Assembly (NCBI RefSeq): GCF_002954405.1
Contig: NZ_MQWC01000004.1
Location: 2,407,909 to 2,471,908 of the forward strand
Source of the DNA: Salinibacter sp. 10B
GTDB lineage: Bacteria; Bacteroidota; Rhodothermia; Rhodothermales; Salinibacteraceae
Reading direction: 5' to 3'
DNA: 64,000 bases
Shown here: positions 1-64,000 of the stretch, in pieces
How positions within the stretch are numbered: the stretch's first letter is position 1
Layout of the letters: each line of letters starts with the position of its first letter
Program-made: the position numbers and the translations under genes
The notes under the pieces: model-generated
The model's input: only the letters and a program-made list of their open reading frames with translations
What the model was told of the DNA's origin: nothing
The model's database searches: none

Positions 1-270
1 TGTGTAGACGACCAAAAGGAGAACGCCGATCGTCGTCCCCACTCGGACCGGACGCTCAAATCGGGTGCCTCTCGCGTACACGAGTCCTGTTACGAGCACG
101 AGCACCTCGATGCACAACGGGAAGTACGGACTCAGCGGCAGGGGAGAAACGAGCGCCGGAAGGAAGGGAAGAAGATTGAGCACGAGCGCCCCGCCGGCGA
201 AGCGAAGAGTATCGGCCTGCACAGCCGTATCGGACGAGAACCAACGGAACGAGGATTCGGACACAGTCAT
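1..270 (-). CDS. Integral membrane protein, N-terminal part (gene cut by window edge)
   Basis: An open frame of 90 codons runs from an ATG at 268-270 leftwards to the window edge without a stop. The translation begins MTVSESSFRWFSSDT and then shows three hydrophobic stretches, roughly residues 25-44, 47-67 and 77-90, separated by short polar turns, as in a polytopic membrane protein. The family cannot be named from 90 residues. N-terminal membrane domains of envelope sulfatase/phosphotransferase proteins look like this, but that is only a possibility. It is transcribed away from the two tRNA genes, on the same strand, with the tRNA-Leu terminator between. Confidence 0.6.
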   Translation of the reverse strand, partial: MTVSESSFRWFSSDTAVQADTLRFAGGALVLNLLPFLPALVSPLPLSPYFPLCIEVLVLVTGLVYARGTRFERPVRVGTTIGVLLLVVYT

Positions 271-431
271 CCGACGCAAGGAATCAGACTCAGGTGCTCA
301 AGAGAGCAGAACGCCGCCCGCATGAACGCACCACGTAGCGGATTAGCATTGCAGACATCCCTGTACCGGATCGGCGCCCGCGTGCTCCGTGTCCATGTGC
401 CGGTCTTGTTTCATCTCGTGGCCCCACAAAC

Positions 432-468
432 AAAAAAACCCTGACCCGCCAGAACCGACGGACCAGGG
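432..468 (-). terminator. Rho-independent terminator after tRNA-Leu
   Basis: On the minus strand a 10-bp stem (CCCTGGTCCG with CGGGTCAGGG, including two G-T pairs) with a 10-nt loop is followed directly by seven T residues (432-438). It lies about 12 nt beyond the 3' end of tRNA-Leu and should end the tRNA transcript. Confidence 0.85.
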
Positions 469-479
469 ACCACTTTCAG

Positions 480-565
480 TGCCCGAGAGAGGACTCGAAC
501 CTCCACGGCCTGTAACGGCCACATGGCCCTCAACCATGCGCGTCTACCAATTCCGCCACTCGGGC
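480..565 (-). tRNA. tRNA-Leu (anticodon GAG)
   Basis: Class II tRNA of about 86 nt. The 7-bp acceptor stem GCCCGAG/CTCGGGC is perfect, the D-arm contains the expected GGTAGAC, the anticodon loop is TTGAGGG on the stem CATGG/CCATG, which puts GAG at 34-36, a long variable arm follows, and the T-arm reads GGTTCGAGTCC. The discriminator is A and CCA is not encoded. It reads CUC/CUU leucine codons. Confidence 0.95.
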
Positions 566-574
566 AGGGCACTG

Positions 575-652
575 TCGAAATGCGAATTTCGAATGCCGAA
601 TGAGCGAGGGTTGTTTCACCATTCGAAATTCGCCACTCGCCATTCGCAATTG
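575..652. repeat. CGAAT-rich palindromic repeat, copy A
   Basis: Between the two tRNA genes. It carries a perfect 14-bp inverted repeat, GCGAATTTCGAATG at 582-595 and its complement at 620-633, with a 24-nt spacer. The 21-nt segment at 582-602 recurs with one mismatch at 7986-8006. It would form a hairpin in the tRNA-Lys/tRNA-Leu transcript. Confidence 0.75.
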
Positions 653-655
653 CTG

Positions 656-729
656 TGACCCCAGATGGATTCGAACCATCGACTCACGGATTAAAAGTCC
701 GTTGCTCTGCCAGGCTGAGCTATGGGGCC
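656..729 (-). tRNA. tRNA-Lys (anticodon TTT)
   Basis: Standard 74-nt tRNA: acceptor stem GGCCCCA/TGGGGTC (one G-T pair), D-arm GCTCAGCCTGGCAGAGC, anticodon loop CTTTTAA on stem ACGGA/TCCGT giving TTT at 34-36, and T-arm GATGGTTCGAATCCATC. The discriminator is A and no CCA is encoded. It lies 90 nt upstream of tRNA-Leu on the same strand, probably co-transcribed. Confidence 0.95.
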
Positions 730-816
730 AAATATGAAAATAGAGCACTCCTGTGTATGCCGCCGCCCGGCATCTGTTCGCCCGGCCGGGGGGCACAGTC
801 TTGAATCGTGTGTGAG

Positions 817-945
817 TCTAGTGGTCAGTCAGGCTGAGACTGTTGGGGGCCGAGTTGAACACGCTGTGTTGAATACGGCATTCTGCGGCCTGAATACAGT
901 CTACTGGCCATCGTCCTACCCGACATGAAAAACGTGACGCCCCAC
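817..945. repeat. ~128-bp dispersed repeat, copy 1
   Basis: Begins TCTAGTGGTCAGTCAGGCTG and ends at the GTGACGCCCCAC at 934-945. It aligns in the same orientation with 58852-58979 at about 88 % identity by eye with a single 1-nt gap; the last ~80 nt differ at only four positions. No transposase gene, clear terminal inverted repeats or target duplication is visible, so it may be a non-autonomous element or an element end. Confidence 0.8.
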
Positions 946-993
946 TCGCGGCCTAAGTGACTTCAATCATGGAGCTAGAATTTGCTTTGCTGA

Positions 994-1027
994 AAATCGG
1001 CTCCAAGAGCCACTGCGAGCCGTTTTT
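994..1027. terminator. Bidirectional hairpin terminator
   Basis: A stem CGGCTC (998-1003) with GAGCCG (1017-1022) is followed by TTTTT on the plus strand and by ATTTT on the minus strand. It lies just beyond the stop codon of the minus-strand pyrophosphatase-like gene and probably ends that transcript. Confidence 0.6.
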
Positions 1028-1063
1028 CTGGACACCAATCCCCAAGTTCTCGACTGAAGTTGC

Positions 1064-1510
1064 TTAAGACCGGACCTGCTCCCACAACGTGGGCATGTCG
1101 TAGCGCAGAACGAGCACCCCCTCCAGCAGCGTTCTATCGTAGTTGATGAAGCCATGGGCCGTGTACACCTCCGGTGGCGTGCAGTCGACCAGCAGTTTCA
1201 TCTCCCGGTCCTGTTGACGGTAATCCGTCGTGAGGAGAAGGCCGACGAGGCCCATCGTCCCACTCCCCAAAAAGACATCAACCGCCTCTCCGTCTGTGCT
1301 CGTCGTTCCGGGGACGAACCCGTAGTCCAGCGGATAGACAATCGACGGATACTCCGGATGTGCTTCCTGGGCCGGCCGATCAATGGTGACGCCCTGCTCC
1401 GCAATCACCCGTGCCCACGAATCCCATGAAAAATGGGACGCCACAGTCGCCCGCAGGGCCTGCAAGTGAAGGGGCGGTACGGCTTCGGCCGGTACAGAAA
1501 CGCCGGACAT
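1064..1510 (-). CDS. Small inorganic-pyrophosphatase-like protein
   Basis: 148 residues. The central segment IDRPAQEAHPEYPSIVYPLD, followed by YGFVPGT and DGEAVDVFLG, matches the soluble family I pyrophosphatase core (PLDYGYVPGT and DGDPLDV), including the active-site Tyr and acidic residues. The later VDCTPPEV segment fits the short bacterial variant annotated as pyrophosphatase. It is shorter than the usual 170-220 residues and lacks a separate second metal-binding DxD segment that I can see, so activity on PPi is likely but not certain. A cytosolic, single-gene unit ended by the hairpin at 994-1027. Confidence 0.7.
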   Translation of the reverse strand: MSGVSVPAEAVPPLHLQALRATVASHFSWDSWARVIAEQGVTIDRPAQEAHPEYPSIVYPLDYGFVPGTTSTDGEAVDVFLGSGTMGLVGLLLTTDYRQQDREMKLLVDCTPPEVYTAHGFINYDRTLLEGVLVLRYDMPTLWEQVRS

Positions 1511-1700
1511 TGGTTACATCGGAAATCATTGTAGAAAACGAACGAATGAGGCCGCCCGCGCCGTGCGCCTGAGTAAAAACGAAACGCACGTTCAAAATAC
1601 CCGAAGAACGCCTCAAGCAGTGACCTGCATTCGGAGCGACGACGCCCCTGCACAACCTTAGAACGACTTGAAAGCGGCAATCATTCTCATGCGAAAAACC

Positions 1701-1748
1701 ACGTACCGAATGCTTAGATCCGATGAAGTGAAGCGATATTCGGTACGT
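1701..1748. promoter_or_regulatory. Inverted repeat in the 1511-1939 spacer
   Basis: The 11-bp ACGTACCGAAT at 1701-1711 is exactly complementary to 1738-1748, with a 26-nt spacer. Flanking GAAAAACCACG (1692-1702) and CGTGGATTTTTC further right extend the symmetry imperfectly. It sits about 190 nt before the lipoprotein start at 1940 and 190 nt before the divergent gene at 1510, so it could be an operator or a leader hairpin. Nothing else was recognised in this spacer. Confidence 0.5.
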
Positions 1749-1939
1749 AGATACTCGTGGATTTTTCCCTATACTGGACGGCGGCTGGCGAACCGGTCCC
1801 CAGAGCTCATGTCGCCTGTCTGCTCGGGCTCTGCATCTGAAGGACGGCGCGGAGCAGTTCTTGTACCCTCCTGTCTTCCCGCTGCGACGTGCCTCCCACC
1901 CGGCACGCGCAGCTCCCCATTGATTGGTGCCCGCCGCTC

Positions 1940-4726
1940 ATGTTTGTGCGTTCTCATACCCGTTGGCTCGGCTTCGTCCCCCTCCTGCTCCTGTCGAGTG
2001 TGCTGGGCGGATGCGACGTGCCAACCAGCGCCCCTTCCATTTCGACGGACACCTCGGTGGATGCCCCCCTCGTGGCCGAGAAGACATTTTCGTTTCTCGG
2101 CGGCCCCACGAGCACTCACGACCCGCTGATTGACACGACGCGGGCCGGCGTCCGTTCGCTGTTCGCCGTACACGGCTCCGGAAAAACCGTATTCGTTGAA
2201 CAAGAGGTCCAGGACATCGGGCGTGGAACGCTGAACGGCACGCTGGACAAAGCCGCTCGGGGCGTACAGATCGACACCTCTTTCGCCGGCCCCATCGCGC
2301 AAGAAAACGCCATTGCCACGCAGGCCGTGCACGCGTCCTATGAACGTACCACCGGCACGTTTGAAAGTCCCGGCCGAACCGACGCCACGCCGGTACCAGC
2401 TTCCCCAGGCGCATCCGACGTCACGCTCCCCTTTCCTGTAAACGAGATTGTCGTCCCTCCAACGACGGCGGTGGTGGATGCGGCAGGAGCGACGGTCGAG
2501 CGCGTAACCCTTACCGAAGGAAACGAACTTACGTTCACCCTCGCCAACAATCGGCAAACGACGACCCCACTTACCAATGGGAATCCCGGCACGGCTCCGG
2601 AGATTGCCATTCGGACGGAAAACGGCCCCAACCCGCTTTCGCCCACCCCCATCGGTACGTCGCCCCTTCCCCCCGGAAAGACGCGGTCGATTACGGTGGA
2701 CGTGTCGGGCGTGCAACTGGGCCGGAACTCGACGATCGTCCTTCGGATCGCAGGCTCCGGACAGGATGACAAACTCACGACGGACTCTCGTCCCGGCCTC
2801 CGCTCCCATACCGTCACGCTGAGCGATCCAGGCGACATCCGGGTGCAGGCCTCCGCCACCGGCCTCCAGACTCCGGGCCGTACGGCGTCACGGTTTGCAG
2901 GCCTGCACGTTGAACACGGTGCCCTCAACGTCCACGTGGAAAATGACCTTGGCTTCCCTCTTTCCATCGACCGGCTCAGCATCAAGAACAACACGGAGGC
3001 CCTCGGCCTGTTGCCGCACGATTTTCCCCCTCTCGACCGTTCGGTGGCCGACAATTCGCCCCTGCACGTCCAGCCGGGAGGGGCGGCCGTGCGCTCGGTT
3101 GAGCTCGGCGGAACGGGCGTGGCACGGCAAGTGGACGTCACCCTGACCGGCCGACCGGCACAGTCGAACGGCACGGTGACGCTGCACGCCCGTGGCGGAC
3201 TGAAAACCGTTGCGGAAGGGAGCGGGGCCATCTCAAAAATGCATTTCTGGCCAGCCGGGGAACAGCTACACACGAGCGGGACCATTCCATTGTCGCCGGA
3301 CCACATGTCGTTTGATCAAGAAGGGGACTTCGTCGAAATCGGCGCGAGCACGGTTCGATTGCAAAAGCTCACGAATGAGCTCGGGGTGGCCTTTGACTCA
3401 TTCACACTCAGCTATCCCGGAATTCGGCTGCCGGACGCGAACAACGACGACCGACGATATGCGGCTGGCGATTCGCTGTCAATTTCGCTCGTAGACGACC
3501 CAAGCGGCCCGTATGAATTTGCAGCGCTTCGCCAGTCGGACGCCCGAGATTTCGAGGTGTCGATTCCATCGCTCCGCTTCCTGCCGACGAACAACGCGCT
3601 CCGGTTTCACCTGAACGGGACGATGGAAACGGTGCCCAACACCACGAAAGAGCACCTCCGCGTCCTTCGGGTTGAGGAGGAAATCCGTGCCGACCTTTCG
3701 ATCGACCAGTTCGAGGTCAAGGCCCTGCGAGGAACGGTCCCTCCATTTTCGGTCGACATAACACCGGACGCCGATGGTGACGGCCGACTGGACGTCGCCG
3801 ACGAGGCGGAGGTGCGAGAAACGTCCATCCAACAACTGCAGAACATTGCCCAGCATGTCGATGGACTCCAGTTTCAGGGCGGCGCGCTCACCCTCTCCGT
3901 GGAGACTGATCTCGGAGCAAAGACCCGGTTCTACGGGGCCCTCATGGGACAAACGTCGGACGGCCCGGCGTTTCTCGCGGGCAAAGGGCCGCAACGCGTG
4001 CCGAGTTCGGACCCGATGGGACAACACTTTGAACGAAACGGACGGCCCCTGGGACCGGACCGCCTCATTCAGTTCAACGTGGAGGGCGGACCGCCCAACC
4101 AATCCGTCACTCGGAGCGTGACGCTCACGGACGAAAACTCCACCCTCGACCGCTTCCTCAATCAGCTGCCGACTCGTCTCCGACTTGCGGGGAAAAGCCG
4201 CATCAATGGGGGACGCCTTCACCTACGGAAGCCCGTTCAGTTCGACGTTGGGCTCGGGTTCAGGATTCCACTGTCATTTAAGGATCGATTTTCGTACGAG
4301 GACACGCTCGACGTTGACCTTGCAGGCCTTGAGGCCTTCACCGACCCGAATAAACGGGTGACCATCTCCTCCGCCGACCTTCGGATTGATTATACCAATA
4401 CGATTCCCCTGGACGTCGAGGCCACCGTGCACGTCGTCGGAGAGAACGGCCGCTCCTTGGTCTCGCTTCCGTCGAGCAAGGAGGCCGCAACCCTGAAGGC
4501 TGCGCCGAAAACGAACGACGGAGCTGCGGCCTCCCCTCAGAATGAGACGCTCACCCTCGACCTCGACCCGGACGCGGTGCGCTCCCTTGCCCGTGGGCGT
4601 GCCCTCCGCCTCCAGTTGACGATGATCCCTCAAGACACCGGACCCACGGCCCGCATCCGATCAGACGATACCATTCGACTCTCGATCGGCACCGACATCG
4701 ACGCTTCCGTTCAGACCAGCCCCTGA
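1940..4726 (+). CDS. Large beta-rich surface lipoprotein of unknown function
   Basis: 928 residues from the ATG at 1940, chosen over an upstream in-frame start at 1889 because it gives a proper lipoprotein signal: positive MFVRSHTR, hydrophobic GFVPLLLLSSV, and lipobox LGGC. The mature part is rich in Thr, Val, Asp and short beta-strand patterns, with an Asp-rich calcium-loop-like segment DADGDGRLDVADE near residue 610. No catalytic domain is recognised. A 41-nt gap separates it from the outer-membrane protein gene at 4768, so the two probably form one operon and may work together at the outer membrane. Acidic composition suits a halophile. Confidence 0.75.
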   Translation: MFVRSHTRWLGFVPLLLLSSVLGGCDVPTSAPSISTDTSVDAPLVAEKTFSFLGGPTSTHDPLIDTTRAGVRSLFAVHGSGKTVFVEQEVQDIGRGTLNGTLDKAARGVQIDTSFAGPIAQENAIATQAVHASYERTTGTFESPGRTDATPVPASPGASDVTLPFPVNEIVVPPTTAVVDAAGATVERVTLTEGNELTFTLANNRQTTTPLTNGNPGTAPEIAIRTENGPNPLSPTPIGTSPLPPGKTRSITVDVSGVQLGRNSTIVLRIAGSGQDDKLTTDSRPGLRSHTVTLSDPGDIRVQASATGLQTPGRTASRFAGLHVEHGALNVHVENDLGFPLSIDRLSIKNNTEALGLLPHDFPPLDRSVADNSPLHVQPGGAAVRSVELGGTGVARQVDVTLTGRPAQSNGTVTLHARGGLKTVAEGSGAISKMHFWPAGEQLHTSGTIPLSPDHMSFDQEGDFVEIGASTVRLQKLTNELGVAFDSFTLSYPGIRLPDANNDDRRYAAGDSLSISLVDDPSGPYEFAALRQSDARDFEVSIPSLRFLPTNNALRFHLNGTMETVPNTTKEHLRVLRVEEEIRADLSIDQFEVKALRGTVPPFSVDITPDADGDGRLDVADEAEVRETSIQQLQNIAQHVDGLQFQGGALTLSVETDLGAKTRFYGALMGQTSDGPAFLAGKGPQRVPSSDPMGQHFERNGRPLGPDRLIQFNVEGGPPNQSVTRSVTLTDENSTLDRFLNQLPTRLRLAGKSRINGGRLHLRKPVQFDVGLGFRIPLSFKDRFSYEDTLDVDLAGLEAFTDPNKRVTISSADLRIDYTNTIPLDVEATVHVVGENGRSLVSLPSSKEAATLKAAPKTNDGAAASPQNETLTLDLDPDAVRSLARGRALRLQLTMIPQDTGPTARIRSDDTIRLSIGTDIDASVQTSP

Positions 4727-4767
4727 CGCCTGGACGTCGCCTTCCCCTCCCCCTCCACACTGCTCTC

Positions 4768-6216
4768 ATGACGACACGGCGGCCTCTTTGCATTGGAATG
4801 GCGGTTTTCGTCACCGGACTCCTGCTTTTCGGCCCTCTCCGTTCGGTGCGGGCACAGGCAGGCATGCAAAGCATTGAGGCTGTGAGCACCGGTGGGGGCA
4901 CCTCGGCCCTCAGCGGAGGAGTGGCTGGACTTTATACCAATCCGGCCCACCTCACCGTGGGCCCTGCGGAGCACACGACCGAGGTACAGCTGTTTCGGGT
5001 CGGTGCGTACAGCGGCGGCGACCTCTTTCAGTTCAATCACTACAGCAAGCTGTTCATCCACGAGGATCCGGGCGCCCCGCCGCTCTCGGATGCAGAAGAG
5101 AAGGCGACGCTCGACGCGTGGTTCGGCTCCTCGACGCGAAGCGCGGCGTCGTACCTGGAGGTGACCCCGCTCGCGATGACCTACCGGTCGCCGAACGGGC
5201 GGTGGGCCTTCGGACTGGGGATTCGAGGGCGCGTAATCCAAAAGACGACGCTGGACAAAGGCCTTTTGGACTTGCTCCTTCGGGGCACGGCCCCCACCCG
5301 CATCCTTCCCGTCAACGGGCGCGTCCGCCTGTACAGCCTCCTGGACGTGACCGGGACGTTCAGCTACCGCTTCTCCTCGTTCCCGCTGTCGGTGGGCGTC
5401 TCTCCGCGGGTGATTCTTGGCACCGGGTACGCGGACGGCGTGCTTAACTCAACCGTCGTGGTGAACGACGCGTCCCTCACCCACCAGTTTGCCTACACGG
5501 CCCGGGCGGCAGGGACGCTGAGCACCGGACTGTACGACACGTTCGACGCGTTCAGCGCAGAGCCGCTCCGGCAGGTGCTGGGCTCCACGAGCGGCATTGC
5601 CGGGCGGGGCGGCGGCCTCGACCTTGGGATGAGCTACGCCCTGCGGCCGGGCCTGCACCTGTCAATGAGTATCACGGACCTGGGCGCGGTGACGTGGACC
5701 GAGGAGGCTCAGACCGTGACGCCGACACACAATACCTTTCGCTTTGATGGCCTCTCCCTAGACCTGCAGCGGCTCACCGACGAGTTTGAGGGCGACGTGG
5801 GCGCGTACGTCAAGCATCAAATCGACAGTCTAGCCCAAACGGCCTACCGAGACGTAAGACGTGAGCGCGGCTCGTTTCGAACGGGTCTTCCCACGACGAT
5901 CCACTTCAACAGCACGTGGGCGCCGGGCGCCGTTACCGTCAACGGAGGCGTGTCGATGGGGCTGAATGAGCACGCCGGGGCGGTGCCGCGCCCGGTAGCG
6001 GCCCACCTGGGCGGCGAGGTGTCGCTCGGGCCGGTTCCGATACGGGCCGGTGTGCGCGCACTGGGGACACAGGCACTCACCGTGTCCGGGGGCCTTGGAC
6101 TCGAAATTGGAGGGTACCGGCTCGACGTGGGGGGCAGCGTGACGCCGAAGACCTCTCTGCTCGGCACAGGCGCCCGATACGCAGTCAGCGCCTCGCTGGG
6201 GACGTTGCGGAAGTAA
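4768..6216 (+). CDS. Outer-membrane beta-barrel protein (DUF5723/PorV-like)
   Basis: 482 residues with a cleavable signal peptide (hydrophobic to about residue 24, cleavage near VRAQA). After the signal, SALSGGVAGLYTNPAHL resembles the start of Bacteroidota outer-membrane proteins of the PorV/PorQ and DUF5723 type, where G-x-x-NPA precedes the first strands. Many alternating segments with Tyr/Phe girdles follow, and the protein ends with a strand-like ASLGTLRK. It follows the large lipoprotein gene by 41 nt. Family placement is tentative; the outer-membrane location is well supported. Confidence 0.75.
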   Translation: MTTRRPLCIGMAVFVTGLLLFGPLRSVRAQAGMQSIEAVSTGGGTSALSGGVAGLYTNPAHLTVGPAEHTTEVQLFRVGAYSGGDLFQFNHYSKLFIHEDPGAPPLSDAEEKATLDAWFGSSTRSAASYLEVTPLAMTYRSPNGRWAFGLGIRGRVIQKTTLDKGLLDLLLRGTAPTRILPVNGRVRLYSLLDVTGTFSYRFSSFPLSVGVSPRVILGTGYADGVLNSTVVVNDASLTHQFAYTARAAGTLSTGLYDTFDAFSAEPLRQVLGSTSGIAGRGGGLDLGMSYALRPGLHLSMSITDLGAVTWTEEAQTVTPTHNTFRFDGLSLDLQRLTDEFEGDVGAYVKHQIDSLAQTAYRDVRRERGSFRTGLPTTIHFNSTWAPGAVTVNGGVSMGLNEHAGAVPRPVAAHLGGEVSLGPVPIRAGVRALGTQALTVSGGLGLEIGGYRLDVGGSVTPKTSLLGTGARYAVSASLGTLRK

Positions 6217-6217
6217 T

Positions 6218-6247
6218 GTGTGGAGGTGCGGATGTGTGGACGTGCTG
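6218..6247. repeat. GTGTGGACG-type intergenic word repeat
   Basis: A G-rich run of GTGTGGA and GATGTGTGGACGTG words in the 114-nt spacer between convergent genes. Related words recur at 8181-8210, 8461-8485, 13001-13031, 30175-30245 and 41392-41429, always between genes. No terminator is visible in this convergent spacer. Confidence 0.45.
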
Positions 6248-6330
6248 CCCAGTCACATCCATAGTAGATCAACCGACAGACGACTGATGTAAAACGCGAA
6301 CACGTTTCTTCGGCTGAGACGAACGAACAG

Positions 6331-7299
6331 CTACGCCCCCTCCCGCTGCGGGGCCAGCAGGTAGAGCACCGCCATGCGCAGGGCCACGCCGTTGGTGACC
6401 TGGCTGAGGATGATCGCACGATCATGATCGACGACCTCGTTCGATAGCTCCACGCCCCGGTTCACCGGCCCCGGATGCATGATGAGGAGGTCGGGGTGTT
6501 GCTCCAGGTGCTCCGGCGTGATGCCGAACTGCATGTGGTACTCGCGAATGCTGGGGAAAAGCCCCTCGTCCTGCCGCTCCATCTGAATGCGGAGGGCCAT
6601 CGCAATGTCGCAATTGTCCAGTGCCGCGTCGAGATCCGTGGTGGTGCGCACGTCCATCGCCTGCTCCATCTCCGCCGGCAGCATCGTGGCGGGGCCGCAG
6701 AGCGTGACGTTGGCCCCGAGCGTGGTGAGGGCGTTGATGTTGGAGCGGGCCACCCGGCTGTGCGTGATGTCGCCGATGATGGAGACGTTCAGCCCCTCGA
6801 ACGTGTCGATGTGTTCTCGCATCGTGAGCACGTCGAGCAACGCCTGGGTCGGGTGAGCGTGGGCGCCGTCCCCTGCGTTCAGAATCACACTGTCGGTGCG
6901 GCGGGAAAGGAAGTGAGGCGCCCCGGGCGAGCTGTGACGCAGCACCACCACGTCTACCTTCATTGCCTCCACGTTGCGGGCCGTATCCTTCAGCGTCTCG
7001 CCCTTCTTCACCGACGACCCGGACTTCGACAGGCTGACGGTCTCGGCCGAGAGGCGCCCGGCGGCCAGGCCGAACGAGAGCTTCGTGCGCGTGGAGGGTT
7101 CAAAAAAGAGGCTCGCAACCGTTGTGCCCTGAAGCGTAGGCACCTGCCGAATGGGTCGCTCAAGCACAGCCCGAAACTCCTCTGCCGTGTCGAGGATGTG
7201 GACAATCTCCTCGCGGCTGTAGGTGGAGAGGTCGAGCAGATGGCGGTGCTGCAAGGGCGTCGACTCGTCGGCAGCGAGGGTGGTACTAGAGTGGGGCAT
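6331..7299 (-). CDS. pyrB: Aspartate carbamoyltransferase catalytic subunit
   Basis: Joins carbamoyl phosphate and L-aspartate to N-carbamoyl-aspartate, the first committed pyrimidine step, in the cytosol. 322 residues from the ATG at 7299; a TTG six codons upstream is possible but less likely. The carbamoyl-phosphate loop [12 protein letters not shown], the K/G-rich loop [21 protein letters not shown] and the [10 protein letters not shown] motif near the C-terminus are all present. The usual SFE is SFG here. It lies 59 nt downstream of pyrR on the same strand, which is the common pyrR-pyrB arrangement, so the two are probably co-transcribed. No pyrI or pyrC is next to it. Confidence 0.95.
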
Positions 7300-7358
7300 G
7301 GAACCGTCGTCGAGCAAACAGGCAAGTGGCAGAAGGAAGCGGATACCAGAGCATCAGG

Positions 7359-7961
7359 CTAGGGCGCCGAGCGGGATGGATCGTCGGTGTCGGGGGACGG
7401 CGCCTCCACGAGCCAGACGCCGTCCACCTCGTCGATTTCGCCGACCCGAACACGGACTTCTTCGTTGGGAAGGGTGGGCACTTCCCGTCCCACAATGTCG
7501 GTCGCGATGGGCAACTCGCGGTGGCCGCGGTCGATAATCGCGAGAAAGCGCACGGAGGCCGGGCGACCCAGGTCCATCAAGGCGTCGAGCGCAGCGCGGC
7601 CCGTGCGGCCCGTAAACACGACGTCGTCGACCAGGACAATGTGGCGATCTGTGACACTGAAGGGAATGCGCGTTTCCTGCATGTGGGGCTGCGCCAGCCG
7701 CATCCGCACATCGTCGCGGTACATGGTGACGTCGAGCGTGCCCACCGGCAGGTCCACATCCTCTTGTGCCTTGATTCGCTGTTGGAGGCGACGCGCCAGA
7801 AAGACGCCCCGCGTCTGCATGCCGACGAACGCAAATGGCGCCGCGGCCTCTGGGTCATCCGGGTCTACGAGCTCCAGAATTTGCTGCGCCATGCGGTCGA
7901 GCGTCCGCTCCAGATCGCGGGCGGACATAAGCTGGGCCTTGATGCGGTCGTCGGTCTGCAC
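7359..7961 (-). CDS. pyrR: Bifunctional pyr operon regulator / uracil phosphoribosyltransferase
   Basis: The PRPP-binding loop VLVDDVVFTGRTGRAAL and the upstream FVGMQTRGVFLARRL are diagnostic of PyrR. In other bacteria PyrR binds pyr mRNA leaders in a UMP-dependent way and has weak UPRTase activity. I start the gene at the GTG at 7961, giving QTDDRIKAQLMSARDLERTL, which matches the family N-terminus; the longer in-frame extension to 8051 is translated repeat sequence. An internal ATG at 7928 would cut off the first strand. No PyrR-binding loop was recognised in the region upstream. Confidence 0.9.
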   Translation of the reverse strand: MQTDDRIKAQLMSARDLERTLDRMAQQILELVDPDDPEAAAPFAFVGMQTRGVFLARRLQQRIKAQEDVDLPVGTLDVTMYRDDVRMRLAQPHMQETRIPFSVTDRHIVLVDDVVFTGRTGRAALDALMDLGRPASVRFLAIIDRGHRELPIATDIVGREVPTLPNEEVRVRVGEIDEVDGVWLVEAPSPDTDDPSRSAP

Positions 7962-7985
7962 GGGGTCAATTGCGCGTTTCGAGTG

Positions 7986-8066
7986 GCGAATTTCGAATGT
8001 CGAATGTATGCGAGCGCCGGGCGAGGAACGAGACCATTCGCAACTCGCCATTCGACACTCGACACT
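7986..8066. repeat. CGAAT-rich palindromic repeat, copy B
   Basis: GCGAATTTCGAATGTCGAATG at 7986-8006 matches copy A at 582-602 in 20 of 21 positions. The right half (8035-8066) has CATTCG, ACTCGCCATTCG and ACTCGACA words complementary to the left half. It ends about 25 nt from the pyrR start codon and so lies in the pyrR leader. Confidence 0.7.
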
Positions 8067-8551
8067 GACAAGGAACCGAACAGCACCGAAACTTTCTAAC
8101 GGGGCTGGCGGTGGGGGTTGCTCCCCCCGACTGGGAGACGCTTCGTTGCGGTTTCCTGTAGGGTATGCCTCGTTTGGTATGGGTGTTTGGACGTGTGGGT
8201 GTACGTGGGGGGTAGAGCCCTCGGTCGAAACAGGGTGCCGTCATCGGATCTGTGAAATTATCACGACCGCAGACCACGGACCGCACGACAGGCATGACCT
8301 CGTTTCACTCAGCCCCTGCCCACGGCATCGGGAATTCGATTCAAGTCGAACGGACCCGTCTTCTCCAAGGGCTTTGCTTAGGGGACAGTCGGCCGTCCGT
8401 TTTGGCATCACAGCCGCGATTCTCCTAATTCCGGAGCTGCTCGCTCCCACTCTCCATACTTCCAAACGCCCACCCTCACACACAGGATGAATGCGGGCAG
8501 CAAGAATACGAACACGCCTCCTCCCTTAACAAACGTGTAACCGGTACAGGT
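8067..8551. other. Divergent pyrR/DUF58 spacer
   Basis: 485 nt with no convincing gene. It holds two copies of the intergenic word family: GTGTTTGGACGTGTGGGTG around 8184-8202 and its complement-like CCAAACGCCCACCCTCACAC at 8462-8481, an arrangement that could pair over ~270 nt. Promoters for pyrR (leftward) and the DUF58 gene (rightward) must lie here, but no clear boxes were seen. Confidence 0.4.
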
Positions 8552-9487
8552 ATGCCCGACTCCGACACCGCACTTCGCTACCTCGATCCCGTCGTCATCT
8601 CGCAGCTGGCCACGATGGAGCTGCGAGCCCGGCTGATTGTGGAGGGCTTTATCACCGGACTCCACCGCAGTCCCTACCACGGCTTCTCGGTCGAGTTCGC
8701 CGAGCACCGGCCCTACAATCCGGGCGACGAGTTGCGGCACGTGGACTGGAAGGTGTACGCCAAGACGGACCGCTACTACATCAAGCAGTATGAGGAGGAA
8801 ACGAACCTGCGAAGCCACATTGTGCTCGACACCTCGCCGTCCATGCGGTACAAGGGCGACGCCGAACTCTCGAAGCTGGAGTACGGCTCGTACCTCGCTG
8901 CCGGCCTGCACAACCTGATGCTCAAACAACGCGACGCCACCGGCCTCATCGGATTCGACGAAACGGTGCACACGATGCGTCCCCCGAAGGCCACGCCGAG
9001 CTACCTGAATCAGCTCCTCGTCGCCCTGGAGCAGATGAGCGACGAGGAGCCGGACGACGAGCGTCGCACCAGTGCCGCGGCAGCACTCGACGAAGTGGCC
9101 GAACGCATCGGGCGTCGCTCACTCGTGGTCGTCATTACGGATCTCTTCGAAAACATCGGCGCCCACGAGGACCTGCTGAAGTCGCTGCGCCACCTGCGGC
9201 ATCGAGGGCACGAGGTCATCGTCTTTCACGTGCTGGAGGGCGAAACGGAGCGAACGTTCTCTTTTCCGGACCGGCCCACGCTCTTCCGCGACATGGAAAC
9301 CGGAGAGGAAATCACCCTCCAGCCCAGCCAGCTCCGCGACCACTACGAAGAAGCGGTCGAGCACTTTACGGAAACCTTCCGCCGCAGCTGCTTGGAGCAC
9401 GACATCGACTTTGCCGAACTCGACACCAACGAGCCGTACGATACGGCGCTGATGGCCTATCTCAACAAGCGGACTCGGTTGGTGTAG
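8552..9487 (+). CDS. DUF58 / von Willebrand A-like protein
   Basis: 311 residues, no signal peptide. The DUF58 signature is clear: EHRPYNPGDELRHVDWKVYA, then YYIKQYEEETN, followed by a vWA-like fold with a MIDAS-type DTSPSM. Members of this family usually accompany a MoxR-type AAA ATPase and membrane vWA proteins and are thought to help assemble or activate metal-dependent complexes. Here no moxR gene is adjacent; it stands alone between pyrR and a convergent creatininase-family gene. Function is therefore only inferred from the family. Confidence 0.88.
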   Translation: MPDSDTALRYLDPVVISQLATMELRARLIVEGFITGLHRSPYHGFSVEFAEHRPYNPGDELRHVDWKVYAKTDRYYIKQYEEETNLRSHIVLDTSPSMRYKGDAELSKLEYGSYLAAGLHNLMLKQRDATGLIGFDETVHTMRPPKATPSYLNQLLVALEQMSDEEPDDERRTSAAAALDEVAERIGRRSLVVVITDLFENIGAHEDLLKSLRHLRHRGHEVIVFHVLEGETERTFSFPDRPTLFRDMETGEEITLQPSQLRDHYEEAVEHFTETFRRSCLEHDIDFAELDTNEPYDTALMAYLNKRTRLV

Positions 9488-9666
9488 GCTGTGAGCTTGT
9501 CCCCTGAGGTGGGGCCTGCATCCCAACGTCGGGACTAGAAATCACGCCATGGTGTTGAAAGTGGAAAGGTTGTAGGTTTTTGGCCTCCCCTTCAATTCTG
9601 TGCCTGAATTCGGGCCGTGATGATCTCATTTCCCGGTCCTCCCTTTTGCATTCGCCGGAGCCGAAT

Positions 9667-10443
9667 TTAGGGGGCATCGGTGAACAGGTCGTCGAGGTCG
9701 GCAGCCGCGAGGTCGGTGAAGAGGGTGGCGAGCGTAGTGGTCACCTCGTCCAGATAGGCCGCGCCCTTCTCCTTGCTGGCGGCCTTCGGGTTGCCCACGC
9801 CCGTGTCGTCGGTGACCTCGGTCCACTGGCGTTCGGTCCAGGCCCAGTCCGACCGCAGCGCATCGATTGAAAATTGCCGGGCGGCCCCATCCCCCGCCTC
9901 GTCCAGCGGCCGCACGAGCTCCGGCGCCGCGTTCAGCATCACGCTCGTCTCCATCTCCCCCGCGTGGTCGCCGTGGTCGTCGAAGTAGTCGCCCCAGTCG
10001 CCGATCTGGAACCAGTGGGCCACGCAGATGAAGAGGTCGTCGTACTGCGTCTGCACCTCGCGGACGAGCGGCTTGAAGGTGTTGCCGCCGTGGCCGTTGA
10101 GGACGACCAGTTTGCGGAAGCCCTGCGTCGTGAGCGACTCGGCCACGTCGCGGAGAACGGCGGCCTGTGTGCTCGGATGCATGTTCACGACGCCGGGGAT
10201 GTCAAGGTGCCCGGTGTCCACACCGAACGGGACGGTGGGCAGGACGAGGACGCGGGTGCCGTTCTCCCAGGCCTGCCCGGCCGCCTCCGCAGCGACGTAG
10301 TCGCACTGGATCGTGTCGGTGGCGTAGGGGAGATGGTAGTTGTGGGCTTCGGTGGCCCCCCACGGTAGCACGGCCACTTCGTAGTCGGTGGCCTTGACGG
10401 TCTGCCAGTTCGTTTCGTCGAGGAGGTAGGGACGTGGGCTCAT
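9667..10443 (-). CDS. Creatininase-family amidohydrolase
   Basis: 258 residues, cytosolic. Metal-binding motifs of the creatininase (creatinine amidohydrolase) fold are visible: PWGATEAHNYHLPYATDT near the N-terminus, NGHGGNT in the middle, and the acidic HAGEMETS segment. The family includes creatininase, the formamide hydrolase of riboflavin/F420 synthesis and mycofactocin MftE, so the substrate cannot be fixed. It is 119 nt downstream of the alpha/beta hydrolase gene on the same strand; the next gene beyond its stop is convergent. Confidence 0.88.
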   Translation of the reverse strand: MSPRPYLLDETNWQTVKATDYEVAVLPWGATEAHNYHLPYATDTIQCDYVAAEAAGQAWENGTRVLVLPTVPFGVDTGHLDIPGVVNMHPSTQAAVLRDVAESLTTQGFRKLVVLNGHGGNTFKPLVREVQTQYDDLFICVAHWFQIGDWGDYFDDHGDHAGEMETSVMLNAAPELVRPLDEAGDGAARQFSIDALRSDWAWTERQWTEVTDDTGVGNPKAASKEKGAAYLDEVTTTLATLFTDLAAADLDDLFTDAP

Positions 10444-10562
10444 GAGCAGGGTAGCGGGAGCGTGTGCCTGAGGTAGAAAGCGAGAATCGAAGTATGGGGC
10501 AATTTTTGGTGCGAGTCAAGAGTCATGAGGACCAAGAGCTCGGGATCGTGCCCATGGCGGCC

Positions 10563-11588
10563 TCAGTTCTCGCGAAGGAACTGGCGGACGGTAGTGGCAA
10601 CGGTGTCCTGCTTACAACCGGTGCCAAGGTGACCGCAGGGGGAGTTCAGACGTACTTCCTCGGCCCCAAGCGTCTCGGCAAAGCGCTGGGCCGGCAGCGG
10701 ATTCACCATCTGATCCTGCTGAACGGTCACGACGAGCACGTCGGCCTCCACGGCGTTGGCAGCACGCTGCATAGACCCGCCGAACGGCTCGGTGACATCG
10801 TGGCGGAGCATGGCCTTGATCTGCCAGGCCCAGTCGTACGGGTCGAATTCGAGAATGGCGTCTTCCTGCGCGCCGAAAAACTCCCGAAACTCGGTGGAGT
10901 CCATCCGGGCCAGCGTCGTCGGTGTTTGCAAGTGGAGGCTGTGGATGGCAGCAATCGTGCGCATGGCCTGCCGCCGATCATCCGAGGCGCGGCACGCGGT
11001 GCGGAAGGCGCGCAGTTCGGCCTGCCACAGCAGGCGATCCTGCGGGGTGAGGCGCGGCGTGCCAGCAATGGGCACCGCCTTGTTCATGAACGCGGGGTAC
11101 TGCATCATCCACGCGAACGCCTGCATCCCGCCCATCGACGTGCCCAGGACGGCGTGCAGTGAGTCGATATTCAGAACTTCGGTGAGGAGGCGATGCTGGG
11201 TGTGCACCATGTCCTCCACGGTGAAGACGGGAAAGGTGGAGTCTGCCTGAACAGCACTGGTCGAGGGAGACGAGGAGACCCCGTTGCCCAGCGCATCGAC
11301 GAAAATCACGTGGTAGCGGCTGGTATCGATGAGGCTGCCCGGCCCCATCTGGCCCGTGAGGTCGTCCGTCGTGCCCGAAAACCAGGTGGGGAAGAGGATG
11401 GCGTTCGACCGCTCGTCGTTCAGCGTGCCGGCGGTGCGGTAGCCGATCGTGCAGTCCTGAATCGTACCTCCATTTTCCAGCGCGCACGTGCCCAGGTCGG
11501 CGGTCTGCAGCGCGGGCTGGGCGTGAACGCACACGGTGAAGAGCACCGCAAAAAGGAGAGACGTACAGAAGCGAAGAGGTCTGCGCAC
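10563..11588 (-). CDS. Secreted alpha/beta hydrolase, homoserine O-acetyltransferase-like
   Basis: 341 residues from the GTG at 11588, chosen because it gives a signal peptide (RRPLRFCTSLLFAVLFTV ending VHAQ). The nucleophile elbow GTSMGGMQAFAWMMQYP is that of the MetX-like group, with a candidate catalytic Asp in VQQDQMVNP and His in SPCGHLGTGC. MetX itself is cytosolic, so a secreted paralogue is more likely a hydrolase or transferase of unknown substrate. Two Cys near the N-terminus may form a disulfide. It follows dat by 61 nt on the same strand and probably shares its transcript. Confidence 0.82.
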   Translation of the reverse strand: MRRPLRFCTSLLFAVLFTVCVHAQPALQTADLGTCALENGGTIQDCTIGYRTAGTLNDERSNAILFPTWFSGTTDDLTGQMGPGSLIDTSRYHVIFVDALGNGVSSSPSTSAVQADSTFPVFTVEDMVHTQHRLLTEVLNIDSLHAVLGTSMGGMQAFAWMMQYPAFMNKAVPIAGTPRLTPQDRLLWQAELRAFRTACRASDDRRQAMRTIAAIHSLHLQTPTTLARMDSTEFREFFGAQEDAILEFDPYDWAWQIKAMLRHDVTEPFGGSMQRAANAVEADVLVVTVQQDQMVNPLPAQRFAETLGAEEVRLNSPCGHLGTGCKQDTVATTVRQFLREN

Positions 11589-11649
11589 GAAAAAGAAGGA
11601 GGAGTCAGGCGAGAAGCGAGGGACGAGGGGAAAGGGCGAGAGCGGAACG

Positions 11650-12489
11650 CTATACCGGTTCGAGCTCCTGAAAGGCCGCCTGCAGTTCCCGGGTAATGGC
11701 ACCGGGCGTGCCGTCGCCCACCGCCCAGTCTTCCACCTGCACGACCGGCATTACGCCCGTGGTGGTGCCGAGCAGAAGGAGCTCGTCAAGGTCGGGGAGG
11801 TCGTCCGTCGGAATTGGCACCTCCTCTACCGGAATGTCGAGACGGTCGCACAGGTTGAGTGCCAGCCTGCGCGTGGTGCTGGGAAGAATCCGGTTCGTGA
11901 GTGGATGGGTCATCACGGTGTCGTCGTCAACGCCCAGAACGGTGGAGTGCGACCCTTCCGTCACGAATCCCTCGCGCACCAAAATGGCCTCAAAGGCCTC
12001 CTGCTCCATCGCGGCCTGATTGGCGAGAACGTTCGGAAGAAGCGCGGTCGACTTGATGTCGCAACGCGCCCATCGCTGGTCCGGATACAGAATCGTGGAG
12101 ACCCCCTGCCTCCACTTCTCGACGGGCGGCTCGTGCGCCGAAGCGGTGGCATACACCGTCGGTTCGGTCGACGTCTCCGGAAAGGCATGCTGTCGCGGGG
12201 CGGCCCCGCGCGTCACCTGAAGATACACCTTCGCGTGGCCCTCTTGCAGGTCGTTGTGGTAGAGGAGCAACGACACCGCCTCCTGGAGCTCGTCCACGTC
12301 CACGCCGTGAATCTTGATCTCGTGAAGGCTCCGCCGGAGGCGCCGAAAGTGGGTGTCGGCCTGAAACAGCTGGCCGCTCTCGGCACGGAGGACCTCGTAC
12401 ACCCCATCTCCGAACACGAATCCCCGATCGTCGGGGGAAATGGATACATTCTCTTTATCGACGAACTCCCCGTTGAAGTAGACCGTCAT
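11650..12489 (-). CDS. dat: D-amino-acid (D-alanine) aminotransferase
   Basis: 279 residues, class IV PLP aminotransferase. The start MTVYFNGEFVDKENVSISPD and DRGFVFGDGVYEV are typical, as is the PLP Lys in CDIKSTALLPNVLANQ. EGFVTEGSHSTV and LLLGTTTGVMP bind the cofactor phosphate. The pattern fits D-alanine:2-oxoglutarate transaminase, which supplies D-glutamate for peptidoglycan, better than branched-chain aminotransferase, which is longer. The frame is open a further ~350 nt upstream, but the family N-terminus fixes the ATG at 12489. First gene of a likely operon with the alpha/beta hydrolase. Confidence 0.88.
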   Translation of the reverse strand: MTVYFNGEFVDKENVSISPDDRGFVFGDGVYEVLRAESGQLFQADTHFRRLRRSLHEIKIHGVDVDELQEAVSLLLYHNDLQEGHAKVYLQVTRGAAPRQHAFPETSTEPTVYATASAHEPPVEKWRQGVSTILYPDQRWARCDIKSTALLPNVLANQAAMEQEAFEAILVREGFVTEGSHSTVLGVDDDTVMTHPLTNRILPSTTRRLALNLCDRLDIPVEEVPIPTDDLPDLDELLLLGTTTGVMPVVQVEDWAVGDGTPGAITRELQAAFQELEPV

Positions 12490-13098
12490 CGAGATCGAAC
12501 AATCTGAGCGAACCAGTGGACGATGCTGCCTCCCCGCGACCTTCAGTAGCGAGAAACAGGCAAAGACTCCACGCGGTGCAATGATCAAAGTGGAGTCACA
12601 GAACGAAACCAATCCGGCGCCCTTTGGGTCCACCCTCCAACGCCCCTCTTCAAGCCCGGGCGGCGACCTGCCGGCCGATACCAAGACGAAGCCGGCTCTG
12701 CTGGTGCGCGGCCTCGAGGCGTGGAGCGGGCTGCGGTACGGCCGATCGATTTCGGCTCTCGACGCCGACCGCCGAACGGCCCTCTGCGACGGCATGCACG
12801 AACGGAAGCGTGGGTGCATGGAGGCACGGCAGAAAGGGCGCATGAGAGAGTGGAAGCACTCGAAGACAGGAACTGAAACCTCTCCTGCTTGCTCTTACTC
12901 GATCAGACGACGGACCGCTGAATGCCTGCCTCGGAATCACATCTCACGATGCGAGTGAAGCACACGTCTATTCAATAGCATTCCACGCCATGCCACGCCC
13001 GCACTCACGCACGCCCAAACGCCCATACACCTGGGCAAATGAGAACGAACGAAGCCCATGAGTCTCTGCTGGTCGTTCGAAGCCTAAACGTCAAGAAA
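12490..13098. other. Divergent dat/sigma-factor spacer
   Basis: About 610 nt with no gene I can support; open frames here have no family features. It contains a CACGCCCAAACGCCCATACACC word (13007-13028) of the CCAAACG(T/C)CCA intergenic family. Promoters for dat and the sigma factor gene should be here; none is clear. Confidence 0.35.
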
Positions 13099-14001
13099 AT
13101 GCCCGACGACTGGACGGATACGTTTGAATCGCACCGCGAGCGCCTGCACGCCCTTGCCTATCGGATGTTGGGGGAAATACAGGCCGCTGAAGACGCAGTG
13201 CAAGACGCCTACCTGCGCTGGCGCTCCGTGGACCTGGAGACGGTAAACGACCCTGGGGCCTATCTCACCACCATCGTCACGCGTCTCTGCCTGGACGAAC
13301 TCTCCTCCGCCCGTGCCAAGCGGGAGACGCGCTACACCGGCCCGTGGCTGCCCGAACCGATCGTCGAACCCATGGACCGTCCGGATCGGGCAGCTGAGCA
13401 GTCGGATGCCATCTCGATGGCCATGCTGGTGGTGCTGGAAACCCTGCCGCCCCGCCAGCGCGCCGTGTACGTGCTCCGCGAAGCCTTCGACCTGCCCTAC
13501 GCCGACATTGCGCCCATCCTCGACGAAAGCGAGGGCTACTGCCGAAAGCTCGCTCAACGGGCCCGCAACCGGATCGACGAACGGGATGTCCGCTCCGACA
13601 TTCGCCCCACTGAGCAGAACCAGCTCATCCAGGACCTGATGACGGCCATTGAAACCGGAGACGCTGAAGCGGTGGCCGAGACGCTGGCCGAGGACGCCGT
13701 GGTCACGTCCGACGGCGGCGGGGAGGTTACGGCGGCCCGGCGCCCGGTGGAAGGACGCGAGCACATCACCCGCTTCCTGCTCGGCATTGCGGAGCAGGTG
13801 CCGGACGACTTTGCACTCAACTACGTGCTCGTGAACGGGCAGCCCGGCGTCCTCGCGACTGTTGACGGGAAGCCGCAGAGCGTGTGGGCCTTCCACGTGC
13901 GCAACGGCCAGATCCAGAACGCCTACGCCGTGCTCAACCCCGACAAGCTCCAGCACGTCGCGCCCTCGCCTGGCAGCGGATTTTCGAGTCCAGGCTCGTA
14001 A
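13099..14001 (+). CDS. ECF41-family RNA polymerase sigma factor with SnoaL-like C-terminal domain
   Basis: 300 residues from the ATG at 13099; an upstream in-frame ATG at 13039 adds 20 residues not expected in the family. Region 2 is HALAYRMLGEIQAAEDAVQD and region 4 is LPPRQRAVYVLREAFDLPYA, followed by a helix-turn-helix. The linker WLPEP, the DGGG motif and the C-terminal NPDKL are the marks of ECF41 (SigJ-like) factors, whose fused SnoaL-like domain controls activity in place of an anti-sigma factor. ECF41 genes usually sit beside a carboxymuconolactone decarboxylase, oxidoreductase or epimerase gene; none is present here. Confidence 0.9.
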   Translation: MPDDWTDTFESHRERLHALAYRMLGEIQAAEDAVQDAYLRWRSVDLETVNDPGAYLTTIVTRLCLDELSSARAKRETRYTGPWLPEPIVEPMDRPDRAAEQSDAISMAMLVVLETLPPRQRAVYVLREAFDLPYADIAPILDESEGYCRKLAQRARNRIDERDVRSDIRPTEQNQLIQDLMTAIETGDAEAVAETLAEDAVVTSDGGGEVTAARRPVEGREHITRFLLGIAEQVPDDFALNYVLVNGQPGVLATVDGKPQSVWAFHVRNGQIQNAYAVLNPDKLQHVAPSPGSGFSSPGS

Positions 14002-14131
14002 TCCTCCCCCTCTCCGAGATGTTACGATGCCACGACTCCAGTCCCAATCGACCGTCCCAACTTGCACGTGACCTGAAGATCCGCTTTGTTCGTATCAGCG
14101 CTTGTCCGCCAACCACCTTCTTCCTCCTGCC

Positions 14132-14581
14132 ATGCGATCCGTCTCTCGCCTCACCGGTGTTCTCGCCCTTACGGTCGCGATGCTCGCCGCCGCACCGTCG
14201 GCCCAAGCCGACGTGACCCCCCGCGAGAAACTGAAGCAGCACGTCCGCGACATGGTGCAGACGGTAAAGGCCGCTCCGACCGCCCCGAAGAAGCGCGCGA
14301 TTCTCGACGAAAAGCTCCGGGGCATGATCGAGGCCCTGAACCGAGCCGAGCGGATGGCGCCTTTCTCTCTCCAGGATCAGAAGGGCATCGACGCCCTGCG
14401 GACGCGTCTGCAGGAGAAGCTTGACGAGCTCCACGGACAGAACGGGTATGAGGCTGTGCCGGCTGGACAACTGAACACGTTTGCGGACTACGTGCAGCAG
14501 GACTTCGAGCAGGCCGACAGCATCACCATCAGCCTCACCTCGGCGCTCCTGATCTTGATTCTCGTGATCCTGCTCGTGTAG
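14132..14581 (+). CDS. Small exported protein with C-terminal membrane anchor
   Basis: 149 residues from the ATG at 14132, which gives a signal peptide (MRSVSRLTGVLALTVAMLAA, cleavage near AQA). The mature part is helical and charged (about residues 30-125), and the last ~20 residues, SLTSALLILILVILLV, form a transmembrane helix ending at the stop. No family recognised. A 21-nt gap to the next gene points to one operon with the clostripain-like lipoprotein. Confidence 0.7.
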   Translation: MRSVSRLTGVLALTVAMLAAAPSAQADVTPREKLKQHVRDMVQTVKAAPTAPKKRAILDEKLRGMIEALNRAERMAPFSLQDQKGIDALRTRLQEKLDELHGQNGYEAVPAGQLNTFADYVQQDFEQADSITISLTSALLILILVILLV

Positions 14582-14602
14582 ACATCCCTTCCGCTCTGTC
14601 CC

Positions 14603-15658
14603 ATGCCGGTACGCCTCCCGCCGCGGCTTGCCGCCCTCTTTCTGGGCATTCTGTTGTTGCTGATCGGGGGATGCCGTAGCATCGTGCCCGTGCCGCCCGG
14701 CGGAACGGACGCTCCGAAATCGGGGGAGCCGCTACGACAACGAATCCTGATTCTCGTGCACGGGGACGCAAGTTATCTCTACCACGCCCCCGACGGCACA
14801 CCGCACCAGGCCGATACGGAAACCCTGCGAGAGGCCTTTTCGGCGGCCCAATCAATGCCCCGAGCGGAGATCTTCGTCTTCCACCAGCGCCCGCACGATT
14901 CGGTACTCGGCCTCTTCCCACGAGCCGACGGTACCCTCTATCACTTCCGCCACGGCCGGCTCCACCACCAAACCACGTACGACCAGACCCGCACTCGCCC
15001 GTTTGAGGCGGAAGCCGAACTCGTGCGCAGGCACCGAGCGCCCGTGCCGGATTCCAGTCTCTTTACTGCCGCGCTGTACTATGGCCACGCCGTGCCGGAG
15101 CAATCCCGCCCCGGCTACCACCGCTCTCAGGCCGATGTCCCGTTCGGCATTCCCGACTTGGCACAGGGCCTGGAGCGTCTGTCTGCCGCTGAAGCGTTCG
15201 ACGCTGTCGTGCTCTCCACCTGCGACGGCGGCACCCCGAACACCCTCGCCGCACTCGCCCCCCACGTCCGGCACGTCCTCGCTGCCCCCGGCGACCTGCA
15301 CCTCTCCTACGTGGATGCTGACCTGCTGTCGACAGTGGGCACCGTAACGGAGCCCGACGCATGGACGCACCGCCTCGCCGAACGAGCCTTCGACCGACTC
15401 ACGGCACGCGTCACGACGGCCGTCACCCTGGCCACCTACGACACGCCCCAGGTAGCCCCCGCCGCCCGACGAATGGCCCGGCGCGTACCGCCGGACACCT
15501 CCACGGCCCCCACCGGTGCCCGCCTCGTCGACTGCCGACAGGTGCTTGACTCCACCGTTGACACAACCGGCGTTCGCGTCTGGCACCGGCCTGCTCGCTT
15601 CGGCCCGCAGGCCGATCAGGACACGCACTCGGGATGGGGCTGTCTCCCGACTCCCTGA
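14603..15658 (+). CDS. Clostripain-like (clan CD) lipoprotein
   Basis: 351 residues. Lipoprotein signal with LLLLIGGC lipobox. The body has the layout of clan CD cysteine peptidases: an early strand ILILVHGDASYLY, a candidate catalytic His at residue 162 in ALYYGHAVP, and a candidate Cys at 207 in DAVVLSTCDGGTPNTLAAL, followed by a strand and APGDLHLSYVD. The His-then-Cys order and 45-residue spacing fit family C11 (clostripain) and caspase-like folds. It would act at the cell surface or in the periplasm. Sequence identity to known members looks low, so peptidase activity is a proposal. Second gene after the small exported protein. Confidence 0.65.
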   Translation: MPVRLPPRLAALFLGILLLLIGGCRSIVPVPPGGTDAPKSGEPLRQRILILVHGDASYLYHAPDGTPHQADTETLREAFSAAQSMPRAEIFVFHQRPHDSVLGLFPRADGTLYHFRHGRLHHQTTYDQTRTRPFEAEAELVRRHRAPVPDSSLFTAALYYGHAVPEQSRPGYHRSQADVPFGIPDLAQGLERLSAAEAFDAVVLSTCDGGTPNTLAALAPHVRHVLAAPGDLHLSYVDADLLSTVGTVTEPDAWTHRLAERAFDRLTARVTTAVTLATYDTPQVAPAARRMARRVPPDTSTAPTGARLVDCRQVLDSTVDTTGVRVWHRPARFGPQADQDTHSGWGCLPTP

Positions 15659-15874
15659 CGGCCGTCTGCCAGGAGCAACGGTGGAAAACCCTCGATTGCG
15701 ATCCGGTTATGAGCGGGATTTGTTCAGAGGAATGATCAACCGATCGAAGGCCTGCTTGCTTCTCGTATGTCCTTGCATTCCAATGGCACCACGAGGTGAG
15801 GACGTTCTCGCTCGTCAGAACCAGCTCGATGCACTCGAACGTGCCATTACGAATTCCGCCTGCCCAGCGCCCCG

Positions 15875-16777
15875 CTAGAGCGGATCCTGCTGAAACGCGT
15901 CCTTCTCCTCCTCCACCGTTTCCAGGAAGCGGGCCAGCAAGGGGGAGTCGTCGTCGTGGCGATGGGCAAGACCCAGGGTGAGAGGCACCGTCGGTTCTAC
16001 AATCTTGGCGTAGCGCACACCGGGACGCTGGATCTGCACGTTCGAGGCATGCGCAATGGATACCCCCAGTCCCGCCTCGACGAGGCCGAGAAAGCTCTCC
16101 CCCCGCTCGATTTCCTGAATGATTTGGGGTGTAAACCCGGCCTCGTGGCAGGCCCGCACGTACGCATCGTGGATGCGCGGCGCTCCGCTCCGTGCCCAGA
16201 TCACGTGCGGCTCTCCCTGCAGGGCCCGAAGCGGCACCGTATCGTGATTGGACAGAGAGTGATCCGACGGCAACACCGCCACCATGGGGGCCGAAAATAA
16301 GGTGTAGACTCGAAGTCCACGCTCATTGATGGGCAGAAAAAGGAATCCCGCGTCTGTTTCCTCCTCGTGGAGAGCATCCACCTGCTCGCGGGTCGTCTTC
16401 TCTACAAGGTCGAGCTCGCCGTGCGGGCGCTGACGCTGAAGCGCCTTGATGATGGCCGGAAGTCCGCTCCGCATCGCAGTCCCCTCGTAGGTGATCGTAA
16501 GCAGCCCTGCCAGTCCGTCTCGGGCCGCCCGCGCTACCGACTCGGCACGCCGCGCTTCCCGAAGCACGCGCCGGGCGTACGGCAGAAAGGTGCGCCCGGC
16601 CCTGGTCAGTTCCACCCCGCCGGAAGACCGCTCGAACAGTTGAACGTCAATCTCATCCTCAAATGCTCGAATCTGCTGACTCAGAGTGGACTGGGCAACA
16701 AACACAGCGTCGGCCGCCCGGCCAAAGTGCAACTCATCGGCCAGCGCGGTGAAATAGCGAAGATGGCGCAGTTCCAT
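15875..16777 (-). CDS. LysR-family transcriptional regulator
   Basis: 300 residues from the ATG at 16777 (MELRHLRYFTALADELHFGR). The winged helix-turn-helix with QSTLSQQIRAFEDEI is classical, and the effector domain follows from about residue 85. The N-terminus resembles the BenM/CatR branch, which often responds to aromatic or organic acids. It is divergent from the MFS gene at 17179, the usual layout for a LysR regulator and its target. The spacer carries a 20-bp direct repeat (see 16860-17025). Confidence 0.9.
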   Translation of the reverse strand: MELRHLRYFTALADELHFGRAADAVFVAQSTLSQQIRAFEDEIDVQLFERSSGGVELTRAGRTFLPYARRVLREARRAESVARAARDGLAGLLTITYEGTAMRSGLPAIIKALQRQRPHGELDLVEKTTREQVDALHEEETDAGFLFLPINERGLRVYTLFSAPMVAVLPSDHSLSNHDTVPLRALQGEPHVIWARSGAPRIHDAYVRACHEAGFTPQIIQEIERGESFLGLVEAGLGVSIAHASNVQIQRPGVRYAKIVEPTVPLTLGLAHRHDDDSPLLARFLETVEEEKDAFQQDPL

Positions 16778-16859
16778 AACCGAACGAACGGCTGAGGAAG
16801 AGGACACGTGAACCCGAACCGCAGGCTTTCACCTGCCGCCCTTACAACCGATCGATGGC

Positions 16860-17025
16860 ATCGATCGATCCGTGCGAAAAACTCCATGAAACGGATGAGA
16901 GGGTGTGTCGCTACCACCTCGTGCGGAGGAAAAACGTATAGCCGGCCGGTTCACATCGGCGTAACACGGAGCCTTGCTTGTGCTGCCCTTTCCTCTTGCC
17001 GCCGTCATCGATCGATCCGTGTGAA
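16860..17025. promoter_or_regulatory. Pair of 20-bp direct repeats in the LysR/MFS spacer
   Basis: CATCGATCGATCCGTGCGAA at 16860-16879 and CATCGATCGATCCGTGTGAA at 17006-17025 differ at one base. They are 146 bp apart (about 14 helical turns), in the 400-nt spacer between divergent lysR and MFS genes. Candidate regulator binding sites; the second lies ~155 nt before the MFS start. Confidence 0.6.
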
Positions 17026-17178
17026 CGGACGAGAATGCCCCGTCCGGGACAAACCCGTGCCCGTGCAATGCGCTGGCACGGTGGGGGCACGCATACTAGC
17101 CTTCCAACACGAGCATGGTGCCGCCCCACGGCTGGCCCTTACTCGCCCGCTGTCCTTCCCCATAATCCTCATACCACT

Positions 17179-18375
17179 GTGACACTCTGGTCGCGGCAGG
17201 GAGCCGTCCTCGGGGCGTGCACCCTCGCCTTTTTCGCCACCATGGCCGCTCGACTCGTCATCAGTCCGGTCGTGCCCTTCATTAGTGATGCGTTTGCCGT
17301 CCCCAACGGCGCGATCGGGCTCGCCCTCACGGGCATGTGGATGGGGTACGCCCTTGCACAGTTTCCGAGCGGGCTCCTGGCCGACCGCTACGGCGAGCGT
17401 CGGATCATTCTCGTCGCGGTGGGCGGCACCGCCGTCGCGAGTGCGATGCTGGCCTTTGCCCCATCGTATCCGGTCTTCCTGATCGGGGCGACCGCACTGG
17501 GCACCGTTGCCGGCCTCCATTACAGCGTGGCCACGTCGCTGCTGACGCGGACGACCACGCAAACGGGCACGGCGATCGGGATCCACACGGCGGGCGCTCC
17601 GGTGGCCGGCGTGCTCGTCCCAATGGCCGCTGGGGCCGTCGGCGCCTGGCTGGGCTGGCGGTGGGCGCTCGCGCTCGGGGCTGCCTTTGCCGTCCCCGTC
17701 ATATTTCTCGTGGTCTCCGTTATCCGAGCCCGCCCGCCGGTCCGCCCCCAGCAATCGGTGTGGAGTCGCCTGCGCATCGGACCGCTCGTGGCGCTTCTGC
17801 GCCGTCCCCCCATTGCCCGTACGGTGCTCCTCTCCGCAGTGGGCATGTTTGTGTGGCAGGCCACGGCGTCGTTTTTGCCCACCTTCTTCGTGGCGCATCA
17901 CGGCTACTCGGAAGCGACGGCGGGTGCACTCTTCTCGGGATACTTCCTGGTGCAGGGGGTCACCCAGCCGGGCCTCGGGGCGCTCTCGGACCGTATCGGG
18001 CGAGATGCCGCCGCAAGCCTCGCCATCGGCGTGGGACTCGTGGGGTATGGGCTCCTGGTGGTTGGAACGGGAATGAGCATGATCATGATCGCGGTGGCCT
18101 GCGCGGGCATCTCGATGGGATGGGGCGCGGCCCTTATGCCGAAATTTATGGACCACCTCGACGACCATGAGCGGAGCGCCGGATTCGGACTCGTGCGCAC
18201 CGTCTACATGGTACTGGGCGCCAGTGGGAGCGTTGTCGTAGGCTTCGTGGCCGACCTCTTCGGATGGGACGTGGCGTTTCTCGGACTCGTCGGTCTTCTC
18301 GTGGGAATGCTGGTCGTGCTGGCGCGGCTCACGATGCGGAACCAAGCGGCCCGGCGCGCGCCCGCTCTTTCCTAA
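17179..18375 (+). CDS. MFS transporter, likely export or anion-uptake type
   Basis: 398 residues from the GTG at 17179, chosen because the first membrane helix starts a few residues later; the long in-frame upstream extension is polar and unlike the family. Twelve hydrophobic segments are visible, with the MFS loop motif GLLADRYGERR between helices 2 and 3 and a related GALSDRIGRD between helices 8 and 9. Substrate unknown. Divergent from the LysR gene, which probably controls it. Confidence 0.85.
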   Translation: MTLWSRQGAVLGACTLAFFATMAARLVISPVVPFISDAFAVPNGAIGLALTGMWMGYALAQFPSGLLADRYGERRIILVAVGGTAVASAMLAFAPSYPVFLIGATALGTVAGLHYSVATSLLTRTTTQTGTAIGIHTAGAPVAGVLVPMAAGAVGAWLGWRWALALGAAFAVPVIFLVVSVIRARPPVRPQQSVWSRLRIGPLVALLRRPPIARTVLLSAVGMFVWQATASFLPTFFVAHHGYSEATAGALFSGYFLVQGVTQPGLGALSDRIGRDAAASLAIGVGLVGYGLLVVGTGMSMIMIAVACAGISMGWGAALMPKFMDHLDDHERSAGFGLVRTVYMVLGASGSVVVGFVADLFGWDVAFLGLVGLLVGMLVVLARLTMRNQAARRAPALS

Positions 18376-18471
18376 TTCCGCGCACCGAAGAGTATTGAGC
18401 ATCTGCCGAGCGCTTTAGACCACACTGCCTCGCCGCTCGTTTCACGTGACTCCTGAGCCCCACTGCGCCCG

Positions 18472-19104
18472 ATGTCTCCCTCGCCCGAATTCGTGCTCTA
18501 CGTGCTCGACCTGTTCGGCACGGCCGTGTTTGCCGTCTCGGGCGCGCTTGCGGCCGGACGGCGGCACATGGATCTGTTCGGGGCCCTCGTCATTGCGGCC
18601 GTCACGGCGATCGGCGGCGGCACGGTGCGCGATCTCATTCTGGACCGCCATCCGGTGTTCTGGATCCGCGACCTGCGCTACCTCGCGGTCATTGCGGGGG
18701 CCGGCGGACTTACGTTCGCCTATACCTCTGTCTTCCGCCCGCCTCGTCAGTCACTGGAAGCAGCCGACGCCTTCGGGCTCGCAGTGTTCTCGGTCGTGGG
18801 GGCCCGCGTGGCCCTCGACGCCGGAACGCCCCTCGTGATTGTCGTCCTCATGAGCGCCATCACGGCAACCGTGGGCGGAATGGTGCGAGACGTGCTCTGT
18901 GGCGAGACGCCCCTCATCCTGCAGGAAGAGATCTATGCAACGGCTGCCCTCGGGGGAGGCGCCCTCTACCTGGGCCTTCGGGCCTCTGCCTTGCCGGACG
19001 CAGCGGTGATGGCCCTCACAATCACAGCGGTCGCGGGCGTGCGCCTGGCAGCACTGCAGTGGAAACTGCACTTGCCGTCCTTTCGGATCGACGAAGTGCA
19101 ATAA
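18472..19104 (+). CDS. TRIC-family channel / YadS-YicG type membrane protein
   Basis: 210 residues with about seven transmembrane helices in two homologous halves. Each half carries the family glycine motif: AVTAIGGGTVRDLIL and AITATVGGMVRDVLCG. Prokaryotic TRIC proteins form monovalent cation channels, and some members (YadS-like, GlyP) move glycine, so both are open. No partner gene; 97 nt after the MFS stop on the same strand. Confidence 0.88.
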   Translation: MSPSPEFVLYVLDLFGTAVFAVSGALAAGRRHMDLFGALVIAAVTAIGGGTVRDLILDRHPVFWIRDLRYLAVIAGAGGLTFAYTSVFRPPRQSLEAADAFGLAVFSVVGARVALDAGTPLVIVVLMSAITATVGGMVRDVLCGETPLILQEEIYATAALGGGALYLGLRASALPDAAVMALTITAVAGVRLAALQWKLHLPSFRIDEVQ

Positions 19105-19244
19105 CCCCCCCGAACCACGTCTCTCCCTGATCACCCGGCCCCGCAACGAGCCCCCGCCCTGCGACTGTTCGGCAGTGTTTGGGTTGCAGACGAGGGATTC
19201 GTATGCTGTAGGAGCACCCCTTTCGTGTACGCCCCCTCGTGCCT

Positions 19245-20036
19245 ATGCAGCGTGCTGCCGCCTCTTCGACTGGTCTTCTCCTCTGCCTCGTGCTCGCAGT
19301 TCTCGGAGGGGCCTGCGACTCCACGAATGCCCTTTCGGGGTCGGCGCGTGTGGACATCGGCTTTACCGCTGCGCCCCTGTCTCGCCCCGTCTCCGACGCG
19401 GCCTCCGCCAAGTCGTCCCACGTCCCGCTGCAGATGGAGGGGCCAAACGGAACGCTCACAATCAACAAGATCCGACTGATCGTCGATGGGGTGCAGCTGA
19501 AGGGCTCTGGCAATGCAACCGACGTCGATGTCGATTCGGCCTTTGTCTCTCTTCCCCTGGACTCGACCACCATCGAGCCGGTGGCCTCCGGCACGGTTCC
19601 CGTGGGCACCTACGAGACGCTCACGCTCACGATCGAGAATGCCGACCTGGAAGATGAGACACGTGAGGAGAAACTCCGCACCGAAATTGACGAGGCCTTC
19701 CCCAACTGGCCGGACGAGGCCAGTATGGTCGTCACCGGCACCTTCAGCCACACAGGAGAGGACACGACTCAGGAGTTTGCCACCTACTTCACGGCCGAGA
19801 CCAAGGTCACCCAGGAAATGAGAACGGCACTGGACGTGTCCGGAGCAGACGTCATCCGCGGCCTGAACGTCCGAGTGGACCCGAGCCGATGGTTCGCAAA
19901 GCCGGACGGGTCGCTCTGGAACCTCTCGGAGTACGATTACGCCCGAACCGGGGCCGTGATCGACTTCGAGGACGAATTCGAAGACGGAGTGGCCTCGATT
20001 GAGATCGACGACCGAACACTCGGAGGCGGCTCGTAA
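19245..20036 (+). CDS. DUF4382-domain lipoprotein
   Basis: 263 residues from the ATG at 19245 (a GTG lies two codons upstream). Lipoprotein signal with lipobox LGGAC. The mature domain reads ARVDIGFTAAPL, then INKIRLIVDGVQL and a region with PVGTYETLTLTIENADL, the pattern of DUF4382, a beta-sandwich of Bacteroidota and archaeal surface proteins. The second half is acidic. Role unknown. Its stop is convergent with glpX, separated by a hairpin. Confidence 0.75.
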   Translation: MQRAAASSTGLLLCLVLAVLGGACDSTNALSGSARVDIGFTAAPLSRPVSDAASAKSSHVPLQMEGPNGTLTINKIRLIVDGVQLKGSGNATDVDVDSAFVSLPLDSTTIEPVASGTVPVGTYETLTLTIENADLEDETREEKLRTEIDEAFPNWPDEASMVVTGTFSHTGEDTTQEFATYFTAETKVTQEMRTALDVSGADVIRGLNVRVDPSRWFAKPDGSLWNLSEYDYARTGAVIDFEDEFEDGVASIEIDDRTLGGGS

Positions 20037-20042
20037 GAAACG

Positions 20043-20060
20043 GGGCGCGAGGACGCCCCC
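20043..20060. terminator. Hairpin between convergent genes
   Basis: GGGGCG CGAGGA CGCCCC forms a 6-bp GC stem with a 6-nt loop in the 23-nt gap between the DUF4382 gene and glpX, overlapping the last base of the glpX stop codon. No T tract. Probably a bidirectional terminator. Confidence 0.45.
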
Positions 20061-21112
20061 TATCCCGCCTCCCCCACAGTAATGGTCCGGCGCTGGGGAT
20101 CTTTGCCCGAGACAAGTAGAAGCGTATCGGCGCGGAGGCGCCCGTCCTTCTCGTGGAGGCCCGGGAGGAGCGGCCCGTCAGTCACGCCGGTGAGCGCCAT
20201 CGCGACCGTTTGGGCATCCACCAGTTCCCCGGCGGTAAACGTTCGATCAAGCACCTCCGGCAGGGCCGGATTCTCAACGAGACGGCGGCGCTCCGCTTCG
20301 GATTGGGGGGCCACCCGCACCCGCATCGCTCCCCCAAGGGCCCGCTGCGCCAGGGCCGCAAGCATGCCTTCCGGAGCGCCCCCGATGCCCCAAAGCAGAT
20401 CAACGGGACCGCGGGGCTGAGCCGTGGGCTTTCCTTGGACTCGTGTCGTCGCGCGGACGCGAGTGTCGTCGGCCGCGGAGAGCCCCGACCGTGGACAAAG
20501 GGCCTGAATCGCAAAGCTGAGATCCCCCTCGGCAAAGAGATGCACCTGTGCCCCCGCAGCCCGGAGGGCCTTCACCAGATCCGTGTGGCGCGGCCGCTCC
20601 TGCACAGCCACCCGCACCCCAGACGGCGCAACGTTCAGTGTATCGGCAACGCCCTCAATCACCTCCGCCGGATCGGCCGTCAACGTCAGCGCCTCGTCCG
20701 CCGCCGGCGGGCCGATGAGCTTCTCTGCGTAGAAGGCCCGCCCCAACGGAAGCAGGGTTTGGGCCGGTGCGAACCCCATCACCGACAGGGCGCCTGGCTC
20801 ATCTCGGGCCGCGAGCGACGTCCCTTCGAGCGGATCGACGGCAATGTCAAGGCCGCCGTCCTCTACACGCTCCCGGCGCTCCCCGATCTGCGTCCCCGGC
20901 GCCAGGTACGGCGCATCATCCTTTTCGCCCTCGCCAATCACAACGGTGCCTCGAAGCCCACACCGGGCGGCCTGAGTGCGGAGGGCCTCCACCGCCGCGG
21001 CGTCGGCCGCCTCCTTGTCGCCCTCCCCGATCCACGGTTCAACGGCCCGGGCGGCGGCCTCGGTCAAACGACAGGCCGTCTGGCCCCAGTCGGAAAGAAA
21101 AGAGGATCCCAT
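20060..21112 (-). CDS. glpX: Class II fructose-1,6-bisphosphatase
   Basis: Hydrolyses fructose-1,6-bisphosphate to fructose-6-phosphate in gluconeogenesis, cytosolic and metal-dependent. 350 residues from the ATG at 21112. IGEGEKDDAPYL and DIAVDPLEGTSLAA are the metal and phosphate binding motifs of the GlpX family, and GIGGAPEGMLAALA is the conserved C-terminal element. An in-frame start 16 codons upstream exists, but MGSSFLSDWGQTACRLTEAA matches the family start. Single gene. Confidence 0.93.
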   Translation of the reverse strand: MGSSFLSDWGQTACRLTEAAARAVEPWIGEGDKEAADAAAVEALRTQAARCGLRGTVVIGEGEKDDAPYLAPGTQIGERRERVEDGGLDIAVDPLEGTSLAARDEPGALSVMGFAPAQTLLPLGRAFYAEKLIGPPAADEALTLTADPAEVIEGVADTLNVAPSGVRVAVQERPRHTDLVKALRAAGAQVHLFAEGDLSFAIQALCPRSGLSAADDTRVRATTRVQGKPTAQPRGPVDLLWGIGGAPEGMLAALAQRALGGAMRVRVAPQSEAERRRLVENPALPEVLDRTFTAGELVDAQTVAMALTGVTDGPLLPGLHEKDGRLRADTLLLVSGKDPQRRTITVGEAG

Positions 21113-21455
21113 AGGAAAAGAAGAGGAGTTTGCAAGGCACAACTCAGGCACGTCCCCCACCGGATCCCGATGCCAAAGCCTTCTTGGGACGCGGTGCCAG
21201 TATTATGGACGACCATATCCGTTCCCGTAGCGATGCGTTTTTTTTTGAGGATGCCTCCCCGATCATGTCCTTCTCTGTCCGGGAAACCGCGTCTCTCGAG
21301 AATATCCATTTTCACACCGCTTCGCCTTCATTCTCCCCCCTCTATTTTTATCTATAACTTCAAGCAACCTTCCAATTAGGAATCGGCGCGCTTTTTGACT
21401 CAACTCTCTTTCTACGCAGAGACGGCATCCGCGCCTCCCGTTCGAAAATGCCTCG
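21113..21455. other. Divergent glpX/sensor-kinase spacer
   Basis: 343 nt without a gene. Locally AT-rich around 21238-21250 (a run of T) and 21340-21365 (CTATTTTTATCTATAAC), where a promoter for the kinase is plausible, but no confident boxes can be assigned. Confidence 0.3.
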
Positions 21456-24400
21456 ATGCCCATGCCCCAGCCGCACGACTCTGAGAGGAGCCATCCCGGT
21501 GTCTTTTTTTCGGTAGACGCTCTTCCCGAGGCGTTCAACACAAATGGCGAGAACGACACTCCCGGTGCCCGCCTCCAGTCCCTTCTCTCCGGATCGTCCT
21601 CTCCCTCTTCCGACGCGCTCTCGTCCATCCTGGAGATCGGGCTCGACTGGCTCGGGGTGGAGCATGGCCACCTGGCCCAGATCGATTTGGGCTCCAATCG
21701 GCACACCATCACGACCGTCGCCGGCACGCCCTCAACCGTTTCACAGGGCGACCGCCTCCCTCTTTCGGCCACGTACTGCCGGAAGGTCCTCGGGGAAAAC
21801 GCCGTGCTTACGGTGAACGATGCGGAGGCCGCGGGATGGGCGGCGGATCCTGCGTACGAGACGTTTTCGTTTTCCACCTATCTGGGCGCAACGGTTGTGG
21901 CGGAGGGAGAGCTATACGGGGCCCTCTGCTTCGGCGACCGCCGTCCTCAGGACGTGCCCCTTCGGGAGGACGCCGCCGCTGTGGTTAAGGCCCTGGCCGA
22001 CGCCGCCGGCGAAGTGTTGGCCCGCAGTGGCCCATCCAATCGGGCTCTGCCCCCCCAGAACCAGTTGGAGGCGTTGTTCGAGCATTCGCCCAATATGATC
22101 AACCTCCACGACGCGGCGGGCAACCTGATTGCCCCAAACCCGCGTCTCTGCGAAAAGACGGGATACGAGCCCGAGGAGCTCACGAACATGAAGGTGTGGG
22201 AACTCGACCAGGACGCCGATCCGGAGGAAGCACGCGCTGCTTGGGCTGAGATGGTCCCGGGCGACCGCCGCCGGTGGGAGGGGACCTTTCAGCGCACGGA
22301 CGGCTCCACCTTTCCCGTCGAGGTCGACGTGCAATGCCTTGAAGTAGAGGAAGGCCCCCGGTTCGTCGCCACCAGTCGGGATATTTCCGAGCGCCGGGCG
22401 GCCCAAACGGCTCTGGAACAGCGCGAAGAGCTCCACCGCGAGACCCTCCGCAACATCACGGATGCGGTGTTTATCACCCGATCGGACGGGACCTTCACGT
22501 ACGTCTGCCCGAATGTCGAGTACATCTTCAAGCAATCGCGGGAGGAGGTCGAAGCGCTCGGATCCATCTCCGCCCTTCTCGGCAGCGATCCGGCCGAGCA
22601 GCAGGACTTCGGCAAGACCCAAGAAGTTCAAAACATTGAACATCGGGTCGTGGACGCCGAGGGTACCGAGCACGACCTTCTCATCAACATCCGGCGCGTG
22701 TCGATCCAGGAGGGATGCCGGATGTATACGTGCCGGGACGTAACAGGGCGGAAAGACGCCGAACGGGAGCTCAAAAAGCAAAACGATCTGCTGTCCGAGA
22801 TCCAGCATCTCGCCAACGTCGGCGGGTGGGAGTACGATGTGCAGACCGAAGAGCACACCTGGACGCAGGAGGTGTATCGCATCTACGGTCTCTCCGAAGA
22901 TGTCGACCCCACGGTTGAAGGCGGCATCTCGTACTATCACCCCGAGGACCAGTCCACAATCCGGGCGGCGTTTACCCGTGCGGTGGAGGAGGGGGAGCCG
23001 TACGAACTGGAGTTGCGTCTCCTCCGGGAGGATGGGGAGCAGCGATGGGTTCGCACGCGCGGGATGCCGCAGGTTTCGGACGGGGAGGTGGTTCAGGTTC
23101 GCGGCAGCATTCAGGACATTACCGAACGAAAAACGGCCGAGCAGGATCTGCGTAACACGAAGCAACTGCTGGAGAAAACGTTTGAGAATCTGGGGGAGGT
23201 CGTCTTGATCGTCGACCCGCCGAACCGTCGGATTATTTCGTGCAATTCGGCGGTCGAGGATGTCTTTGGGTACAAGAAGGAGGAACTCATCGGGGAAAGC
23301 ACCGAGAAGCTCCACAAGAGCCCGGAGGCCTACCAGCGCTTTGGGAAGATCGGAGAGCCCATCCTGGAGGAGGACGGCATCTTCCGACATGAATACCAGA
23401 TGCGTCGGAAGAACGGAGAGATTATCGACACCGAACACGTGGTGACGCCGCTGGAGGACGAAAACTGGCCCGGCGGGGTGGTGAGCGTCATTCGGGACGT
23501 GACCGAGCAGAAGGAAACCCGGCGACAACTCCGCGAGGAGCGCGACCTGCTGGACCGCATCCTGGAAACTAGTCCGGCCGCCATCGCGGTCCTTAACACC
23601 GACGGGGCGTTCATCGAAGCCAGCGCACGGGCCGAGGACATTCTCGGGCTGACGAAGGAGAAGGTGACCGAGCGCACTTATGACGACCCGGAGTGGAATA
23701 TCCGCCGGCCGGACGGCACCCCTATGCCGGAGGCGGAGCTTCCCTTTGCCCGGGTGATGGACACGGACGCGCCCGTCTACGACGTTGAACACAAGATCGA
23801 GTGGCCCGATGGGACCCAGCGGCTGTTGTCGGTCAGCGGCGCTCCGCTGCACTCGCCGGACGGCGACCTGGAGGGAGCCGTCTTCCACATGGACGACATT
23901 ACGGAACGCCGAGCGGCCAAACGAAAGCTCCGGGAGGAGCGAGATCGATTTGCCACCCTCTTTCACAACCTGCCCACGCCGGTCGTGCACGGGCGCCGCG
24001 ACGACGAGGACCGGATTCACATCCAGGCCGTGAACGAACGATTCGAGACCGTCTTTGGATACGAGGAGAGCGTCATTCGGTCGGAAGGCTGGCAGGACCT
24101 CCTTGTGCCAGACAGCGAGCAGGACGAGGCAGCATCCATTCGTCGCTCCCTATTGGAGGGGACTCCCGTACAACATGAGGTGCGCCGACAAACGGCCGGC
24201 GAGGTGCGGGACTTTCGGGTGCAGGTCGCCCTGCGCGAGACCGACGAACAACCGACCGAAGGGTTTGCAATTTACACCGACATTACCGAGCGCAAAAAGC
24301 AGCAGCGGCGCCGAGAGGAGGTCATCCGGCGCGTGACCGACGCTATTGTCGAGATCGACGCGGACTGGCGGTTTACCCTCCTTAACGACCAGGCCGAGGC

Positions 24401-25679
24401 CCTCTACGAAATGCCCGAGGAGGCCCTGCTCGGCAAGCGCTTCTGGGACATTTTTCCGGAGGCGATCGGGACGCGCTTCGAGGAGGTGTACCGGGGCGTG
24501 ATGACCACCCGCGAGCCCGCCTCCATCGAAGAATACTATCCCGGACTCAACGGGTGGTTCAACATCCAGGTATACCCCAATCCTGACGGTGGCATTGCGT
24601 TCTATTTTCAGGACATCACCGAGCGCAAGAAGCAAAAACAACAGCTTATGCGCCGCAAGGCGCTCCTGGAAGCCCAGGCCCGTGCCACGATCGACGGCCT
24701 GCTCGTCATCGATCCGGATCGGCACGTCATGTTCTACAACGATCAATTCCTCAACCTCTGGGACATTCCGAAGGAGGTTGCGGACACGTCCCCCGACGAG
24801 CATCTTTCCGAGAGCACTCTTCTCAACAGCGCGGGTCACCTGCTCGCCAACCCGAAGGAGTTCCGCCGAAAAGTGGAGTACCTCTACAACCACCCGGACA
24901 AGGAAAGCCGAGACTTGATCCAATTGACCGACGGCCGCTGGTTCGATCGCTACAGTGCTCCGATCAGGAGTGACGACGGCACCCACTTCGGCCGCCTCTG
25001 GATCTTTCGGGACGTCACGGACCAGCGCCGGATGCTGGAGCGTCTGCTGGAGGTGCAGGAGGAAGAACGACGTCGTATCGACCAGGAAATCCACGACGAG
25101 ATGGGGGGACTCCTCACCTCCCTTCAGTTCACGATCGACATTGCGCGCCGTGAGACGCAAGAACACGGCGCGCCTTCCACTCACTTCGACCAACTGGAAG
25201 AGCTGGTGAGCGACCTTTCAACAGTGTCCCGGACGATCTCTCGGAAGCTATATCCCAGCGACCTTTCGAATTCCGGCCTCGTAGAGGCCGTGTCTTCTCT
25301 AGTGAACAAGCTAAAGGAGAAACACGCCCTTGAAATCGATTTCTACAGCGAGTTTGCTCACGGCGAGCGCTTCTCCAAGATCATCGAGCGCACGGCCTTC
25401 TGGATCGCACAGGAGGTCCTGGTGACGATCGCCGGACACGACGCAACGGACGCGGCGCACGTGACCCTTACCAAAAGCGCCGACCAGCTTCACCTGCATA
25501 TTTTCGATGACGGTGTTGAGGTCGGCTCCTCGCCCACGGGAGAGGCCCCCTTCGGCTTGGACAACATCCGTTCCCGTGTTGAGAGGCTCAACGGAGACAT
25601 TGACATCGCTCCCATTCCCGACGAGGGAACCCGTATCTCCGTCACGCTTCCGGCCAAGCTTCCCTTTCCAGCCCAGTAA
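21456..25679 (+). CDS. GAF/multi-PAS sensor histidine kinase (HisKA_3 type), degenerate ATP site
   Basis: 1407 residues, no membrane helices, so probably a cytosolic sensor. A GAF domain (about 30-190) is followed by eight PAS/PAC units, each ending in a DITERK-like linker (residues 309, 427, 553, 680, 813, 941, 1052, 1186), then a HisKA_3 dimerisation helix with phospho-acceptor His1213 in IDQEIHDEMGGLLTSL. The ATPase domain is unusual: at the N-box, QEALxNALKHA is replaced by QEVLVTIAGHD, losing the Mg-binding Asn, and the G1 box DNGxG reads DDGVEVG. HisKA_3 kinases pair with NarL-type regulators, and one follows at 26136. Kinase activity may be weak, or it may act as a phosphatase. Confidence 0.9.
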   Translation: MPMPQPHDSERSHPGVFFSVDALPEAFNTNGENDTPGARLQSLLSGSSSPSSDALSSILEIGLDWLGVEHGHLAQIDLGSNRHTITTVAGTPSTVSQGDRLPLSATYCRKVLGENAVLTVNDAEAAGWAADPAYETFSFSTYLGATVVAEGELYGALCFGDRRPQDVPLREDAAAVVKALADAAGEVLARSGPSNRALPPQNQLEALFEHSPNMINLHDAAGNLIAPNPRLCEKTGYEPEELTNMKVWELDQDADPEEARAAWAEMVPGDRRRWEGTFQRTDGSTFPVEVDVQCLEVEEGPRFVATSRDISERRAAQTALEQREELHRETLRNITDAVFITRSDGTFTYVCPNVEYIFKQSREEVEALGSISALLGSDPAEQQDFGKTQEVQNIEHRVVDAEGTEHDLLINIRRVSIQEGCRMYTCRDVTGRKDAERELKKQNDLLSEIQHLANVGGWEYDVQTEEHTWTQEVYRIYGLSEDVDPTVEGGISYYHPEDQSTIRAAFTRAVEEGEPYELELRLLREDGEQRWVRTRGMPQVSDGEVVQVRGSIQDITERKTAEQDLRNTKQLLEKTFENLGEVVLIVDPPNRRIISCNSAVEDVFGYKKEELIGESTEKLHKSPEAYQRFGKIGEPILEEDGIFRHEYQMRRKNGEIIDTEHVVTPLEDENWPGGVVSVIRDVTEQKETRRQLREERDLLDRILETSPAAIAVLNTDGAFIEASARAEDILGLTKEKVTERTYDDPEWNIRRPDGTPMPEAELPFARVMDTDAPVYDVEHKIEWPDGTQRLLSVSGAPLHSPDGDLEGAVFHMDDITERRAAKRKLREERDRFATLFHNLPTPVVHGRRDDEDRIHIQAVNERFETVFGYEESVIRSEGWQDLLVPDSEQDEAASIRRSLLEGTPVQHEVRRQTAGEVRDFRVQVALRETDEQPTEGFAIYTDITERKKQQRRREEVIRRVTDAIVEIDADWRFTLLNDQAEALYEMPEEALLGKRFWDIFPEAIGTRFEEVYRGVMTTREPASIEEYYPGLNGWFNIQVYPNPDGGIAFYFQDITERKKQKQQLMRRKALLEAQARATIDGLLVIDPDRHVMFYNDQFLNLWDIPKEVADTSPDEHLSESTLLNSAGHLLANPKEFRRKVEYLYNHPDKESRDLIQLTDGRWFDRYSAPIRSDDGTHFGRLWIFRDVTDQRRMLERLLEVQEEERRRIDQEIHDEMGGLLTSLQFTIDIARRETQEHGAPSTHFDQLEELVSDLSTVSRTISRKLYPSDLSNSGLVEAVSSLVNKLKEKHALEIDFYSEFAHGERFSKIIERTAFWIAQEVLVTIAGHDATDAAHVTLTKSADQLHLHIFDDGVEVGSSPTGEAPFGLDNIRSRVERLNGDIDIAPIPDEGTRISVTLPAKLPFPAQ

Positions 25680-26135
25680 TTGTTGAGTACCAAACGACTG
25701 TCCCAACGATCCCTCGCGGCGCGCGCCCTGCTTTCCGTTACGTGAGCGTGAAGACCCGTAGCTTCTGTAACCTCTGGGTAAACGGCTCTTCTATTCGGAA
25801 AAACCAGGAAAGGGATTCGTCTTCCTTATCCCAAAGGGGTAGGGATTGTGCTCATTGCTGTATCGACAACAAAAATAAAATAAAAGTAATACATCACATA
25901 AGTTGAGGGTACTGAAAGAGATTTCAGCCAGTGGGCGTTTGAGGGCTGCGCGGCGGAATACATCCCCTCCTGGCGCCTCACAGGGGACGGGATGTGCCCC
26001 CCTCCCCACTGATCGCAGCGTCCGGAGGTCGAGCATGGGGCTTCGCATTTCAGAAAGAGTATATTCGGACACAGCACGGACCAACCCGTCTCGTCGTCCT
26101 GATTTCGTTAGCGTCGCATCAATCGGCCAGGGGCT
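25680..26135. other. Spacer upstream of the response regulator
   Basis: 456 nt, no gene. An AT-rich tract at 25868-25900 is followed by CTGAAA GAGA TTTCAG at 25912-25927, a perfect 6-bp inverted repeat with a 4-nt centre, about 210 nt before the regulator start. It suggests the regulator has its own promoter rather than reading through from the kinase. Confidence 0.4.
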
Positions 26136-26780
26136 ATGCTCATTTCATCACTCATCGCCGAAGACCATGACCTGACGCGACAGGGCATCCGGTCACTACT
26201 CGAGGACCGACTTGATGCTCGCGTGTGCGCGACGACCGGGAATGGGCTGGATGTTTTTTCCCTCCTTCAGGAGCATGAGCCCGACCTTCTCGTTCTCGAC
26301 CTGGGCCTTCCCCACCTCAACGGCCTCGACGTTCTCCGTCAGATTCAGGAGAGTGCCCTTTCCGTACAGGTGGTGGTGCTGTCGATGCACGCAGAAGACA
26401 TCTACGTGAGTCGGGCCTTCGAGCTGGGGGCAGCGGGATATGTGTTGAAGGGGGCCTCCCTGGACGAGATGGTACGCGCAGTCCGAACCGTCGTCGGCGG
26501 GAACCGATACCTCAGCGATGACCTGTCGGACGCGCTACTCAACGCCCCACAATCAACAAACGGAGACGCCGATGACCGATACCAAACCCTGACCGCCCGG
26601 GAACGCGAAGTGCTCCAGCTCACGGCGGAGGGATATACCAGTCAGGAAATCGGCGAGCACCTCCACATCAGCCCCCGAACGGCCGACAAACATCGGCAAA
26701 ACATCAAAGCAAAGCTGGAGCTCAAGAATGTGGCTGAGATGACAGCCTATGCCCACCGGCGCGGACTTATCACGGGATAG
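26136..26780 (+). CDS. NarL/FixJ-family response regulator
   Basis: 214 residues. Receiver domain 1-120 with the acidic pair in IAEDHDL, phospho-acceptor Asp55 in LLVLDLGLP, Ser/Thr in VVLSMHAED and Lys in GYVLKGAS. The LuxR-type DNA-binding domain is at about 150-210: LTAREREVLQLTAEGYTSQE, then IGEHLHISPRTADKHRQNI. Its natural partner by type is the HisKA_3 kinase upstream. The second kinase begins 82 nt downstream, so regulator and second kinase may be co-transcribed. Confidence 0.93.
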   Translation: MLISSLIAEDHDLTRQGIRSLLEDRLDARVCATTGNGLDVFSLLQEHEPDLLVLDLGLPHLNGLDVLRQIQESALSVQVVVLSMHAEDIYVSRAFELGAAGYVLKGASLDEMVRAVRTVVGGNRYLSDDLSDALLNAPQSTNGDADDRYQTLTAREREVLQLTAEGYTSQEIGEHLHISPRTADKHRQNIKAKLELKNVAEMTAYAHRRGLITG

Positions 26781-26862
26781 CCCGTCGCCCCTCGTTCGCA
26801 TTGATGAGCAGCCTTCCGCCCGGCTTGCGCTCCTGTTCTTTTGCATTGTTGCTCCTCTGTGC

Positions 26863-29800
26863 ATGTCTACCGACCGCAAGGGCTCCGCTCCCGATTCCAA
26901 CCTTCAGAATCCGGCCCGTGTGCGGGCTCTGCGCCGGTATGATGTGTTCGACTCTCCTCCGACCGAGGCCTTCGATCGCCTAACCGTCCTGGCGGCCGAA
27001 TTTTTCGAGGTGGACGTTGCATTCGTATCGTTTGTCGACGCCGACCGACAATGGTTTGCGTCCACCGTGGGACTGGAGCAGCGCGAACGCCCGCTGGCGT
27101 CTTCCTTCTGCTCCCACACGATCGAAAACGAGGACCTTCTGATCATCACTGACGCGGCCGGAGACGAGCGGGTGTGCGACAGCCCGTTCGTCACGGAGAT
27201 GGGGATCCGGTTTTACGCGGGCGCCCCGCTCACGACCCCTGATGGCCATGCCATCGGCACGTTCGGGATCATGAACTCGGACCGGCAGGCGCCATCGGAC
27301 GCCTCCCTGCGCCGCCTCCTCTCCTTTGCCGAAATGGCGTTTGACGCGTTGAGCCTACGTCGAAAAACGCGAGAGCACCGGCAGGCGACCCGGCGCCTCG
27401 ATGCCATTCTGGAGGACCCGGACGTACTCACGGGCGTGCTCGCCCCCGACGGCACCCTTTTGGAGGCAAACGCGACGTCCCTCAACTATATCCAAGAGAG
27501 CCGGGAGGACGTGATCGGGCAGCCATTCTGGGAAACGCCCTGGTGGTCGGATCGAATCGCCTCGGACGTGCAGAACTGGATTGAGCAGGCGGCCGGCGGG
27601 GAGTACGTCGAGTACAATGCGGATCTACTTGGGCCGGACGGCGCTCCGTACAGCGTGGAGGGCACAATCCGTCCGGTCGTGGAGGACGGCGCGGTCGTCT
27701 CGCTCATCGTTTCCGCCCGCGACGTCACCCAGCGCAAGCAGAGCGAGCGGAAGCTCCGCGAGAGCGAGGCGCGATACCGGGCGCTTGCGGAAAACTTTCC
27801 GAACGGCGCCGTGGGGGTGTACGACCGGGACCTCCGCTACACGCTGGTGGCCGGAACATCGATCGGGGACACCCTACCGTCGTCCTCCCGCCTTGAGGGC
27901 GCCCGGATGCCGGACGTCTTTCCGGACGCAACCGCCCAAGACCTGACGCCGCTCTTTCGTGCTGCGGTGGAGGAAGGAGAATCCGACAGCGTCGAGACCC
28001 ACTTCGACGATCGCATCTGGCGGGTCTGGGCCACACCTCTGCGGGACGAGGAGGGATCGATCTTCGCCGGCCTGAGCTTTGCGCAGGACATCACCGAGCA
28101 GCGTCGTCGGGAGCAGACCTTGCGCCTTTTCCGACAGATCGTGGAGCAGGCGAAGGACGGCATTCTCGTGACCGAAGCCGCTCCCCTGGACGCCCCTGGC
28201 CCCCGCATCGAATACGTCAATCCGGCCTTCGAGGCCCTGTCCGGCTACGAGGCCGAGGAGATCCGTGGCCGGACGCCGCGCATCCTGCAGGGCCCCGAAA
28301 CGGATCCGTCGGTGCTGGCCTCTCTTCGGGAGGCCCTGGAGGCCGGCGAGACCTGGGAGGGCGAAACGATCAACTACCGTAAGGACCAGACGCCGTACCG
28401 GCTCCGGTGGAGTATTTCCCCCATTCGGGGGCGAAACGGCGAAATCGAACACTGGCTCTCCGTCCAGCGGGACGTGACCGAGCTACGAGAGACGAAGAAA
28501 GCACTGAAACGCCAACGCAACCTTCTGAAGCAGGCCCAACGCCTGGCCGGGGCCTGGGAAATCGACCTCCGAACCGAACACGTCTCCTGGTCGGACAAGG
28601 TCTACGAAATCCACGAGGTCCCGCCCGGCACAGAGATTGGCATAGAAGAGGGAATTCAATTCTACACCGAGGAGGCCCGCCCCCGAATCCGTGAGGCCTT
28701 CGAGCGGTGCATCGAAAAGGGCATTCCCTACGACCTGGAACTGCCCCTCATCACAGCAAACGGCAACCGGCGATGGGTCCGCACGGTCGGCGCCCCGGCA
28801 GAGCGAGAAAACGGAACCGTCGTTAAGGTGGCTGGGGCATTTCAGAACATTACGGAGCGGAAAGAAACGGAGCAAGCGCTTCGCCAACAAAAAGAACGAC
28901 TTCAGGATCTGGCCAACAGCGTCCCGGGCGTCATCGTCCAGTTTTATGCTCGCCCCGATGGCACGCGTGGCAACTACTTCGTGAGCGAGCACGCCCGCTC
29001 GATGCTCGGCATCTCTCCGGACCCAGACACCTTCTACGAGCGGGTTCTGGAGCGCATCCCCTCGTCGCACCAGGAGGAATTCCAGTCCTCGGTTGAGGAA
29101 GCCGTAACCGAACGAACACCCTGGCGCCACGAGATGCCGTTTGTGAAGCCCTCGGGCGAGAAGATCTGGCTCCTCGGCATCACAACGCCTCGCGAACGCG
29201 AAGAGGAGGTCGTCTTTAACGGCGTCTTGCTCGACATCACCGAGCGCAAGAAAGCCGAAGAGAAGCTCCGAGAGGCCAAGACAATGGCCGAAGAGGCCGC
29301 CCGGCTCAAGAGCGTCATGCTGGCCAATATGAGCCACGAGGTCCGGACGCCGCTCACCTCTATGATCGGGTTTTCCGGACTGCTAACGGATCGGCTGGAG
29401 GGTCACTCCGCCAAACTTGCGCGCCTCATTCACAAGAGCGGACAGCGCCTAAAAAATACGATCGAGGCAGCGCTTCAGCTCTCGCGGCTCGAAGCCGGCA
29501 GCTTCACCGTCGTCCGCGAGACCGTTCAACTCAACGCTGCGGCCCGCACGGCCGTCGACGAATTCAGTCCCCAGGCGCAGGAGCATGGCGTTGATGTACG
29601 GGTCGATCCCGCCGACGAGCCCGTGGAGGCTCACGCCGACGAGGTCGCCGTTCGGCGGATCGTGAGCAACCTCCTGGACAACGCAATCAAATTCACACCG
29701 GACGGCGGCCAGGTCACGGTTCGAACCCGGATTGACGGCCCTGAGCGCGTAGCGCTGATGGTTCAGGACACTGGGATCGGCATTTCCGAGGAGGCTCTCC

Positions 29801-30000
29801 CAACCATCTTCGAGGCCTTTACGCAGGAGTCAGAAGGGCTCACCCGCGAGTACGAAGGCGCAGGGCTCGGGCTCTCGATCGTTCAAAAGCTGGTGGACGC
29901 TCTTGGGGGCACCATCGAGGTCGAGACCCAAAAAGGAGAGGGAACGTGTTTCATTGTGCAGCTGCCCCGTGCCTACGACGCCTCCCCGCAGGAGTCGTAG
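26863..30000 (+). CDS. GAF/multi-PAS sensor histidine kinase (HisKA type)
   Basis: 1045 residues from the ATG at 26863; the in-frame start at 26749 would overlap the response regulator and adds sequence unlike the family, while the chosen start is followed by the GAF-typical VRALRRYDVFDSPPTEAFDR. The GAF domain (about 15-170) and five PAS/PAC units (linkers at 286, 408, 536, 662, 790) precede a HisKA domain with His825 in MLANMSHEVRTPLTSMIGFS and an intact ATPase domain: N-box SNLLDNAIKF, G1 DTGIGI, F-box FEAFTQE, G2 GAGLGLSI. No membrane helix and no receiver domain, so it needs a separate regulator. Confidence 0.92.
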   Translation: MSTDRKGSAPDSNLQNPARVRALRRYDVFDSPPTEAFDRLTVLAAEFFEVDVAFVSFVDADRQWFASTVGLEQRERPLASSFCSHTIENEDLLIITDAAGDERVCDSPFVTEMGIRFYAGAPLTTPDGHAIGTFGIMNSDRQAPSDASLRRLLSFAEMAFDALSLRRKTREHRQATRRLDAILEDPDVLTGVLAPDGTLLEANATSLNYIQESREDVIGQPFWETPWWSDRIASDVQNWIEQAAGGEYVEYNADLLGPDGAPYSVEGTIRPVVEDGAVVSLIVSARDVTQRKQSERKLRESEARYRALAENFPNGAVGVYDRDLRYTLVAGTSIGDTLPSSSRLEGARMPDVFPDATAQDLTPLFRAAVEEGESDSVETHFDDRIWRVWATPLRDEEGSIFAGLSFAQDITEQRRREQTLRLFRQIVEQAKDGILVTEAAPLDAPGPRIEYVNPAFEALSGYEAEEIRGRTPRILQGPETDPSVLASLREALEAGETWEGETINYRKDQTPYRLRWSISPIRGRNGEIEHWLSVQRDVTELRETKKALKRQRNLLKQAQRLAGAWEIDLRTEHVSWSDKVYEIHEVPPGTEIGIEEGIQFYTEEARPRIREAFERCIEKGIPYDLELPLITANGNRRWVRTVGAPAERENGTVVKVAGAFQNITERKETEQALRQQKERLQDLANSVPGVIVQFYARPDGTRGNYFVSEHARSMLGISPDPDTFYERVLERIPSSHQEEFQSSVEEAVTERTPWRHEMPFVKPSGEKIWLLGITTPREREEEVVFNGVLLDITERKKAEEKLREAKTMAEEAARLKSVMLANMSHEVRTPLTSMIGFSGLLTDRLEGHSAKLARLIHKSGQRLKNTIEAALQLSRLEAGSFTVVRETVQLNAAARTAVDEFSPQAQEHGVDVRVDPADEPVEAHADEVAVRRIVSNLLDNAIKFTPDGGQVTVRTRIDGPERVALMVQDTGIGISEEALPTIFEAFTQESEGLTREYEGAGLGLSIVQKLVDALGGTIEVETQKGEGTCFIVQLPRAYDASPQES

Positions 30001-30539
30001 ACAGCGGCCGCGGGGATCGCAGCCCCGCCCCTCCTCCTGCCCTCTCTCCTTCGGCCGTCTCTGTCCCTCCATCGCCCTTCGCCAATCGTCCGATCGGGCG
30101 GCCAGTGCCGGACTGTCGCGTCCCGGCGTTGCCCCCCCGACCTGCTGACACGAACTCGCGTGCTCCGTTCGGGGTGGACGTTTGGACGAATGGATGTGGG
30201 GACGGATTTCACCTCCAAACGTCCACTCGTTCTCACGTCCCTACCCACACGAGGCCGACGGACGCAGTTCCTCCCGTCCCTGGTATACATACGGCGATTT
30301 CCGTTATTCAGAGCCGATTGCAGCTCCCGTGATCCCGACCGTTTGAGCCAGCTCTTGTATTACACTGCTCAAAGGGGATCATAATCATATCGAAAAACAG
30401 CCATTCTCGAATGCTAATCTGGGCTTGCTATCTACAGGGTGTTCGGGCTGGGTCTTCATGTTGCCCGGAACGGAGGAGCGCACGCCCGCACTCCTTCCGT
30501 CGAATGCCCCGTGTTTTTTTGAGCAAGCCTTGATTGCAC
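30001..30539. other. Spacer before the TonB receptor, with inverted repeat
   Basis: 539 nt, no gene. TGGACGTTTGGA at 30175-30186 and its exact complement at 30214-30225 form a 12-bp inverted repeat made of the intergenic word family. A GCGGGG/CCCCGC hairpin (30010-30028) follows the kinase stop. The last ~200 nt (30340-30540) are less GC-rich and probably hold the receptor promoter. Confidence 0.4.
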
Positions 30540-33458
30540 ATGCGTCAGTCCTACCATCGCTTCCTTTGTTCACTCCTTCCCCTCCTGGCCGTTGCTCTCC
30601 TCGGTCCCGTCGTCGGCCATGCCCAATCGACGGGCATCGTGCAGGGACGGGTCGTGGACGCAGCGGACGGCACACCGCTTCCCGGGGCCAACGTCGTGGT
30701 CGACGGCACGACGCTCGGAACGTCCACAGGCCAAAACGGCCGCTTCGAATTGCGGAACGTCCCGGCCGGCTCGCAGACCCTGACCGTTTCGTACGTGAGC
30801 TACCAACAGAAGAGCCAAACGGTCGAGGTCGAATCGGGAGCAACGATAACCGTCACTCTTGAAATCGAGAGCCGGGTGCTTGAAGGAGGAGAGGTCGTCG
30901 TGACCGGCCTGCGCGGCAGCCAGTTCCGGTCCGCAACCCAGAAAAAGCAGTCGATCAACATCGTAGATGCCCTGGCGGCCGACCGCATCGGCAACCTGCC
31001 CGAAAAGAACGTGGCGGAGGCCGTGCAGCGCCTACCGGGCATCGTAATGCGCAACGACCGCACGGAGGGGCGCTTCGTGTCGATTCGCGGCGGGGCGGCC
31101 AACCTCAACAACGTAACGCTTAACGGCAACACGCTCGCGTCGACCGCCGGTTCGCGCGCCACGGCCCTCGACCTGCTCCCGGCCGAGATGGTCTCGAACG
31201 TAGAAGTCACCAAAGCCGTGACGCCGGACATGCCGGCCAACGCCATCGGCGGATCCGTCAACATCTCGACGCTGACCGCCTTTGACCGCGAGGGAGCCTT
31301 CGCTTTCGGGTCAATCCGCGGCCTCCAACACGATCAGCAGGTGCCCTCGTTTGAGACGGCGTTTCCGTTCCGCGCCAACCTCACGGCCGGCACCCAGGTA
31401 GGCCCGAACGACAACATTGGCCTACTCGTCTCCGCCAGTGGCTCGCGTCGCGACTTCACGACCTCGGGCCTCAAGGCTGAGAACTGGAACTGGGCCAATG
31501 AGGAGGACCTGCCCACGACCAACGTCCCGGAAGGATTCGAGCAAGTCGTCGAGCGCAACAAGCGAAGCCGCTTTGCTCTGAACACGAGTTTCGACTGGCG
31601 GCCCACCGACCAGACCTCCGGTTTCGTACGGCCGTACTTCACCTACACCGACGAGGCGGGCATCGACAATGAATTGGAGTACGTGCTGAAGGGAGGCGAG
31701 GACGCCGGACCGACGATCACCGAGAACGGATCGCGGTTTCCCGCCGGCTACGGCTCCGTGGACCTCAGCCGCACCGACGAGGAAGAGTCGCTCTGGGGCA
31801 CCAATGTGGGATTTGAGCACCGCTTCGGCAGTGCCCTCACGTGGTCGGCCAGCGGCACCTACTCGCGCGGCTACCTTGAGCGGGGCGGCCCGGACGGCGA
31901 ATTCCAGACGCCCGGCGAGGACAGCGTGAACCCGCAGGCCTCCGGCGTGGCCGACATGACCAACTTCCTCTTCAACTTCTATCCGGAGAATCCGCAGTAT
32001 ATCGGCGACGCAAGCAACTACACGGCCAACCCCGTCGACGTCGAGTATCAAGAAAACACGGAGAACACCTACGCGGCGAAAACCGACGTCCGCCTTCCGT
32101 TCGAATTCGGCGCGCTCCCGGGCTACCTCAAGGCGGGCGGCCAGATTGAGATGCGGGACAAGTCGGTGGACGCGGCTGACATCGAGTTCAACTACGCGGG
32201 CGACGGCAGCCTCTCACTGGCAGACTACGCGGCTCCGAGTGTGCAAACGGTGCAGGTAGGCAATAGCCTCTTCCCATTTGCGGATACGGAGGCCTTCGCC
32301 AACGATTTCCTCAACAACGTCTGCCAACCCCCGGGCAACCGACTCTCAGGCGACCGCACCTGCCAAAACCCCGACAGCCCGTACGAGATCAACACGGAGG
32401 AAGTCCAGACGGAGGACGTGGAGAACGACTCCGAGAATGAAGAGAGCATCTACGCGGGGTACGCAATGGCCTCGGCCGAATTTGGTCCCCTGACGGCCCT
32501 TGCGGGCGCCCGAATCGAGTACACGTCCACCTCCTCCACCCGCTTCCAGCTCCTAGAAAACGACAACACGGGTAACCTCACCACCACCAGCCAGACCTTC
32601 GACAATTCCTACACCGACGTGCTGCCCTCGGTGCACCTCACGTTTGAGGCCACCGACAACCTCCAGTTCCGCGGCGCCTGGACCAACACCCTTGGACGTC
32701 CGGACTACGAGAAGCTGTCCTCGTTCAGCGAGGTCACCGTAGAGGGCTCGGAGGCGGAGGTGATTGAAGGGAACCCGAACCTGAAGCCCTTCAAGGCCAT
32801 GAATGTCGACCTCACCGCCGAATATTACTTCTCCGACGGCGGACTCGCGTCGGTGGCCGGCTTCTACAAACAGATTGACAATCCGATCTACCGGTTCACC
32901 GAGACGGAAACGGACGTATCAAACCCCTTCGGCGACGGCCGGACGTTCAATCGCGTCCAGCGCACGCAGGAGCGAAACGCGGACTCGGGCTCGGTGCTGG
33001 GCCTGGAGGCCACCTACCAGCAGTCGTTCACCTTCCTGCCCGCCCCGCTCAACGGCCTCGGCCTCAATTCGAACCTCACCGTCACGGACTCGGAGGTTGA
33101 CGTGCCCAATCGCGGCGACCTGCCGTTCTTCCAGCAGGCCGACCTGGTGTACAACATCGTGCCGTACTTCCAAAAGGGCGGCTTCGAGGCCCGCGTCGCG
33201 ATCAACTACCGCGGCGACTACCTCCTGTCGCTGAGCGAGTTTGCGGTAAACGACACCTACGTGGCCGAACGGACGACGGTGGACTTCAATGCCAGCTACC
33301 AGCTTGAGGGGCTGATCGGCAATCCTGAGCTGCTGGTGCAGGTCGAGAACGTGACGAATGAGCCGGAGGTTGAGTACGCCGGGGGCGATACGAATCGCCT
33401 CTCCAGTCACTACCTGAGCGGCCGCGCCGTAGCCATCGGCCTTTCGATGGAATTCTAG
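30540..33458 (+). CDS. TonB-dependent receptor with carboxypeptidase-like N-terminal domain
   Basis: 972 residues from the ATG at 30540. Signal peptide (cleavage near GHAQ), then a CarboxypepD_reg-like domain (GIVQGRVVDAADGTPLPGAN, about 30-115), a TonB-box-like GGEVVVTG, and a plug with RIGNLPEKNVAEAVQRLPGI and SIRGG, typical of the Xanthomonas/Caulobacter-type TonB receptors. The rest is a 22-strand barrel ending in AIGLSMEF with terminal Phe. The substrate is unknown; the next gene is a phosphatase-like lipoprotein, so a phosphorylated organic compound is one guess. Confidence 0.92.
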   Translation: MRQSYHRFLCSLLPLLAVALLGPVVGHAQSTGIVQGRVVDAADGTPLPGANVVVDGTTLGTSTGQNGRFELRNVPAGSQTLTVSYVSYQQKSQTVEVESGATITVTLEIESRVLEGGEVVVTGLRGSQFRSATQKKQSINIVDALAADRIGNLPEKNVAEAVQRLPGIVMRNDRTEGRFVSIRGGAANLNNVTLNGNTLASTAGSRATALDLLPAEMVSNVEVTKAVTPDMPANAIGGSVNISTLTAFDREGAFAFGSIRGLQHDQQVPSFETAFPFRANLTAGTQVGPNDNIGLLVSASGSRRDFTTSGLKAENWNWANEEDLPTTNVPEGFEQVVERNKRSRFALNTSFDWRPTDQTSGFVRPYFTYTDEAGIDNELEYVLKGGEDAGPTITENGSRFPAGYGSVDLSRTDEEESLWGTNVGFEHRFGSALTWSASGTYSRGYLERGGPDGEFQTPGEDSVNPQASGVADMTNFLFNFYPENPQYIGDASNYTANPVDVEYQENTENTYAAKTDVRLPFEFGALPGYLKAGGQIEMRDKSVDAADIEFNYAGDGSLSLADYAAPSVQTVQVGNSLFPFADTEAFANDFLNNVCQPPGNRLSGDRTCQNPDSPYEINTEEVQTEDVENDSENEESIYAGYAMASAEFGPLTALAGARIEYTSTSSTRFQLLENDNTGNLTTTSQTFDNSYTDVLPSVHLTFEATDNLQFRGAWTNTLGRPDYEKLSSFSEVTVEGSEAEVIEGNPNLKPFKAMNVDLTAEYYFSDGGLASVAGFYKQIDNPIYRFTETETDVSNPFGDGRTFNRVQRTQERNADSGSVLGLEATYQQSFTFLPAPLNGLGLNSNLTVTDSEVDVPNRGDLPFFQQADLVYNIVPYFQKGGFEARVAINYRGDYLLSLSEFAVNDTYVAERTTVDFNASYQLEGLIGNPELLVQVENVTNEPEVEYAGGDTNRLSSHYLSGRAVAIGLSMEF

Positions 33459-33492
33459 ACCTCTCGCCCCGTCCCGGCCCTCTCCCCCGCGC

Positions 33493-33520
33493 CCCCTTCC
33501 TGCACGTTCGGGGGAAGGGG
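33493..33520 (+). terminator. Hairpin after the TonB receptor gene
   Basis: CCCCTTCC (33493-33500) pairs with GGAAGGGG (33513-33520) across a 12-nt loop, 35 nt after the stop; GTGTTTTG follows. Could end or attenuate transcription into the phosphatase gene. Confidence 0.55.
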
Positions 33521-33569
33521 ACGCGTGTTTTGTTCCCCTTCTCCGCCTCGTTCACAAGCGATCGATCAC

Positions 33570-35330
33570 ATGCCTCCCCCCAACGCTCGCCTGCTTTTCC
33601 TTACGACGCTCGTCCTTCCGATCGGTCTGTTGGCGGCCGCCTGCTCGACGCCGTCCTCTGGCTCGTCGAACGCTGAGAAGCCCGATTCTTCCTCGACGGA
33701 GGCGGCGACGCTCCCCTCCACGACGCCCAGCCCCTACCCGGACCGCATCGTGCTCAGCTGGGAAGAAGACCCGGCCTCTTCCCTCAGCGTCACGTGGCGC
33801 ACCGACAGCACGGTTACGGACGCCAAGGCTCAGATCGCCCCCGCCCTCGGCGCCCCCTCGTTCTACACGAAGGCCAAAACCGTGGACGCGGAGACGCAGG
33901 ACCTCCACACGCACAAGGTCACCGGCGAGCACGTGAACGCCAAGTACCACTCCGTCACCTTCGACGGCCTGATGGCCGACACGCTTTACGCCTACCGCGT
34001 GGGCGACGGCACACACTGGAGCGAGTGGTTCCACGCGCGCACCGCCAGCCGGCAGCCGGAGCCGTTCAGCTTCGTCTACGTGGGTGACGCGCAGAACAAC
34101 GTGCGCTCGCACTGGTCGCGCCTCCTCCGCCAGGCCTATGCCGACGCCCCGACCATCGACTTCATGATCCACGCGGGCGACCTCGTGAACAATGCCCACC
34201 GGAACGTGGAGTGGGGTCACTGGAACGCGGCCGGCGGCTGGATCCAGAGCATGGTGCCGAACGTGGCGGTGCCGGGCAACCATGAGTACGGAGGCTACCG
34301 CTCCTGGCACGCGCGCGATACCTTCCGGGTGGAGGTAGAGGCCACTGGACAGAAAATGACTGGAACTATTCTGGAGCCGGACGGCAATCCGGAACCGCTG
34401 GAGGCCAGTAGCAGCGCCGATCCATCCGCCGACTCGTATCCCGCCGGCGGTTGGGACTACAACGTCGACAACGGCGAGTACGTGGGCACGCTTGAGATTG
34501 ACGGCGACAGTTCCGGATACAGCGCGACCCTCGTGAACGAGGACGGGGACGAGTTCCCACTCCAGAACGTGGCGGTCGACGGCAGTACACTCACCGGTCA
34601 TTTCATGATGGAGGTGGAGAAGGAGAGCCCGGAGAAGCTGTCGATCCACTGGCACCCGCAGTTTACCCTTCCCAAGAATGGACCGGAGGGGATGGAGGAG
34701 ACGGTCTACTCCCTCGACTATCAGGGCATGCGCATTATCGCCCTGAACTCCAACATTCGGGACTCCTCGCGCCTCGCACGGCAAACCCAATGGCTGGAAT
34801 CAACCCTCCGAAAGACGGCGCAAAACGACGATATCCGCTGGACCGTCGCGACCTTTCACCACCCCATGTTTTCGTCGGGCGAAGGGCGGAGCAACGCGGC
34901 ACTCCGTGACCGGTGGACGCCTCTCTTCGACGAGTACAACGTGGACCTCGTGATGCAGGGCCACGACCATACCTACGCCCGCGGCCGGCTCGAAAACCTG
35001 GAGCAGGGCGTAAACGCCCGGTCGCCGAAGGGCGGCACCGTGTACGTCAACTCCGTAAGCGGGGCGAAGATGTACGAGATCAAACCCGACCGCTGGGAGG
35101 ACTTCGACGGCATCGAGATGGAGCGCGGCGCCGAAAACACGCAGCTCTATCAGGTGGTGCGCGTCCAGCAGGACACGCTGAAATTTCGCTCCTACACGGC
35201 AACCGGACAGCCGTACGACGCCTTCGACCTCGTCCAGCGTCAGGGCGCGCCGAACGAGATGATCGAGCGGCCGCCCGCGAATACGGACGAGCGGATGCAC
35301 GAAAACACGCTCGATTACATGCGGCCATAG
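33570..35330 (+). CDS. Purple-acid-phosphatase-like metallophosphoesterase lipoprotein with inserted domain
   Basis: 586 residues from the ATG at 33570, giving a lipobox LLAAAC. An N-terminal fibronectin-like domain (RIVLSWEEDPASSLSVTWRT) precedes the calcineurin-like phosphoesterase core: VYVGDAQNN (~171), HAGDLV (~199), GNHEY (~236), FHHPMF (~428) and GHDHTYAR (~463), i.e. all metal-ligand motifs. Between GNHEY and the later motifs about 105 residues (257-363) are inserted, with a Gly/Asp-rich beta pattern (GEYVGTLEIDGDSSGYSATL, then DGSTLTGHF) like the small beta domains appended to secreted hydrolases. It probably releases phosphate from organic esters outside the cell. Lies 111 nt after the receptor gene. 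Confidence 0.88.
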   Translation: MPPPNARLLFLTTLVLPIGLLAAACSTPSSGSSNAEKPDSSSTEAATLPSTTPSPYPDRIVLSWEEDPASSLSVTWRTDSTVTDAKAQIAPALGAPSFYTKAKTVDAETQDLHTHKVTGEHVNAKYHSVTFDGLMADTLYAYRVGDGTHWSEWFHARTASRQPEPFSFVYVGDAQNNVRSHWSRLLRQAYADAPTIDFMIHAGDLVNNAHRNVEWGHWNAAGGWIQSMVPNVAVPGNHEYGGYRSWHARDTFRVEVEATGQKMTGTILEPDGNPEPLEASSSADPSADSYPAGGWDYNVDNGEYVGTLEIDGDSSGYSATLVNEDGDEFPLQNVAVDGSTLTGHFMMEVEKESPEKLSIHWHPQFTLPKNGPEGMEETVYSLDYQGMRIIALNSNIRDSSRLARQTQWLESTLRKTAQNDDIRWTVATFHHPMFSSGEGRSNAALRDRWTPLFDEYNVDLVMQGHDHTYARGRLENLEQGVNARSPKGGTVYVNSVSGAKMYEIKPDRWEDFDGIEMERGAENTQLYQVVRVQQDTLKFRSYTATGQPYDAFDLVQRQGAPNEMIERPPANTDERMHENTLDYMRP

Positions 35331-35386
35331 TGCCGAGCCCCCTCCCTTCCTGATTCCAGCAGACGGCCTTTTGCCTCTGTTCACCG

Positions 35387-35422
35387 GCTCCCTCGGCGAC
35401 ACACGACGCTCGCCGGGGGAGC
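35387..35422 (+). terminator. Strong hairpin after the phosphatase gene
   Basis: GCTCCCTCGGCG at 35387-35398 pairs with CGCCGGGGGAGC at 35411-35422 (12 bp, one T-G pair) across a 12-nt loop, 57 nt beyond the stop. A closely similar hairpin sits after the next gene at 37474-37503. Confidence 0.55.
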
Positions 35423-35565
35423 TGTGGTTGTGTTGGAAACTGCGAGTGCTCTTCCCCGCGCCGACTTCACGGTCGAACGTGTAGTGGAGCCCTGTGCTGT
35501 TGCAAGATTAGGCGCAGGACCGACGGTTGCACCGGGGGCATCCTCTAAAACGGCCTGCCTCCTCC

Positions 35566-35599
35566 TTGTAGCGCCGTTGGCGTCCAATGGCGCTGCGAA
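35566..35599. repeat. GCGCCGTTGG hairpin repeat, copy 1
   Basis: GTAGCGCCGTTGG CGT CCAATGGCGCTGC folds into a near-perfect stem of about 14 bp with a 3-nt loop. The same element, with substitutions on both arms that keep pairing, is at 42521-42555. Confidence 0.65.
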
Positions 35600-35684
35600 G
35601 AGGCCTCCCTTACGTCCGGCGAAGAATCTCGCAATCTAATGCTGCTTCACTGACTGTCTTCCCCCTTCACACTCACGAGCTACG

Positions 35685-37436
35685 ATGACCCATTCGATTC
35701 GATACTTCCTGTTTCCTCCGTCCCTGGTTTTGCTGGGGGCCCTCCCCCTTCTTACCGGCTGCGGCGCCGGGGCCGACGAGTCCCCCAAGATGGAGGACGT
35801 GTCGCCCGCCCGCCAGACCGCCTTCCGCGTGCGCTCGGACGCCGACGTAGGATTGAATGCCGACGCGGGATGGGCGGGCCCGCTCAACGAGCCCGCCACC
35901 CTGCCGGTCGAGGCTCCGTTTCGGCTTCGGTTCGAGGTGGAGACGCCCCTGGACGCGCCGTTCGTCGAGCGCTTTCGGCTGCAGTACCGCCGCAACGGCG
36001 GGGCCTGGCGCCCGGTCCTAACCGCCGATTTTCCCTATGCTACCTCGGAGGTGACCCCTCGGGTGAGCGTAACCTCCACCGCCGCCTACGAGAATCTGGC
36101 AGACGCCACCGACTTGCTCGACGGATCGACGGCGTCGTATGCGGGTGGCAAGGGCGTGCGTCTCTCCGGTCAGGGTCCCGCTCTCCCGGATCACGGCGTG
36201 CAGAGCGAGTGGGAGTGGCCGCTGGTCATCCGACGGTACGCGGACGGCGCCGCGACGAACGAGGACGGCGACACGTTCGAGTTTCGAATGGTGGACGTAA
36301 AGGGGCGTCCGCTGGCCGCCGAATCGACGCCTAAGATAACGGCAACCATTCCCCCCCGGCTGCTGGGCGGCACCTATCCCGAAACGCCGGGCCGCCTCGG
36401 CCCCTGGGAAATGTCCGACGGCAGCCTCTACTTTCTCATGGAGCCGGCGGAGTCCTACAACAAGCTGATGACGGTCAAGTCGACTGACGGTGGGGACACG
36501 TGGCGGGAGGTCGACGGCGCCCACCGACCCGCGTCGGGCGACCTGGAGGGGTTCGCCTCCGCCGTCCACGACGGCACCATTCACATGCTCCACCAGATCG
36601 ACGCCGGGGTCCTGCACCACTCCTTCCGGACGACGGACCACCCGAACAATCCGGACAGATGGGCCGTGCGGGACGACACGGTCGCAACGCCCGGCGAGCC
36701 GCCCGTACAGGTTGCATCGATCACTGCCCGATCGGACGGGAGTCTCGTCGGGATTTACGGCGGGCCGGAGCACATCCACTACACGATCCGCAGCCCCGAC
36801 GGCACGTGGGGCGAGGAAACGACAATCCCCAGCGAGACGGGCGATCCGCTGTCGGGTCCGCAGTCGGTGCGCGGGACGGATGACACGGTGCACCTTGCCT
36901 ACACGCGCCGCGACGGCACGGCCTGGTATCGTCGCATCCGCCCGGACGGAAGCCTCTCGGCCCCTCAGCAGATCTCCTCTAAGCTGGGAACTGCGGAGAC
37001 AGACGTCGGCTCCGTCCTCCCCCTCGTGCACCTTCCGGAGACGAACACAACGGCCATTCTCTACCGTCGGGCGGACAGCACCCTGTGGGCACGTCGGGCA
37101 GACGCCGACGGCCAGTTGAGTGCCCCCGTCCAGGTCACCGAGCGCGCCGTCGTACAGAACGCGGCCGACTCCGACCAGGTAGGGGCCGATGCCGTTGCCA
37201 TCGGCTCGTCGATCCACGTCTTGTTCATCGAGAACGGGACGGGCCACCTCTACCACACCCGCAGCGACACCGCCGGCACCTGGACCCCCGCCACGCTGCA
37301 GGTCGACAGTGTGAACGCACAGTGGGTCCGCGGGCAACCGGTGCGGCAGGGACGCGCGTACGGCTACGTGTACGACGCTGGGTCGAACGGCGGGTCGGGG
37401 ATGAACTGGTACGGCGAGGTGCCGGTGGGCGAGTAG
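35685..37436 (+). CDS. BNR/sialidase-fold lipoprotein
   Basis: 583 residues with signal and lipobox LLTGC. The first ~210 residues look like a beta-sandwich (FRLRFEVETPLDAPFVERF and RLQYRRNGGAWRPVLTA). From about residue 230 a beta-propeller begins with Asp-box-like repeats: STDGGDTWREV, RSPDGTWGEE, RPDGSLSAPQ, ADGQLSAPVQ. No sialidase catalytic Arg triad or FRIP motif is evident, so it may bind carbohydrate or protein rather than cleave sialic acid. It is third in line after the TonB receptor and phosphatase genes, with 354 nt in front holding two hairpins. Confidence 0.75.
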   Translation: MTHSIRYFLFPPSLVLLGALPLLTGCGAGADESPKMEDVSPARQTAFRVRSDADVGLNADAGWAGPLNEPATLPVEAPFRLRFEVETPLDAPFVERFRLQYRRNGGAWRPVLTADFPYATSEVTPRVSVTSTAAYENLADATDLLDGSTASYAGGKGVRLSGQGPALPDHGVQSEWEWPLVIRRYADGAATNEDGDTFEFRMVDVKGRPLAAESTPKITATIPPRLLGGTYPETPGRLGPWEMSDGSLYFLMEPAESYNKLMTVKSTDGGDTWREVDGAHRPASGDLEGFASAVHDGTIHMLHQIDAGVLHHSFRTTDHPNNPDRWAVRDDTVATPGEPPVQVASITARSDGSLVGIYGGPEHIHYTIRSPDGTWGEETTIPSETGDPLSGPQSVRGTDDTVHLAYTRRDGTAWYRRIRPDGSLSAPQQISSKLGTAETDVGSVLPLVHLPETNTTAILYRRADSTLWARRADADGQLSAPVQVTERAVVQNAADSDQVGADAVAIGSSIHVLFIENGTGHLYHTRSDTAGTWTPATLQVDSVNAQWVRGQPVRQGRAYGYVYDAGSNGGSGMNWYGEVPVGE

Positions 37437-37473
37437 TGACAACATCCGACCGTAGCGATTCTTCGGCTCAACG

Positions 37474-37503
37474 GCTCCCTCCGCGTTCGCCGGGGGAGCC
37501 GGG
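37474..37503 (+). terminator. Hairpin after the BNR lipoprotein gene
   Basis: CGGCTCCC (37474-37481) pairs with GGGAGCCG (37496-37503), followed by GGTCTATTTCTG; the sequence closely resembles the hairpin at 35387-35422. Likely terminator 37 nt after the stop. Confidence 0.6.
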
Positions 37504-37553
37504 TCTATTTCTGTCCTTCCCCCAACTGTCCGACGCCATAATCCAATCTGTTG

Positions 37554-37587
37554 TGATTCCCAATCCTCCTTTAAATATTGGGAATCA
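37554..37587. promoter_or_regulatory. Perfect 11-bp inverted repeat before the 37623 gene
   Basis: TGATTCCCAAT at 37554-37564 and ATTGGGAATCA at 37577-37587 are exact complements with a 12-nt AT-rich centre. It ends 35 nt before the start codon at 37623, so it is an operator or 5'-leader hairpin; there is no T tract, which argues against a terminator. Confidence 0.6.
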
Positions 37588-37622
37588 TCATTTCCTCCTG
37601 ACGATCCTTTCCCCTCTCCCTC

Positions 37623-38456
37623 ATGTCTAAGTGGAAGTTATCGCTCTACGGGTGGTTGAGCTTCCTCTCGTTTCCCGTTGCGTTCTTCAGTACCATCGGA
37701 GTGGTGTACCTCGTGTTTGGGAGCTACGTCGAGCCGCTCGTGTCTTCGACTCCATTTCCCGAACCCTACCTCCCGCCGATTATCTTCGTGGTGACCCTTG
37801 CGTTGGGGCTCTATGGGATGAAGGTGTTCAACTCGCGCTCAACCCGCGTTCGCCAGAACTTGTGGAAGAAGGCAAACCTCCACCCGACCAGCGAGAACGA
37901 ATCTACGGGCACCGTGCGCGGATGCACGGTTCGCGCTCGCCCAGACACATGGCAAGACTCGGTCGGGGACGGGAACTCCTCCGCCACAACCGTCGAGGCC
38001 GAGATGGGCCAACCGGTCGACGAAGGGGCCGTCGTCGACTTTGCTCCCAGCCAGAAGGTTCAGTCCCTCGCCGAAACAAACCCGACGTTCGTCTTCGAGG
38101 AGGACGAGGATCTCGCCGTGGTGGGGGAATCGGAGGCGTGTGTCCAGGCGCTCCTCTCCGGGCGCGCCCGAGAGGCCCTGCTCGAACTCGACACCATCGG
38201 GAAGCTCCGCGTCGGCAAGTCCAGCAATCTGATTGCCGACCCCGTCGGGAACGCCCTGGAGTCGCTGTTTGGCGAGGACGCCGCCGAATCGGGACTCGGC
38301 GGCGACGCCTCGACGGTCACCCATCAGCTGAAGGGACTGATCCTCGATCCCGATAAACTCAAACGTCAGATCGACGCCGTGGCCGTGGTCGCGAATGCGT
38401 TCGAGAGCGCTACTGTCGAATCTCAGGACGAGTCCCACGACCCCGACAGGACATAA
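37623..38456 (+). CDS. Membrane protein of unknown function with acidic cytosolic domain
   Basis: 277 residues. Two transmembrane helices (about 12-36 and 50-66) are followed by a soluble acidic domain with segments such as FVFEEDEDLAVVGESEACV. I do not recognise the family. Spacing and the inverted repeat just upstream suggest its own promoter. The 3' end is convergent with the GNAT gene. Confidence 0.65.
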   Translation: MSKWKLSLYGWLSFLSFPVAFFSTIGVVYLVFGSYVEPLVSSTPFPEPYLPPIIFVVTLALGLYGMKVFNSRSTRVRQNLWKKANLHPTSENESTGTVRGCTVRARPDTWQDSVGDGNSSATTVEAEMGQPVDEGAVVDFAPSQKVQSLAETNPTFVFEEDEDLAVVGESEACVQALLSGRAREALLELDTIGKLRVGKSSNLIADPVGNALESLFGEDAAESGLGGDASTVTHQLKGLILDPDKLKRQIDAVAVVANAFESATVESQDESHDPDRT

Positions 38457-38482
38457 AACGGCCGCTCGCCTTGAGTAAAATG

Positions 38483-38968
38483 TCAGAGGCGGCGGTACAT
38501 CACGTGGGCATCAACCAACCCCTTCTCCGCGTGGTCAAAGACCTCCGGCAACGTACCCACGATATCGAAGCCCATCTTCTTCCACAGGTGAACGGCCGCC
38601 TCATTGGTGGCCACGACGAGGTTGTACTGCATGGCCTCATACCCAAGCCGTCGCGCCGCCTTTAGTGAGTGCTCGCACAGGGCCTGCCCGATGCCCTGCC
38701 CCCGCGCGTCGGCGCGCACCATGTATCCCGCATTGCAGACGTGGGCGCCCCGACCCGGCTGATTGTCCTTGAGATAGTACGTGCCAACAATCGCCCCCTC
38801 GCGTTCGGCGACGTAGCACGCCCGCGGGTCGTCCATCCAAAGCCGCAGGCCCTCCGCTTTCTCGATATCGGACGGATAGGCGTAGGTAGTGCCGTCCGAG
38901 ACCACGTCGTGGAAGAGGGTCCAGATGGCGTCGCGATCCCGACACTGGGCGCTGCGAATGTTGAGCAT
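38483..38968 (-). CDS. GNAT-family N-acetyltransferase
   Basis: 161 residues, cytosolic. The acetyl-CoA motif is RADARGQGIGQALCEHSLKA, preceded by the strand GAHVCNAGYMV, and the C-terminal HLWKKMGFDIVGTLP is typical of the family. The early TLFHDVVSDGTTYAY recalls phosphinothricin/amino-acid acetyltransferases, but the substrate is not certain. Confidence 0.88.
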   Translation of the reverse strand: MLNIRSAQCRDRDAIWTLFHDVVSDGTTYAYPSDIEKAEGLRLWMDDPRACYVAEREGAIVGTYYLKDNQPGRGAHVCNAGYMVRADARGQGIGQALCEHSLKAARRLGYEAMQYNLVVATNEAAVHLWKKMGFDIVGTLPEVFDHAEKGLVDAHVMYRRL

Positions 38969-39136
38969 GAACGAGTGTTGCTGTATTGCGCACAGAAAAT
39001 GCCTTCCAATCCCGGAATTCTTGAGGCTGTCGAACGGGCCTGATCTTCGCTCGCACGACTCAACAAGGACAATCCTGACGACGAATGACGGGAAGCATCC
39101 CAGAAATGTGGCTCTCCCCCAGGCCGAATGAACGAA

Positions 39137-39760
39137 TCAGGCAATCAGGTGCTCGGCAAGATAGAGCCAATAGCCTAACGCGAAAAGCTCCACCCCAGCG
39201 AAGAACATTGCTAAACGTCCCTCCACATCATCTTTCAACGGTAAGGACCATATGAGCAGATAGCCCGGCGAGAGAAAAAGAAGGATTCCCAGAACATAAA
39301 CGAACCAGTCCATATCTCTGGCAATCACCTGTTCTTCCCTCAGTAGCTTCACGCTGACCGTGTTCTCCAGAATTGCTGTCGTTCGAGTCACCAACGAATC
39401 ATCCGACTCAATTCGCTTGGCGAGGTAATCGGGAACATTGAATTTCCGGAGGTGCCATTTCTTCTCGCCCGAAACTTGACGGGCATAGACGACGAGATCG
39501 CTGGGCTGCTCCACCGGACTGAATGCGTAAAGAAGCGCCTCTCCCCCCTGGGACGTCTCAGGCACCTTCATGACCCGAGTAGGGACATACGTTTCTCCTA
39601 CCGTACTGGGAAGCGAAACGTCAACCGCAATGAGGAGAGCAAGAGCGAGACTTGGATACGCCAAGTAGCGAAGTACCCGAGGCAGGTACTTCCTCAGGTA
39701 TTTCCTGTAGTCGATCTTGTAGAACCGCCTACGACTTCTCCATCGGTCGTGGTGACTCAT
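39137..39760 (-). CDS. Hypothetical membrane protein
   Basis: 207 residues. A very basic N-terminus (RWRSRRRFYKIDYRKYLRKY) leads into one helix (about 32-48), then an extracytoplasmic domain of ~90 residues, and two C-terminal helices (about 152-172 and 184-203). Codon use is somewhat less GC-rich than in the neighbours. Family unknown. Confidence 0.6.
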   Translation of the reverse strand: MSHHDRWRSRRRFYKIDYRKYLRKYLPRVLRYLAYPSLALALLIAVDVSLPSTVGETYVPTRVMKVPETSQGGEALLYAFSPVEQPSDLVVYARQVSGEKKWHLRKFNVPDYLAKRIESDDSLVTRTTAILENTVSVKLLREEQVIARDMDWFVYVLGILLFLSPGYLLIWSLPLKDDVEGRLAMFFAGVELFALGYWLYLAEHLIA

Positions 39761-39831
39761 CGGGGTCCCGGCCAGGGCCTGGTCCAGAATTATCAGTTCG
39801 GAGATTCAGCAGCGAACCCGGGGACGCCTCT

Positions 39832-40560
39832 CTACGCCGAACACCGGGCCCGCAGCCGCTGCGCGTCGTGCGGGGCGTGGCCCTCGCCCGCCGTGTTGTT
39901 GAAGAAGACGTACACGTCGCGCCCCTCTGCCCGCCACTCGGCAACAGCGTCTGCCCACTCATCGAGCGCGGCATCGGTGTACCGCCCGCGGTACGCCTCG
40001 CCGGCTCCATGCAGCCGCACGTACACGAAATCGGTCGTCACGGTGCGGAGGGTAGACCGGTCGCCGTAGTCGTAGATGCAGAACGCGGCGTCGTGGGCCG
40101 CCAGCGCCTCGGTCGTCCCCTCATTCAGCCACGTCGGGTCCCGAAACTCGAAGACGTGCCGATGCTCGTCGTCGAGCACCGCGAGAAAGTTGTGCAGGCG
40201 CTCCAGATTCTGATGCCAGTTCGGCGGGCACTGAAAAAGAATCGGCCCCAAGGCATCGCCGAGCGGCTCGACGTTCCGATAGAGGTTTTGGATCGGCTCC
40301 TCGGGATCCTTCAGCTTCTTGAAGTGGGTAATGTACTGGTTGGCCTTGACGACAAACGTAAAGTCGTCCGGCGTCTGCTCACGCCAGTTGTGGAGCGTCT
40401 CTTCATCGGGGCTCTGGTAGAAGGTGTTGTTGACCTCGACACTGCCGAACGTGTCGGCGTAGAACGAAAGGCGATCGCTCTGCGCGAGGTCGTCGGAGTA
40501 GAAGCGGCCAGCAAACGCGTCGTGCTGCCAACCGGAGGTTCCGATGTGAAGCTGGGACAT
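39832..40560 (-). CDS. DUF72-family protein
   Basis: 242 residues from the ATG at 40560. The TIM-barrel DUF72 (YecE-like) signatures are plain: LHIGTSGWQHDAFAGRFYSD, VEVNNTFYQSP, FVVKANQYITHFKKL, FEFRDPTWLN and FVYVRLHG. Biochemical role is not established for the family. It follows mutM by 34 nt on the same strand and is probably co-transcribed; pairing with a DNA repair gene may be functional or chance. Confidence 0.92.
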   Translation of the reverse strand: MSQLHIGTSGWQHDAFAGRFYSDDLAQSDRLSFYADTFGSVEVNNTFYQSPDEETLHNWREQTPDDFTFVVKANQYITHFKKLKDPEEPIQNLYRNVEPLGDALGPILFQCPPNWHQNLERLHNFLAVLDDEHRHVFEFRDPTWLNEGTTEALAAHDAAFCIYDYGDRSTLRTVTTDFVYVRLHGAGEAYRGRYTDAALDEWADAVAEWRAEGRDVYVFFNNTAGEGHAPHDAQRLRARCSA

Positions 40561-40594
40561 GGGACACAGGGGAATGAGAAAAGCAGAGGAGCGG

Positions 40595-41389
40595 TTACGC
40601 CGGCGGCGACTGCCGAGCGGGAGAGAAGTAGGCCGTGCGCCCCGAGACCTGTTCGGTTTCGAGCGGCACACCCGTGTCCGGGCATCGTTCGTCGCCGTAG
40701 CGGTGGGGAAGCATGAAGCGCTCCGGATCCAGCGCCGTGGGATCGGACTCCACGTCGATCGCTGCGTCGAGGACGACCTGGATGGCGTCGTAGAGGCTCC
40801 GCAGGTTGGCCTCCGAGAGTTCGGGCACGGTCGTGGCCGGGTGGATGCCCTCCTGGTACAGTGCTTCGTCGGCGTAGATGTTGCCGAGGCCGGCCACCAC
40901 TTGTTGGTCCAGCAAACGGCCCTTGATGCTGCCGCGACGGCCCTCCAGTTGCTCAAGGAATGCCTCTACGTCCACCCGGCGGGCATCCGGCCCCAGTTCT
41001 TTTTCTTCCAGGAAGGCCTCCGGCGTATCGATGAGGCGCACGCGGGCAAACTTGCGCGGGCAGACGAATGCGAGGTGCCCCCCGTCCTCGAAGTGCAATT
41101 GGATATACGCGTACTCGGACGGATCACCATTCTCTACGATTTCCACTTTGCCCGTCATGCCGAAGTGGAAGGCCAGCCAGCCGGTCTCGTCCCCGTACTT
41201 TGCGAAGACGTGCTTGCCGTGGCGGTGCGTCTCCGTCAGTGTCTGTCCGGAGAGGACCTCGTCGAACCGGTGGGGCTCCACGCCAGCGAGGATGCGCGGG
41301 TCGACGACGTTGGTCTGTGCAATCTTCCGGTTCAGGGCTCCGTCGGCGATGCGGCGCCGGTAGACGACATTGTCGGGCAACTCGGGCAT
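40595..41389 (-). CDS. mutM: Fpg/Nei-family DNA glycosylase lacking the zinc finger ligands
   Basis: 264 residues. The catalytic Pro-Glu pair follows the initiator Met (PELPDN), the conserved Lys is in HGKHVFAKY, and the helix-two-turns-helix is GRLLDQQVVAGLGNIYADEA. These mark an enzyme that excises oxidised bases such as 8-oxoguanine or FapyG. The C-terminal zinc finger, normally Cys-x2-Cys...Cys-x2-Cys, is HRYGDERCPDTGVPLETEQV followed by SGRTAYFSPARQ: only one Cys remains while the DNA-contacting Arg is kept. It is thus a zinc-less finger, as in some other Fpg/Nei proteins. First gene of a unit with the DUF72 gene. Confidence 0.87.
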   Translation of the reverse strand: MPELPDNVVYRRRIADGALNRKIAQTNVVDPRILAGVEPHRFDEVLSGQTLTETHRHGKHVFAKYGDETGWLAFHFGMTGKVEIVENGDPSEYAYIQLHFEDGGHLAFVCPRKFARVRLIDTPEAFLEEKELGPDARRVDVEAFLEQLEGRRGSIKGRLLDQQVVAGLGNIYADEALYQEGIHPATTVPELSEANLRSLYDAIQVVLDAAIDVESDPTALDPERFMLPHRYGDERCPDTGVPLETEQVSGRTAYFSPARQSPPA

Positions 41390-41391
41390 GG

Positions 41392-41429
41392 AGTGTGGAA
41401 GTGTGAATGTCTGGACGTATGGAGGACGG
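41392..41429. repeat. Intergenic word repeat upstream of mutM
   Basis: GTGTGGAAGTGTGAATGTCTGGACGTATGGAGG-like words directly before the mutM start; a member of the same G-rich word family as 6218-6247 and 8181-8210. Confidence 0.4.
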
Positions 41430-41517
41430 GAGGCCTATAGCCACAATTCCCGCAGGCCTTTACGACCAACCGCCGCCAGGCTTCCACGTCCTCGTCCCCG
41501 ATCGCGCCCAGTTGAGC

Positions 41518-41561
41518 AAAAATAAAAATGCCCGCCTCTTCCGGGGAGGAGAGAGGCAGGC
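41518..41561 (-). terminator. Rho-independent terminator of the candidate RNA
   Basis: On the minus strand GCCTGCCTCT pairs with AGAGGCGGGC (10 bp with one mismatch) across a 12-nt loop, followed by ATTTTTATTTTT. A TATTTTTG also present in the T tract might serve as a -7 box for mutM, but no -33 box is seen. Confidence 0.75.
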
Positions 41562-41976
41562 GTGAGATCGCGTTTCTCGAACGGGTTGATTACGGTCGCT
41601 TCGGTAATCCTCGCTCTGCAGAGCAAGTGACGCCGGTGAACCCATTCGTCGCGACGGAGCACTGCTATACGAACGCAGTGTCCTCAGCAATTTTCCGACT
41701 GCAGACGACGATCCGCCGCCCCCTCGCGGAGCGGGCGATCGTCCCGGGTCAAATCGGCTGCACGGCGGGACGAAACGCCCCGGTTGTGAGCCAGAATGCG
41801 CCGGCGACGCCAGGCGCGGCGGGGAGTCGGAAGCGTGGGAAAGAACGCGTTCATGTAACATCATCGGGTGGTTCGGGAAATCAGTGAGGACCGGCGAGCC
41901 GTGGCCCGTCCGATCGCGCCTTCAGACCCCCAAGGACGACCCTGAGTTTTCAAGCTTTCGTGGAGGAAGCGATTCC
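41518..41976 (-). ncRNA. Candidate structured non-coding RNA
   Basis: No protein gene lies here, but on the minus strand the region between a TAnnTTTG box (41983-41990) and a terminator (41518-41561) is highly structured. Reading 5' to 3': hairpin GACGATC/GATCGTC (41707-41743), hairpin GGACACTGC/GCAGTGCTCC (41656-41683), then a long-range helix pairing CGAATGGGTT (41639-41648) with AACCCGTTCG (41578-41587), extended by GTCGCG/CGCGAT. That helix encloses GCTCTGCAGAGC (41613-41624) and GATTAC/GTAATC (41588-41609). RNase P, tmRNA and SRP signature sequences are absent; 6S RNA is possible but unproven. The 5' end is inferred and may be further in. Confidence 0.5.
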
Positions 41977-41982
41977 GTCACA

Positions 41983-41990
41983 CAAAGGTA
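41983..41990 (-). promoter_or_regulatory. Putative Bacteroidota-type -7 box
   Basis: TACCTTTG on the minus strand is an exact match to TAnnTTTG. A TTTTC tract lies about 16-19 nt further upstream where TTTG would be expected, so the -33 box is weak. It would start transcription into the structured region near 41976. Confidence 0.4.
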
Positions 41991-42059
41991 TCACAGATTG
42001 AGCCGAAAACCGCTTCCACGTCCCGGCATCGTCCCAACGAGATGCCTACAAGCCCAAGG

Positions 42060-42133
42060 GCCTCCGCTTCTCAACCAACCAATTCACAAACGGAGGCTTT
42101 CGGTTTGATTTTCTATTGCATCGGGAACCTTTC
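42060..42133 (+). promoter_or_regulatory. Inverted repeat and putative rpsT promoter
   Basis: GCCTCCG (42060-42066) and CGGAGGC (42091-42097) form a 7-bp inverted repeat followed by TTTCGGTTT. TTTG at 42104-42107 and AACCTTTC at 42126-42133, 18 nt apart, approximate the TTTG/TAnnTTTG promoter. The start codon of rpsT is about 95 nt further on, leaving a leader in which S20 autoregulation could act. Confidence 0.35.
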
Positions 42134-42228
42134 CCCTGCGCGGAATCTTGTGTGTTCATTGCGACTCGCCCACATCCCTGTGGACGAGCACGACCATAAC
42201 AAGCTCACCGACCCCAGCGACACACACC

Positions 42229-42486
42229 ATGCCCACGCACAAATCGGCCAAGAAGCGCGTTCGCCAGAACGAAAAGCGACGCAAGCAAAACCAGTCCCGA
42301 AAGACCCGCGCCCGAACCAAGATCAAGAAGCTCAAGTCCACCGATGACCCGGAGGCCGCACGGGAGCTCCTGAACGACGTAAAGGGCGACCTGGACGGCC
42401 TCGCGGCGAAGGGCATCATTCACAAGAACCGCGCCGCCCGAAAGAAGAGCAAGCTGGAGAAGTACGTGGACAACCTCGACGCGTAG
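42229..42486 (+). CDS. rpsT: 30S ribosomal protein S20
   Basis: 85 residues from the ATG at 42229. The very basic N-terminus MPTHKSAKKRVRQNEKRRKQ, followed by KTRARTKIKKLK, and the C-terminal KGIIHKNRAARKKSKL are the S20 signature. It binds the 5' and 3' minor domains of 16S rRNA during 30S assembly. The in-frame upstream extension to 42148 is not part of the protein. Single gene, ended by the hairpin at 42521-42555. Confidence 0.96.
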   Translation: MPTHKSAKKRVRQNEKRRKQNQSRKTRARTKIKKLKSTDDPEAARELLNDVKGDLDGLAAKGIIHKNRAARKKSKLEKYVDNLDA

Positions 42487-42520
42487 GCGCTGCTATCATT
42501 GCTCGGTACGAGCAGCCGTC

Positions 42521-42555
42521 CCCGTAGCGCCGTTGACGCCCAACGGCACTACGGG
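42521..42555. terminator. Hairpin repeat copy 2, likely terminator between rpsT and the receptor gene
   Basis: CCCGTAGCGCCGTTG (42521-42535) pairs with CAACGGCACTACGGG (42541-42555), 14 of 15 bp, with a 5-nt loop; CTCTTTT follows 6 nt later. It sits between convergent genes and shares its core with 35566-35599. Confidence 0.7.
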
Positions 42556-42602
42556 TCCAGCTCTTTTCCGATGGCAGAGGACCCCCTGCCCCTGCATGTC
42601 CT

Positions 42603-44525
42603 CTACAGCTGCACCGACGCTCCCACCAGCAGCGTGCGGTTTGGCATCGGCGCATCGAAGATCTCACTGTACTGCCGGTCGAATGCGTTGCGCACCTCGG
42701 CAGAGAGCGTCGTGCGCGCCCCGCCAAGCCGCGTCTGGTAGGCCAGCCGCGAATGCACTACGCCGTACCGGTCGGTCGCCAGTCCGATATCGGTCAGGCG
42801 GTCCCTCCACGTCCCCTGCAGGCTCACGGTGACCGCGCCCACCGTCATCGCGGCGCTTCCCTGCACGTGATGCCGGGCACTGTTGAGCCCGTATTTGTAG
42901 GCCGTCGTCGGGCGCTGGGCGTCCAGCGTGGCGTCGAGGAATGTGTACGCCGCGCTGAGCCGGACTCCCGCAGGACCCATCTGCCGATCGAACGTCATTT
43001 CCGTTTCGAGTCCCGTGGTCGTGGTCCGGTCAAGGTTTCGGGCCACAAAAACGGCTTCCCGCCGGAGGTAGTCGATGGCATTCTCGGTAGATCGATGGAA
43101 GCCCGTCACCGAAAGCGACAGGTTGGCGGGCATCTGCACATCGGCCCCCACCTCGCCCGACCACGCCGTCTCAGCGTCGAGATTCTCGTTGCCCTGATTG
43201 GTGGGCGAGTCGATGAAGCGCTCCAGGTAGTTGGGCGCCCGCACGACGCGGCCACCGCCGGCCCGGAGTGTGGCGGCACCCAGGTCATAGGCCACGTAAA
43301 GCTGCGGCGTCGGCTCCACGCCATAGACCGGGTCGTAGTCGAGACGCGTGCTCTGATTCACGGTGAGGCGCGAGGTGGCCTGCCAGCGCAGGCTGACGAA
43401 CGTGCCCACCGATGCGTCGCGGTGTACGCCGTCCCGATTGCTGTCCACGCCCCGTACGCCGCCCGATGCTCCGCCGGTTACGTGCACGGTCCCCCACGTG
43501 CGGGAAGCCTGTCCCTGCACGTTCAGCATACGGCTGATGTGCCGATTGGGGCCGACTGCCGGGTTGTACGTGTACCGGTCTCGATGCTGCTTGCCCGCAA
43601 TCTGGACTTGCCAGGGCGTCTCTGCGTCATGTGCGCTTGCCAGTCGGCTCTGAAGCCAGAAGGTCGACGTCGCCTCCCGGGCGCGGTCGGAGGCAAAGTC
43701 GGTGTAGAAGTGATACGCCCCAAACTCACGGTCGTCCACGCCGGCGCGGGCATAGAAGGTTGCGTCGCCCACGTTTCGGCTCACCGCCGCGGTTGCCGCG
43801 CGGCGGTGGAAGTCGGTCTGCACCGTACTCGACAGCCCATCCGACTCGGCGGCGGACACCGTCTGCCCGTCGCTGCCCTGTACCGAGGCCGCCGCGCTCA
43901 CCGTCGTGTTCGCCCCCACGTCGCGGGCCGCGCCGCTCACGTCGTAGAAATTGTTCTTCCCATAGCGCCCATCGACGCGCGCCGCGAGGCCCGTGTCCGG
44001 CATCCGGCCACTGCGAAGGGCAGTTTTGGTGATGAGGTGCACCACGCCGCCGAGGGCGTCGGGGCCGTAGAGGGCCGTTGCGGGGCCGTGCAGCACCTCC
44101 ACCCGGGCGATTTCGGACAGCGGGACCGGCAAATCCATCAGGAAGTGACCGGTGTACGGATCGTTGATTCGGGCCCCATCCAGCAGCAGCAAAACGCCAT
44201 TGAAGGTCGAGCCGCGCATCTTCAGGTCGCTCTGGACCCCGAACCCCCCCCGACTCTGCACGTCGACCCCGCCCACCACGTCGAGCAGTTGGTCAACGCT
44301 GTTGACGGAGAGGTTCTGAATGTCCCGCTGGGTGTAGATGCTCACCTGACGTCCCGTAGTCTGGGCCTCCGCAGCTACGCGAGTGGCCGTCACGACCACG
44401 CTGTCGGGCAGGTTCACTTCAAACGCCACGGCAGACGTATCGGTACTGGGCGAGGGCTGAGCCCGCACGCCCCCAACGATCAAGACAGCAATACTGAGAA
44501 CAGCGAAAAGGCGATGGAATCGCAT
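42603..44525 (-). CDS. TonB-dependent receptor, BtuB/siderophore-receptor type
   Basis: 640 residues. Signal peptide ending VRAQ, TonB box DSVVVTATR, plug domain with VNSVDQLLDVVGGVDVQSRG, MRGSTFNGVLLLLDGARIND and VEVLHGPATALYGPDALGGV, and a barrel ending LLVGASVQL. Lacking the CarboxypepD domain, it is the compact BtuB/CirA-like class, so cobalamin or a metal chelate is plausible. I saw no cobalamin riboswitch in the 219-nt spacer upstream, and no transport ATPase nearby. Confidence 0.9.
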   Translation of the reverse strand: MRFHRLFAVLSIAVLIVGGVRAQPSPSTDTSAVAFEVNLPDSVVVTATRVAAEAQTTGRQVSIYTQRDIQNLSVNSVDQLLDVVGGVDVQSRGGFGVQSDLKMRGSTFNGVLLLLDGARINDPYTGHFLMDLPVPLSEIARVEVLHGPATALYGPDALGGVVHLITKTALRSGRMPDTGLAARVDGRYGKNNFYDVSGAARDVGANTTVSAAASVQGSDGQTVSAAESDGLSSTVQTDFHRRAATAAVSRNVGDATFYARAGVDDREFGAYHFYTDFASDRAREATSTFWLQSRLASAHDAETPWQVQIAGKQHRDRYTYNPAVGPNRHISRMLNVQGQASRTWGTVHVTGGASGGVRGVDSNRDGVHRDASVGTFVSLRWQATSRLTVNQSTRLDYDPVYGVEPTPQLYVAYDLGAATLRAGGGRVVRAPNYLERFIDSPTNQGNENLDAETAWSGEVGADVQMPANLSLSVTGFHRSTENAIDYLRREAVFVARNLDRTTTTGLETEMTFDRQMGPAGVRLSAAYTFLDATLDAQRPTTAYKYGLNSARHHVQGSAAMTVGAVTVSLQGTWRDRLTDIGLATDRYGVVHSRLAYQTRLGGARTTLSAEVRNAFDRQYSEIFDAPMPNRTLLVGASVQL

Positions 44526-44744
44526 AGACGTTCGGAAAGTAATTCGACTCTACGCTACACGCACATCCACCAGCGCCCCGTCCCATCCCGCTGACCCCGG
44601 ACGTGCACTCACAGCGCACGCTCGAATGCTGAGGATCGGCGTCGCCCATCACCTTTTCAACGTTGCCGCTAAAGTTTCATCTCGTTGTGACAAAATTTTG
44701 GCCCTGTAACAAGGTCTTTTTCTTCTAACCTCTCGCTGCAGACG

Positions 44745-45389
44745 CTACTCCGGCGTTTCCTCCGTTGCCTTTGTGCTATCGCTCGGAGCCTTCGTACTGT
44801 CGGGCGCCGTCACCGTGGCCGGGGCCGGCACGACCCGATAGCCCGCGACCGACCAGGTCGAGTCCGTTCGCGTCGTGATGACGGCCTCCAAGGTGGTCCC
44901 CCCGTCAAATTCAGCAACGTATTGCAAGATCGCGACGGGCCCGTCCCCCACGTCCTGATCCGTAGAGTCGCGGTATTGGCTCGATTGGAGCGTGCGAGAC
45001 TTGAGCGACTGGAGCTGGCGCCGGGCCCGGGTGCCCTGTTCAATCCACTGCTCGCGCGAGAGCCCTTCTCGAAGGGAGGGGGCAGCGGTGTCCCAGCTTT
45101 CTCCAAACTCGCCCGCGTCGATCCGAGAGAGCCAGGACTCTGCCGCGGCTTTCGCCCGTGCCTCCGGTGAACGGGCAGCTGTTGCCTGCTCACCGGCCTC
45201 TGCGCTGTCAGCGACCGCCGGTGCGGGGGCCTCGCTGGTATCGGCCGCTTGGGGCTCGGGCGCCACGTCTGTGCTGCCCGCCTCCATAGTGGTCGTGTCG
45301 GCAGCAGACGAGTCGGCCTCTTGGGCATGAGCAGGGCTCCCTCCAATCAACAGAAGGAAGAGAAATACAAATGGGACAAATCGGAGCAT
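44745..45389 (-). CDS. DUF4019-domain exported protein (second of a pair)
   Basis: 214 residues from the ATG at 45389, giving a compact signal peptide (MLRFVPFVFLFLLLIGGSPA, cleavage at AHAQ); a GTG at 45419 is an alternative. A low-complexity Asp/Ala/Ser/Glu/Pro linker (about 25-80) precedes a DUF4019-like domain: AAAESWLSRIDAGEFGESWD, then REGLSREQWIEQGTRARRQL and a strand-rich end, followed by a Ser/Thr/Asp tail. Related to the next gene upstream (45441-45935), so a tandem duplication. Function unknown. Confidence 0.75.
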   Translation of the reverse strand: MLRFVPFVFLFLLLIGGSPAHAQEADSSAADTTTMEAGSTDVAPEPQAADTSEAPAPAVADSAEAGEQATAARSPEARAKAAAESWLSRIDAGEFGESWDTAAPSLREGLSREQWIEQGTRARRQLQSLKSRTLQSSQYRDSTDQDVGDGPVAILQYVAEFDGGTTLEAVITTRTDSTWSVAGYRVVPAPATVTAPDSTKAPSDSTKATEETPE

Positions 45390-45440
45390 GCTGGCAAAGA
45401 GCTTGGACAAAACAGACACAGGGGACTGTGGACGAGGGCG

Positions 45441-45935
45441 TCAGGACGACCCGCTGCTCTCAAATAGCGACGGTGAGCGTGCGCGATCGTGCCGGAGGGG
45501 GGTAACCTGGTAGCCGGCCACCTTCCATGTCCCCTCCTCCCGAACGGTGAGAAGGAGTTCCTCGACCCGCCCCCCGTCGAACGACGAGCGGTACATCAAA
45601 ATCACGAAAGGGCCAGAAGGCGCCCGGCGGAGAGTGTCTCGGTACTGCACCATCGTGCGAGCACGACCCGAGAGTGCCCGAAGCGAATCGCGTAGCTCAC
45701 GCCCTTCGTCCTCCCACTGCTCGCGTGGCATTCGCTCTTGCAACAGGACGGCCGCCGTTTCCCAGCTCTCCTCAAAGTCGCCATCGTCTACTCGAGCCAA
45801 CCAGGCGGTCGCTGCTGCCTGTGCGTTCTGCTTGGCCTCCGCACGGGCGCGATCGCTTGGCTGCGCACTCACGGCCCCCGTAAGCAAAAACAAACTGCAC
45901 AGTACCGATCCGGCAATGCAACCGACGCGATGCAT
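45441..45935 (-). CDS. DUF4019-domain exported protein (first of a pair)
   Basis: 164 residues. Signal peptide (CSLFLLTGAVSAQ), then the domain AAATAWLARVDDGDFEESWE, with MPREQWEDEGRELRDSLRAL, YRDTLRRAPSGPFVILMYRS and TWKVAGYQVTPL. The same elements, in order, occur in the adjacent downstream gene, which adds a linker and tail. The two genes are 21-51 nt apart on one strand and form an operon. Confidence 0.75.
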   Translation of the reverse strand: MHRVGCIAGSVLCSLFLLTGAVSAQPSDRARAEAKQNAQAAATAWLARVDDGDFEESWETAAVLLQERMPREQWEDEGRELRDSLRALSGRARTMVQYRDTLRRAPSGPFVILMYRSSFDGGRVEELLLTVREEGTWKVAGYQVTPLRHDRARSPSLFESSGSS

Positions 45936-46471
45936 GATGAGGAGACGAGTGAGCGGAGGAAAGCCTAGAATGCGTGAGGCATACGAGAGGGGGGCGCATC
46001 AGTTCGCCCTCTTTTGGGTCGCCCTCCTCAGGCAGGAGCATTGCCCTCCCATCGGTGCTCGCTCTTTCCAACAGGCCGAGCGCCTCCCTCAAGCCTCCTC
46101 TTTCCCCAACCGGGGAGTGGTCTGTCCTCGTCTTTTGACGTCTCGTCCGAAGATGGGGGACCGCAACGGAGATGTAAACAGTCCTTAACCTCTCAGCCAA
46201 AGACGTGTAGAGTGAGGATCACCGACTGAGGGGGCTCGTGGAACGGCGAGTGGTGTTGGGAAAACGACTGCAAGCGATTGGGGCCGAGCCGTCCCCTCTC
46301 CTCTCGTCTGGGACTGATTCTCGGAATGCTCAAACGCTCTGCGGCTCGTCCCCCGAACGTTTCGACTCGTCGATTTCCCGGCATCAATGCCCTCCCCAGA
46401 GCGTTGGTCTGTGCGGGCATTACTCACATGCTGCGCCCCTGCTTCGCTTCTGTATACCCCCTTTTTCACGG
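45936..46471. other. Divergent spacer between DUF4019 pair and TonB receptor
   Basis: 536 nt without a supportable gene; the open frame upstream of 46472 lacks signal-peptide or domain features. TATACCCCC at 46453 lies too near the start to be an obvious promoter. Nothing else recognised. Confidence 0.3.
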
Positions 46472-48769
46472 ATGGCTCGTTTCCTTCTCTGCTCGGCTGC
46501 TCTCGCCGTCGCCCTCTTGTTCCCGTCGCCTACGGTCGCCCAAGAGACCGCTTCCCTCCGCGGCTACGTGCGCGATGCGTCGACGGGCGAAACCTTGCTT
46601 CAGGCCAATGTCCTCGTGCAGGGGGCCGGACAGGGAACCGCAACCAATAACGAAGGCTACTACGCCCTCCGCGGCCTGGAGCCCGGCACGTACGTCGTCC
46701 TCTTTTCCTACGTCGGCTTTCAGGCGCAGCGGGAAGAAATCACGCTAGCCCCGGGCGAGGAACGCCGCCTGGACGTGGAACTGACGCCGGCGGAGCTGCA
46801 GGCCGACGAGGTGGTCGTGACCGGAGAGGGGGACGACGAAGAAATTGAACGCCAAATCGGCACCGATCGGCTCTCGACCGCCGCCATCACACAGCTGCCG
46901 TCCGTCCTCCAGCCGGACGTCTTTCGCTCCCTGAGCCTGCTGCCCGGCGTAACGACGGCCTCCGACTACTCCAGCAACCTCTACATCCGCGGCGGCGGGC
47001 CGGACCAAACCCTCGTCCTGCTCGACGGCACCACGGTGTACAACCCCACCCACTTCTTCGGCTTTTTCTCCACCTTTAACCCCGACGCCATTAAGGACGT
47101 GCAGCTCTACAAGGGCGCCTACCCGGCCAAGTACGGCGGGCGGCTCGGAAGCGTGGTGTCCATCTACAACAAAGACGGAAACCGACGCGAGACGACCGGA
47201 GGCCTTAGCGTCGGCCTGCTCGCGTCCCGAGCCTACGTGGAAGGCCCGTACGGCGGCTCGGACGACGACCCGGCGGGATCATACATGGTGGCCGTGCGGC
47301 GCTCCACGCTCGAACCCGTCCTTGCCGCCCTCCGGAGTGCCGACACCGACGGCATCCCGGACAGCTTCTCCTTCTACGACGTCAACGCAAAGATCAACTA
47401 CGACGCCGGTCCTAACGATAAGCTGTCCCTGTCTTTTTATGGCGGGCAGGACTTTCTCGTCATCGAACCGCAGGAGGATACCCGCTTCGACGTCAACTAC
47501 GGAAACCAGACCGTGAGTGCCGACTGGACGCACCTCTTTGGCGACCGGGTGTTCTCCACCCTGACGCTTACGGGCTCCCGATACCGGAGCACCCCGGTTG
47601 CCGAGCTCGCCAGCACACGACTGCTGCAGGAAAACGGGGTCGACGACCTTTCGCTGAACGCCGACGTCGAATACACGCCCAATGAGACGCACACGGTCGA
47701 GAGCGGGCTGCGGGCCAGTACCTTGGCCTTCGAGCTGACCAGTACGTTCGACGGGACGACCACCTTTGACCAGCGCATTACCGGCCAGCGCGTGGCCCTG
47801 TACGTGCAGGACACCTATGAGCCCACCTCGGCGTGGACGCTGAAGGGCGGACTGCGCAGCACATACTTCAGTCGAGGCAACTTCTGGCGGTTCTCGCCGC
47901 GCCTCTCGGTCGACTATAACCTGACCTCCAGTGTTCAACTGCAGGCCGCCTACGGGCGCTACCACCAATTCCTCACGCTGGAGACGAGCCAGCTCTTTAC
48001 GGCGTTCGACACGTGGCTCATGGCCGATGCAGGCGTGCCGCCCTCCTACAGCGACCAGGTGGCTGTGGGCTTGAAGGCGTCCCTCGGGGCCGACTGGCAA
48101 CTGGAGGTGGAAGGCTACGGACGCACCATGCGCGGCCTCTTTGAACAGGATCCGTTTCTGCCCGACAATGCCGGCGTGCGCTACGCTGAGCGCTTTCACT
48201 TCGGCGACGGTCGAGCCTACGGGGCCGAGCTTCTGATCCGTCGCCAGAAGGGCACCCTCAACGGCTTCCTCAGCTACACCCTGGGCCGTACAGAACGCCG
48301 GTTCCCGAACGTGAACCTCTCCGAAAGCGGCGAGCCGCAATACTATCCTCCCAACTACGACCGGACGCACACCCTCACGCTGGCGGCCAACTACGAGCTC
48401 ACCGACCAGTGGCGACTCACGAGCACCTTTAACTACAATACCGGCAAGGCCTACACCGAGCCGAAGCTGCGCTACCAGCTCGTGAACGATCCCTTCCAGT
48501 CCCAAACGGAGGCGCGAAGTGTCCTCGTGAGTCCCTTCAACAACGCCCGCCTTCCTCCTTATCACCGCCTCGATGTCGGCGTGGCTCGAACGGGGCGCCT
48601 CTTCGGCGTGGCCGACTACGAATTCCAGGCGCAACTCATTAATGCCTATTCTCGCCGCAACACCTGGTTTTACCAGTATGAGAGTGAACCCGACGGCACG
48701 CTCGATCGCACCGAGGTTCCCCAGATCCCCGTTCCGATTCCAAACCTCTCCCTTTCCCTCACATTTTGA
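46472..48769 (+). CDS. TonB-dependent receptor with carboxypeptidase-like domain (DUF4249 partner)
   Basis: 765 residues from the ATG at 46472 (MARFLLCSAALAVALLFPSP, signal cleavage at VAQE); an open frame extends 78 codons upstream but carries no signal. CarboxypepD_reg-like domain (SLRGYVRDASTGETLLQANV), ADEVVVTGEG, and plug with FRSLSLLPGV, NLYIRGGGPDQTLVLLDGTT and YPAKYGGRLGSVVSIYNKDG. The barrel ends NLSLSLTF. The next gene encodes a DUF4249 lipoprotein, a pairing that recurs in Bacteroidota, so the two probably form one import complex of unknown substrate. Confidence 0.92.
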   Translation: MARFLLCSAALAVALLFPSPTVAQETASLRGYVRDASTGETLLQANVLVQGAGQGTATNNEGYYALRGLEPGTYVVLFSYVGFQAQREEITLAPGEERRLDVELTPAELQADEVVVTGEGDDEEIERQIGTDRLSTAAITQLPSVLQPDVFRSLSLLPGVTTASDYSSNLYIRGGGPDQTLVLLDGTTVYNPTHFFGFFSTFNPDAIKDVQLYKGAYPAKYGGRLGSVVSIYNKDGNRRETTGGLSVGLLASRAYVEGPYGGSDDDPAGSYMVAVRRSTLEPVLAALRSADTDGIPDSFSFYDVNAKINYDAGPNDKLSLSFYGGQDFLVIEPQEDTRFDVNYGNQTVSADWTHLFGDRVFSTLTLTGSRYRSTPVAELASTRLLQENGVDDLSLNADVEYTPNETHTVESGLRASTLAFELTSTFDGTTTFDQRITGQRVALYVQDTYEPTSAWTLKGGLRSTYFSRGNFWRFSPRLSVDYNLTSSVQLQAAYGRYHQFLTLETSQLFTAFDTWLMADAGVPPSYSDQVAVGLKASLGADWQLEVEGYGRTMRGLFEQDPFLPDNAGVRYAERFHFGDGRAYGAELLIRRQKGTLNGFLSYTLGRTERRFPNVNLSESGEPQYYPPNYDRTHTLTLAANYELTDQWRLTSTFNYNTGKAYTEPKLRYQLVNDPFQSQTEARSVLVSPFNNARLPPYHRLDVGVARTGRLFGVADYEFQAQLINAYSRRNTWFYQYESEPDGTLDRTEVPQIPVPIPNLSLSLTF

Positions 48770-48955
48770 CGATCGACCTACGGCCGTCTTCTGTCCGCTT
48801 TCCGGCAGAGGCCGGAGACTCATGATCGCCGGCTGAAGCTTCTGAGACAGGACGCGGCTCCTGCCCCTTCCAACGTATGGGAGCGGGAAGGAGGCCCTTC
48901 ATTCTTGCGAGAGAAACGGTCTTCACCCCATCGATACCAACAACAGCCCAACAAC

Positions 48956-49924
48956 GTGATCGCTCGTCGTCTCGCGCTTTTCTCGATTTTGCTCACTGGG
49001 ATTGGTCTGCTCGGATGCGACACCACTGCCACCGCCCCGTCGTCCCAGATCGTCGTGGAGGCGTACCTGCAGGCCGGGGCTGCCCTGCCGTCCGTACGCC
49101 TCTCGCGAACAGTGGGGGCGAATGAGACCTACAACCCGTCGGCCGTTGCGGTTCGTGAGGCCGACGTGGACGTGCAGCGGCTCGCCGAAGACAGCACAGT
49201 GGAGGCAACCGTCGCTTACAGCGAGCGTGATTCCGTTCCGGGCCTCTATACGCCCACTGAAGCCTCCATTGTGGAGTCCCAGCAGACGTACCGCCTCCAG
49301 GTGGAGACCGACGATGGCACCACCCTGTCGGCCACGACGACCGTGCCCGGCCCTATTGACATTGTGGAGACCGAGAACGACACGACAGTCTACCAGAGCC
49401 CCAACCAGCCCGCGTTCACCGTCGAACTGCCCCCGCGAGAAGGACCACAGAACGTATTTACGTTCACCACCACCTCCCTGCTCGACTTTGAGAACACGCC
49501 GGACTCCACCCTCCGCCGGTCGCTCACACCGTTCTACGCCGACGGCTTCGAGCCAGAGGACGACAGTCTCGAATCGCTCCGGGTCGCGTCGTCTGGGCTT
49601 CTGAACGAAGGAAACTTCGAACGCAACGCGGACGAGACGATCACCGTCACCTTGCCGTGGCTGGCCATCGCCTTCTTCGGCCCCAACGAGATTGCTATCA
49701 ACGTTGTGGACGACAACTACTACGACTTCCTTCGCTCACAGCAGGTGCAGCAAGGCGGCTTTGCCCCCGGGGAGATTCCCAACGTCATTGAGCACGTGCG
49801 GGGAGGGACCGGCATCTTTGGAAGCTATGCCCGTGCCGCCCGGTCTTCCATCATCCAGCGCCCCAGCCGCCCGGAATCTCGGGCGACTCGGGCGGTTCAT
49901 CCCCACGAATCGTCCTCTCCATAA
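48956..49924 (+). CDS. DUF4249-family lipoprotein
   Basis: 322 residues from the GTG at 48956, which gives IARRLALFSILLTGIGLLGC, a proper lipoprotein signal; the upstream in-frame stretch is polar. The mature N-terminus IVVEAYLQAGAALPSVRLSR is the DUF4249 opening, with YRLQVETDDGTTLSATTTVP as the conserved second element. These lipoproteins accompany TonB receptors like SusD does SusC, probably as a surface lid or ligand-binding partner. 186 nt after the receptor gene. Confidence 0.82.
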   Translation: MIARRLALFSILLTGIGLLGCDTTATAPSSQIVVEAYLQAGAALPSVRLSRTVGANETYNPSAVAVREADVDVQRLAEDSTVEATVAYSERDSVPGLYTPTEASIVESQQTYRLQVETDDGTTLSATTTVPGPIDIVETENDTTVYQSPNQPAFTVELPPREGPQNVFTFTTTSLLDFENTPDSTLRRSLTPFYADGFEPEDDSLESLRVASSGLLNEGNFERNADETITVTLPWLAIAFFGPNEIAINVVDDNYYDFLRSQQVQQGGFAPGEIPNVIEHVRGGTGIFGSYARAARSSIIQRPSRPESRATRAVHPHESSSP

Positions 49925-49928
49925 TGTG

Positions 49929-49962
49929 ACCCGGCCGCGGCGTCGTTACGCCTCGGTCGGGT
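49929..49962. terminator. Long hairpin overlapping a stop codon
   Basis: ACCCGGCCGCGGCG (49929-49942) pairs with CGCCTCGGTCGGGT (49949-49962), 13 of 14 positions including one G-T. The 6-nt loop TCGTTA contains the stop codon of the minus-strand gene (49946-49948). It separates two convergent genes and has no T tract. Confidence 0.55.
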
Positions 49963-50767
49963 GCGGGCCTTCGACCTCTACCTGCATCCGCTCCCCGACG
50001 TAGCCGCCCACGAGGGACGCAAGCAGGCCCACGAAGAGCACCAGCGACATGCGGAGGTAGGAGAGGATCGACTGTCCGGCGAGGGTAAACACGAACACGT
50101 CAATCAGCAGAATGAGCGTGATGAGGCCCGACACCGCCGCTTCGTACGACGTGTCGCCCGGCGACCGGAACGCGCAGACGTACCCGGTGGCCTGCAACCC
50201 GAGGAACACGACAAAGAGCATGACCCAGGCATTCTCCGGCTCCAGCGCGGCAATTGGACTCGCAAAGAGGCCGAAGAGCCAAATGACCAGGTTGGCGAGA
50301 AACAGGCTCACCGCAAGTCCGAGAATGGATCCAGCCACGATCCAGCCCCATTCCATGGCGGGCTTCCCCGACCCGGCGTAGGTACGCTCGAGTTTTTCGC
50401 CGGCCCAGGCCCCGGCAAACGTCAGAATGAGCCCGTTCATGAACGAGATTACCATCATGTACGTGTAGGTGCCGTTTTCCACCAGCCCATCGAAGCAGCG
50501 GAGGTCAAGGGCCGTAATGATTGCGTACGATGCCAGCGCCACCAGGATGGCGGCCAGGGCCGGCTCGAGCACCGTCTCCCCCTCACTCAGATACCCGTAG
50601 GACACCCCGGCGAGAATGAAGCCCGAGGTCATGGCGAGAAGGGGAAAGGTCGGAGCGCCGAAGGCATTGCCGTTCATCCAGGTGAGCAGCACGACGAAGA
50701 TGACGCCAGTGACGAACGACCCGATGATGGCTTTGGGGTCGAAGCGAAAAGCAGAACGGGTAGGCAT
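49946..50767 (-). CDS. Polytopic membrane protein of unknown function
   Basis: 273 residues from the ATG at 50767, MPTRSAFRFDPKAIIGSF. About seven to eight transmembrane helices with Gly-rich packing segments such as GLILTFAGAWAGEKL and GLLASLVGGYVGER. No signal peptide. The protein could be a TIGR04086/DUF-type membrane protein, but I cannot name the family. The C-terminal tail is acidic. Confidence 0.7.
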   Translation of the reverse strand: MPTRSAFRFDPKAIIGSFVTGVIFVVLLTWMNGNAFGAPTFPLLAMTSGFILAGVSYGYLSEGETVLEPALAAILVALASYAIITALDLRCFDGLVENGTYTYMMVISFMNGLILTFAGAWAGEKLERTYAGSGKPAMEWGWIVAGSILGLAVSLFLANLVIWLFGLFASPIAALEPENAWVMLFVVFLGLQATGYVCAFRSPGDTSYEAAVSGLITLILLIDVFVFTLAGQSILSYLRMSLVLFVGLLASLVGGYVGERMQVEVEGPHPTEA

Positions 50768-51311
50768 TGGGTTTCGAGATCGACTCGTGAGGGTGTGAAG
50801 TGAGCAGGACGCGACGGGGTCGTCGCCCCTCATGGACGAAGACCGCCCCGCCAGTAGTTACACCCCTTAATATAAAAACGTGAATCGCAGAAGAAACCCC
50901 GAACACAGTCCTTTTGTAAATTCGGGGCGTCGCGTTCCGTGCTCGGCGGCGCACGAGCAGGGGTCACGGTCGGGCCCACCCGGACCCTGTGCGTCCAGTT
51001 CGGATTAGGGGCGCTCGAGGAAACGACCGAGAGCCCATTCGTCTGCCCGCCTCCCCTCACCTGTGTCCCCATCCCCCGCAAAACGGGTTAAATCCGCATA
51101 ACCCTCGAGGGTGCATTTGCGTCGGAGTACGCAAGACGCTACACTAGAACTTCTGGACATTGTGGCGAGGCTTCACGGAGCGAAGTGCGGACCTGCCCGT
51201 AATGAATGGTTGTCCCGTTTCCGTTGCCCTGTCTAGCACCCTCTGCGCGGGCGTTCAGCGGTTCGCGTTTTCTCGTCTCTCGCACCGATTGTTGACTAGC
51301 TTCTGTTACTC
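50768..51311. other. Divergent spacer before fabF
   Basis: 544 nt, no gene. CCCCGAA at 50897-50903 and TTCGGGG at 50921-50927 form a 7-bp inverted repeat around an AT-rich centre, next to TTAATATAAAAACG (50868-50881), a likely promoter zone for the leftward gene. CCCTCGAGGG near 51103 is a 10-bp palindrome on the fabF side. acpP, the usual fabF neighbour, is not here. Confidence 0.4.
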
Positions 51312-52577
51312 ATGGCTTCTTCCGATTCCGCCCATCGCGTCGTCGTTACGGGTCTGGGCGCCCTCACCCCGCTTGGCAACACCGTTGCCGATTACTGGGA
51401 GGGCTTGATGGACGGAAAGAGTGGAGCGGGTCCCATTACCAAGTTCGACGCCTCGGACGTGCGCTCCAAGATTGCCTGCGAGGTGAAAGATTTCGACGCC
51501 AGCCAGTACATCGACGAGAAGCAGATCGAGCGTCAGGATCTCTTCAGCCAGTACGCACTGGCGGTCACCCAGCAGGCCTTCGACGACGCGGGGCTCGACA
51601 CCGAGGCCCTCACGCCCGACGAACGCGACGACATCGGGGTGGTGATGGGCACCGGCGTGGGGGGTAGCAACATTTTTGTGGACGAGGTGCTGAATCTGGA
51701 GGAGAACGGCGCGCGCCGCATCTCTCCCTTCTTCGTCCCCATGATGATCAGCAACATGGCGGCCGGCCTCATTGCGATGGAGCATACGCTCCGCGGCCCC
51801 AACCACTGCGTCGTGAGCGCCTGCGCGACCGGCAACGATGCCGTCACCGACGGGCTCTTGCTCATGCAACAGGGCCACGCCGACGCGATGCTTGTGGGCG
51901 GCACGGAGGCGTCGGTGAACGAACTCTGCGTAGGCGGCTTCTCCTCGATGCGGGCCATGTCGACTCGAAACGACGACCCGACAGCGGCCAGCCGTCCTTT
52001 CGACAAAGACCGCGATGGGTTCGTGATTGCGGAGGGGGCCGGGGCCCTCCTGCTCGAAACGCTGGAGCGAGCCCAAGAGCGCGGCGCTCCCATCTACGCC
52101 GAGGTGGCGGGCGTGGGCAAGTCGAACGACGCGCACCACTACGCCGCTCCGGATCCGGATGGACGGGGCGCCGCCCTCGCCATGGAGAAGGCCATGGACG
52201 ACGCGGGCCTCTCGCCGACCGACGTGGACCACATCAACATGCACGCGACCTCCACACCGGTGGGCGACGTCATCGAGTCCGACGCCGTGAAGAACGTCTT
52301 CGGCGACCACGCCTACGACATCAACATCTCGGCCACGAAGAGCATGACCGGCCACATGCTGGGGGCAGCCGGCGCGGCGGAGGCCATCGCCACAATCCTC
52401 GCAATTCACGAGGGACGCGTGCCCCCGACCATCAATGTGGACGAGCTCGACGAGGACTGTGACCTGAACTATACGCTCGACGAGCCGGTGGACCGCGACG
52501 TGAATGCCGCCCTGACCAATGCATTCGGCTTTGGCGGGCACAACACCACGCTGGCGTTCACTTCGTACGACGACTGA
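51312..52577 (+). CDS. fabF: 3-oxoacyl-[acyl-carrier-protein] synthase II
   Basis: 421 residues. Condenses malonyl-ACP with acyl-ACP in fatty acid elongation, cytosolic. The Cys-His-His triad is in place: Cys171 in VVSACATGND, His311 in NMHATSTPVGD and His348 in KSMTGHMLGAAG. VVVTGLGALTPLGNTV at the N-terminus and NAFGFGGHNTTLAF at the C-terminus are typical. It stands without acpP or rnc beside it, unlike the common fab cluster. Confidence 0.96.
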   Translation: MASSDSAHRVVVTGLGALTPLGNTVADYWEGLMDGKSGAGPITKFDASDVRSKIACEVKDFDASQYIDEKQIERQDLFSQYALAVTQQAFDDAGLDTEALTPDERDDIGVVMGTGVGGSNIFVDEVLNLEENGARRISPFFVPMMISNMAAGLIAMEHTLRGPNHCVVSACATGNDAVTDGLLLMQQGHADAMLVGGTEASVNELCVGGFSSMRAMSTRNDDPTAASRPFDKDRDGFVIAEGAGALLLETLERAQERGAPIYAEVAGVGKSNDAHHYAAPDPDGRGAALAMEKAMDDAGLSPTDVDHINMHATSTPVGDVIESDAVKNVFGDHAYDINISATKSMTGHMLGAAGAAEAIATILAIHEGRVPPTINVDELDEDCDLNYTLDEPVDRDVNAALTNAFGFGGHNTTLAFTSYDD

Positions 52578-52646
52578 CAAACCGCCCCCCAGGAGTCCTT
52601 GCTCGCTCCACTCACAGCGCCGCGGACGGCCGCCGGGAAAGGAGTT

Positions 52647-52964
52647 TCATTCAGAATGAGGGGGGGCTTCCTCGTACAAGATCTGCTCCTCTTGAACATG
52701 CTCCTCTTGAACAGACGCCCCCCCGCTCAGCGTAGACCGGAATGATTGGAGCTTCGCGAAGAGATTTTCGCCGCACGGGTATGCCTCCCGAAGTGGCCCA
52801 GGAGAGGCCAGGGATTCGCGCCGATGAATGAGGGGCAATACTCTCCCGGTCTCGATGAGCGAACGACTGGCCCTCTCGAGAAATCGTGCCTGTTCTGCAT
52901 GTTCGTAGATGTGTTCAGCATATTCGAGCGATAGCTGCCAAACGTCCAGATTCTCAAATTTAAT
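52647..52964 (-). pseudogene. Internally deleted four-helix-bundle (S23/IVP-type) protein gene
   Basis: On the minus strand, IKFENLDVWQLSLEYAEHIY begins like proteins of the four-helix-bundle family (TIGR02436-type, 23S rRNA intervening-sequence protein). It then passes directly to ARFLERASRSLIETGRVLPL and LREAYPCGENLFAKLQSFRS, the family's C-terminal half. The usual middle, with the IRRAAVSIPSNIAEG-like helix pair of about 40-45 residues, is missing in frame. There is no ATG or GTG at the expected start (codon ATT at 52964). The tail has a 15-nt direct repeat (VQEEHVQEEQ). Best read as a decayed gene remnant. Confidence 0.55.
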
Positions 52965-53116
52965 AGGACACAGGGCATCTGTTGAGGCTCTTGAGCTACC
53001 TTGTTCTACCCTCTATATGAGAGCCTTTGCCGACACGAGAATGATTTCCCATTCAGCCGACGGACTATTTGCCAAGCCGCCATCCGCGGCCTGCCGTCCG
53101 CAGTCAAACAGCTTCT

Positions 53117-53560
53117 ATGTCCACTGACTCCTCCTCCAACTCGGATCCCGCCGCCAAGGACCTGCCCGACGATCTCGGCGGCGTCGCCGGCCTGCTCGAC
53201 ATCGACCTCGTGGAGACCGGCCCCGAGCGCGTGACCGCCACCATGCCAGTCACGGCAAAGCACCACCAGCCCTTCGGGGTCCTGCACGGCGGCGTAAGCG
53301 TGGTCCTCGCGGAAACCGTCGCGAGCATCGGGGCCTACCTGGCCGCTCCCGAAGGGCATACGGCCGTCGGCATGGAGGTGAACGCCAACCACGTCCGCTC
53401 GGTACAAAAAGGGCGCGTGGCGGCCGTGGCGACGCCGCTTCATACGGGACGCACCACCCACGTGTGGAGCGTCAAAATTCACCATGAGGGCGAAAAGCTC
53501 ATCTGCGTGAGTCGCTGCACGCTCGCAATCGTCCAGCAAGAGTCCGCCTCTTCCTCCTAA
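53117..53560 (+). CDS. Hotdog-fold acyl-CoA thioesterase (PaaI/YdiI type)
   Basis: 147 residues from the ATG at 53117. The hotdog signature HHQPFGVLHGGVSVVLAET has the helix Glu expected for the thioesterase group that includes EntH, YdiI and PaaI, followed by NANHVRSVQKGRVAAVATPL and HTGRTTHVWSVKI. It hydrolyses an acyl- or aroyl-CoA. It is 15 nt before the VOC gene and co-transcribed with it; together they hint at aromatic or quinone-related metabolism. Confidence 0.9.
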   Translation: MSTDSSSNSDPAAKDLPDDLGGVAGLLDIDLVETGPERVTATMPVTAKHHQPFGVLHGGVSVVLAETVASIGAYLAAPEGHTAVGMEVNANHVRSVQKGRVAAVATPLHTGRTTHVWSVKIHHEGEKLICVSRCTLAIVQQESASSS

Positions 53561-53575
53561 CTCCCTCGTCCGCCC

Positions 53576-54529
53576 ATGCCCGCCCCCATTCCCGGCCTTC
53601 ACCACATCACGGCCCTTTCGGGCGCTGCGCAGGACACCCTCGACTTCTACGCCGGTGTGCTCGGCCTGCGTCGCGTCAAAACGACGGTCAACTTCGATGA
53701 CCCAAAGACCCATCACCTCTACTACGGCGACACGGTCGGCCGCCCCGGCACGGTCCTTACCTTCTTCCCGTGGCCGCGAGCGCGGCAGGGACGCACCGGG
53801 GCCGGCATGGTACAATCCGTGGCCTTCGCCATTCCCGCAGACGCGCTCGACCCGTGGAACGCTCACCTCAATGAGGCCGGGATTTCTGTCCGTCGTACAG
53901 AGTTGTTCGGCGACCCTGTGCTACGCTTCGACGACCCCTTCGGCCTCACCCTGGAGTTGGTCGCCACCGACACGATGACGAACAGCGGCGCATGGGGCGA
54001 CGGCCCGATCTCGTCCGAGCACGCCCTCCGCGGATTTCATGCGCCCGTCCTCCCCATCTTCTCCGACGATCGCACGCCCGACCTCTTCACAGACCTCTTC
54101 GGGTGGACGCAGGTCCAAGAGAGCGAGAATCGGCGCCGATTTCAGGCGCCGGACTCGGACCTGGCGAACGTCGTTGACCTCCAGGTCCAGGAACGGCACC
54201 CATCGGGCCGAATGGGACAGGGCACGGTGCACCACATTGCCTTCCGGGCTCGCGATGCCGACGAGCAGAAGGAATGGCAGACAGCACTCCGCGACCGCGG
54301 TCTGCAGGTAACAGACGTGAAGGACCGGCAGTATTTTCAATCCATCTATTTCCGCGACCCGAACTGGACCTCCGGGATTCTCTTCGAAATCGCAACGGAC
54401 GGTCCCGGCTTTCTGGACGACGAAGCCGAGGCCGAACTTGGCGAGACGCTCCGGATCCCGTCCTGGTTGGAAGCGGACCGCTCTGAGATCGAAGATGCCC
54501 TGCCGGCCCTCACGTCGCCAACTGCGTAG
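53576..54529 (+). CDS. VOC-family ring-cleaving dioxygenase-like protein (MhqO type)
   Basis: 317 residues in two glyoxalase/VOC halves. N-terminal half: IPGLHHITALSGAAQDTLDF and YAGVLGLRRVKTTVNFDDPK. C-terminal half: GTVHHIAFRARDADEQKEW and TSGILFEIATDGPGF, with the metal ligands His, His and Glu in expected places. The pattern matches MhqO/MhqA-type putative hydroquinone dioxygenases, which protect against quinones in Bacillus. Acidic C-terminus. Second gene of an operon with the thioesterase. Confidence 0.85.
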   Translation: MPAPIPGLHHITALSGAAQDTLDFYAGVLGLRRVKTTVNFDDPKTHHLYYGDTVGRPGTVLTFFPWPRARQGRTGAGMVQSVAFAIPADALDPWNAHLNEAGISVRRTELFGDPVLRFDDPFGLTLELVATDTMTNSGAWGDGPISSEHALRGFHAPVLPIFSDDRTPDLFTDLFGWTQVQESENRRRFQAPDSDLANVVDLQVQERHPSGRMGQGTVHHIAFRARDADEQKEWQTALRDRGLQVTDVKDRQYFQSIYFRDPNWTSGILFEIATDGPGFLDDEAEAELGETLRIPSWLEADRSEIEDALPALTSPTA

Positions 54530-54561
54530 CGCGACGGCAGGCGTCTCGGCAAGAACGAGAA

Positions 54562-55944
54562 TCACGCCGGGGCCGCGTCGGGGGCCTCTTCGTCGATTTC
54601 TCGGTCCAGCTTCTCGGTGCTGATCCCCAGTTTGTGCTCCATCTCCTCGAGGGTCAGATTCTTCGTCTCAGGCATGAGGAACCAGGCGAAGAAGAACTGC
54701 AAAAGCATCATGGCGGCGAAGAAGGCAAAAGCATGCCCCCCGGAGGCGTCTGCAATGATGGGAAACACCCAGGTCACGAGAGCGGCCATCACCCAGTGCG
54801 TTGCACTGCCCAGGGACTGCCCTTTCGACCGCACGCGGTTCGGAAAGATTTCGGAGATAAACACCCAGATGACTGCCCCCTGCGAAAAGGCGAAAAACGC
54901 AATGAAACCGAGCAGCCCGACGAGCACGAGAACGCCGGGCGTCGGGGCATAAAACTCATACGCAACGAGCCCCAGACACGCGGCCGTTCCCAACGACCCG
55001 ATGAGCAGAAGAATGCGCCGGCCAAACTTGTCTATGACCGCCATGCCGACGAGCGTAAACACGAAATTCGTACCGCCGATGGCCACGGACTGAAGGAGGG
55101 CAGCGTCGGTGGCCGCCCCCGCCATTTCGAAGATGCGAGGCGCGTAGTACATGAGGGCGTTGATGCCGGACAGCTGGTTGAACATGGCAACGGCCCAGGC
55201 CAGAAAGATGACGAATCCGTATTCGGGCTGAAAGAGCGGCTCGTCTGGTTTCCGTCTCTCCCTCATCAACGACGCCTTAATCTGCTGGAGCGACGCCTCA
55301 ACCGACTCGATGCCGAGCCACGTGAGCACGTCCCTCGCGTCTTCTGCCCGGTCGTTCTTCACGAGCCACCGCGGGCTGTCCGGAACCAAAAAGAGAAGTC
55401 CAAAGAAGAGGGTGGCCGGAAGGGCCTCCACCCCCAGCATCCAGCGCCACGACGACGTGGGGATGTACTGAGCCACGAGATAGTTGGAAATATACGCCAG
55501 CAGGATGCCCACGACAATGTTGAGCTGATGGGCAGCCACCAACCGTCCCCGTACGTCTGCAGGAGAGATTTCGGCGATATACATGGGCCCTACGACGGAT
55601 ACGCCCCCAACGGCAATGCCCCCAAGGAACCGGTAGAGGAGAAAAGCCACCCAGCTGGACGTGAGAGCGCTTCCAAGAGCAGAGACCGTAAAGAACACGG
55701 CCAGCACAATCATGACGGTGCGGCGCCCATACGCATCGGCGGGCCGCCCGGCAGTGAGAGCCCCGACGATCGTGCCTCCCAGGGCCGCGGCCACCGTAAA
55801 GCCGAGCCAGAATTCTTCGAGGGCGAAGACGGTCTGGATCGCCCCTTCAGCCCCGGAGATGACCGCCGTATCGAAACCAAAGAGAAACCCCCCGAGCGCC
55901 GCAACAAGCGTGCTCAGGTACACGGACAAATGAGAGGATTTCAT
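54562..55944 (-). CDS. Sugar-porter family MFS transporter (likely fructose/H+ symporter)
   Basis: 460 residues, twelve transmembrane helices. Sugar porter marks: GFLFGFDTAVISGA in helix 1, GRPADAYGRR after helix 2, PDSPRWLVKN after helix 6, NQLSGINALMYYAPRIFEMA in helix 7 and PETKNLTLEEME at the end. Inner membrane. It is the last gene of the minus-strand fructan locus, 45 nt after the fructokinase, so fructose is the likely substrate. Confidence 0.92.
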   Translation of the reverse strand: MKSSHLSVYLSTLVAALGGFLFGFDTAVISGAEGAIQTVFALEEFWLGFTVAAALGGTIVGALTAGRPADAYGRRTVMIVLAVFFTVSALGSALTSSWVAFLLYRFLGGIAVGGVSVVGPMYIAEISPADVRGRLVAAHQLNIVVGILLAYISNYLVAQYIPTSSWRWMLGVEALPATLFFGLLFLVPDSPRWLVKNDRAEDARDVLTWLGIESVEASLQQIKASLMRERRKPDEPLFQPEYGFVIFLAWAVAMFNQLSGINALMYYAPRIFEMAGAATDAALLQSVAIGGTNFVFTLVGMAVIDKFGRRILLLIGSLGTAACLGLVAYEFYAPTPGVLVLVGLLGFIAFFAFSQGAVIWVFISEIFPNRVRSKGQSLGSATHWVMAALVTWVFPIIADASGGHAFAFFAAMMLLQFFFAWFLMPETKNLTLEEMEHKLGISTEKLDREIDEEAPDAAPA

Positions 55945-55989
55945 ATCGTCAACACCGACAGTCAGAAGGGAATGACGTTCGCAAAGGGA

Positions 55990-56898
55990 TTACGTGGCTC
56001 GCTGGTTGCTCTCGCCCACGAGGGTCTCAACGTCAGCCAGAGACTCTACGTCGTAGGAGGGAAGGGCCCCGGACCGGGAGGCCACAAAGGCCCCGAGGCG
56101 GTTGGCACGATCGAGCAGGATCTCCCCGTTCTGATCGTTAATGATCCCAGAGAGAAAGGCCGCGAGAAACGCATCGCCTGCCCCCACGGTGTCGGCCACC
56201 TCCGTTGCATAACCAGGGTGTGACCAGTACTGCCCCTCGTTCCAGAGCCGGGCCCCCTCCCCTCCCAGGGTCACGCAGACAGCCGAGCAGCCGAATGTAT
56301 CCGCCAGAGCCCCCATGGCCGCCTCGGCCCCATTCGGCAACCCGAACCAGGTCCGAAGACGGTGGAGTTCGTGATCGTTCAGTTTCACCACGTCGGCAAT
56401 CGACAGGGAGCGCTCTACCACGTCGCGGTCAATGTATGGGGGGCGCAGGTTAATGTCGAATATCCGCAGGGCATTGGTCTCACAAAGCGCCTGAATGGTT
56501 TGACGTGACGTCCCGGCCCGCTGGGCGAGACTGCCAAACACAACGGCGGCCGCCCGCTCGCCCCGTTGCTGGAGCGGGTCGGACAACGTGATGGCATCCC
56601 AAGCCGCCGGTTCCACGATCTCGTAGTCCGGCTCGCCTCCATCGTCCAGCGCGACCCGCACAAATCCGGTGGGGAGCGTGTCGTCGACCTGCATGAGATC
56701 GGTCTCGAGGCCATAGACGCGCAGCCGGCGCAACGCCTCGTCGCCGAGCACATCGTTTCCGACCCGACTCACAAAGCCGACATCCTCCCCGAGGGCGCGC
56801 AGGTGGCACGCCACGTTAAACGGCGCCCCCCCTAAGAAAAGGCCGTCGGGCAGCGCATCCCAGAGAATTTCTCCGACGCAGAGAATTTCGTCACTCAT
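55990..56898 (-). CDS. PfkB-family fructokinase
   Basis: 302 residues from the ATG at 56898 (MSDEILCVGEILWDALPDG); the long in-frame upstream stretch is translated spacer. Sugar-binding GGAPFNVACHLRALG near the N-terminus and the ATP/catalytic DTVGAGDAFLAAFLSG with the base Asp near the C-terminus define the PfkB (ribokinase) fold. The first motif is that of fructokinases. It would phosphorylate the fructose released by the GH32 enzyme and imported by the adjacent transporter. Confidence 0.9.
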   Translation of the reverse strand: MSDEILCVGEILWDALPDGLFLGGAPFNVACHLRALGEDVGFVSRVGNDVLGDEALRRLRVYGLETDLMQVDDTLPTGFVRVALDDGGEPDYEIVEPAAWDAITLSDPLQQRGERAAAVVFGSLAQRAGTSRQTIQALCETNALRIFDINLRPPYIDRDVVERSLSIADVVKLNDHELHRLRTWFGLPNGAEAAMGALADTFGCSAVCVTLGGEGARLWNEGQYWSHPGYATEVADTVGAGDAFLAAFLSGIINDQNGEILLDRANRLGAFVASRSGALPSYDVESLADVETLVGESNQRAT

Positions 56899-56978
56899 GA
56901 AGACATGCGAAACAGTAAAGGAAAGCGTAGAATCGTACTCATGGCAGCGGGTCGTCGCTCTTTTCGCCGGTTCGTGAC

Positions 56979-57007
56979 GCGTAATGAATAAGGCGTAATG
57001 AGTGAAG
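56979..57007. repeat. Tandem 14/15-bp repeat between fructokinase and GH32 genes
   Basis: GCGTAATGAATAAG at 56979-56992 is followed directly by GCGTAATGAGTGAAG at 56993-57007. Read on the minus strand it encodes THYALFITRH, a string that recurs in spurious predicted proteins of many bacteria, so it is a spacer repeat rather than coding. Confidence 0.55.
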
Positions 57008-57114
57008 CGGGAGAATCTGCTTGATCTCCGCCTCCCTATTGTTTCGCGTCCCTGATCAGCGAGTGTCCCCCTCAAGGTCCACACGTCCCGCAGCAAGAGG
57101 GAACGCGATACCAG

Positions 57115-58719
57115 CTATCGGCTCGGCCAAATCGATCGAAGCGACCAGGCCTCAAGCCGAACGAGCTGCGCCGGTCCGCCCTCTGCAACGAGGGAAACGC
57201 CGTCGCTTTCCGGGCGCGGGAAAATGCGATGGGTGAGCACCCGCGCCCCGTCGTTCGCAAAGACCTCAACCGAAGAGCGGTCCACAAAAATGTGCAGCTT
57301 CACGCGGCCGTCCGGGGTCGCAAGGGGAGCAGCATCCCGGGACGCAAAGGCGTCGTGGAAGTCCACTGCGCCGGAGGTTGTCCGGTCTACGAAGACGGAA
57401 TCGGTCGCAGCGTCGTAGCCGACAATCGTGCGCTCGTTCTTCCCTTCCCGCACGGCCACCCCCACCGTCTCAGCGTCTCCCGGCTCAAACTCGGCCACAA
57501 TTTCCAGCGTTTGTCCCGAGATCCCGTCCTCAGCAAGCGAGGTCATCCCGGACTCGATGGTGCGCCCCTCCAGCTGCACGGCATTCTCGCGCAACTGCTG
57601 AAGCTCCTCCACGGGCCGCTGCACCAGCCGCCGGGTGCCATCAATGGTGCGAACGTGAACAGAGCGGGGAATCGTCTGCGCGCTGCGCCAAGGCGACGTT
57701 GGAATGTCCTGCGCGTACTCCCAGTTGTTCATCCAGGCCATCCAGAGCGCCCGGCCGTCCTCTTCGGGCACATTATTCCAGGGGATCACCGCGTAGAAGT
57801 CTGGGCCGTAGTCGACCCAATGGGGCGCAGTCTCCAATCCGCCCTCGCGGGGGGTGAACGTGGTGCCATCAAAGCTCCCCAAAAAGTACTGCCCACCGGA
57901 GCCTCCCGCAACCGATCCCGGATTGAGGTCGACCTGCAACACCCACTGCTCCTGATCGCTGCCCTCGACCGGCACCTGAAAAAGCGCCGGGCACTCCCAA
58001 ATGCCGTCTGTGCCGCCCGCCGGGCCGAATTCACTCATGAGTGACCAGTCCTTCAGGTTCGTCGACTCGTAAAACTGTACCTTGTGCTGGGTGGGAAGGG
58101 CAATGGTCATCACCCACTTCTCGCCGGGGGCGTACCAGAAGACGTTGGGGTCGCGGAAATTGGGATCGGGGTGTTCGAGCACCGGATTCCCCTCGTACTT
58201 CGTCCAGGTCTCGCCCCCGTCGGTACTGTAGGCCAGCGACTGCGCCTGATCGGTCGAGTCCTCCGCAATCGTGTAGTGGCTCGTGTAGATGGCCACCATC
58301 GGGGCCTGGCCGTCGTTCGTTCCAAAGCCTGCGGTGTTGTTTTCGTCCACCACCGCACTCCCCGAAAAGATCATCTCGTTTCCTTCTTCGGGAATCGCCA
58401 CGCCCTGATGCTCCCAGTGCACGAGATCCTCGGTCGTCGCGTGGTTCCAGCTCATGTGTCCCCAGGTGTTCCCCTCGGGGTTGTACTGGTGGAAGAAGTG
58501 AAAAACCCCATCGTTATAGACCATCCCGTTGGGGTCGTTCATCCAGTTCTGCCGGGGCGTGTAGTGAAACTGGGGCCGATACTGCTCGTCGAACGTCGGC
58601 TCCTCAGCTGCCAAGTCGTCCGGAGGAGGTGAAGACGAGTCGGACCCGCAGCCGGCGACGGTAAACAGGATCAGCCCACTGACGAACAGGGACAGTGTGG
58701 TGCGCAAGAGACGAGACAT
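57115..58719 (-). CDS. Glycoside hydrolase family 32 fructanase lipoprotein
   Basis: 534 residues from the ATG at 58719, with lipobox FTVAGC, so the enzyme is anchored outside the cytoplasm. The five-blade GH32 domain shows the nucleophile in NWMNDPNGMVY, the transition-state Asp in NFRDPNVFW and the acid/base Glu in IWECPALF. The C-terminal beta-sandwich ends with KLHIFVDRSSVEVFANDG. It hydrolyses beta-fructans such as levan or inulin, or sucrose; specificity cannot be read. It sits between SusD and fructokinase genes. Confidence 0.94.
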   Translation of the reverse strand: MSRLLRTTLSLFVSGLILFTVAGCGSDSSSPPPDDLAAEEPTFDEQYRPQFHYTPRQNWMNDPNGMVYNDGVFHFFHQYNPEGNTWGHMSWNHATTEDLVHWEHQGVAIPEEGNEMIFSGSAVVDENNTAGFGTNDGQAPMVAIYTSHYTIAEDSTDQAQSLAYSTDGGETWTKYEGNPVLEHPDPNFRDPNVFWYAPGEKWVMTIALPTQHKVQFYESTNLKDWSLMSEFGPAGGTDGIWECPALFQVPVEGSDQEQWVLQVDLNPGSVAGGSGGQYFLGSFDGTTFTPREGGLETAPHWVDYGPDFYAVIPWNNVPEEDGRALWMAWMNNWEYAQDIPTSPWRSAQTIPRSVHVRTIDGTRRLVQRPVEELQQLRENAVQLEGRTIESGMTSLAEDGISGQTLEIVAEFEPGDAETVGVAVREGKNERTIVGYDAATDSVFVDRTTSGAVDFHDAFASRDAAPLATPDGRVKLHIFVDRSSVEVFANDGARVLTHRIFPRPESDGVSLVAEGGPAQLVRLEAWSLRSIWPSR

Positions 58720-58851
58720 GGGAGTGGCATTGGGTGGATTGAAATGGAGCACTCAAAACGTAGAACCGATTTCCGGAATCGGCGGAATGGATGATACTAC
58801 TGAGGCAGCATTGAATGGCTCTCCGAGCGTTTAAATACATTCTGGCGCCGC

Positions 58852-58979
58852 TCTAGTGGTCAATCAAGCTGCAGCGGTCGGGTGCCGAATTGAACAACTG
58901 TGTTGAATACGCCATTCTGCGGCCTGAATACAGTCCACTGGCCATCGTCCTACCCGACATGGAAAATGTGACGCCCCAC
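58852..58979. repeat. ~128-bp dispersed repeat, copy 2
   Basis: Begins TCTAGTGGTCAATCAAGCTG, ~88 % identical to 817-945 in the same orientation. It lies in the 626-nt spacer between susD and the GH32 gene (58720-59345). The rest of that spacer shows no gene, only a short CTGCAC/GTGCAG hairpin at 59315-59329 just after the susD stop, so the element may separate the porin genes from the enzyme genes. Confidence 0.8.
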
Positions 58980-59345
58980 CAGGACATCTCATACCAGATG
59001 ACGAGAATGGTTACGCACTTTGCTGGAAGCGTTTCGGAACGAATGGAGCACGAGGCGGCCTTCGGCCCCGCCTCGGGACGGACGTCCGTTCTGACGGGGG
59101 GCAGATGCACATCGATCCTTCGGAGATGGTCTCCCATCTAGCAGATGAGGGCATTCTCGGAGGAACGTGGAGAACCGTCCTTCGAGATGATGCACATAGG
59201 CACCCATTGTGTTAGCAGACGTCGCCGTTGCCCGCGGCACAGATTCGGCAGCATCGCCACGTCCACCGTCGAGTTTCCTCAGTCGGGAAGCAGGAGCACA
59301 CCGAGCGCCTGAACCTGCACGCGGTGCAGCCCCGTCAATACAGGA

Positions 59346-61079
59346 CTACCAGCCTGGATTCTGCTGGTAGCTGCCGTCGCTGAAGTCAATCTGCTGCTGC
59401 GGGATCGGGAGGTACTCGTCGCGCCCCTCCTGGAACTGGGCGTCCTGGAGATAATCGCGCCGCTGCTTCTCCGTTGCGAAGTACTCGTTCAGCGTCTCGG
59501 CGGCGATGCCCCACCGCACGAGGTCGAAGAAGCGCCAGCCCTCCATCCCCAGCTCCAGCCGCCGCTCGAAGCGAAGCGCCTGCCGGGCGTTCGCCTGCGT
59601 CCAGTTGATGTTCTGCCCGTCTCGGTAGGGCTCGATCTGGTAGTTGGATACGTTATTTCCGTCGGCGTCTTTCACCGTGCTATTCGCCGCCCGAGTCCGA
59701 ATCCGGTTGATGATGGGCAGGGCCTCGTCCTCACGACCCAGTTCAATTAGGGCCTCTGCCTTCCAGAGCAGCACGTCGGCGTAGCGGATGACGTTGTTGT
59801 TCTTCGAGCTCGCGTAGAAGAAGACCACCTGCTGGACCGAGGGTGACCCCACCGGCTGCAGTCCCTTCATCGACGTGTACGGGCCGTACGTGGCCGGTGC
59901 CCGAGCCCACACGTCAGGGTCGTAAATTTGGTCGTTGTCGTACTTAAAGGGATGTCCCTCCAGGGCGACGGAGTGGTCCAGCCGCGGATCAACGGTGTTC
60001 TGCTGGAAGTCTTCGGGCTCCGTCAGCGAGTTTTGGTTGAATGTGTCGAACAGCGGCAGGCCGTCGCTGTCGGTCTGGAACGCGTTGACGAAGTTCTGGC
60101 TCGGAATGTGGAACCAGCAGCACCCGAACCCTTCATTCATCGGGTAGTTGAGCGCATTCTCCATATTCACGCGCCCGCGGACCGTGCCATCGTTCCGGGA
60201 GCGCTGGACCGCAAAGACCGCCTCGCCCCCGTCGGTATTGTCAAACTCCCAGAGGAAGTTTTTCCGGATGTCGTCGAACAGAGAATATTCGCCGGAGGCC
60301 TCCAACTCATTTACGAGGCTCACGACGGTCTGCAGCTTGTCGTCCTGAATCTCCACCACCTCGTGGTTGGAAGGATCCTGGCGGTAGGCCTGGTACAGCC
60401 GCGTCTTCGCCAGGTAGGCTTTTGCTGCCCACTGGTCAATGCGCCCCACCTCAGGCTGCGACTCAGGAAGGTTGTCGGCCGCAAACTGAAAGTCCGCCGC
60501 AATCTTGTCCCAGAGCTCCTGACTCGTGAACTCCCGGTTGGAGACGTTCTTCAGTTCGCGCTCCTCATTCGCCTCAATGAAGGGCACGTGCTTGAACATG
60601 ATCTTGAGCATGAAGTGGAAATGGCCCCGAATAAACCGCACTTCTGCCTCTCGCCGCGTCTTTAGCGGGAACTCCTCCTCCGAAATCTCCGCGAGCTTCT
60701 CCAGGGCGAGGTTGGCGCGGGAAATGCCCTGATAGCTCTTAAACCAGAACTGATCGGCCTTGTCGAGGTCCGTCCGAATGGAGGAGAACTGCTCGTAGTT
60801 GTTGTACACGCCCTGGTCGGCCACCGACCCGCCGCCCTTGTAGGCATTGTCGGACCGGACGCTCCCCCACGGCCACGGGTCGGTGTAGGTGGCCGCGTCC
60901 CAGTGCCCGTTGCCCAGGGCCGCATACGCCGCGGTGACCAGGCCCTCGACCCGGTCGGGCGTGTTCAACTGGTCCCCGCTGAGCTTACCGGAGGGATTTT
61001 CGTCCAGGGCGCTGTCGCACGCGAGGAGCGTCCCCGCAATTAAAAGGAATGATAACAGTCTGAGCATTCGCATGGTCAT
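59346..61079 (-). CDS. SusD/RagB-family glycan-binding lipoprotein
   Basis: 577 residues with signal and lipobox TLLAC. Helical TPR-like SusD features: the N-terminal TPDRVEGLVTAAYAALGNGH, WFKSYQGISRANLALEKL, AEVRFIRGHFHFMLKIMF, VIRYADVLLWKAEALIELG, and near the end LELGMEGWRFFDLVRWG. It caps the SusC porin on the cell surface and binds oligosaccharide, here probably fructan. A tandem ATG two codons in (61073) is an alternative start. 66 nt downstream of the SusC gene. Confidence 0.95.
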   Translation of the reverse strand: MTMRMLRLLSFLLIAGTLLACDSALDENPSGKLSGDQLNTPDRVEGLVTAAYAALGNGHWDAATYTDPWPWGSVRSDNAYKGGGSVADQGVYNNYEQFSSIRTDLDKADQFWFKSYQGISRANLALEKLAEISEEEFPLKTRREAEVRFIRGHFHFMLKIMFKHVPFIEANEERELKNVSNREFTSQELWDKIAADFQFAADNLPESQPEVGRIDQWAAKAYLAKTRLYQAYRQDPSNHEVVEIQDDKLQTVVSLVNELEASGEYSLFDDIRKNFLWEFDNTDGGEAVFAVQRSRNDGTVRGRVNMENALNYPMNEGFGCCWFHIPSQNFVNAFQTDSDGLPLFDTFNQNSLTEPEDFQQNTVDPRLDHSVALEGHPFKYDNDQIYDPDVWARAPATYGPYTSMKGLQPVGSPSVQQVVFFYASSKNNNVIRYADVLLWKAEALIELGREDEALPIINRIRTRAANSTVKDADGNNVSNYQIEPYRDGQNINWTQANARQALRFERRLELGMEGWRFFDLVRWGIAAETLNEYFATEKQRRDYLQDAQFQEGRDEYLPIPQQQIDFSDGSYQQNPGW

Positions 61080-61145
61080 CCGTTCGTATGGTCTATAGGG
61101 TGAGCTCGCGGGTGCGTCGTCGGTCCTGGTTGGTTCCTGGTCGGG

Positions 61146-64000
61146 CTAGAAGCCGAGCCGGACGCCGAACGTCCACATGCGCGGCCGCGGGAACGTGAAG
61201 TTGGTCGTCTCCGGGTCGGGGCCGGTGAATTCGTCGCTTCCGGTTTCGACCGTAAAGAGGTTCTCGCCCCGCGCATAGATGCGAGCTCGATTCAGGCTGA
61301 GCGTGTTCGTGATCGACTCGGGGAGGTTATACCCCAGTGTCACCTCGCGAAGCTTCAGGTAGGAGCCGTCCTCAATGAGGTAGGAGGAGGTGCGCAGTTC
61401 GCCATTCGTGTCCGACAGGGTGGGCGCCGGAATGTCCGAATTCAGGTTCTCGCCCGTCATGGGCGAGTAGGCCTTCAGCACACGTGAACCGTAGTTTTCG
61501 CCGCGGAAGAAGGACGTGAAGTCAGTGAAGGCCTTGAATTCGCCCACATTCACCTCTCGTCCCTGCACGCCCTGGAAGAAGAGGCTTAGGTTGACGCCTT
61601 TGTAGGAGAGGTTCGTCGAGAGCCCATATTCGTAGTCTGGGTTCGAGTCGCCGAGGTATTTCTGGTCAAGGGAATTGATCGTCCCGTCGTTGTTCAGGTC
61701 TTTAAAGCGCAGGCGACCGATGTCGGCCCCCGGCTGGGTGGCGTGCGCATCCACTTCCTCCTGACTGCGGAAGAGTCCGTCGGTCACGTAGCCGAAGTGG
61801 GAGAACTGGGACCGATCCAGGATATTCTTCTCGCTGTTGCCGGGAAAAGAGTCGACCACGTCGGAGGGCAGCTCCGTGATCTCGTCGGAGCTGTGGCCCA
61901 GGTTGCCGCCGATGCTGTAGCTGAGGTCGCCCACCGCGTCGCGGTATTCCAGCTGGAATTCGAAGCCGGTCGTTTCCACCGTGGCGCCGTTGATGAACCG
62001 ACTGCCCCCTTCGCCGACCGTCGCGATGAAGCCCGGCTGGATGAGAATGTCGGTCGTCTCGCGGGTGTAGTAGTCGAAGGAGCCGACCAGCCTGTCGTCG
62101 AACAGCCCATAGTCGGCGCCGATGCCGATCTCGGTCGTTTCCTCCCACTGCAGATCCAAGTTGGGCCGCTGGATCCGGCGGAAGCCTCCGGGGATCGACC
62201 CCGTGTCGTTGCCGCCCAGGTCGTAGGCGGTGGAGGTCGGGGCCGTAAACAAGACGTCCTCCGAGCTGAACCCCGGCTCAAAGAGCTGGAGGGAAGCGAA
62301 ATTGCCGATCTCCTGGTTCCCGACGCGACCCCAACTGCCGCGCAGCTTCAGTTCCGAGAGGACGTCGACCCGGTTCTCCATGAAGCTTTCCTCCGTCACC
62401 CGCCACCCGAGCGAGAAGGCCGGGAAGAGGCCGAACCGGTTGTTTTCACCGAACCGCGAGGAGCCGTCGTACCGGACCGTCACCGATGCAAGGTAGCGAT
62501 CCTGGTACGAGTAGTCGGCCTTCGAAAAATAAGACAGGAGCCGCGAATCGGTACGGGTCCCGCTCACAAGCTGTCGGCCCGTCCCCGCATTCTCGACGAA
62601 ATAGTCGAGGGTCTGAACGGAAAATTCCTCCCGCAGCGAGGAGTTGGAGACTAGGTGCTCATCCTGCGTCTCGGCGCCCGCCAGCAGGTTGACGTTGTGA
62701 CTTTCGCCGAACAGCACGTCGTACTCGATCGTGCCGTTGAACGTCCAGATGAAGTTGTCGGTGTCGGCGTTCGAGACAGAGTTGACGCTTCGCCCCAGGA
62801 AGCCGGTCTGGTAGCGCTGCTGAATGTCGCGCTCCTGGGTCCGCTCCCAGTCCACGCCCAGGCGGCCCTGCAGCGTCAGGTGGTCGGTGAGGTCGAACGC
62901 CCCATTGATGTTTCCGAAGACCTCGCCGGTGTTGATCTCGTCCCACCGGTTGTCTTGGATCAACCGGACGGGGTTGTCCCGGTCGCTGAACGACCCGGCG
63001 CCCGTGGGGCCGGCAAACGCCCCGTCGGCCGTGCGGACCGGGATGATGGGGCGGAGGCGAAGCGACAGCACGAACGGATTTCCACCGGCGCCTTCCGGCA
63101 GGGGCACGCCCTTCTCTTTCGACAGCGTAAGGTTCTCGCCGACCCGCAGCCGCCCGTCGAAGAAGTTGAAGTTGGAATTGATCTGGGCATTGACCCGCTG
63201 AAACTCGTTCTGTTTGACAATGCCCTCGTTGTCGTGGAAGCGGAGCCCGAAGTACGCACTTCCTCGTTCGCTCCCCACGCGGGCCGAGAGGTCGTGACTC
63301 TGAATGATCCCTGTACTGCTGATCTCTTCGGTCCAATCGGTGCCGGGCACCGCGGCCGGCGTGTTGTTGCCGATGTTGTCCGCAATCGTAATGTCGTTGA
63401 GCACCGCCGTGCCGTCGTCCCTCCGTTCGAAGTCGTAACTATACAAATTCGGGTCAATCGAATTCGGGTCGCGTCCGTCGTTGATGGCCGCCCGGAAAAT
63501 GGCGAGCGCCCGTTCCCGCGTGTTTAGCGGCTCGTAGGTGCGCCCGTCCGGCCAGCTCGAAAACGTCACGTCCGATCCGTAGCTGAATTCAAGCGTGTTG
63601 CCCCCGCCGGCCCCCGACTTCGTCTCGATGACGATGACGCCGTTCGAGGCGCGCGAGCCGTAAATGGACGCGGCCGCCGCATCCTTGAGCACCTGCATGG
63701 ACTTAATGGAGCCGGGGGAGAGGATCTGCTCCACATTGTTTTTGGTGGGCACCCCGTCGATCACAAAGAGCGGCGAGTTGTTGCCGAGTGTGCTCGCGCC
63801 TCGGATTAGCAGTTCGGCATCGCCGAAGGGGGAGCCGGTCGTCTGGACGTTGACCCCCGCAACCTGCCCCTGCAACGACTTGATGGGGTTGGTCGACGGA
63901 TCGTCTTCCAGGCCCTCTACATCGACACTGGAGACCGATCCAGTGAGCGTGCGCCGCTCCTGCGACTGATACCCGGTTACGATCACCTCGTCCTGCGTGA
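61146..64000 (-). CDS. SusC/RagA-family TonB-dependent receptor (5' end beyond window)
   Basis: At least 951 residues; the frame stays open to the right edge, reading TQDEVIVTGYQSQERRTLTG, so the signal peptide and CarboxypepD domain lie outside. The plug is classic SusC: NPIKSLQGQVAGVNVQTTGS, LLIRGASTLGNNSPLFVIDG and ASIYGSRASNGVIVIETKSG. The 22-strand barrel ends RPRMWTFGVRLGF with the terminal Phe. It forms the outer-membrane import channel for the fructan locus with the SusD protein encoded next. Confidence 0.95.
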   Translation of the reverse strand, partial: TQDEVIVTGYQSQERRTLTGSVSSVDVEGLEDDPSTNPIKSLQGQVAGVNVQTTGSPFGDAELLIRGASTLGNNSPLFVIDGVPTKNNVEQILSPGSIKSMQVLKDAAAASIYGSRASNGVIVIETKSGAGGGNTLEFSYGSDVTFSSWPDGRTYEPLNTRERALAIFRAAINDGRDPNSIDPNLYSYDFERRDDGTAVLNDITIADNIGNNTPAAVPGTDWTEEISSTGIIQSHDLSARVGSERGSAYFGLRFHDNEGIVKQNEFQRVNAQINSNFNFFDGRLRVGENLTLSKEKGVPLPEGAGGNPFVLSLRLRPIIPVRTADGAFAGPTGAGSFSDRDNPVRLIQDNRWDEINTGEVFGNINGAFDLTDHLTLQGRLGVDWERTQERDIQQRYQTGFLGRSVNSVSNADTDNFIWTFNGTIEYDVLFGESHNVNLLAGAETQDEHLVSNSSLREEFSVQTLDYFVENAGTGRQLVSGTRTDSRLLSYFSKADYSYQDRYLASVTVRYDGSSRFGENNRFGLFPAFSLGWRVTEESFMENRVDVLSELKLRGSWGRVGNQEIGNFASLQLFEPGFSSEDVLFTAPTSTAYDLGGNDTGSIPGGFRRIQRPNLDLQWEETTEIGIGADYGLFDDRLVGSFDYYTRETTDILIQPGFIATVGEGGSRFINGATVETTGFEFQLEYRDAVGDLSYSIGGNLGHSSDEITELPSDVVDSFPGNSEKNILDRSQFSHFGYVTDGLFRSQEEVDAHATQPGADIGRLRFKDLNNDGTINSLDQKYLGDSNPDYEYGLSTNLSYKGVNLSLFFQGVQGREVNVGEFKAFTDFTSFFRGENYGSRVLKAYSPMTGENLNSDIPAPTLSDTNGELRTSSYLIEDGSYLKLREVTLGYNLPESITNTLSLNRARIYARGENLFTVETGSDEFTGPDPETTNFTFPRPRMWTFGVRLGF

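Follow-up and report, generated by a model that had tools for sequence, protein, structure and literature searches.

The window analysed here, a stretch of 64,000 nucleotides from contig NZ_MQWC01000004.1 of Salinibacter sp. 10B, contains a large gene for a histidine kinase-like protein of the HisKA_3 class, P0001, followed by genes for a response regulator, P0002, and a second kinase, P0003. The features discussed below are:

21456..25679, + strand: P0001, 1407 aa, ATG start, GAF-PAS(8)-HisKA_3-HATPase_c, predicted pseudokinase
21609..22019, + strand: GAF domain of P0001, residues 52-188, Pfam PF13185
22062..25010, + strand: eight-PAS array of P0001, with limits drawn by eye at about residues 203 and 1185
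25035..25322, + strand: DHp (HisKA_3) domain of P0001, about residues 1194-1289, with PF07730 at 1204-1270
25092..25094, + strand: phospho-acceptor His1213, codon CAC, in the box EIHDEMGG
25107..25109, + strand: Gly1218 at H+5, where the DxxxQ phosphatase motif has its Gln
25356..25661, + strand: ATPase (CA) domain of P0001, about residues 1301-1402
25410..25442, + strand: N-box QEVLVTIAGHD, residues 1319-1329, with Thr1324 (25425-25427, ACG) in place of Asn
25506..25526, + strand: G1 box (residues 1351-1357, DDGVEVG), which retains the Asp and the first Gly and has Glu1355 at the second Gly position
26136..26780, + strand: P0002, NarL/DesR-type response regulator with acidic pair ED, Asp55, Ser83 and Lys105 present
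26749..30000, + strand: P0003, GAF/PAS HisKA-class kinase, N-box LLDNAIKFT intact; the start may be Met39, at 26863

The P0001 reading frame was found where the initial annotation had placed it and is unbroken over 1407 aa. Its translation contains eight PAS ends of the form D[IV][TS]xxx (residues 309, 428, 554, 681, 814, 942, 1053 and 1186), and these ends, counted together with the Pfam PAS stretches, give eight PAS domains, which with the GAF domain make up the nine sensory domains previously claimed. The HisKA_3 family PF07730 scores 31.4 bits at residues 1204-1270 (cut-off 24); HATPase_c scores 21.9 bits, below its cut-off of 26.4, and the domain can be aligned with those of DesK and VraS. 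Single-sequence structure prediction of the DHp-CA part gave no usable model (mean pLDDT 47.3, pTM 0.29).

The His box EIHDEMGG is intact, as the initial annotation had stated, and His1213 is aligned in all 58 HisKA_3 rows compared. The replacement of the N-box Asn also holds: phmmer sets the P0001 N-box opposite KEAVTNVVKHS of DesK, with the Asn position opposite Thr1324, and MAFFT sets it opposite QEALINIIRHA and QEALLNVVRHA of paralogues from its own genome. Past residue 1190, Asn occurs in P0001 only at 1272, 1284, 1370 and 1379, and the N-box helix has none. Asp1214 of DxxxQ, Glu1320, Asp1351, Gly1353 and Gly1367 are kept, and G2 reads GLDN. The second G1 Gly is missing from P0001 alone: the other 42 of the 43 readable genus rows have it, as do 14/14 rows from outside the genus. 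Of the proposed degradation of G1, the Glu1355 substitution thus stands, but Asp1351 and Gly1353 are kept, and DDGVEVG carries little weight, because DesK, an active kinase, reads DDGTFKG and lacks the second Gly too; we therefore dropped it as a strong argument. A sequencing error at Thr1324 was likewise considered and rejected: both Asn codons differ from ACG at two bases, more than a single base error can account for, and the orthologue in a second species of the genus, G010, also lacks the Asn.

The genus set comprised 47 HisKA_3 places in 12 of 13 genomes, counted as 44 distinct rows (L057 equals L056 in the kinase region and L055 differs from L054 by one residue, both with Asn; the ATPase domain of L066 is unreadable, and L073 has a readable N-box and lacks G1 and G2). 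The 14 outside rows are the best matches to P0001 from family and class searches, hence a non-random sample; the class search covered 244 genomes, 17 of them with a match, with scoring limited to 11 candidates per genome. A scan of named genomes returned one locus, on a Peribacillus contig, with 20% identity across the PAS part, which is uninformative. The N-box Asn is present in 41/44 genus kinases and in 14/14 relatives from outside. The three kinases without it are P0001 (Thr), its G010 orthologue (His) and a paralogue in the same genome (Thr); judged from these alignments, the Asn has been lost at least twice, every case falling within one subfamily ("GG"). None of 13 DHp columns that are invariant in intact relatives is changed in any of the three, whereas 4, 6 and 7 of 14 such ATPase-domain columns are. 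In the leave-one-out form of this test the Asn column is circular, because the intact set was picked by the Asn, while the other columns are not. One of the nine intact controls, L050, which is cut by the locus end, had 8/22 changes, three of them gaps and none at the N-box Asn, G1 or G2. The G010 orthologue has lost G2 as well as the Asn, and its lesions and those of P0001 are unlike each other. The H+5 residue is Gln in 20/44, Gly in 12/44 and Ser in 12/44 genus kinases, the Gly being common to all 12 GG kinases, Asn-bearing ones included.

Comparison of P0001 with its G010 orthologue, which has counterparts for six of the eight PAS domains, gave dN/dS values of 0.09-0.17 for these six domains, 0.19 for DHp and 0.47-0.49 for CA, with a whole-gene dS >1. 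The low values in PAS and DHp indicate that the gene is maintained. At 2.15, the CA/DHp dN ratio of the P0001 pair is bracketed by those of five intact pairs (1.02-2.38), and no significant shift is claimed; the pair of a 379-aa protein gave 1.49. In the two pairs of which one protein is degenerate, CA dN/dS was 0.47 and 0.48, versus 0.10-0.25 in the five intact pairs, at dS values of 0.8-1.9, which are near saturation, and with one DHp dS uncomputable. On a fixed tree, the ratio of CA to DHp distance was 3.0 for the P0001 pair and 2.5, 1.8 and 0.9 for three others. The predicted loss of kinase activity in P0001 is well supported at the level of sequence, since the Asn is gone in both orthologues, the changes cluster at the ATP site, and DHp and PAS are conserved.

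P0002 is the likely output partner of P0001. The two genes are separated by 456 bases, and neither promoters nor terminators were found between 25500 and 27000 (shuffles: 0.5 and 1.1). The gene pair is also adjacent in G010, where the regulator is 70% identical and the contig stops inside its gene. This genome encodes five kinases of the same subfamily, three paralogues with the Asn and two kinases without. Among the former, a 1079-aa kinase (locus L044) shares 59/95 DHp residues with P0001 and lies beside a regulator that is 61% identical to P0002; hence an intact paralogous kinase and a related regulator are present in the same genome. The regulator pocket positions, taken with the help of PMC5231405, read T/G/I/L and T/G/L/L in this regulator pair. 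At H+12, P0001 has Phe and the 1079-aa kinase Met, and the regulators' pockets have Ile or Leu, so that the two kinase-regulator pairs could be insulated from each other. A 717-aa paralogue with the Asn may itself be impaired, because it carries Ser instead of Asp at H+1.

Several readings of P0001 have to be weighed. A phosphatase role had been proposed initially, and a dedicated phosphatase of P0002~P, with kinase activity lost and phosphatase activity kept, is in our estimate rather unlikely. Kinase-negative, phosphatase-positive proteins with a changed N-box Asn have been described, namely EnvZ-N347D and DrBphP, where it is His (PMC8292422), and the conserved DHp domain and retained Asp1214 would suit such a function. 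However, the phosphatase reaction of HisKA_3 proteins needs the Gln of DxxxQ (PMC5231405, PMC3510030), and the role is less likely because P0001 has Gly1218 at this position; PhyP, once thought to be a phosphatase, had no such activity in vitro (PMC5898713). A relay phosphotransferase (PhyT or Spo0B-like), in which His1213 would take phosphate from a receiver and hand it to P0002, has a low probability. PhyT, whose His is needed, has a degenerated ATPase domain, and its gene lies at its regulator's locus (PMC5898713); in P0001, too, the ATPase domain is degenerate while DHp and His1213 are conserved. Against this, a donor receiver was not identified, although no systematic search was made.

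That P0001 is still an autokinase, weakly active or with other metal ligands, seems to us quite improbable. Glu1320, Asp1351, Gly1353 and Gly1367 are kept, DesK too lacks the second G1 Gly, and the CA dN/dS of 0.47-0.49 is still <1, but the relatives have the Asn (41/44 and 14/14), the N-box helix of P0001 offers no substitute and the orthologue has neither Asn nor G2. We are similarly sceptical of a decaying duplicate heading for pseudogene status: while CA is relaxed, the lesions of the orthologues differ and paralogues may make P0001 redundant, the frame is intact over 1407 aa, PAS and DHp are strongly constrained at a whole-gene dS >1, and the pairing with the regulator is retained in G010. 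The scaffold function that had also been suggested, or a role as regulatory subunit, is compatible with the data. Trans-phosphorylation, a further earlier suggestion, is plausible, but the donor then named, P0003, is a poor partner; same-subfamily kinases of the genome that carry the Asn would suit the role better. P0003 lies two genes downstream on the same strand and has intact HisKA (PF00512, 55.2 bits) and HATPase_c domains; its DHp class, however, is HisKA and not HisKA_3, on which ground it was rejected, and no orthologue of P0001 turned up in the 16-18 kb examined for its relatives in G003 and G008. Phosphorylation of P0001 by P0003 is thus very improbable.

Since the sensing parts and the His are kept and the ATP residue is lost, P0001 probably works with a related intact enzyme. 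We hypothesize, at about even odds, that P0001 is a natural HisKA_3 pseudokinase which acts on P0002 through its DHp domain together with an intact paralogue. Without the Mg-ATP Asn in the N-box, P0001 would not phosphorylate itself efficiently. Its sensory array, DHp helices and phospho-acceptor His are retained, and it would feed signals to the neighbouring regulator P0002 as an input subunit. Its most likely partner, bound through DHp, would be an intact same-subfamily paralogue, with the 1079-aa kinase as first candidate; that kinase would either phosphorylate His1213 in trans or be steered onto P0002, so that the nine sensory domains may gate phosphate produced by another kinase. What we infer here is that activity is lost, that P0001 heterodimerises or docks, and which way regulation runs. 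On the side of this pseudokinase reading are the Asn loss in both orthologues, the eroded ATPase columns beside unchanged DHp columns, the low dN/dS of PAS and DHp, the ChrS/HrrS precedent, the pairing with P0002 kept in G010 and the 1079-aa paralogue with its P0002-like regulator; on the other side are the CA/DHp dN ratio within the intact range at near-saturated dS, the dispensable His of ChrS, the lack of significant heterodimerisation of its truncated form, the H+12 difference and the possibly impaired 717-aa paralogue.

Disabled kinases are already known, and P0001 is an interesting case with precedent. EnvZ-N347D is reportedly kinase-negative and phosphatase-positive with its N-box Asn changed, and the Myxococcus Red system is a further precedent. 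RocA of group A Streptococcus belongs to a different family from P0001. Like P0001, RocA has a CA domain without key residues, and it contacts the intact CovS, but it is membrane-spanning and targets the CovR/S system (PMC7028121). In Corynebacterium glutamicum, native ChrS and HrrS heterodimerise, and a ChrS pseudokinase boosts the activation of its own regulator by the paralogous HrrS (PMC9491836). As in P0001, CA function is lost in ChrS_CA-fs and an intact paralogous kinase and a related regulator are in the cell; its DHp is required, whereas its own His is dispensable and the truncated form gave no significant heterodimerisation in a two-hybrid assay (PMC9491836). Also, ChrS_CA-fs is a laboratory-evolution frameshift in which the CA domain is lost, and ChrS has the phosphatase Gln, Q191, five residues past H186 (PMC9491836), whereas P0001 is natural, has a full-length CA domain with point losses, lacks the DxxxQ Gln and, unlike ChrS, carries nine soluble sensory domains. 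PhyT (formerly PhyP) of Sphingomonas melonis Fr1 shares the degenerated ATPase domain, conserved His and regulator locus, but has the DHp motif HRxxN, a membrane anchor and SdrG as partner (PMC5898713). DrBphP of Deinococcus radiodurans also has a naturally replaced N-box Asn, by the same residue, His, as the G010 orthologue, and no kinase activity; it is of the HisKA class, has His at H+1, where P0001 keeps Asp, and acts as phosphatase by its H+4 Glu (PMC8292422). DesK of Bacillus subtilis (PDB 3gig) is the best solved-structure sequence match of P0001 (E 6.7e-8) and resembles it in HisKA_3 and HATPase_c domains, a DesR-like regulator and a G1 box without the second Gly, but has the N-box Asn and the phosphatase Gln193 (PMC5231405), in contrast to Thr1324 and Gly1218.

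The histidine-kinase-derived pseudokinases met in the literature searched are of DHp classes other than HisKA_3 or arose in laboratory evolution; no account of a HisKA_3 pseudokinase of this lineage was found in that literature, which covered few subscription papers and leaves absence unproven. Independent losses of the Asn have occurred in two of the five same-subfamily kinases, each of which shares a cassette with a P0002-type regulator. It is a possibility, put forward tentatively, that, once their cassettes had been duplicated, HisKA_3 kinases of this lineage repeatedly turned into sensory subunits that are ATP-dead, forming obligate heterodimers that would link many PAS/GAF inputs to one or two active kinases. 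Such a network would be the natural counterpart of the laboratory-evolved ChrS/HrrS state. With a natural HisKA_3 case in two species, a second, independent loss and Asn-bearing paralogues as controls, the question whether duplication of kinases gives rise to heterodimeric sensing with ATP-dead partners becomes testable.

P0001 carries a GAF domain, eight PAS domains (together the nine sensory domains of the initial annotation), a HisKA_3 dimerisation and phosphotransfer domain (DHp) and a HATPase_c ATPase domain (CA), in this order, with HATPase_c scoring 21.9 bits against a Pfam cut-off of 26.4. It is separated by 456 bases from the regulator P0002.

21456-25679, + strand: P0001, multi-sensor protein of 1407 aa, frame uninterrupted
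Next gene after P0001: P0002, NarL/DesR-type regulator; acidic pair, Asp55, Ser83 and Lys105 present
After P0002: P0003, HisKA-class GAF/PAS kinase

Located 3' of P0003, window positions 30534-35330 encode, as read from the translations, the TonB-dependent-receptor-like P0004 and the purple-acid-phosphatase-like P0006, which are possible targets of the regulators.

The N-box Asn had been described as replaced, and this is confirmed by alignment and by counts across the genus. In the P0001 N-box, QEVLVTIAGHD, Thr1324 (codon ACG, two changes away from either Asn codon) aligns with the Mg-ATP Asn position of DesK and of paralogues from the same genome. No Asn lies between residues 1284 and 1370, so that no substitute is available at the sequence level, while Glu1320, Asp1351, Gly1353 and Gly1367 of the ATP site are retained. 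The G1 box, DDGVEVG, was also taken as degraded; its second Gly is indeed replaced by Glu1355, a change shared by none of the other rows (43 readable ones in the genus, P0001 included, and 14 from outside it), but this deserves little weight, because active DesK also lacks that Gly in the alignment. Twelve of the 13 genus genomes contain HisKA_3 (PF07730), at 47 places in all, and the N-box Asn is present in 41 of 44 distinct readable genus rows and in all 14 rows from outside the genus, the latter being the best matches to P0001 and no random sample. Three proteins depart from this: P0001 with Thr, its orthologue from a second Salinibacter species (G010) with His, and a 379-aa paralogue from the source genome (G000), again with Thr; all belong to GG, a subfamily of 12 genus kinases with an HDxxGG or HSxxGG motif. 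P0001 is likely to be a pseudokinase.

A maximum-likelihood tree built from 24 kinases places P0001 with its G010 orthologue (UFBoot 97) and, next to this pair, an Asn-bearing kinase from another genus genome, G007 (UFBoot 99). The 379-aa protein clusters with an Asn-bearing G010 protein (UFBoot 99), and this group joins an Asn-bearing G007 protein with the same neighbouring genes (UFBoot 100). Asn was therefore lost at least twice. Further lesions differ within the P0001 pair, P0001 having lost a G1 Gly and the G010 protein both the G2 Gly and the N-box His. PAS content is also unequal: the third and seventh PAS of P0001 lack a G010 counterpart, and the G010 protein has an extra stretch between the fourth and fifth PAS.

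At 13 DHp columns that are invariant in intact GG kinases, none of the three degenerate proteins is changed; at the 14 invariant ATPase columns they carry 4, 6 and 7 changes. Of nine intact controls, eight have 0-2 changes there, and the ninth, cut by the locus end, has 8/22. Compared with its G010 orthologue, P0001 has a dN/dS of 0.49 in CA, against 0.19 in DHp, 0.28 in GAF and 0.09-0.17 across the six PAS domains that can be compared. For CA, the two G000-G010 pairs that include a degenerate protein give 0.47 and 0.48, and five pairs of intact kinases from the same two genomes give 0.10-0.25. On the other hand, the CA/DHp dN ratio of the P0001 pair, 2.15 versus 1.02-2.38 in intact pairs, is unexceptional in a comparison where dS is near saturation. 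These sequence comparisons suggest that P0001 is being preserved as a protein while its ATP site is allowed to decay.

G000 encodes three further GG kinases with the Asn retained, of 1079, 717 and 487 aa. The DHp of the 1079-aa kinase matches that of P0001 at 59 of 95 residues, the regulator encoded beside it is 61% identical to P0002, and the first gene of this cassette encodes the 379-aa protein, whose G010 and G007 relatives retain the Asn.

L044:5236-6375 (G000:C4, about 14235-15374): 379-aa degenerate HisKA_3 kinase; RDTLTTLVRRG, SPETGF, TLSAM
L113/L045:379-2532 (G000): 717-aa GG kinase; HSEMGG, N-box Asn retained

At the regulator pocket (DesR positions 13, 16, 17 and 20), P0002 has T/G/I/L and the paralogous regulator T/G/L/L. 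At H+12, counted from the phospho-acceptor His, P0001 has Phe and the 1079-aa kinase Met, which could reflect partial insulation or drift. The 717-aa kinase is the only one of 44 genus rows with Ser for Asp at H+1.

Several other loci were noted. P0002-like regulators at L101:3425-4162 (G000) and L092:5271-5945 (G010), 47% and 50% identical, have Ser at the phospho-acceptor Asp position in both species (VLSLRLP versus VLDLGLP) and lie near a HisKA_3 kinase. A 635-aa protein at L105:1623-3530 (G000) is 55% identical over 1042-1219 to the last PAS and first DHp residues of P0001, and its C-terminus reads as diguanylate-cyclase-like, which would give one sensor module with two output kinds. At L066:898-1875 (G007), the frame of a HisKA_3 match enters unrelated sequence after the DHp, with no readable ATPase domain; either the gene is broken or the assembly is wrong there.

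The intact paralogues fit the suggested scaffold, or a subunit, and P0001 may well act as a DHp-based subunit. The closest published parallel is ChrS/HrrS, in which the pseudokinase ChrS is described as helping a paralogous kinase, HrrS, to activate the regulator of ChrS; ChrS's own His is reported as dispensable, and the truncated form showed no significant heterodimerisation (PMC9491836), so His-dependent and His-independent versions are both possible for P0001. PhyT, described in PMC5898713 as relaying through its His, offers a third possibility, although such a relay is improbable for P0001. That P0003 supplies the phosphate in trans, as also proposed, is highly improbable given that its DHp is of the HisKA and not the HisKA_3 class.

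A phosphatase role had been suggested as well, and an altered Asn with phosphatase activity kept has precedents in EnvZ-N347D, judging by the title of that report, and DrBphP (PMC8292422). However, the HisKA_3 phosphatase reaction is described, in PMC5231405 and PMC3510030, as relying on a DxxxQ motif, and P0001 has DxxxG, which removes the positive argument and makes this role unlikely. Every one of the 12 genus GG kinases has Gly at the Gln position, so this Gly is older than the ATP-site lesion.

For P0001, the preferred reading is that of a predicted DHp-based subunit. Systems of this kind are already known; a variant in which HisKA_3 kinases of duplicated cassettes naturally and repeatedly take this form was not found in the literature searched.

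Follow-up and report, generated by a model that had tools for sequence, protein, structure and literature searches.

SgrS/SgrT and SR1/SR1P are dual-function small RNAs, in which one transcript is both the messenger of a small protein and a regulatory RNA. 6S RNA, represented by the Rfam models RF00013 and RF01685, forms a long irregular hairpin with a central open bubble, and unannotated bacterial small-ORF (sORF) genes are a further point of comparison. Here we set against these systems the minus strand between mutM (40595-41389, minus strand) and rpsT (42229-42486, plus strand) of Salinibacter sp. 10B, with positions given in the window, i.e. the whole stretch of 64,000 nt that was analysed. 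A sequence-only reading had taken this spacer to hold no protein gene and had proposed a structured RNA, either a diverged 6S RNA or a new RNA class. Comparison with a Salinivenus MAG (G008, JAHENZ010000178.1) points instead to a small-protein gene, unannotated and restricted to this lineage, whose monocistronic minus-strand mRNA would carry a structured leader and a 56-codon ORF; we consider this reading likely. All comparative claims concern these two genomes, and with only two sequences every inference depends on a single comparison.

Between mutM and rpsT there is probably a minus-strand transcription unit that ends in a terminator. In the proposed mRNA, a conserved structured 5' leader would be followed by the 56-codon gene and then by an intrinsic terminator upstream of mutM, as in the following features, given from 5' to 3' on the minus strand:

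41965-42017, minus strand: conserved hairpin of 18 pairs with an 11-nt bulge and a CUUU loop, enclosing the TACCTTTG box (from identity, alifold and pairing)
41983-41990, minus strand: TACCTTTG, candidate -7 promoter box, identical in G008
41886-41955, minus strand: mid-leader, diverged in sequence (39/71), possibly with a related fold
41855-41885, minus strand: stretch immediately 5' of the start codon, conserved at 26/31 positions
41684-41854, minus strand: ORF of 56 codons plus stop, predicted to encode the small basic protein MNAFFPTLPTPRRAWRRRRILAHNRG... (from dN/dS, codon-position mismatches, permutations and a coding-segment test)
41566-41656, minus strand: 3' untranslated region of the long-range helix, with no alignable counterpart in G008
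41518-41561, minus strand: intrinsic terminator, its stem at 41530-41561 followed by a U-rich tail (-23.5 kcal/mol, z -5.2)

At the DNA level, 60 relatives and 244 genomes of the class were searched, and the block turned up in one other genome, G008, where it has the same mutM/rpsT setting and 74% identity over about 345 bp. Between the two genomes the spacer outside the block mostly aligns poorly or not at all, and the block is therefore under constraint. In other members of the genus, mutM was not found within 1.5 kb around rpsT. Several short DNA matches were set aside: one (L005) sits in an apparent coding region, and the others (L004, L006-L008 and L041) were taken as chance. A protein search of the class at E<=1 gave no third member, G008 alone being significant and the rest weak Arg-rich matches, and searches of GTDB genomes, viral contigs, phages and plasmids returned nothing beyond G008. 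Over the class, the hairpin model R2 recovered the two known loci and one weak match (E 0.025), and no others.

Comparison of the two genomes shows selection at the protein level on the predicted reading frame. In G008 the ORF has the same frame, start, length and stop position, with no indel in 171 nt; the stop codon itself differs, TGA against TAA. Because an in-frame stop lies just 5' of the ATG in both genomes, this ATG is the only reasonable start. The two predicted proteins share 40 of 56 residues, nucleotide differences are distributed 11/10/27 over the three codon positions (p 1e-4), and dN/dS ranges from 0.17 (NG86) to 0.29 (YN00). When the substitutions were permuted, an equally conservative protein arose in 0 of 5000 permutations and the frame was broken in 81%. 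A coding-segment test over the block was significant for the minus strand (p 0.002) but not for the plus strand (p 0.36). Coding on the plus strand was rejected, since the antisense frame with a similar codon pattern has stops in both genomes and the test there is not significant. Codon usage is itself uninformative and not clearly gene-like: in both genomes the ORF frame outscores the other two on its strand, but in the window an antisense frame comes out slightly ahead. A frame kept by selection in relatives is the mark of a bacterial small-protein gene, and it was found here in one relative. The premise that no protein gene lies between mutM and rpsT therefore fails, because the largest conserved element in the spacer evolves as a protein.

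The same two-genome comparison shows that the fold of the predicted leader hairpin is conserved, and that this holds for the minus strand alone. Across 41956-42020, 58 of 65 columns are identical to G008, and the 18-pair hairpin with its bulge is predicted to form as minus-strand RNA in both genomes. In an alifold column-shuffle test the hairpin region reached z -3.96 on the minus strand (0/100 shuffles), compared with -0.5 on the plus strand, and its alifold score is the lowest of 180 sliding-window scores across the mutM-rpsT region. All cells of the hairpin (100%) are paired, compared with 39-53% when it is slid along the alignment. One change in the stem keeps its pair (U-G/C-G), and the other four changes between the arms fall in the bulge; no pair is changed on both sides between the window and G008, so that the two sequences show no covariation proper. 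The several minus-strand hairpins described from sequence do exist in the region, and conserved structure of an RNA type is present in its 5' part.

The conserved inverted repeat could alternatively be a DNA operator or promoter element around TACCTTTG, serving the small gene, and not an RNA fold. The box sits inside the repeat and fits the -7 consensus of Bacteroidota (PMC7366714), and the two genomes agree completely over 38 bp around it; we give this alternative somewhat less than an even chance. Against it, G-U pairs contribute to the pairing, whose significance is limited to the minus strand. Moreover, no TTG or TTTG was found at the expected -33 distance from TACCTTTG, although the Bacteroidota -33 element is not always detectable (PMC7366714), and the motif is not enriched: with 7 occurrences of TANNTTTG in the window and 5.8 expected, the box by itself gives no evidence of a promoter. 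The promoter box of the sequence-only reading is confirmed as a sequence on the minus strand. Because the box is located at the tip of the 18-pair hairpin, its promoter role is only that of a candidate; either TACCTTTG is a promoter and the 5' arm of the hairpin is untranscribed, or transcription begins further upstream and TACCTTTG belongs to the leader. A second match to TANNTTTG, TATTTTTG (41517-41524, minus strand), falls within the terminator's U-rich tail, 5' of mutM, and could be a mutM promoter or chance.

On the plus strand, the rpsT leader (42098-42228) contains blocks conserved in G008, namely TTTGATTTTCTnTTGCATCGGGAACC and a CTC.CCCAC/GTGG.CGAG hairpin, in whose vicinity alifold z values lie between about -3 and -3.6; several other members of the genus also have a GGGAAC-like motif 5' of rpsT. 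The region may hold the promoter of rpsT together with an autoregulatory leader. At 42060-42097, between the two divergent units, the window also has a 15-nt inverted repeat, 80% complementary, with none reported in G008.

Within the leader that we propose for the small gene, the mid-leader may keep a related fold despite its sequence divergence, less firmly than the hairpin. Its own predicted hairpin (GAUCGG..CCGGUC, 41889-41915) has a tip 8 nt shorter in G008, and its alifold z was -4.6 in one alignment and about -2.3 in another, a value that varies with alignment and framing. Downstream of the ORF, the long-range 10-bp helix with a 6-bp extension, a central element of the proposed RNA, does exist (arms 41578-41587/41639-41648, within a -34.6 kcal/mol fold of 41566-41656, z -2.4), but it lies between ORF and terminator in the window only, and G008, the sole relative, has no alignable counterpart of it, a kind of loss that the earlier reading had itself named as counting against its RNA. 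The rho-independent terminator recognized by the sequence-only reading is borne out, and both genomes have one after the ORF, 122 nt past the stop in the window and about 25 nt past it in G008, the two being unrelated in sequence.

These observations also bear on the proposal of a new class of non-coding structured RNA in which the ORF would be coincidental. Nearly all shuffles of the 473-nt minus strand fold less well than the strand itself (z -2.5, with -1.3 for the plus strand and -2.3 for G008), the leader hairpin is conserved, and an Rfam search, one of the checks suggested by the earlier reading, matched no family at the locus. Such a class would be expected to show covarying structure free of coding constraint; what was found is a coding signal in the ORF, a non-significant fold of the ORF part (z -1.3), 3' helices that are not conserved and lie outside the conserved sequence, and weak covariation, with no hairpin pair changed on both sides and two sequences only. 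We therefore regard a new non-coding class as quite improbable.

Known structured RNAs fare no better as explanations. RNase P, tmRNA and SRP RNA were rejected at this locus, as they had been from sequence, since the genome's own copies are located elsewhere. A diverged 6S RNA shares with the locus the situation of an unassigned transcript candidate in a genome where the Rfam models detect no other 6S RNA. RF00013 and RF01685 have no match in 14 Rhodothermia genomes (the window genome and 13 relatives), so either 6S RNA is missing from the lineage or it has diverged beyond what these models recognize. At the locus itself, neither genome yields a 6S match even at E 10, the two-sequence consensus fold consists of local hairpins and has none of the 6S architecture, and a coding ORF lies in the middle; the chance that this is a 6S RNA is negligible.

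With a small-protein gene as the preferred reading, the two predicted products can be described from composition. They contain 14 and 13 Arg in 56 residues, with a predicted pI of 11.9-12.0 and a net charge of about +7.5. No protein match was found in Pfam, NCBIfam, PDB, phages or plasmids, and PHROGs gave one marginal match (E 0.014, spanning 18 residues), with just one of the two proteins as query. AlphaFold predicts a helix at residues 11-35 with low confidence (pLDDT 62). Because family and structure matches are lacking and this confidence is low, the function is a guess; the composition would suit binding to nucleic acid or to the ribosome.

We hypothesize that the minus-strand unit is transcribed and its ORF translated, that the leader hairpin adjusts how much of the small protein is made, by acting on translation or on transcript stability, and that the protein, probably an Arg-rich helix with a flexible tail, would bind nucleic acid or the ribosome. 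If translated, the gene would give this salt-loving lineage one more small orphan protein, a strongly basic one, possibly under the control of the conserved leader hairpin. More generally, what looks like a structured non-coding RNA in a GC-rich genome can turn out to be a small gene, and a single relative can reveal it.

Measured against SgrS/SgrT and SR1/SR1P, the locus is alike in offering a terminator-ended transcript of a few hundred nucleotides that combines structure with a small ORF, and it differs in that a trans-acting role is hypothetical here. The transcript might, like them, encode a small protein and act as a regulatory RNA through its conserved 5' structures: the leader hairpin and the mid-leader fold lie on the ORF strand, the 5' part is nearly unchanged (58/65) and the unit has its own terminator. 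A structured leader suffices to explain these features, and only two sequences are at hand, so that we think this unlikely. The fuller version, a lineage-specific Salinivenus dual-function RNA joining a 5' hairpin RNA module to a new-family 56-aa Arg-rich protein, perhaps ribosome- or nucleic-acid-binding, we would give a similarly small chance. The closer likeness in our preferred reading is to unannotated bacterial sORF genes, with which the locus shares a short conserved ORF in a presumed intergenic region, its own terminator and restriction to a lineage; it differs from them in a predicted product of no known family and in an unusually conserved structured leader.
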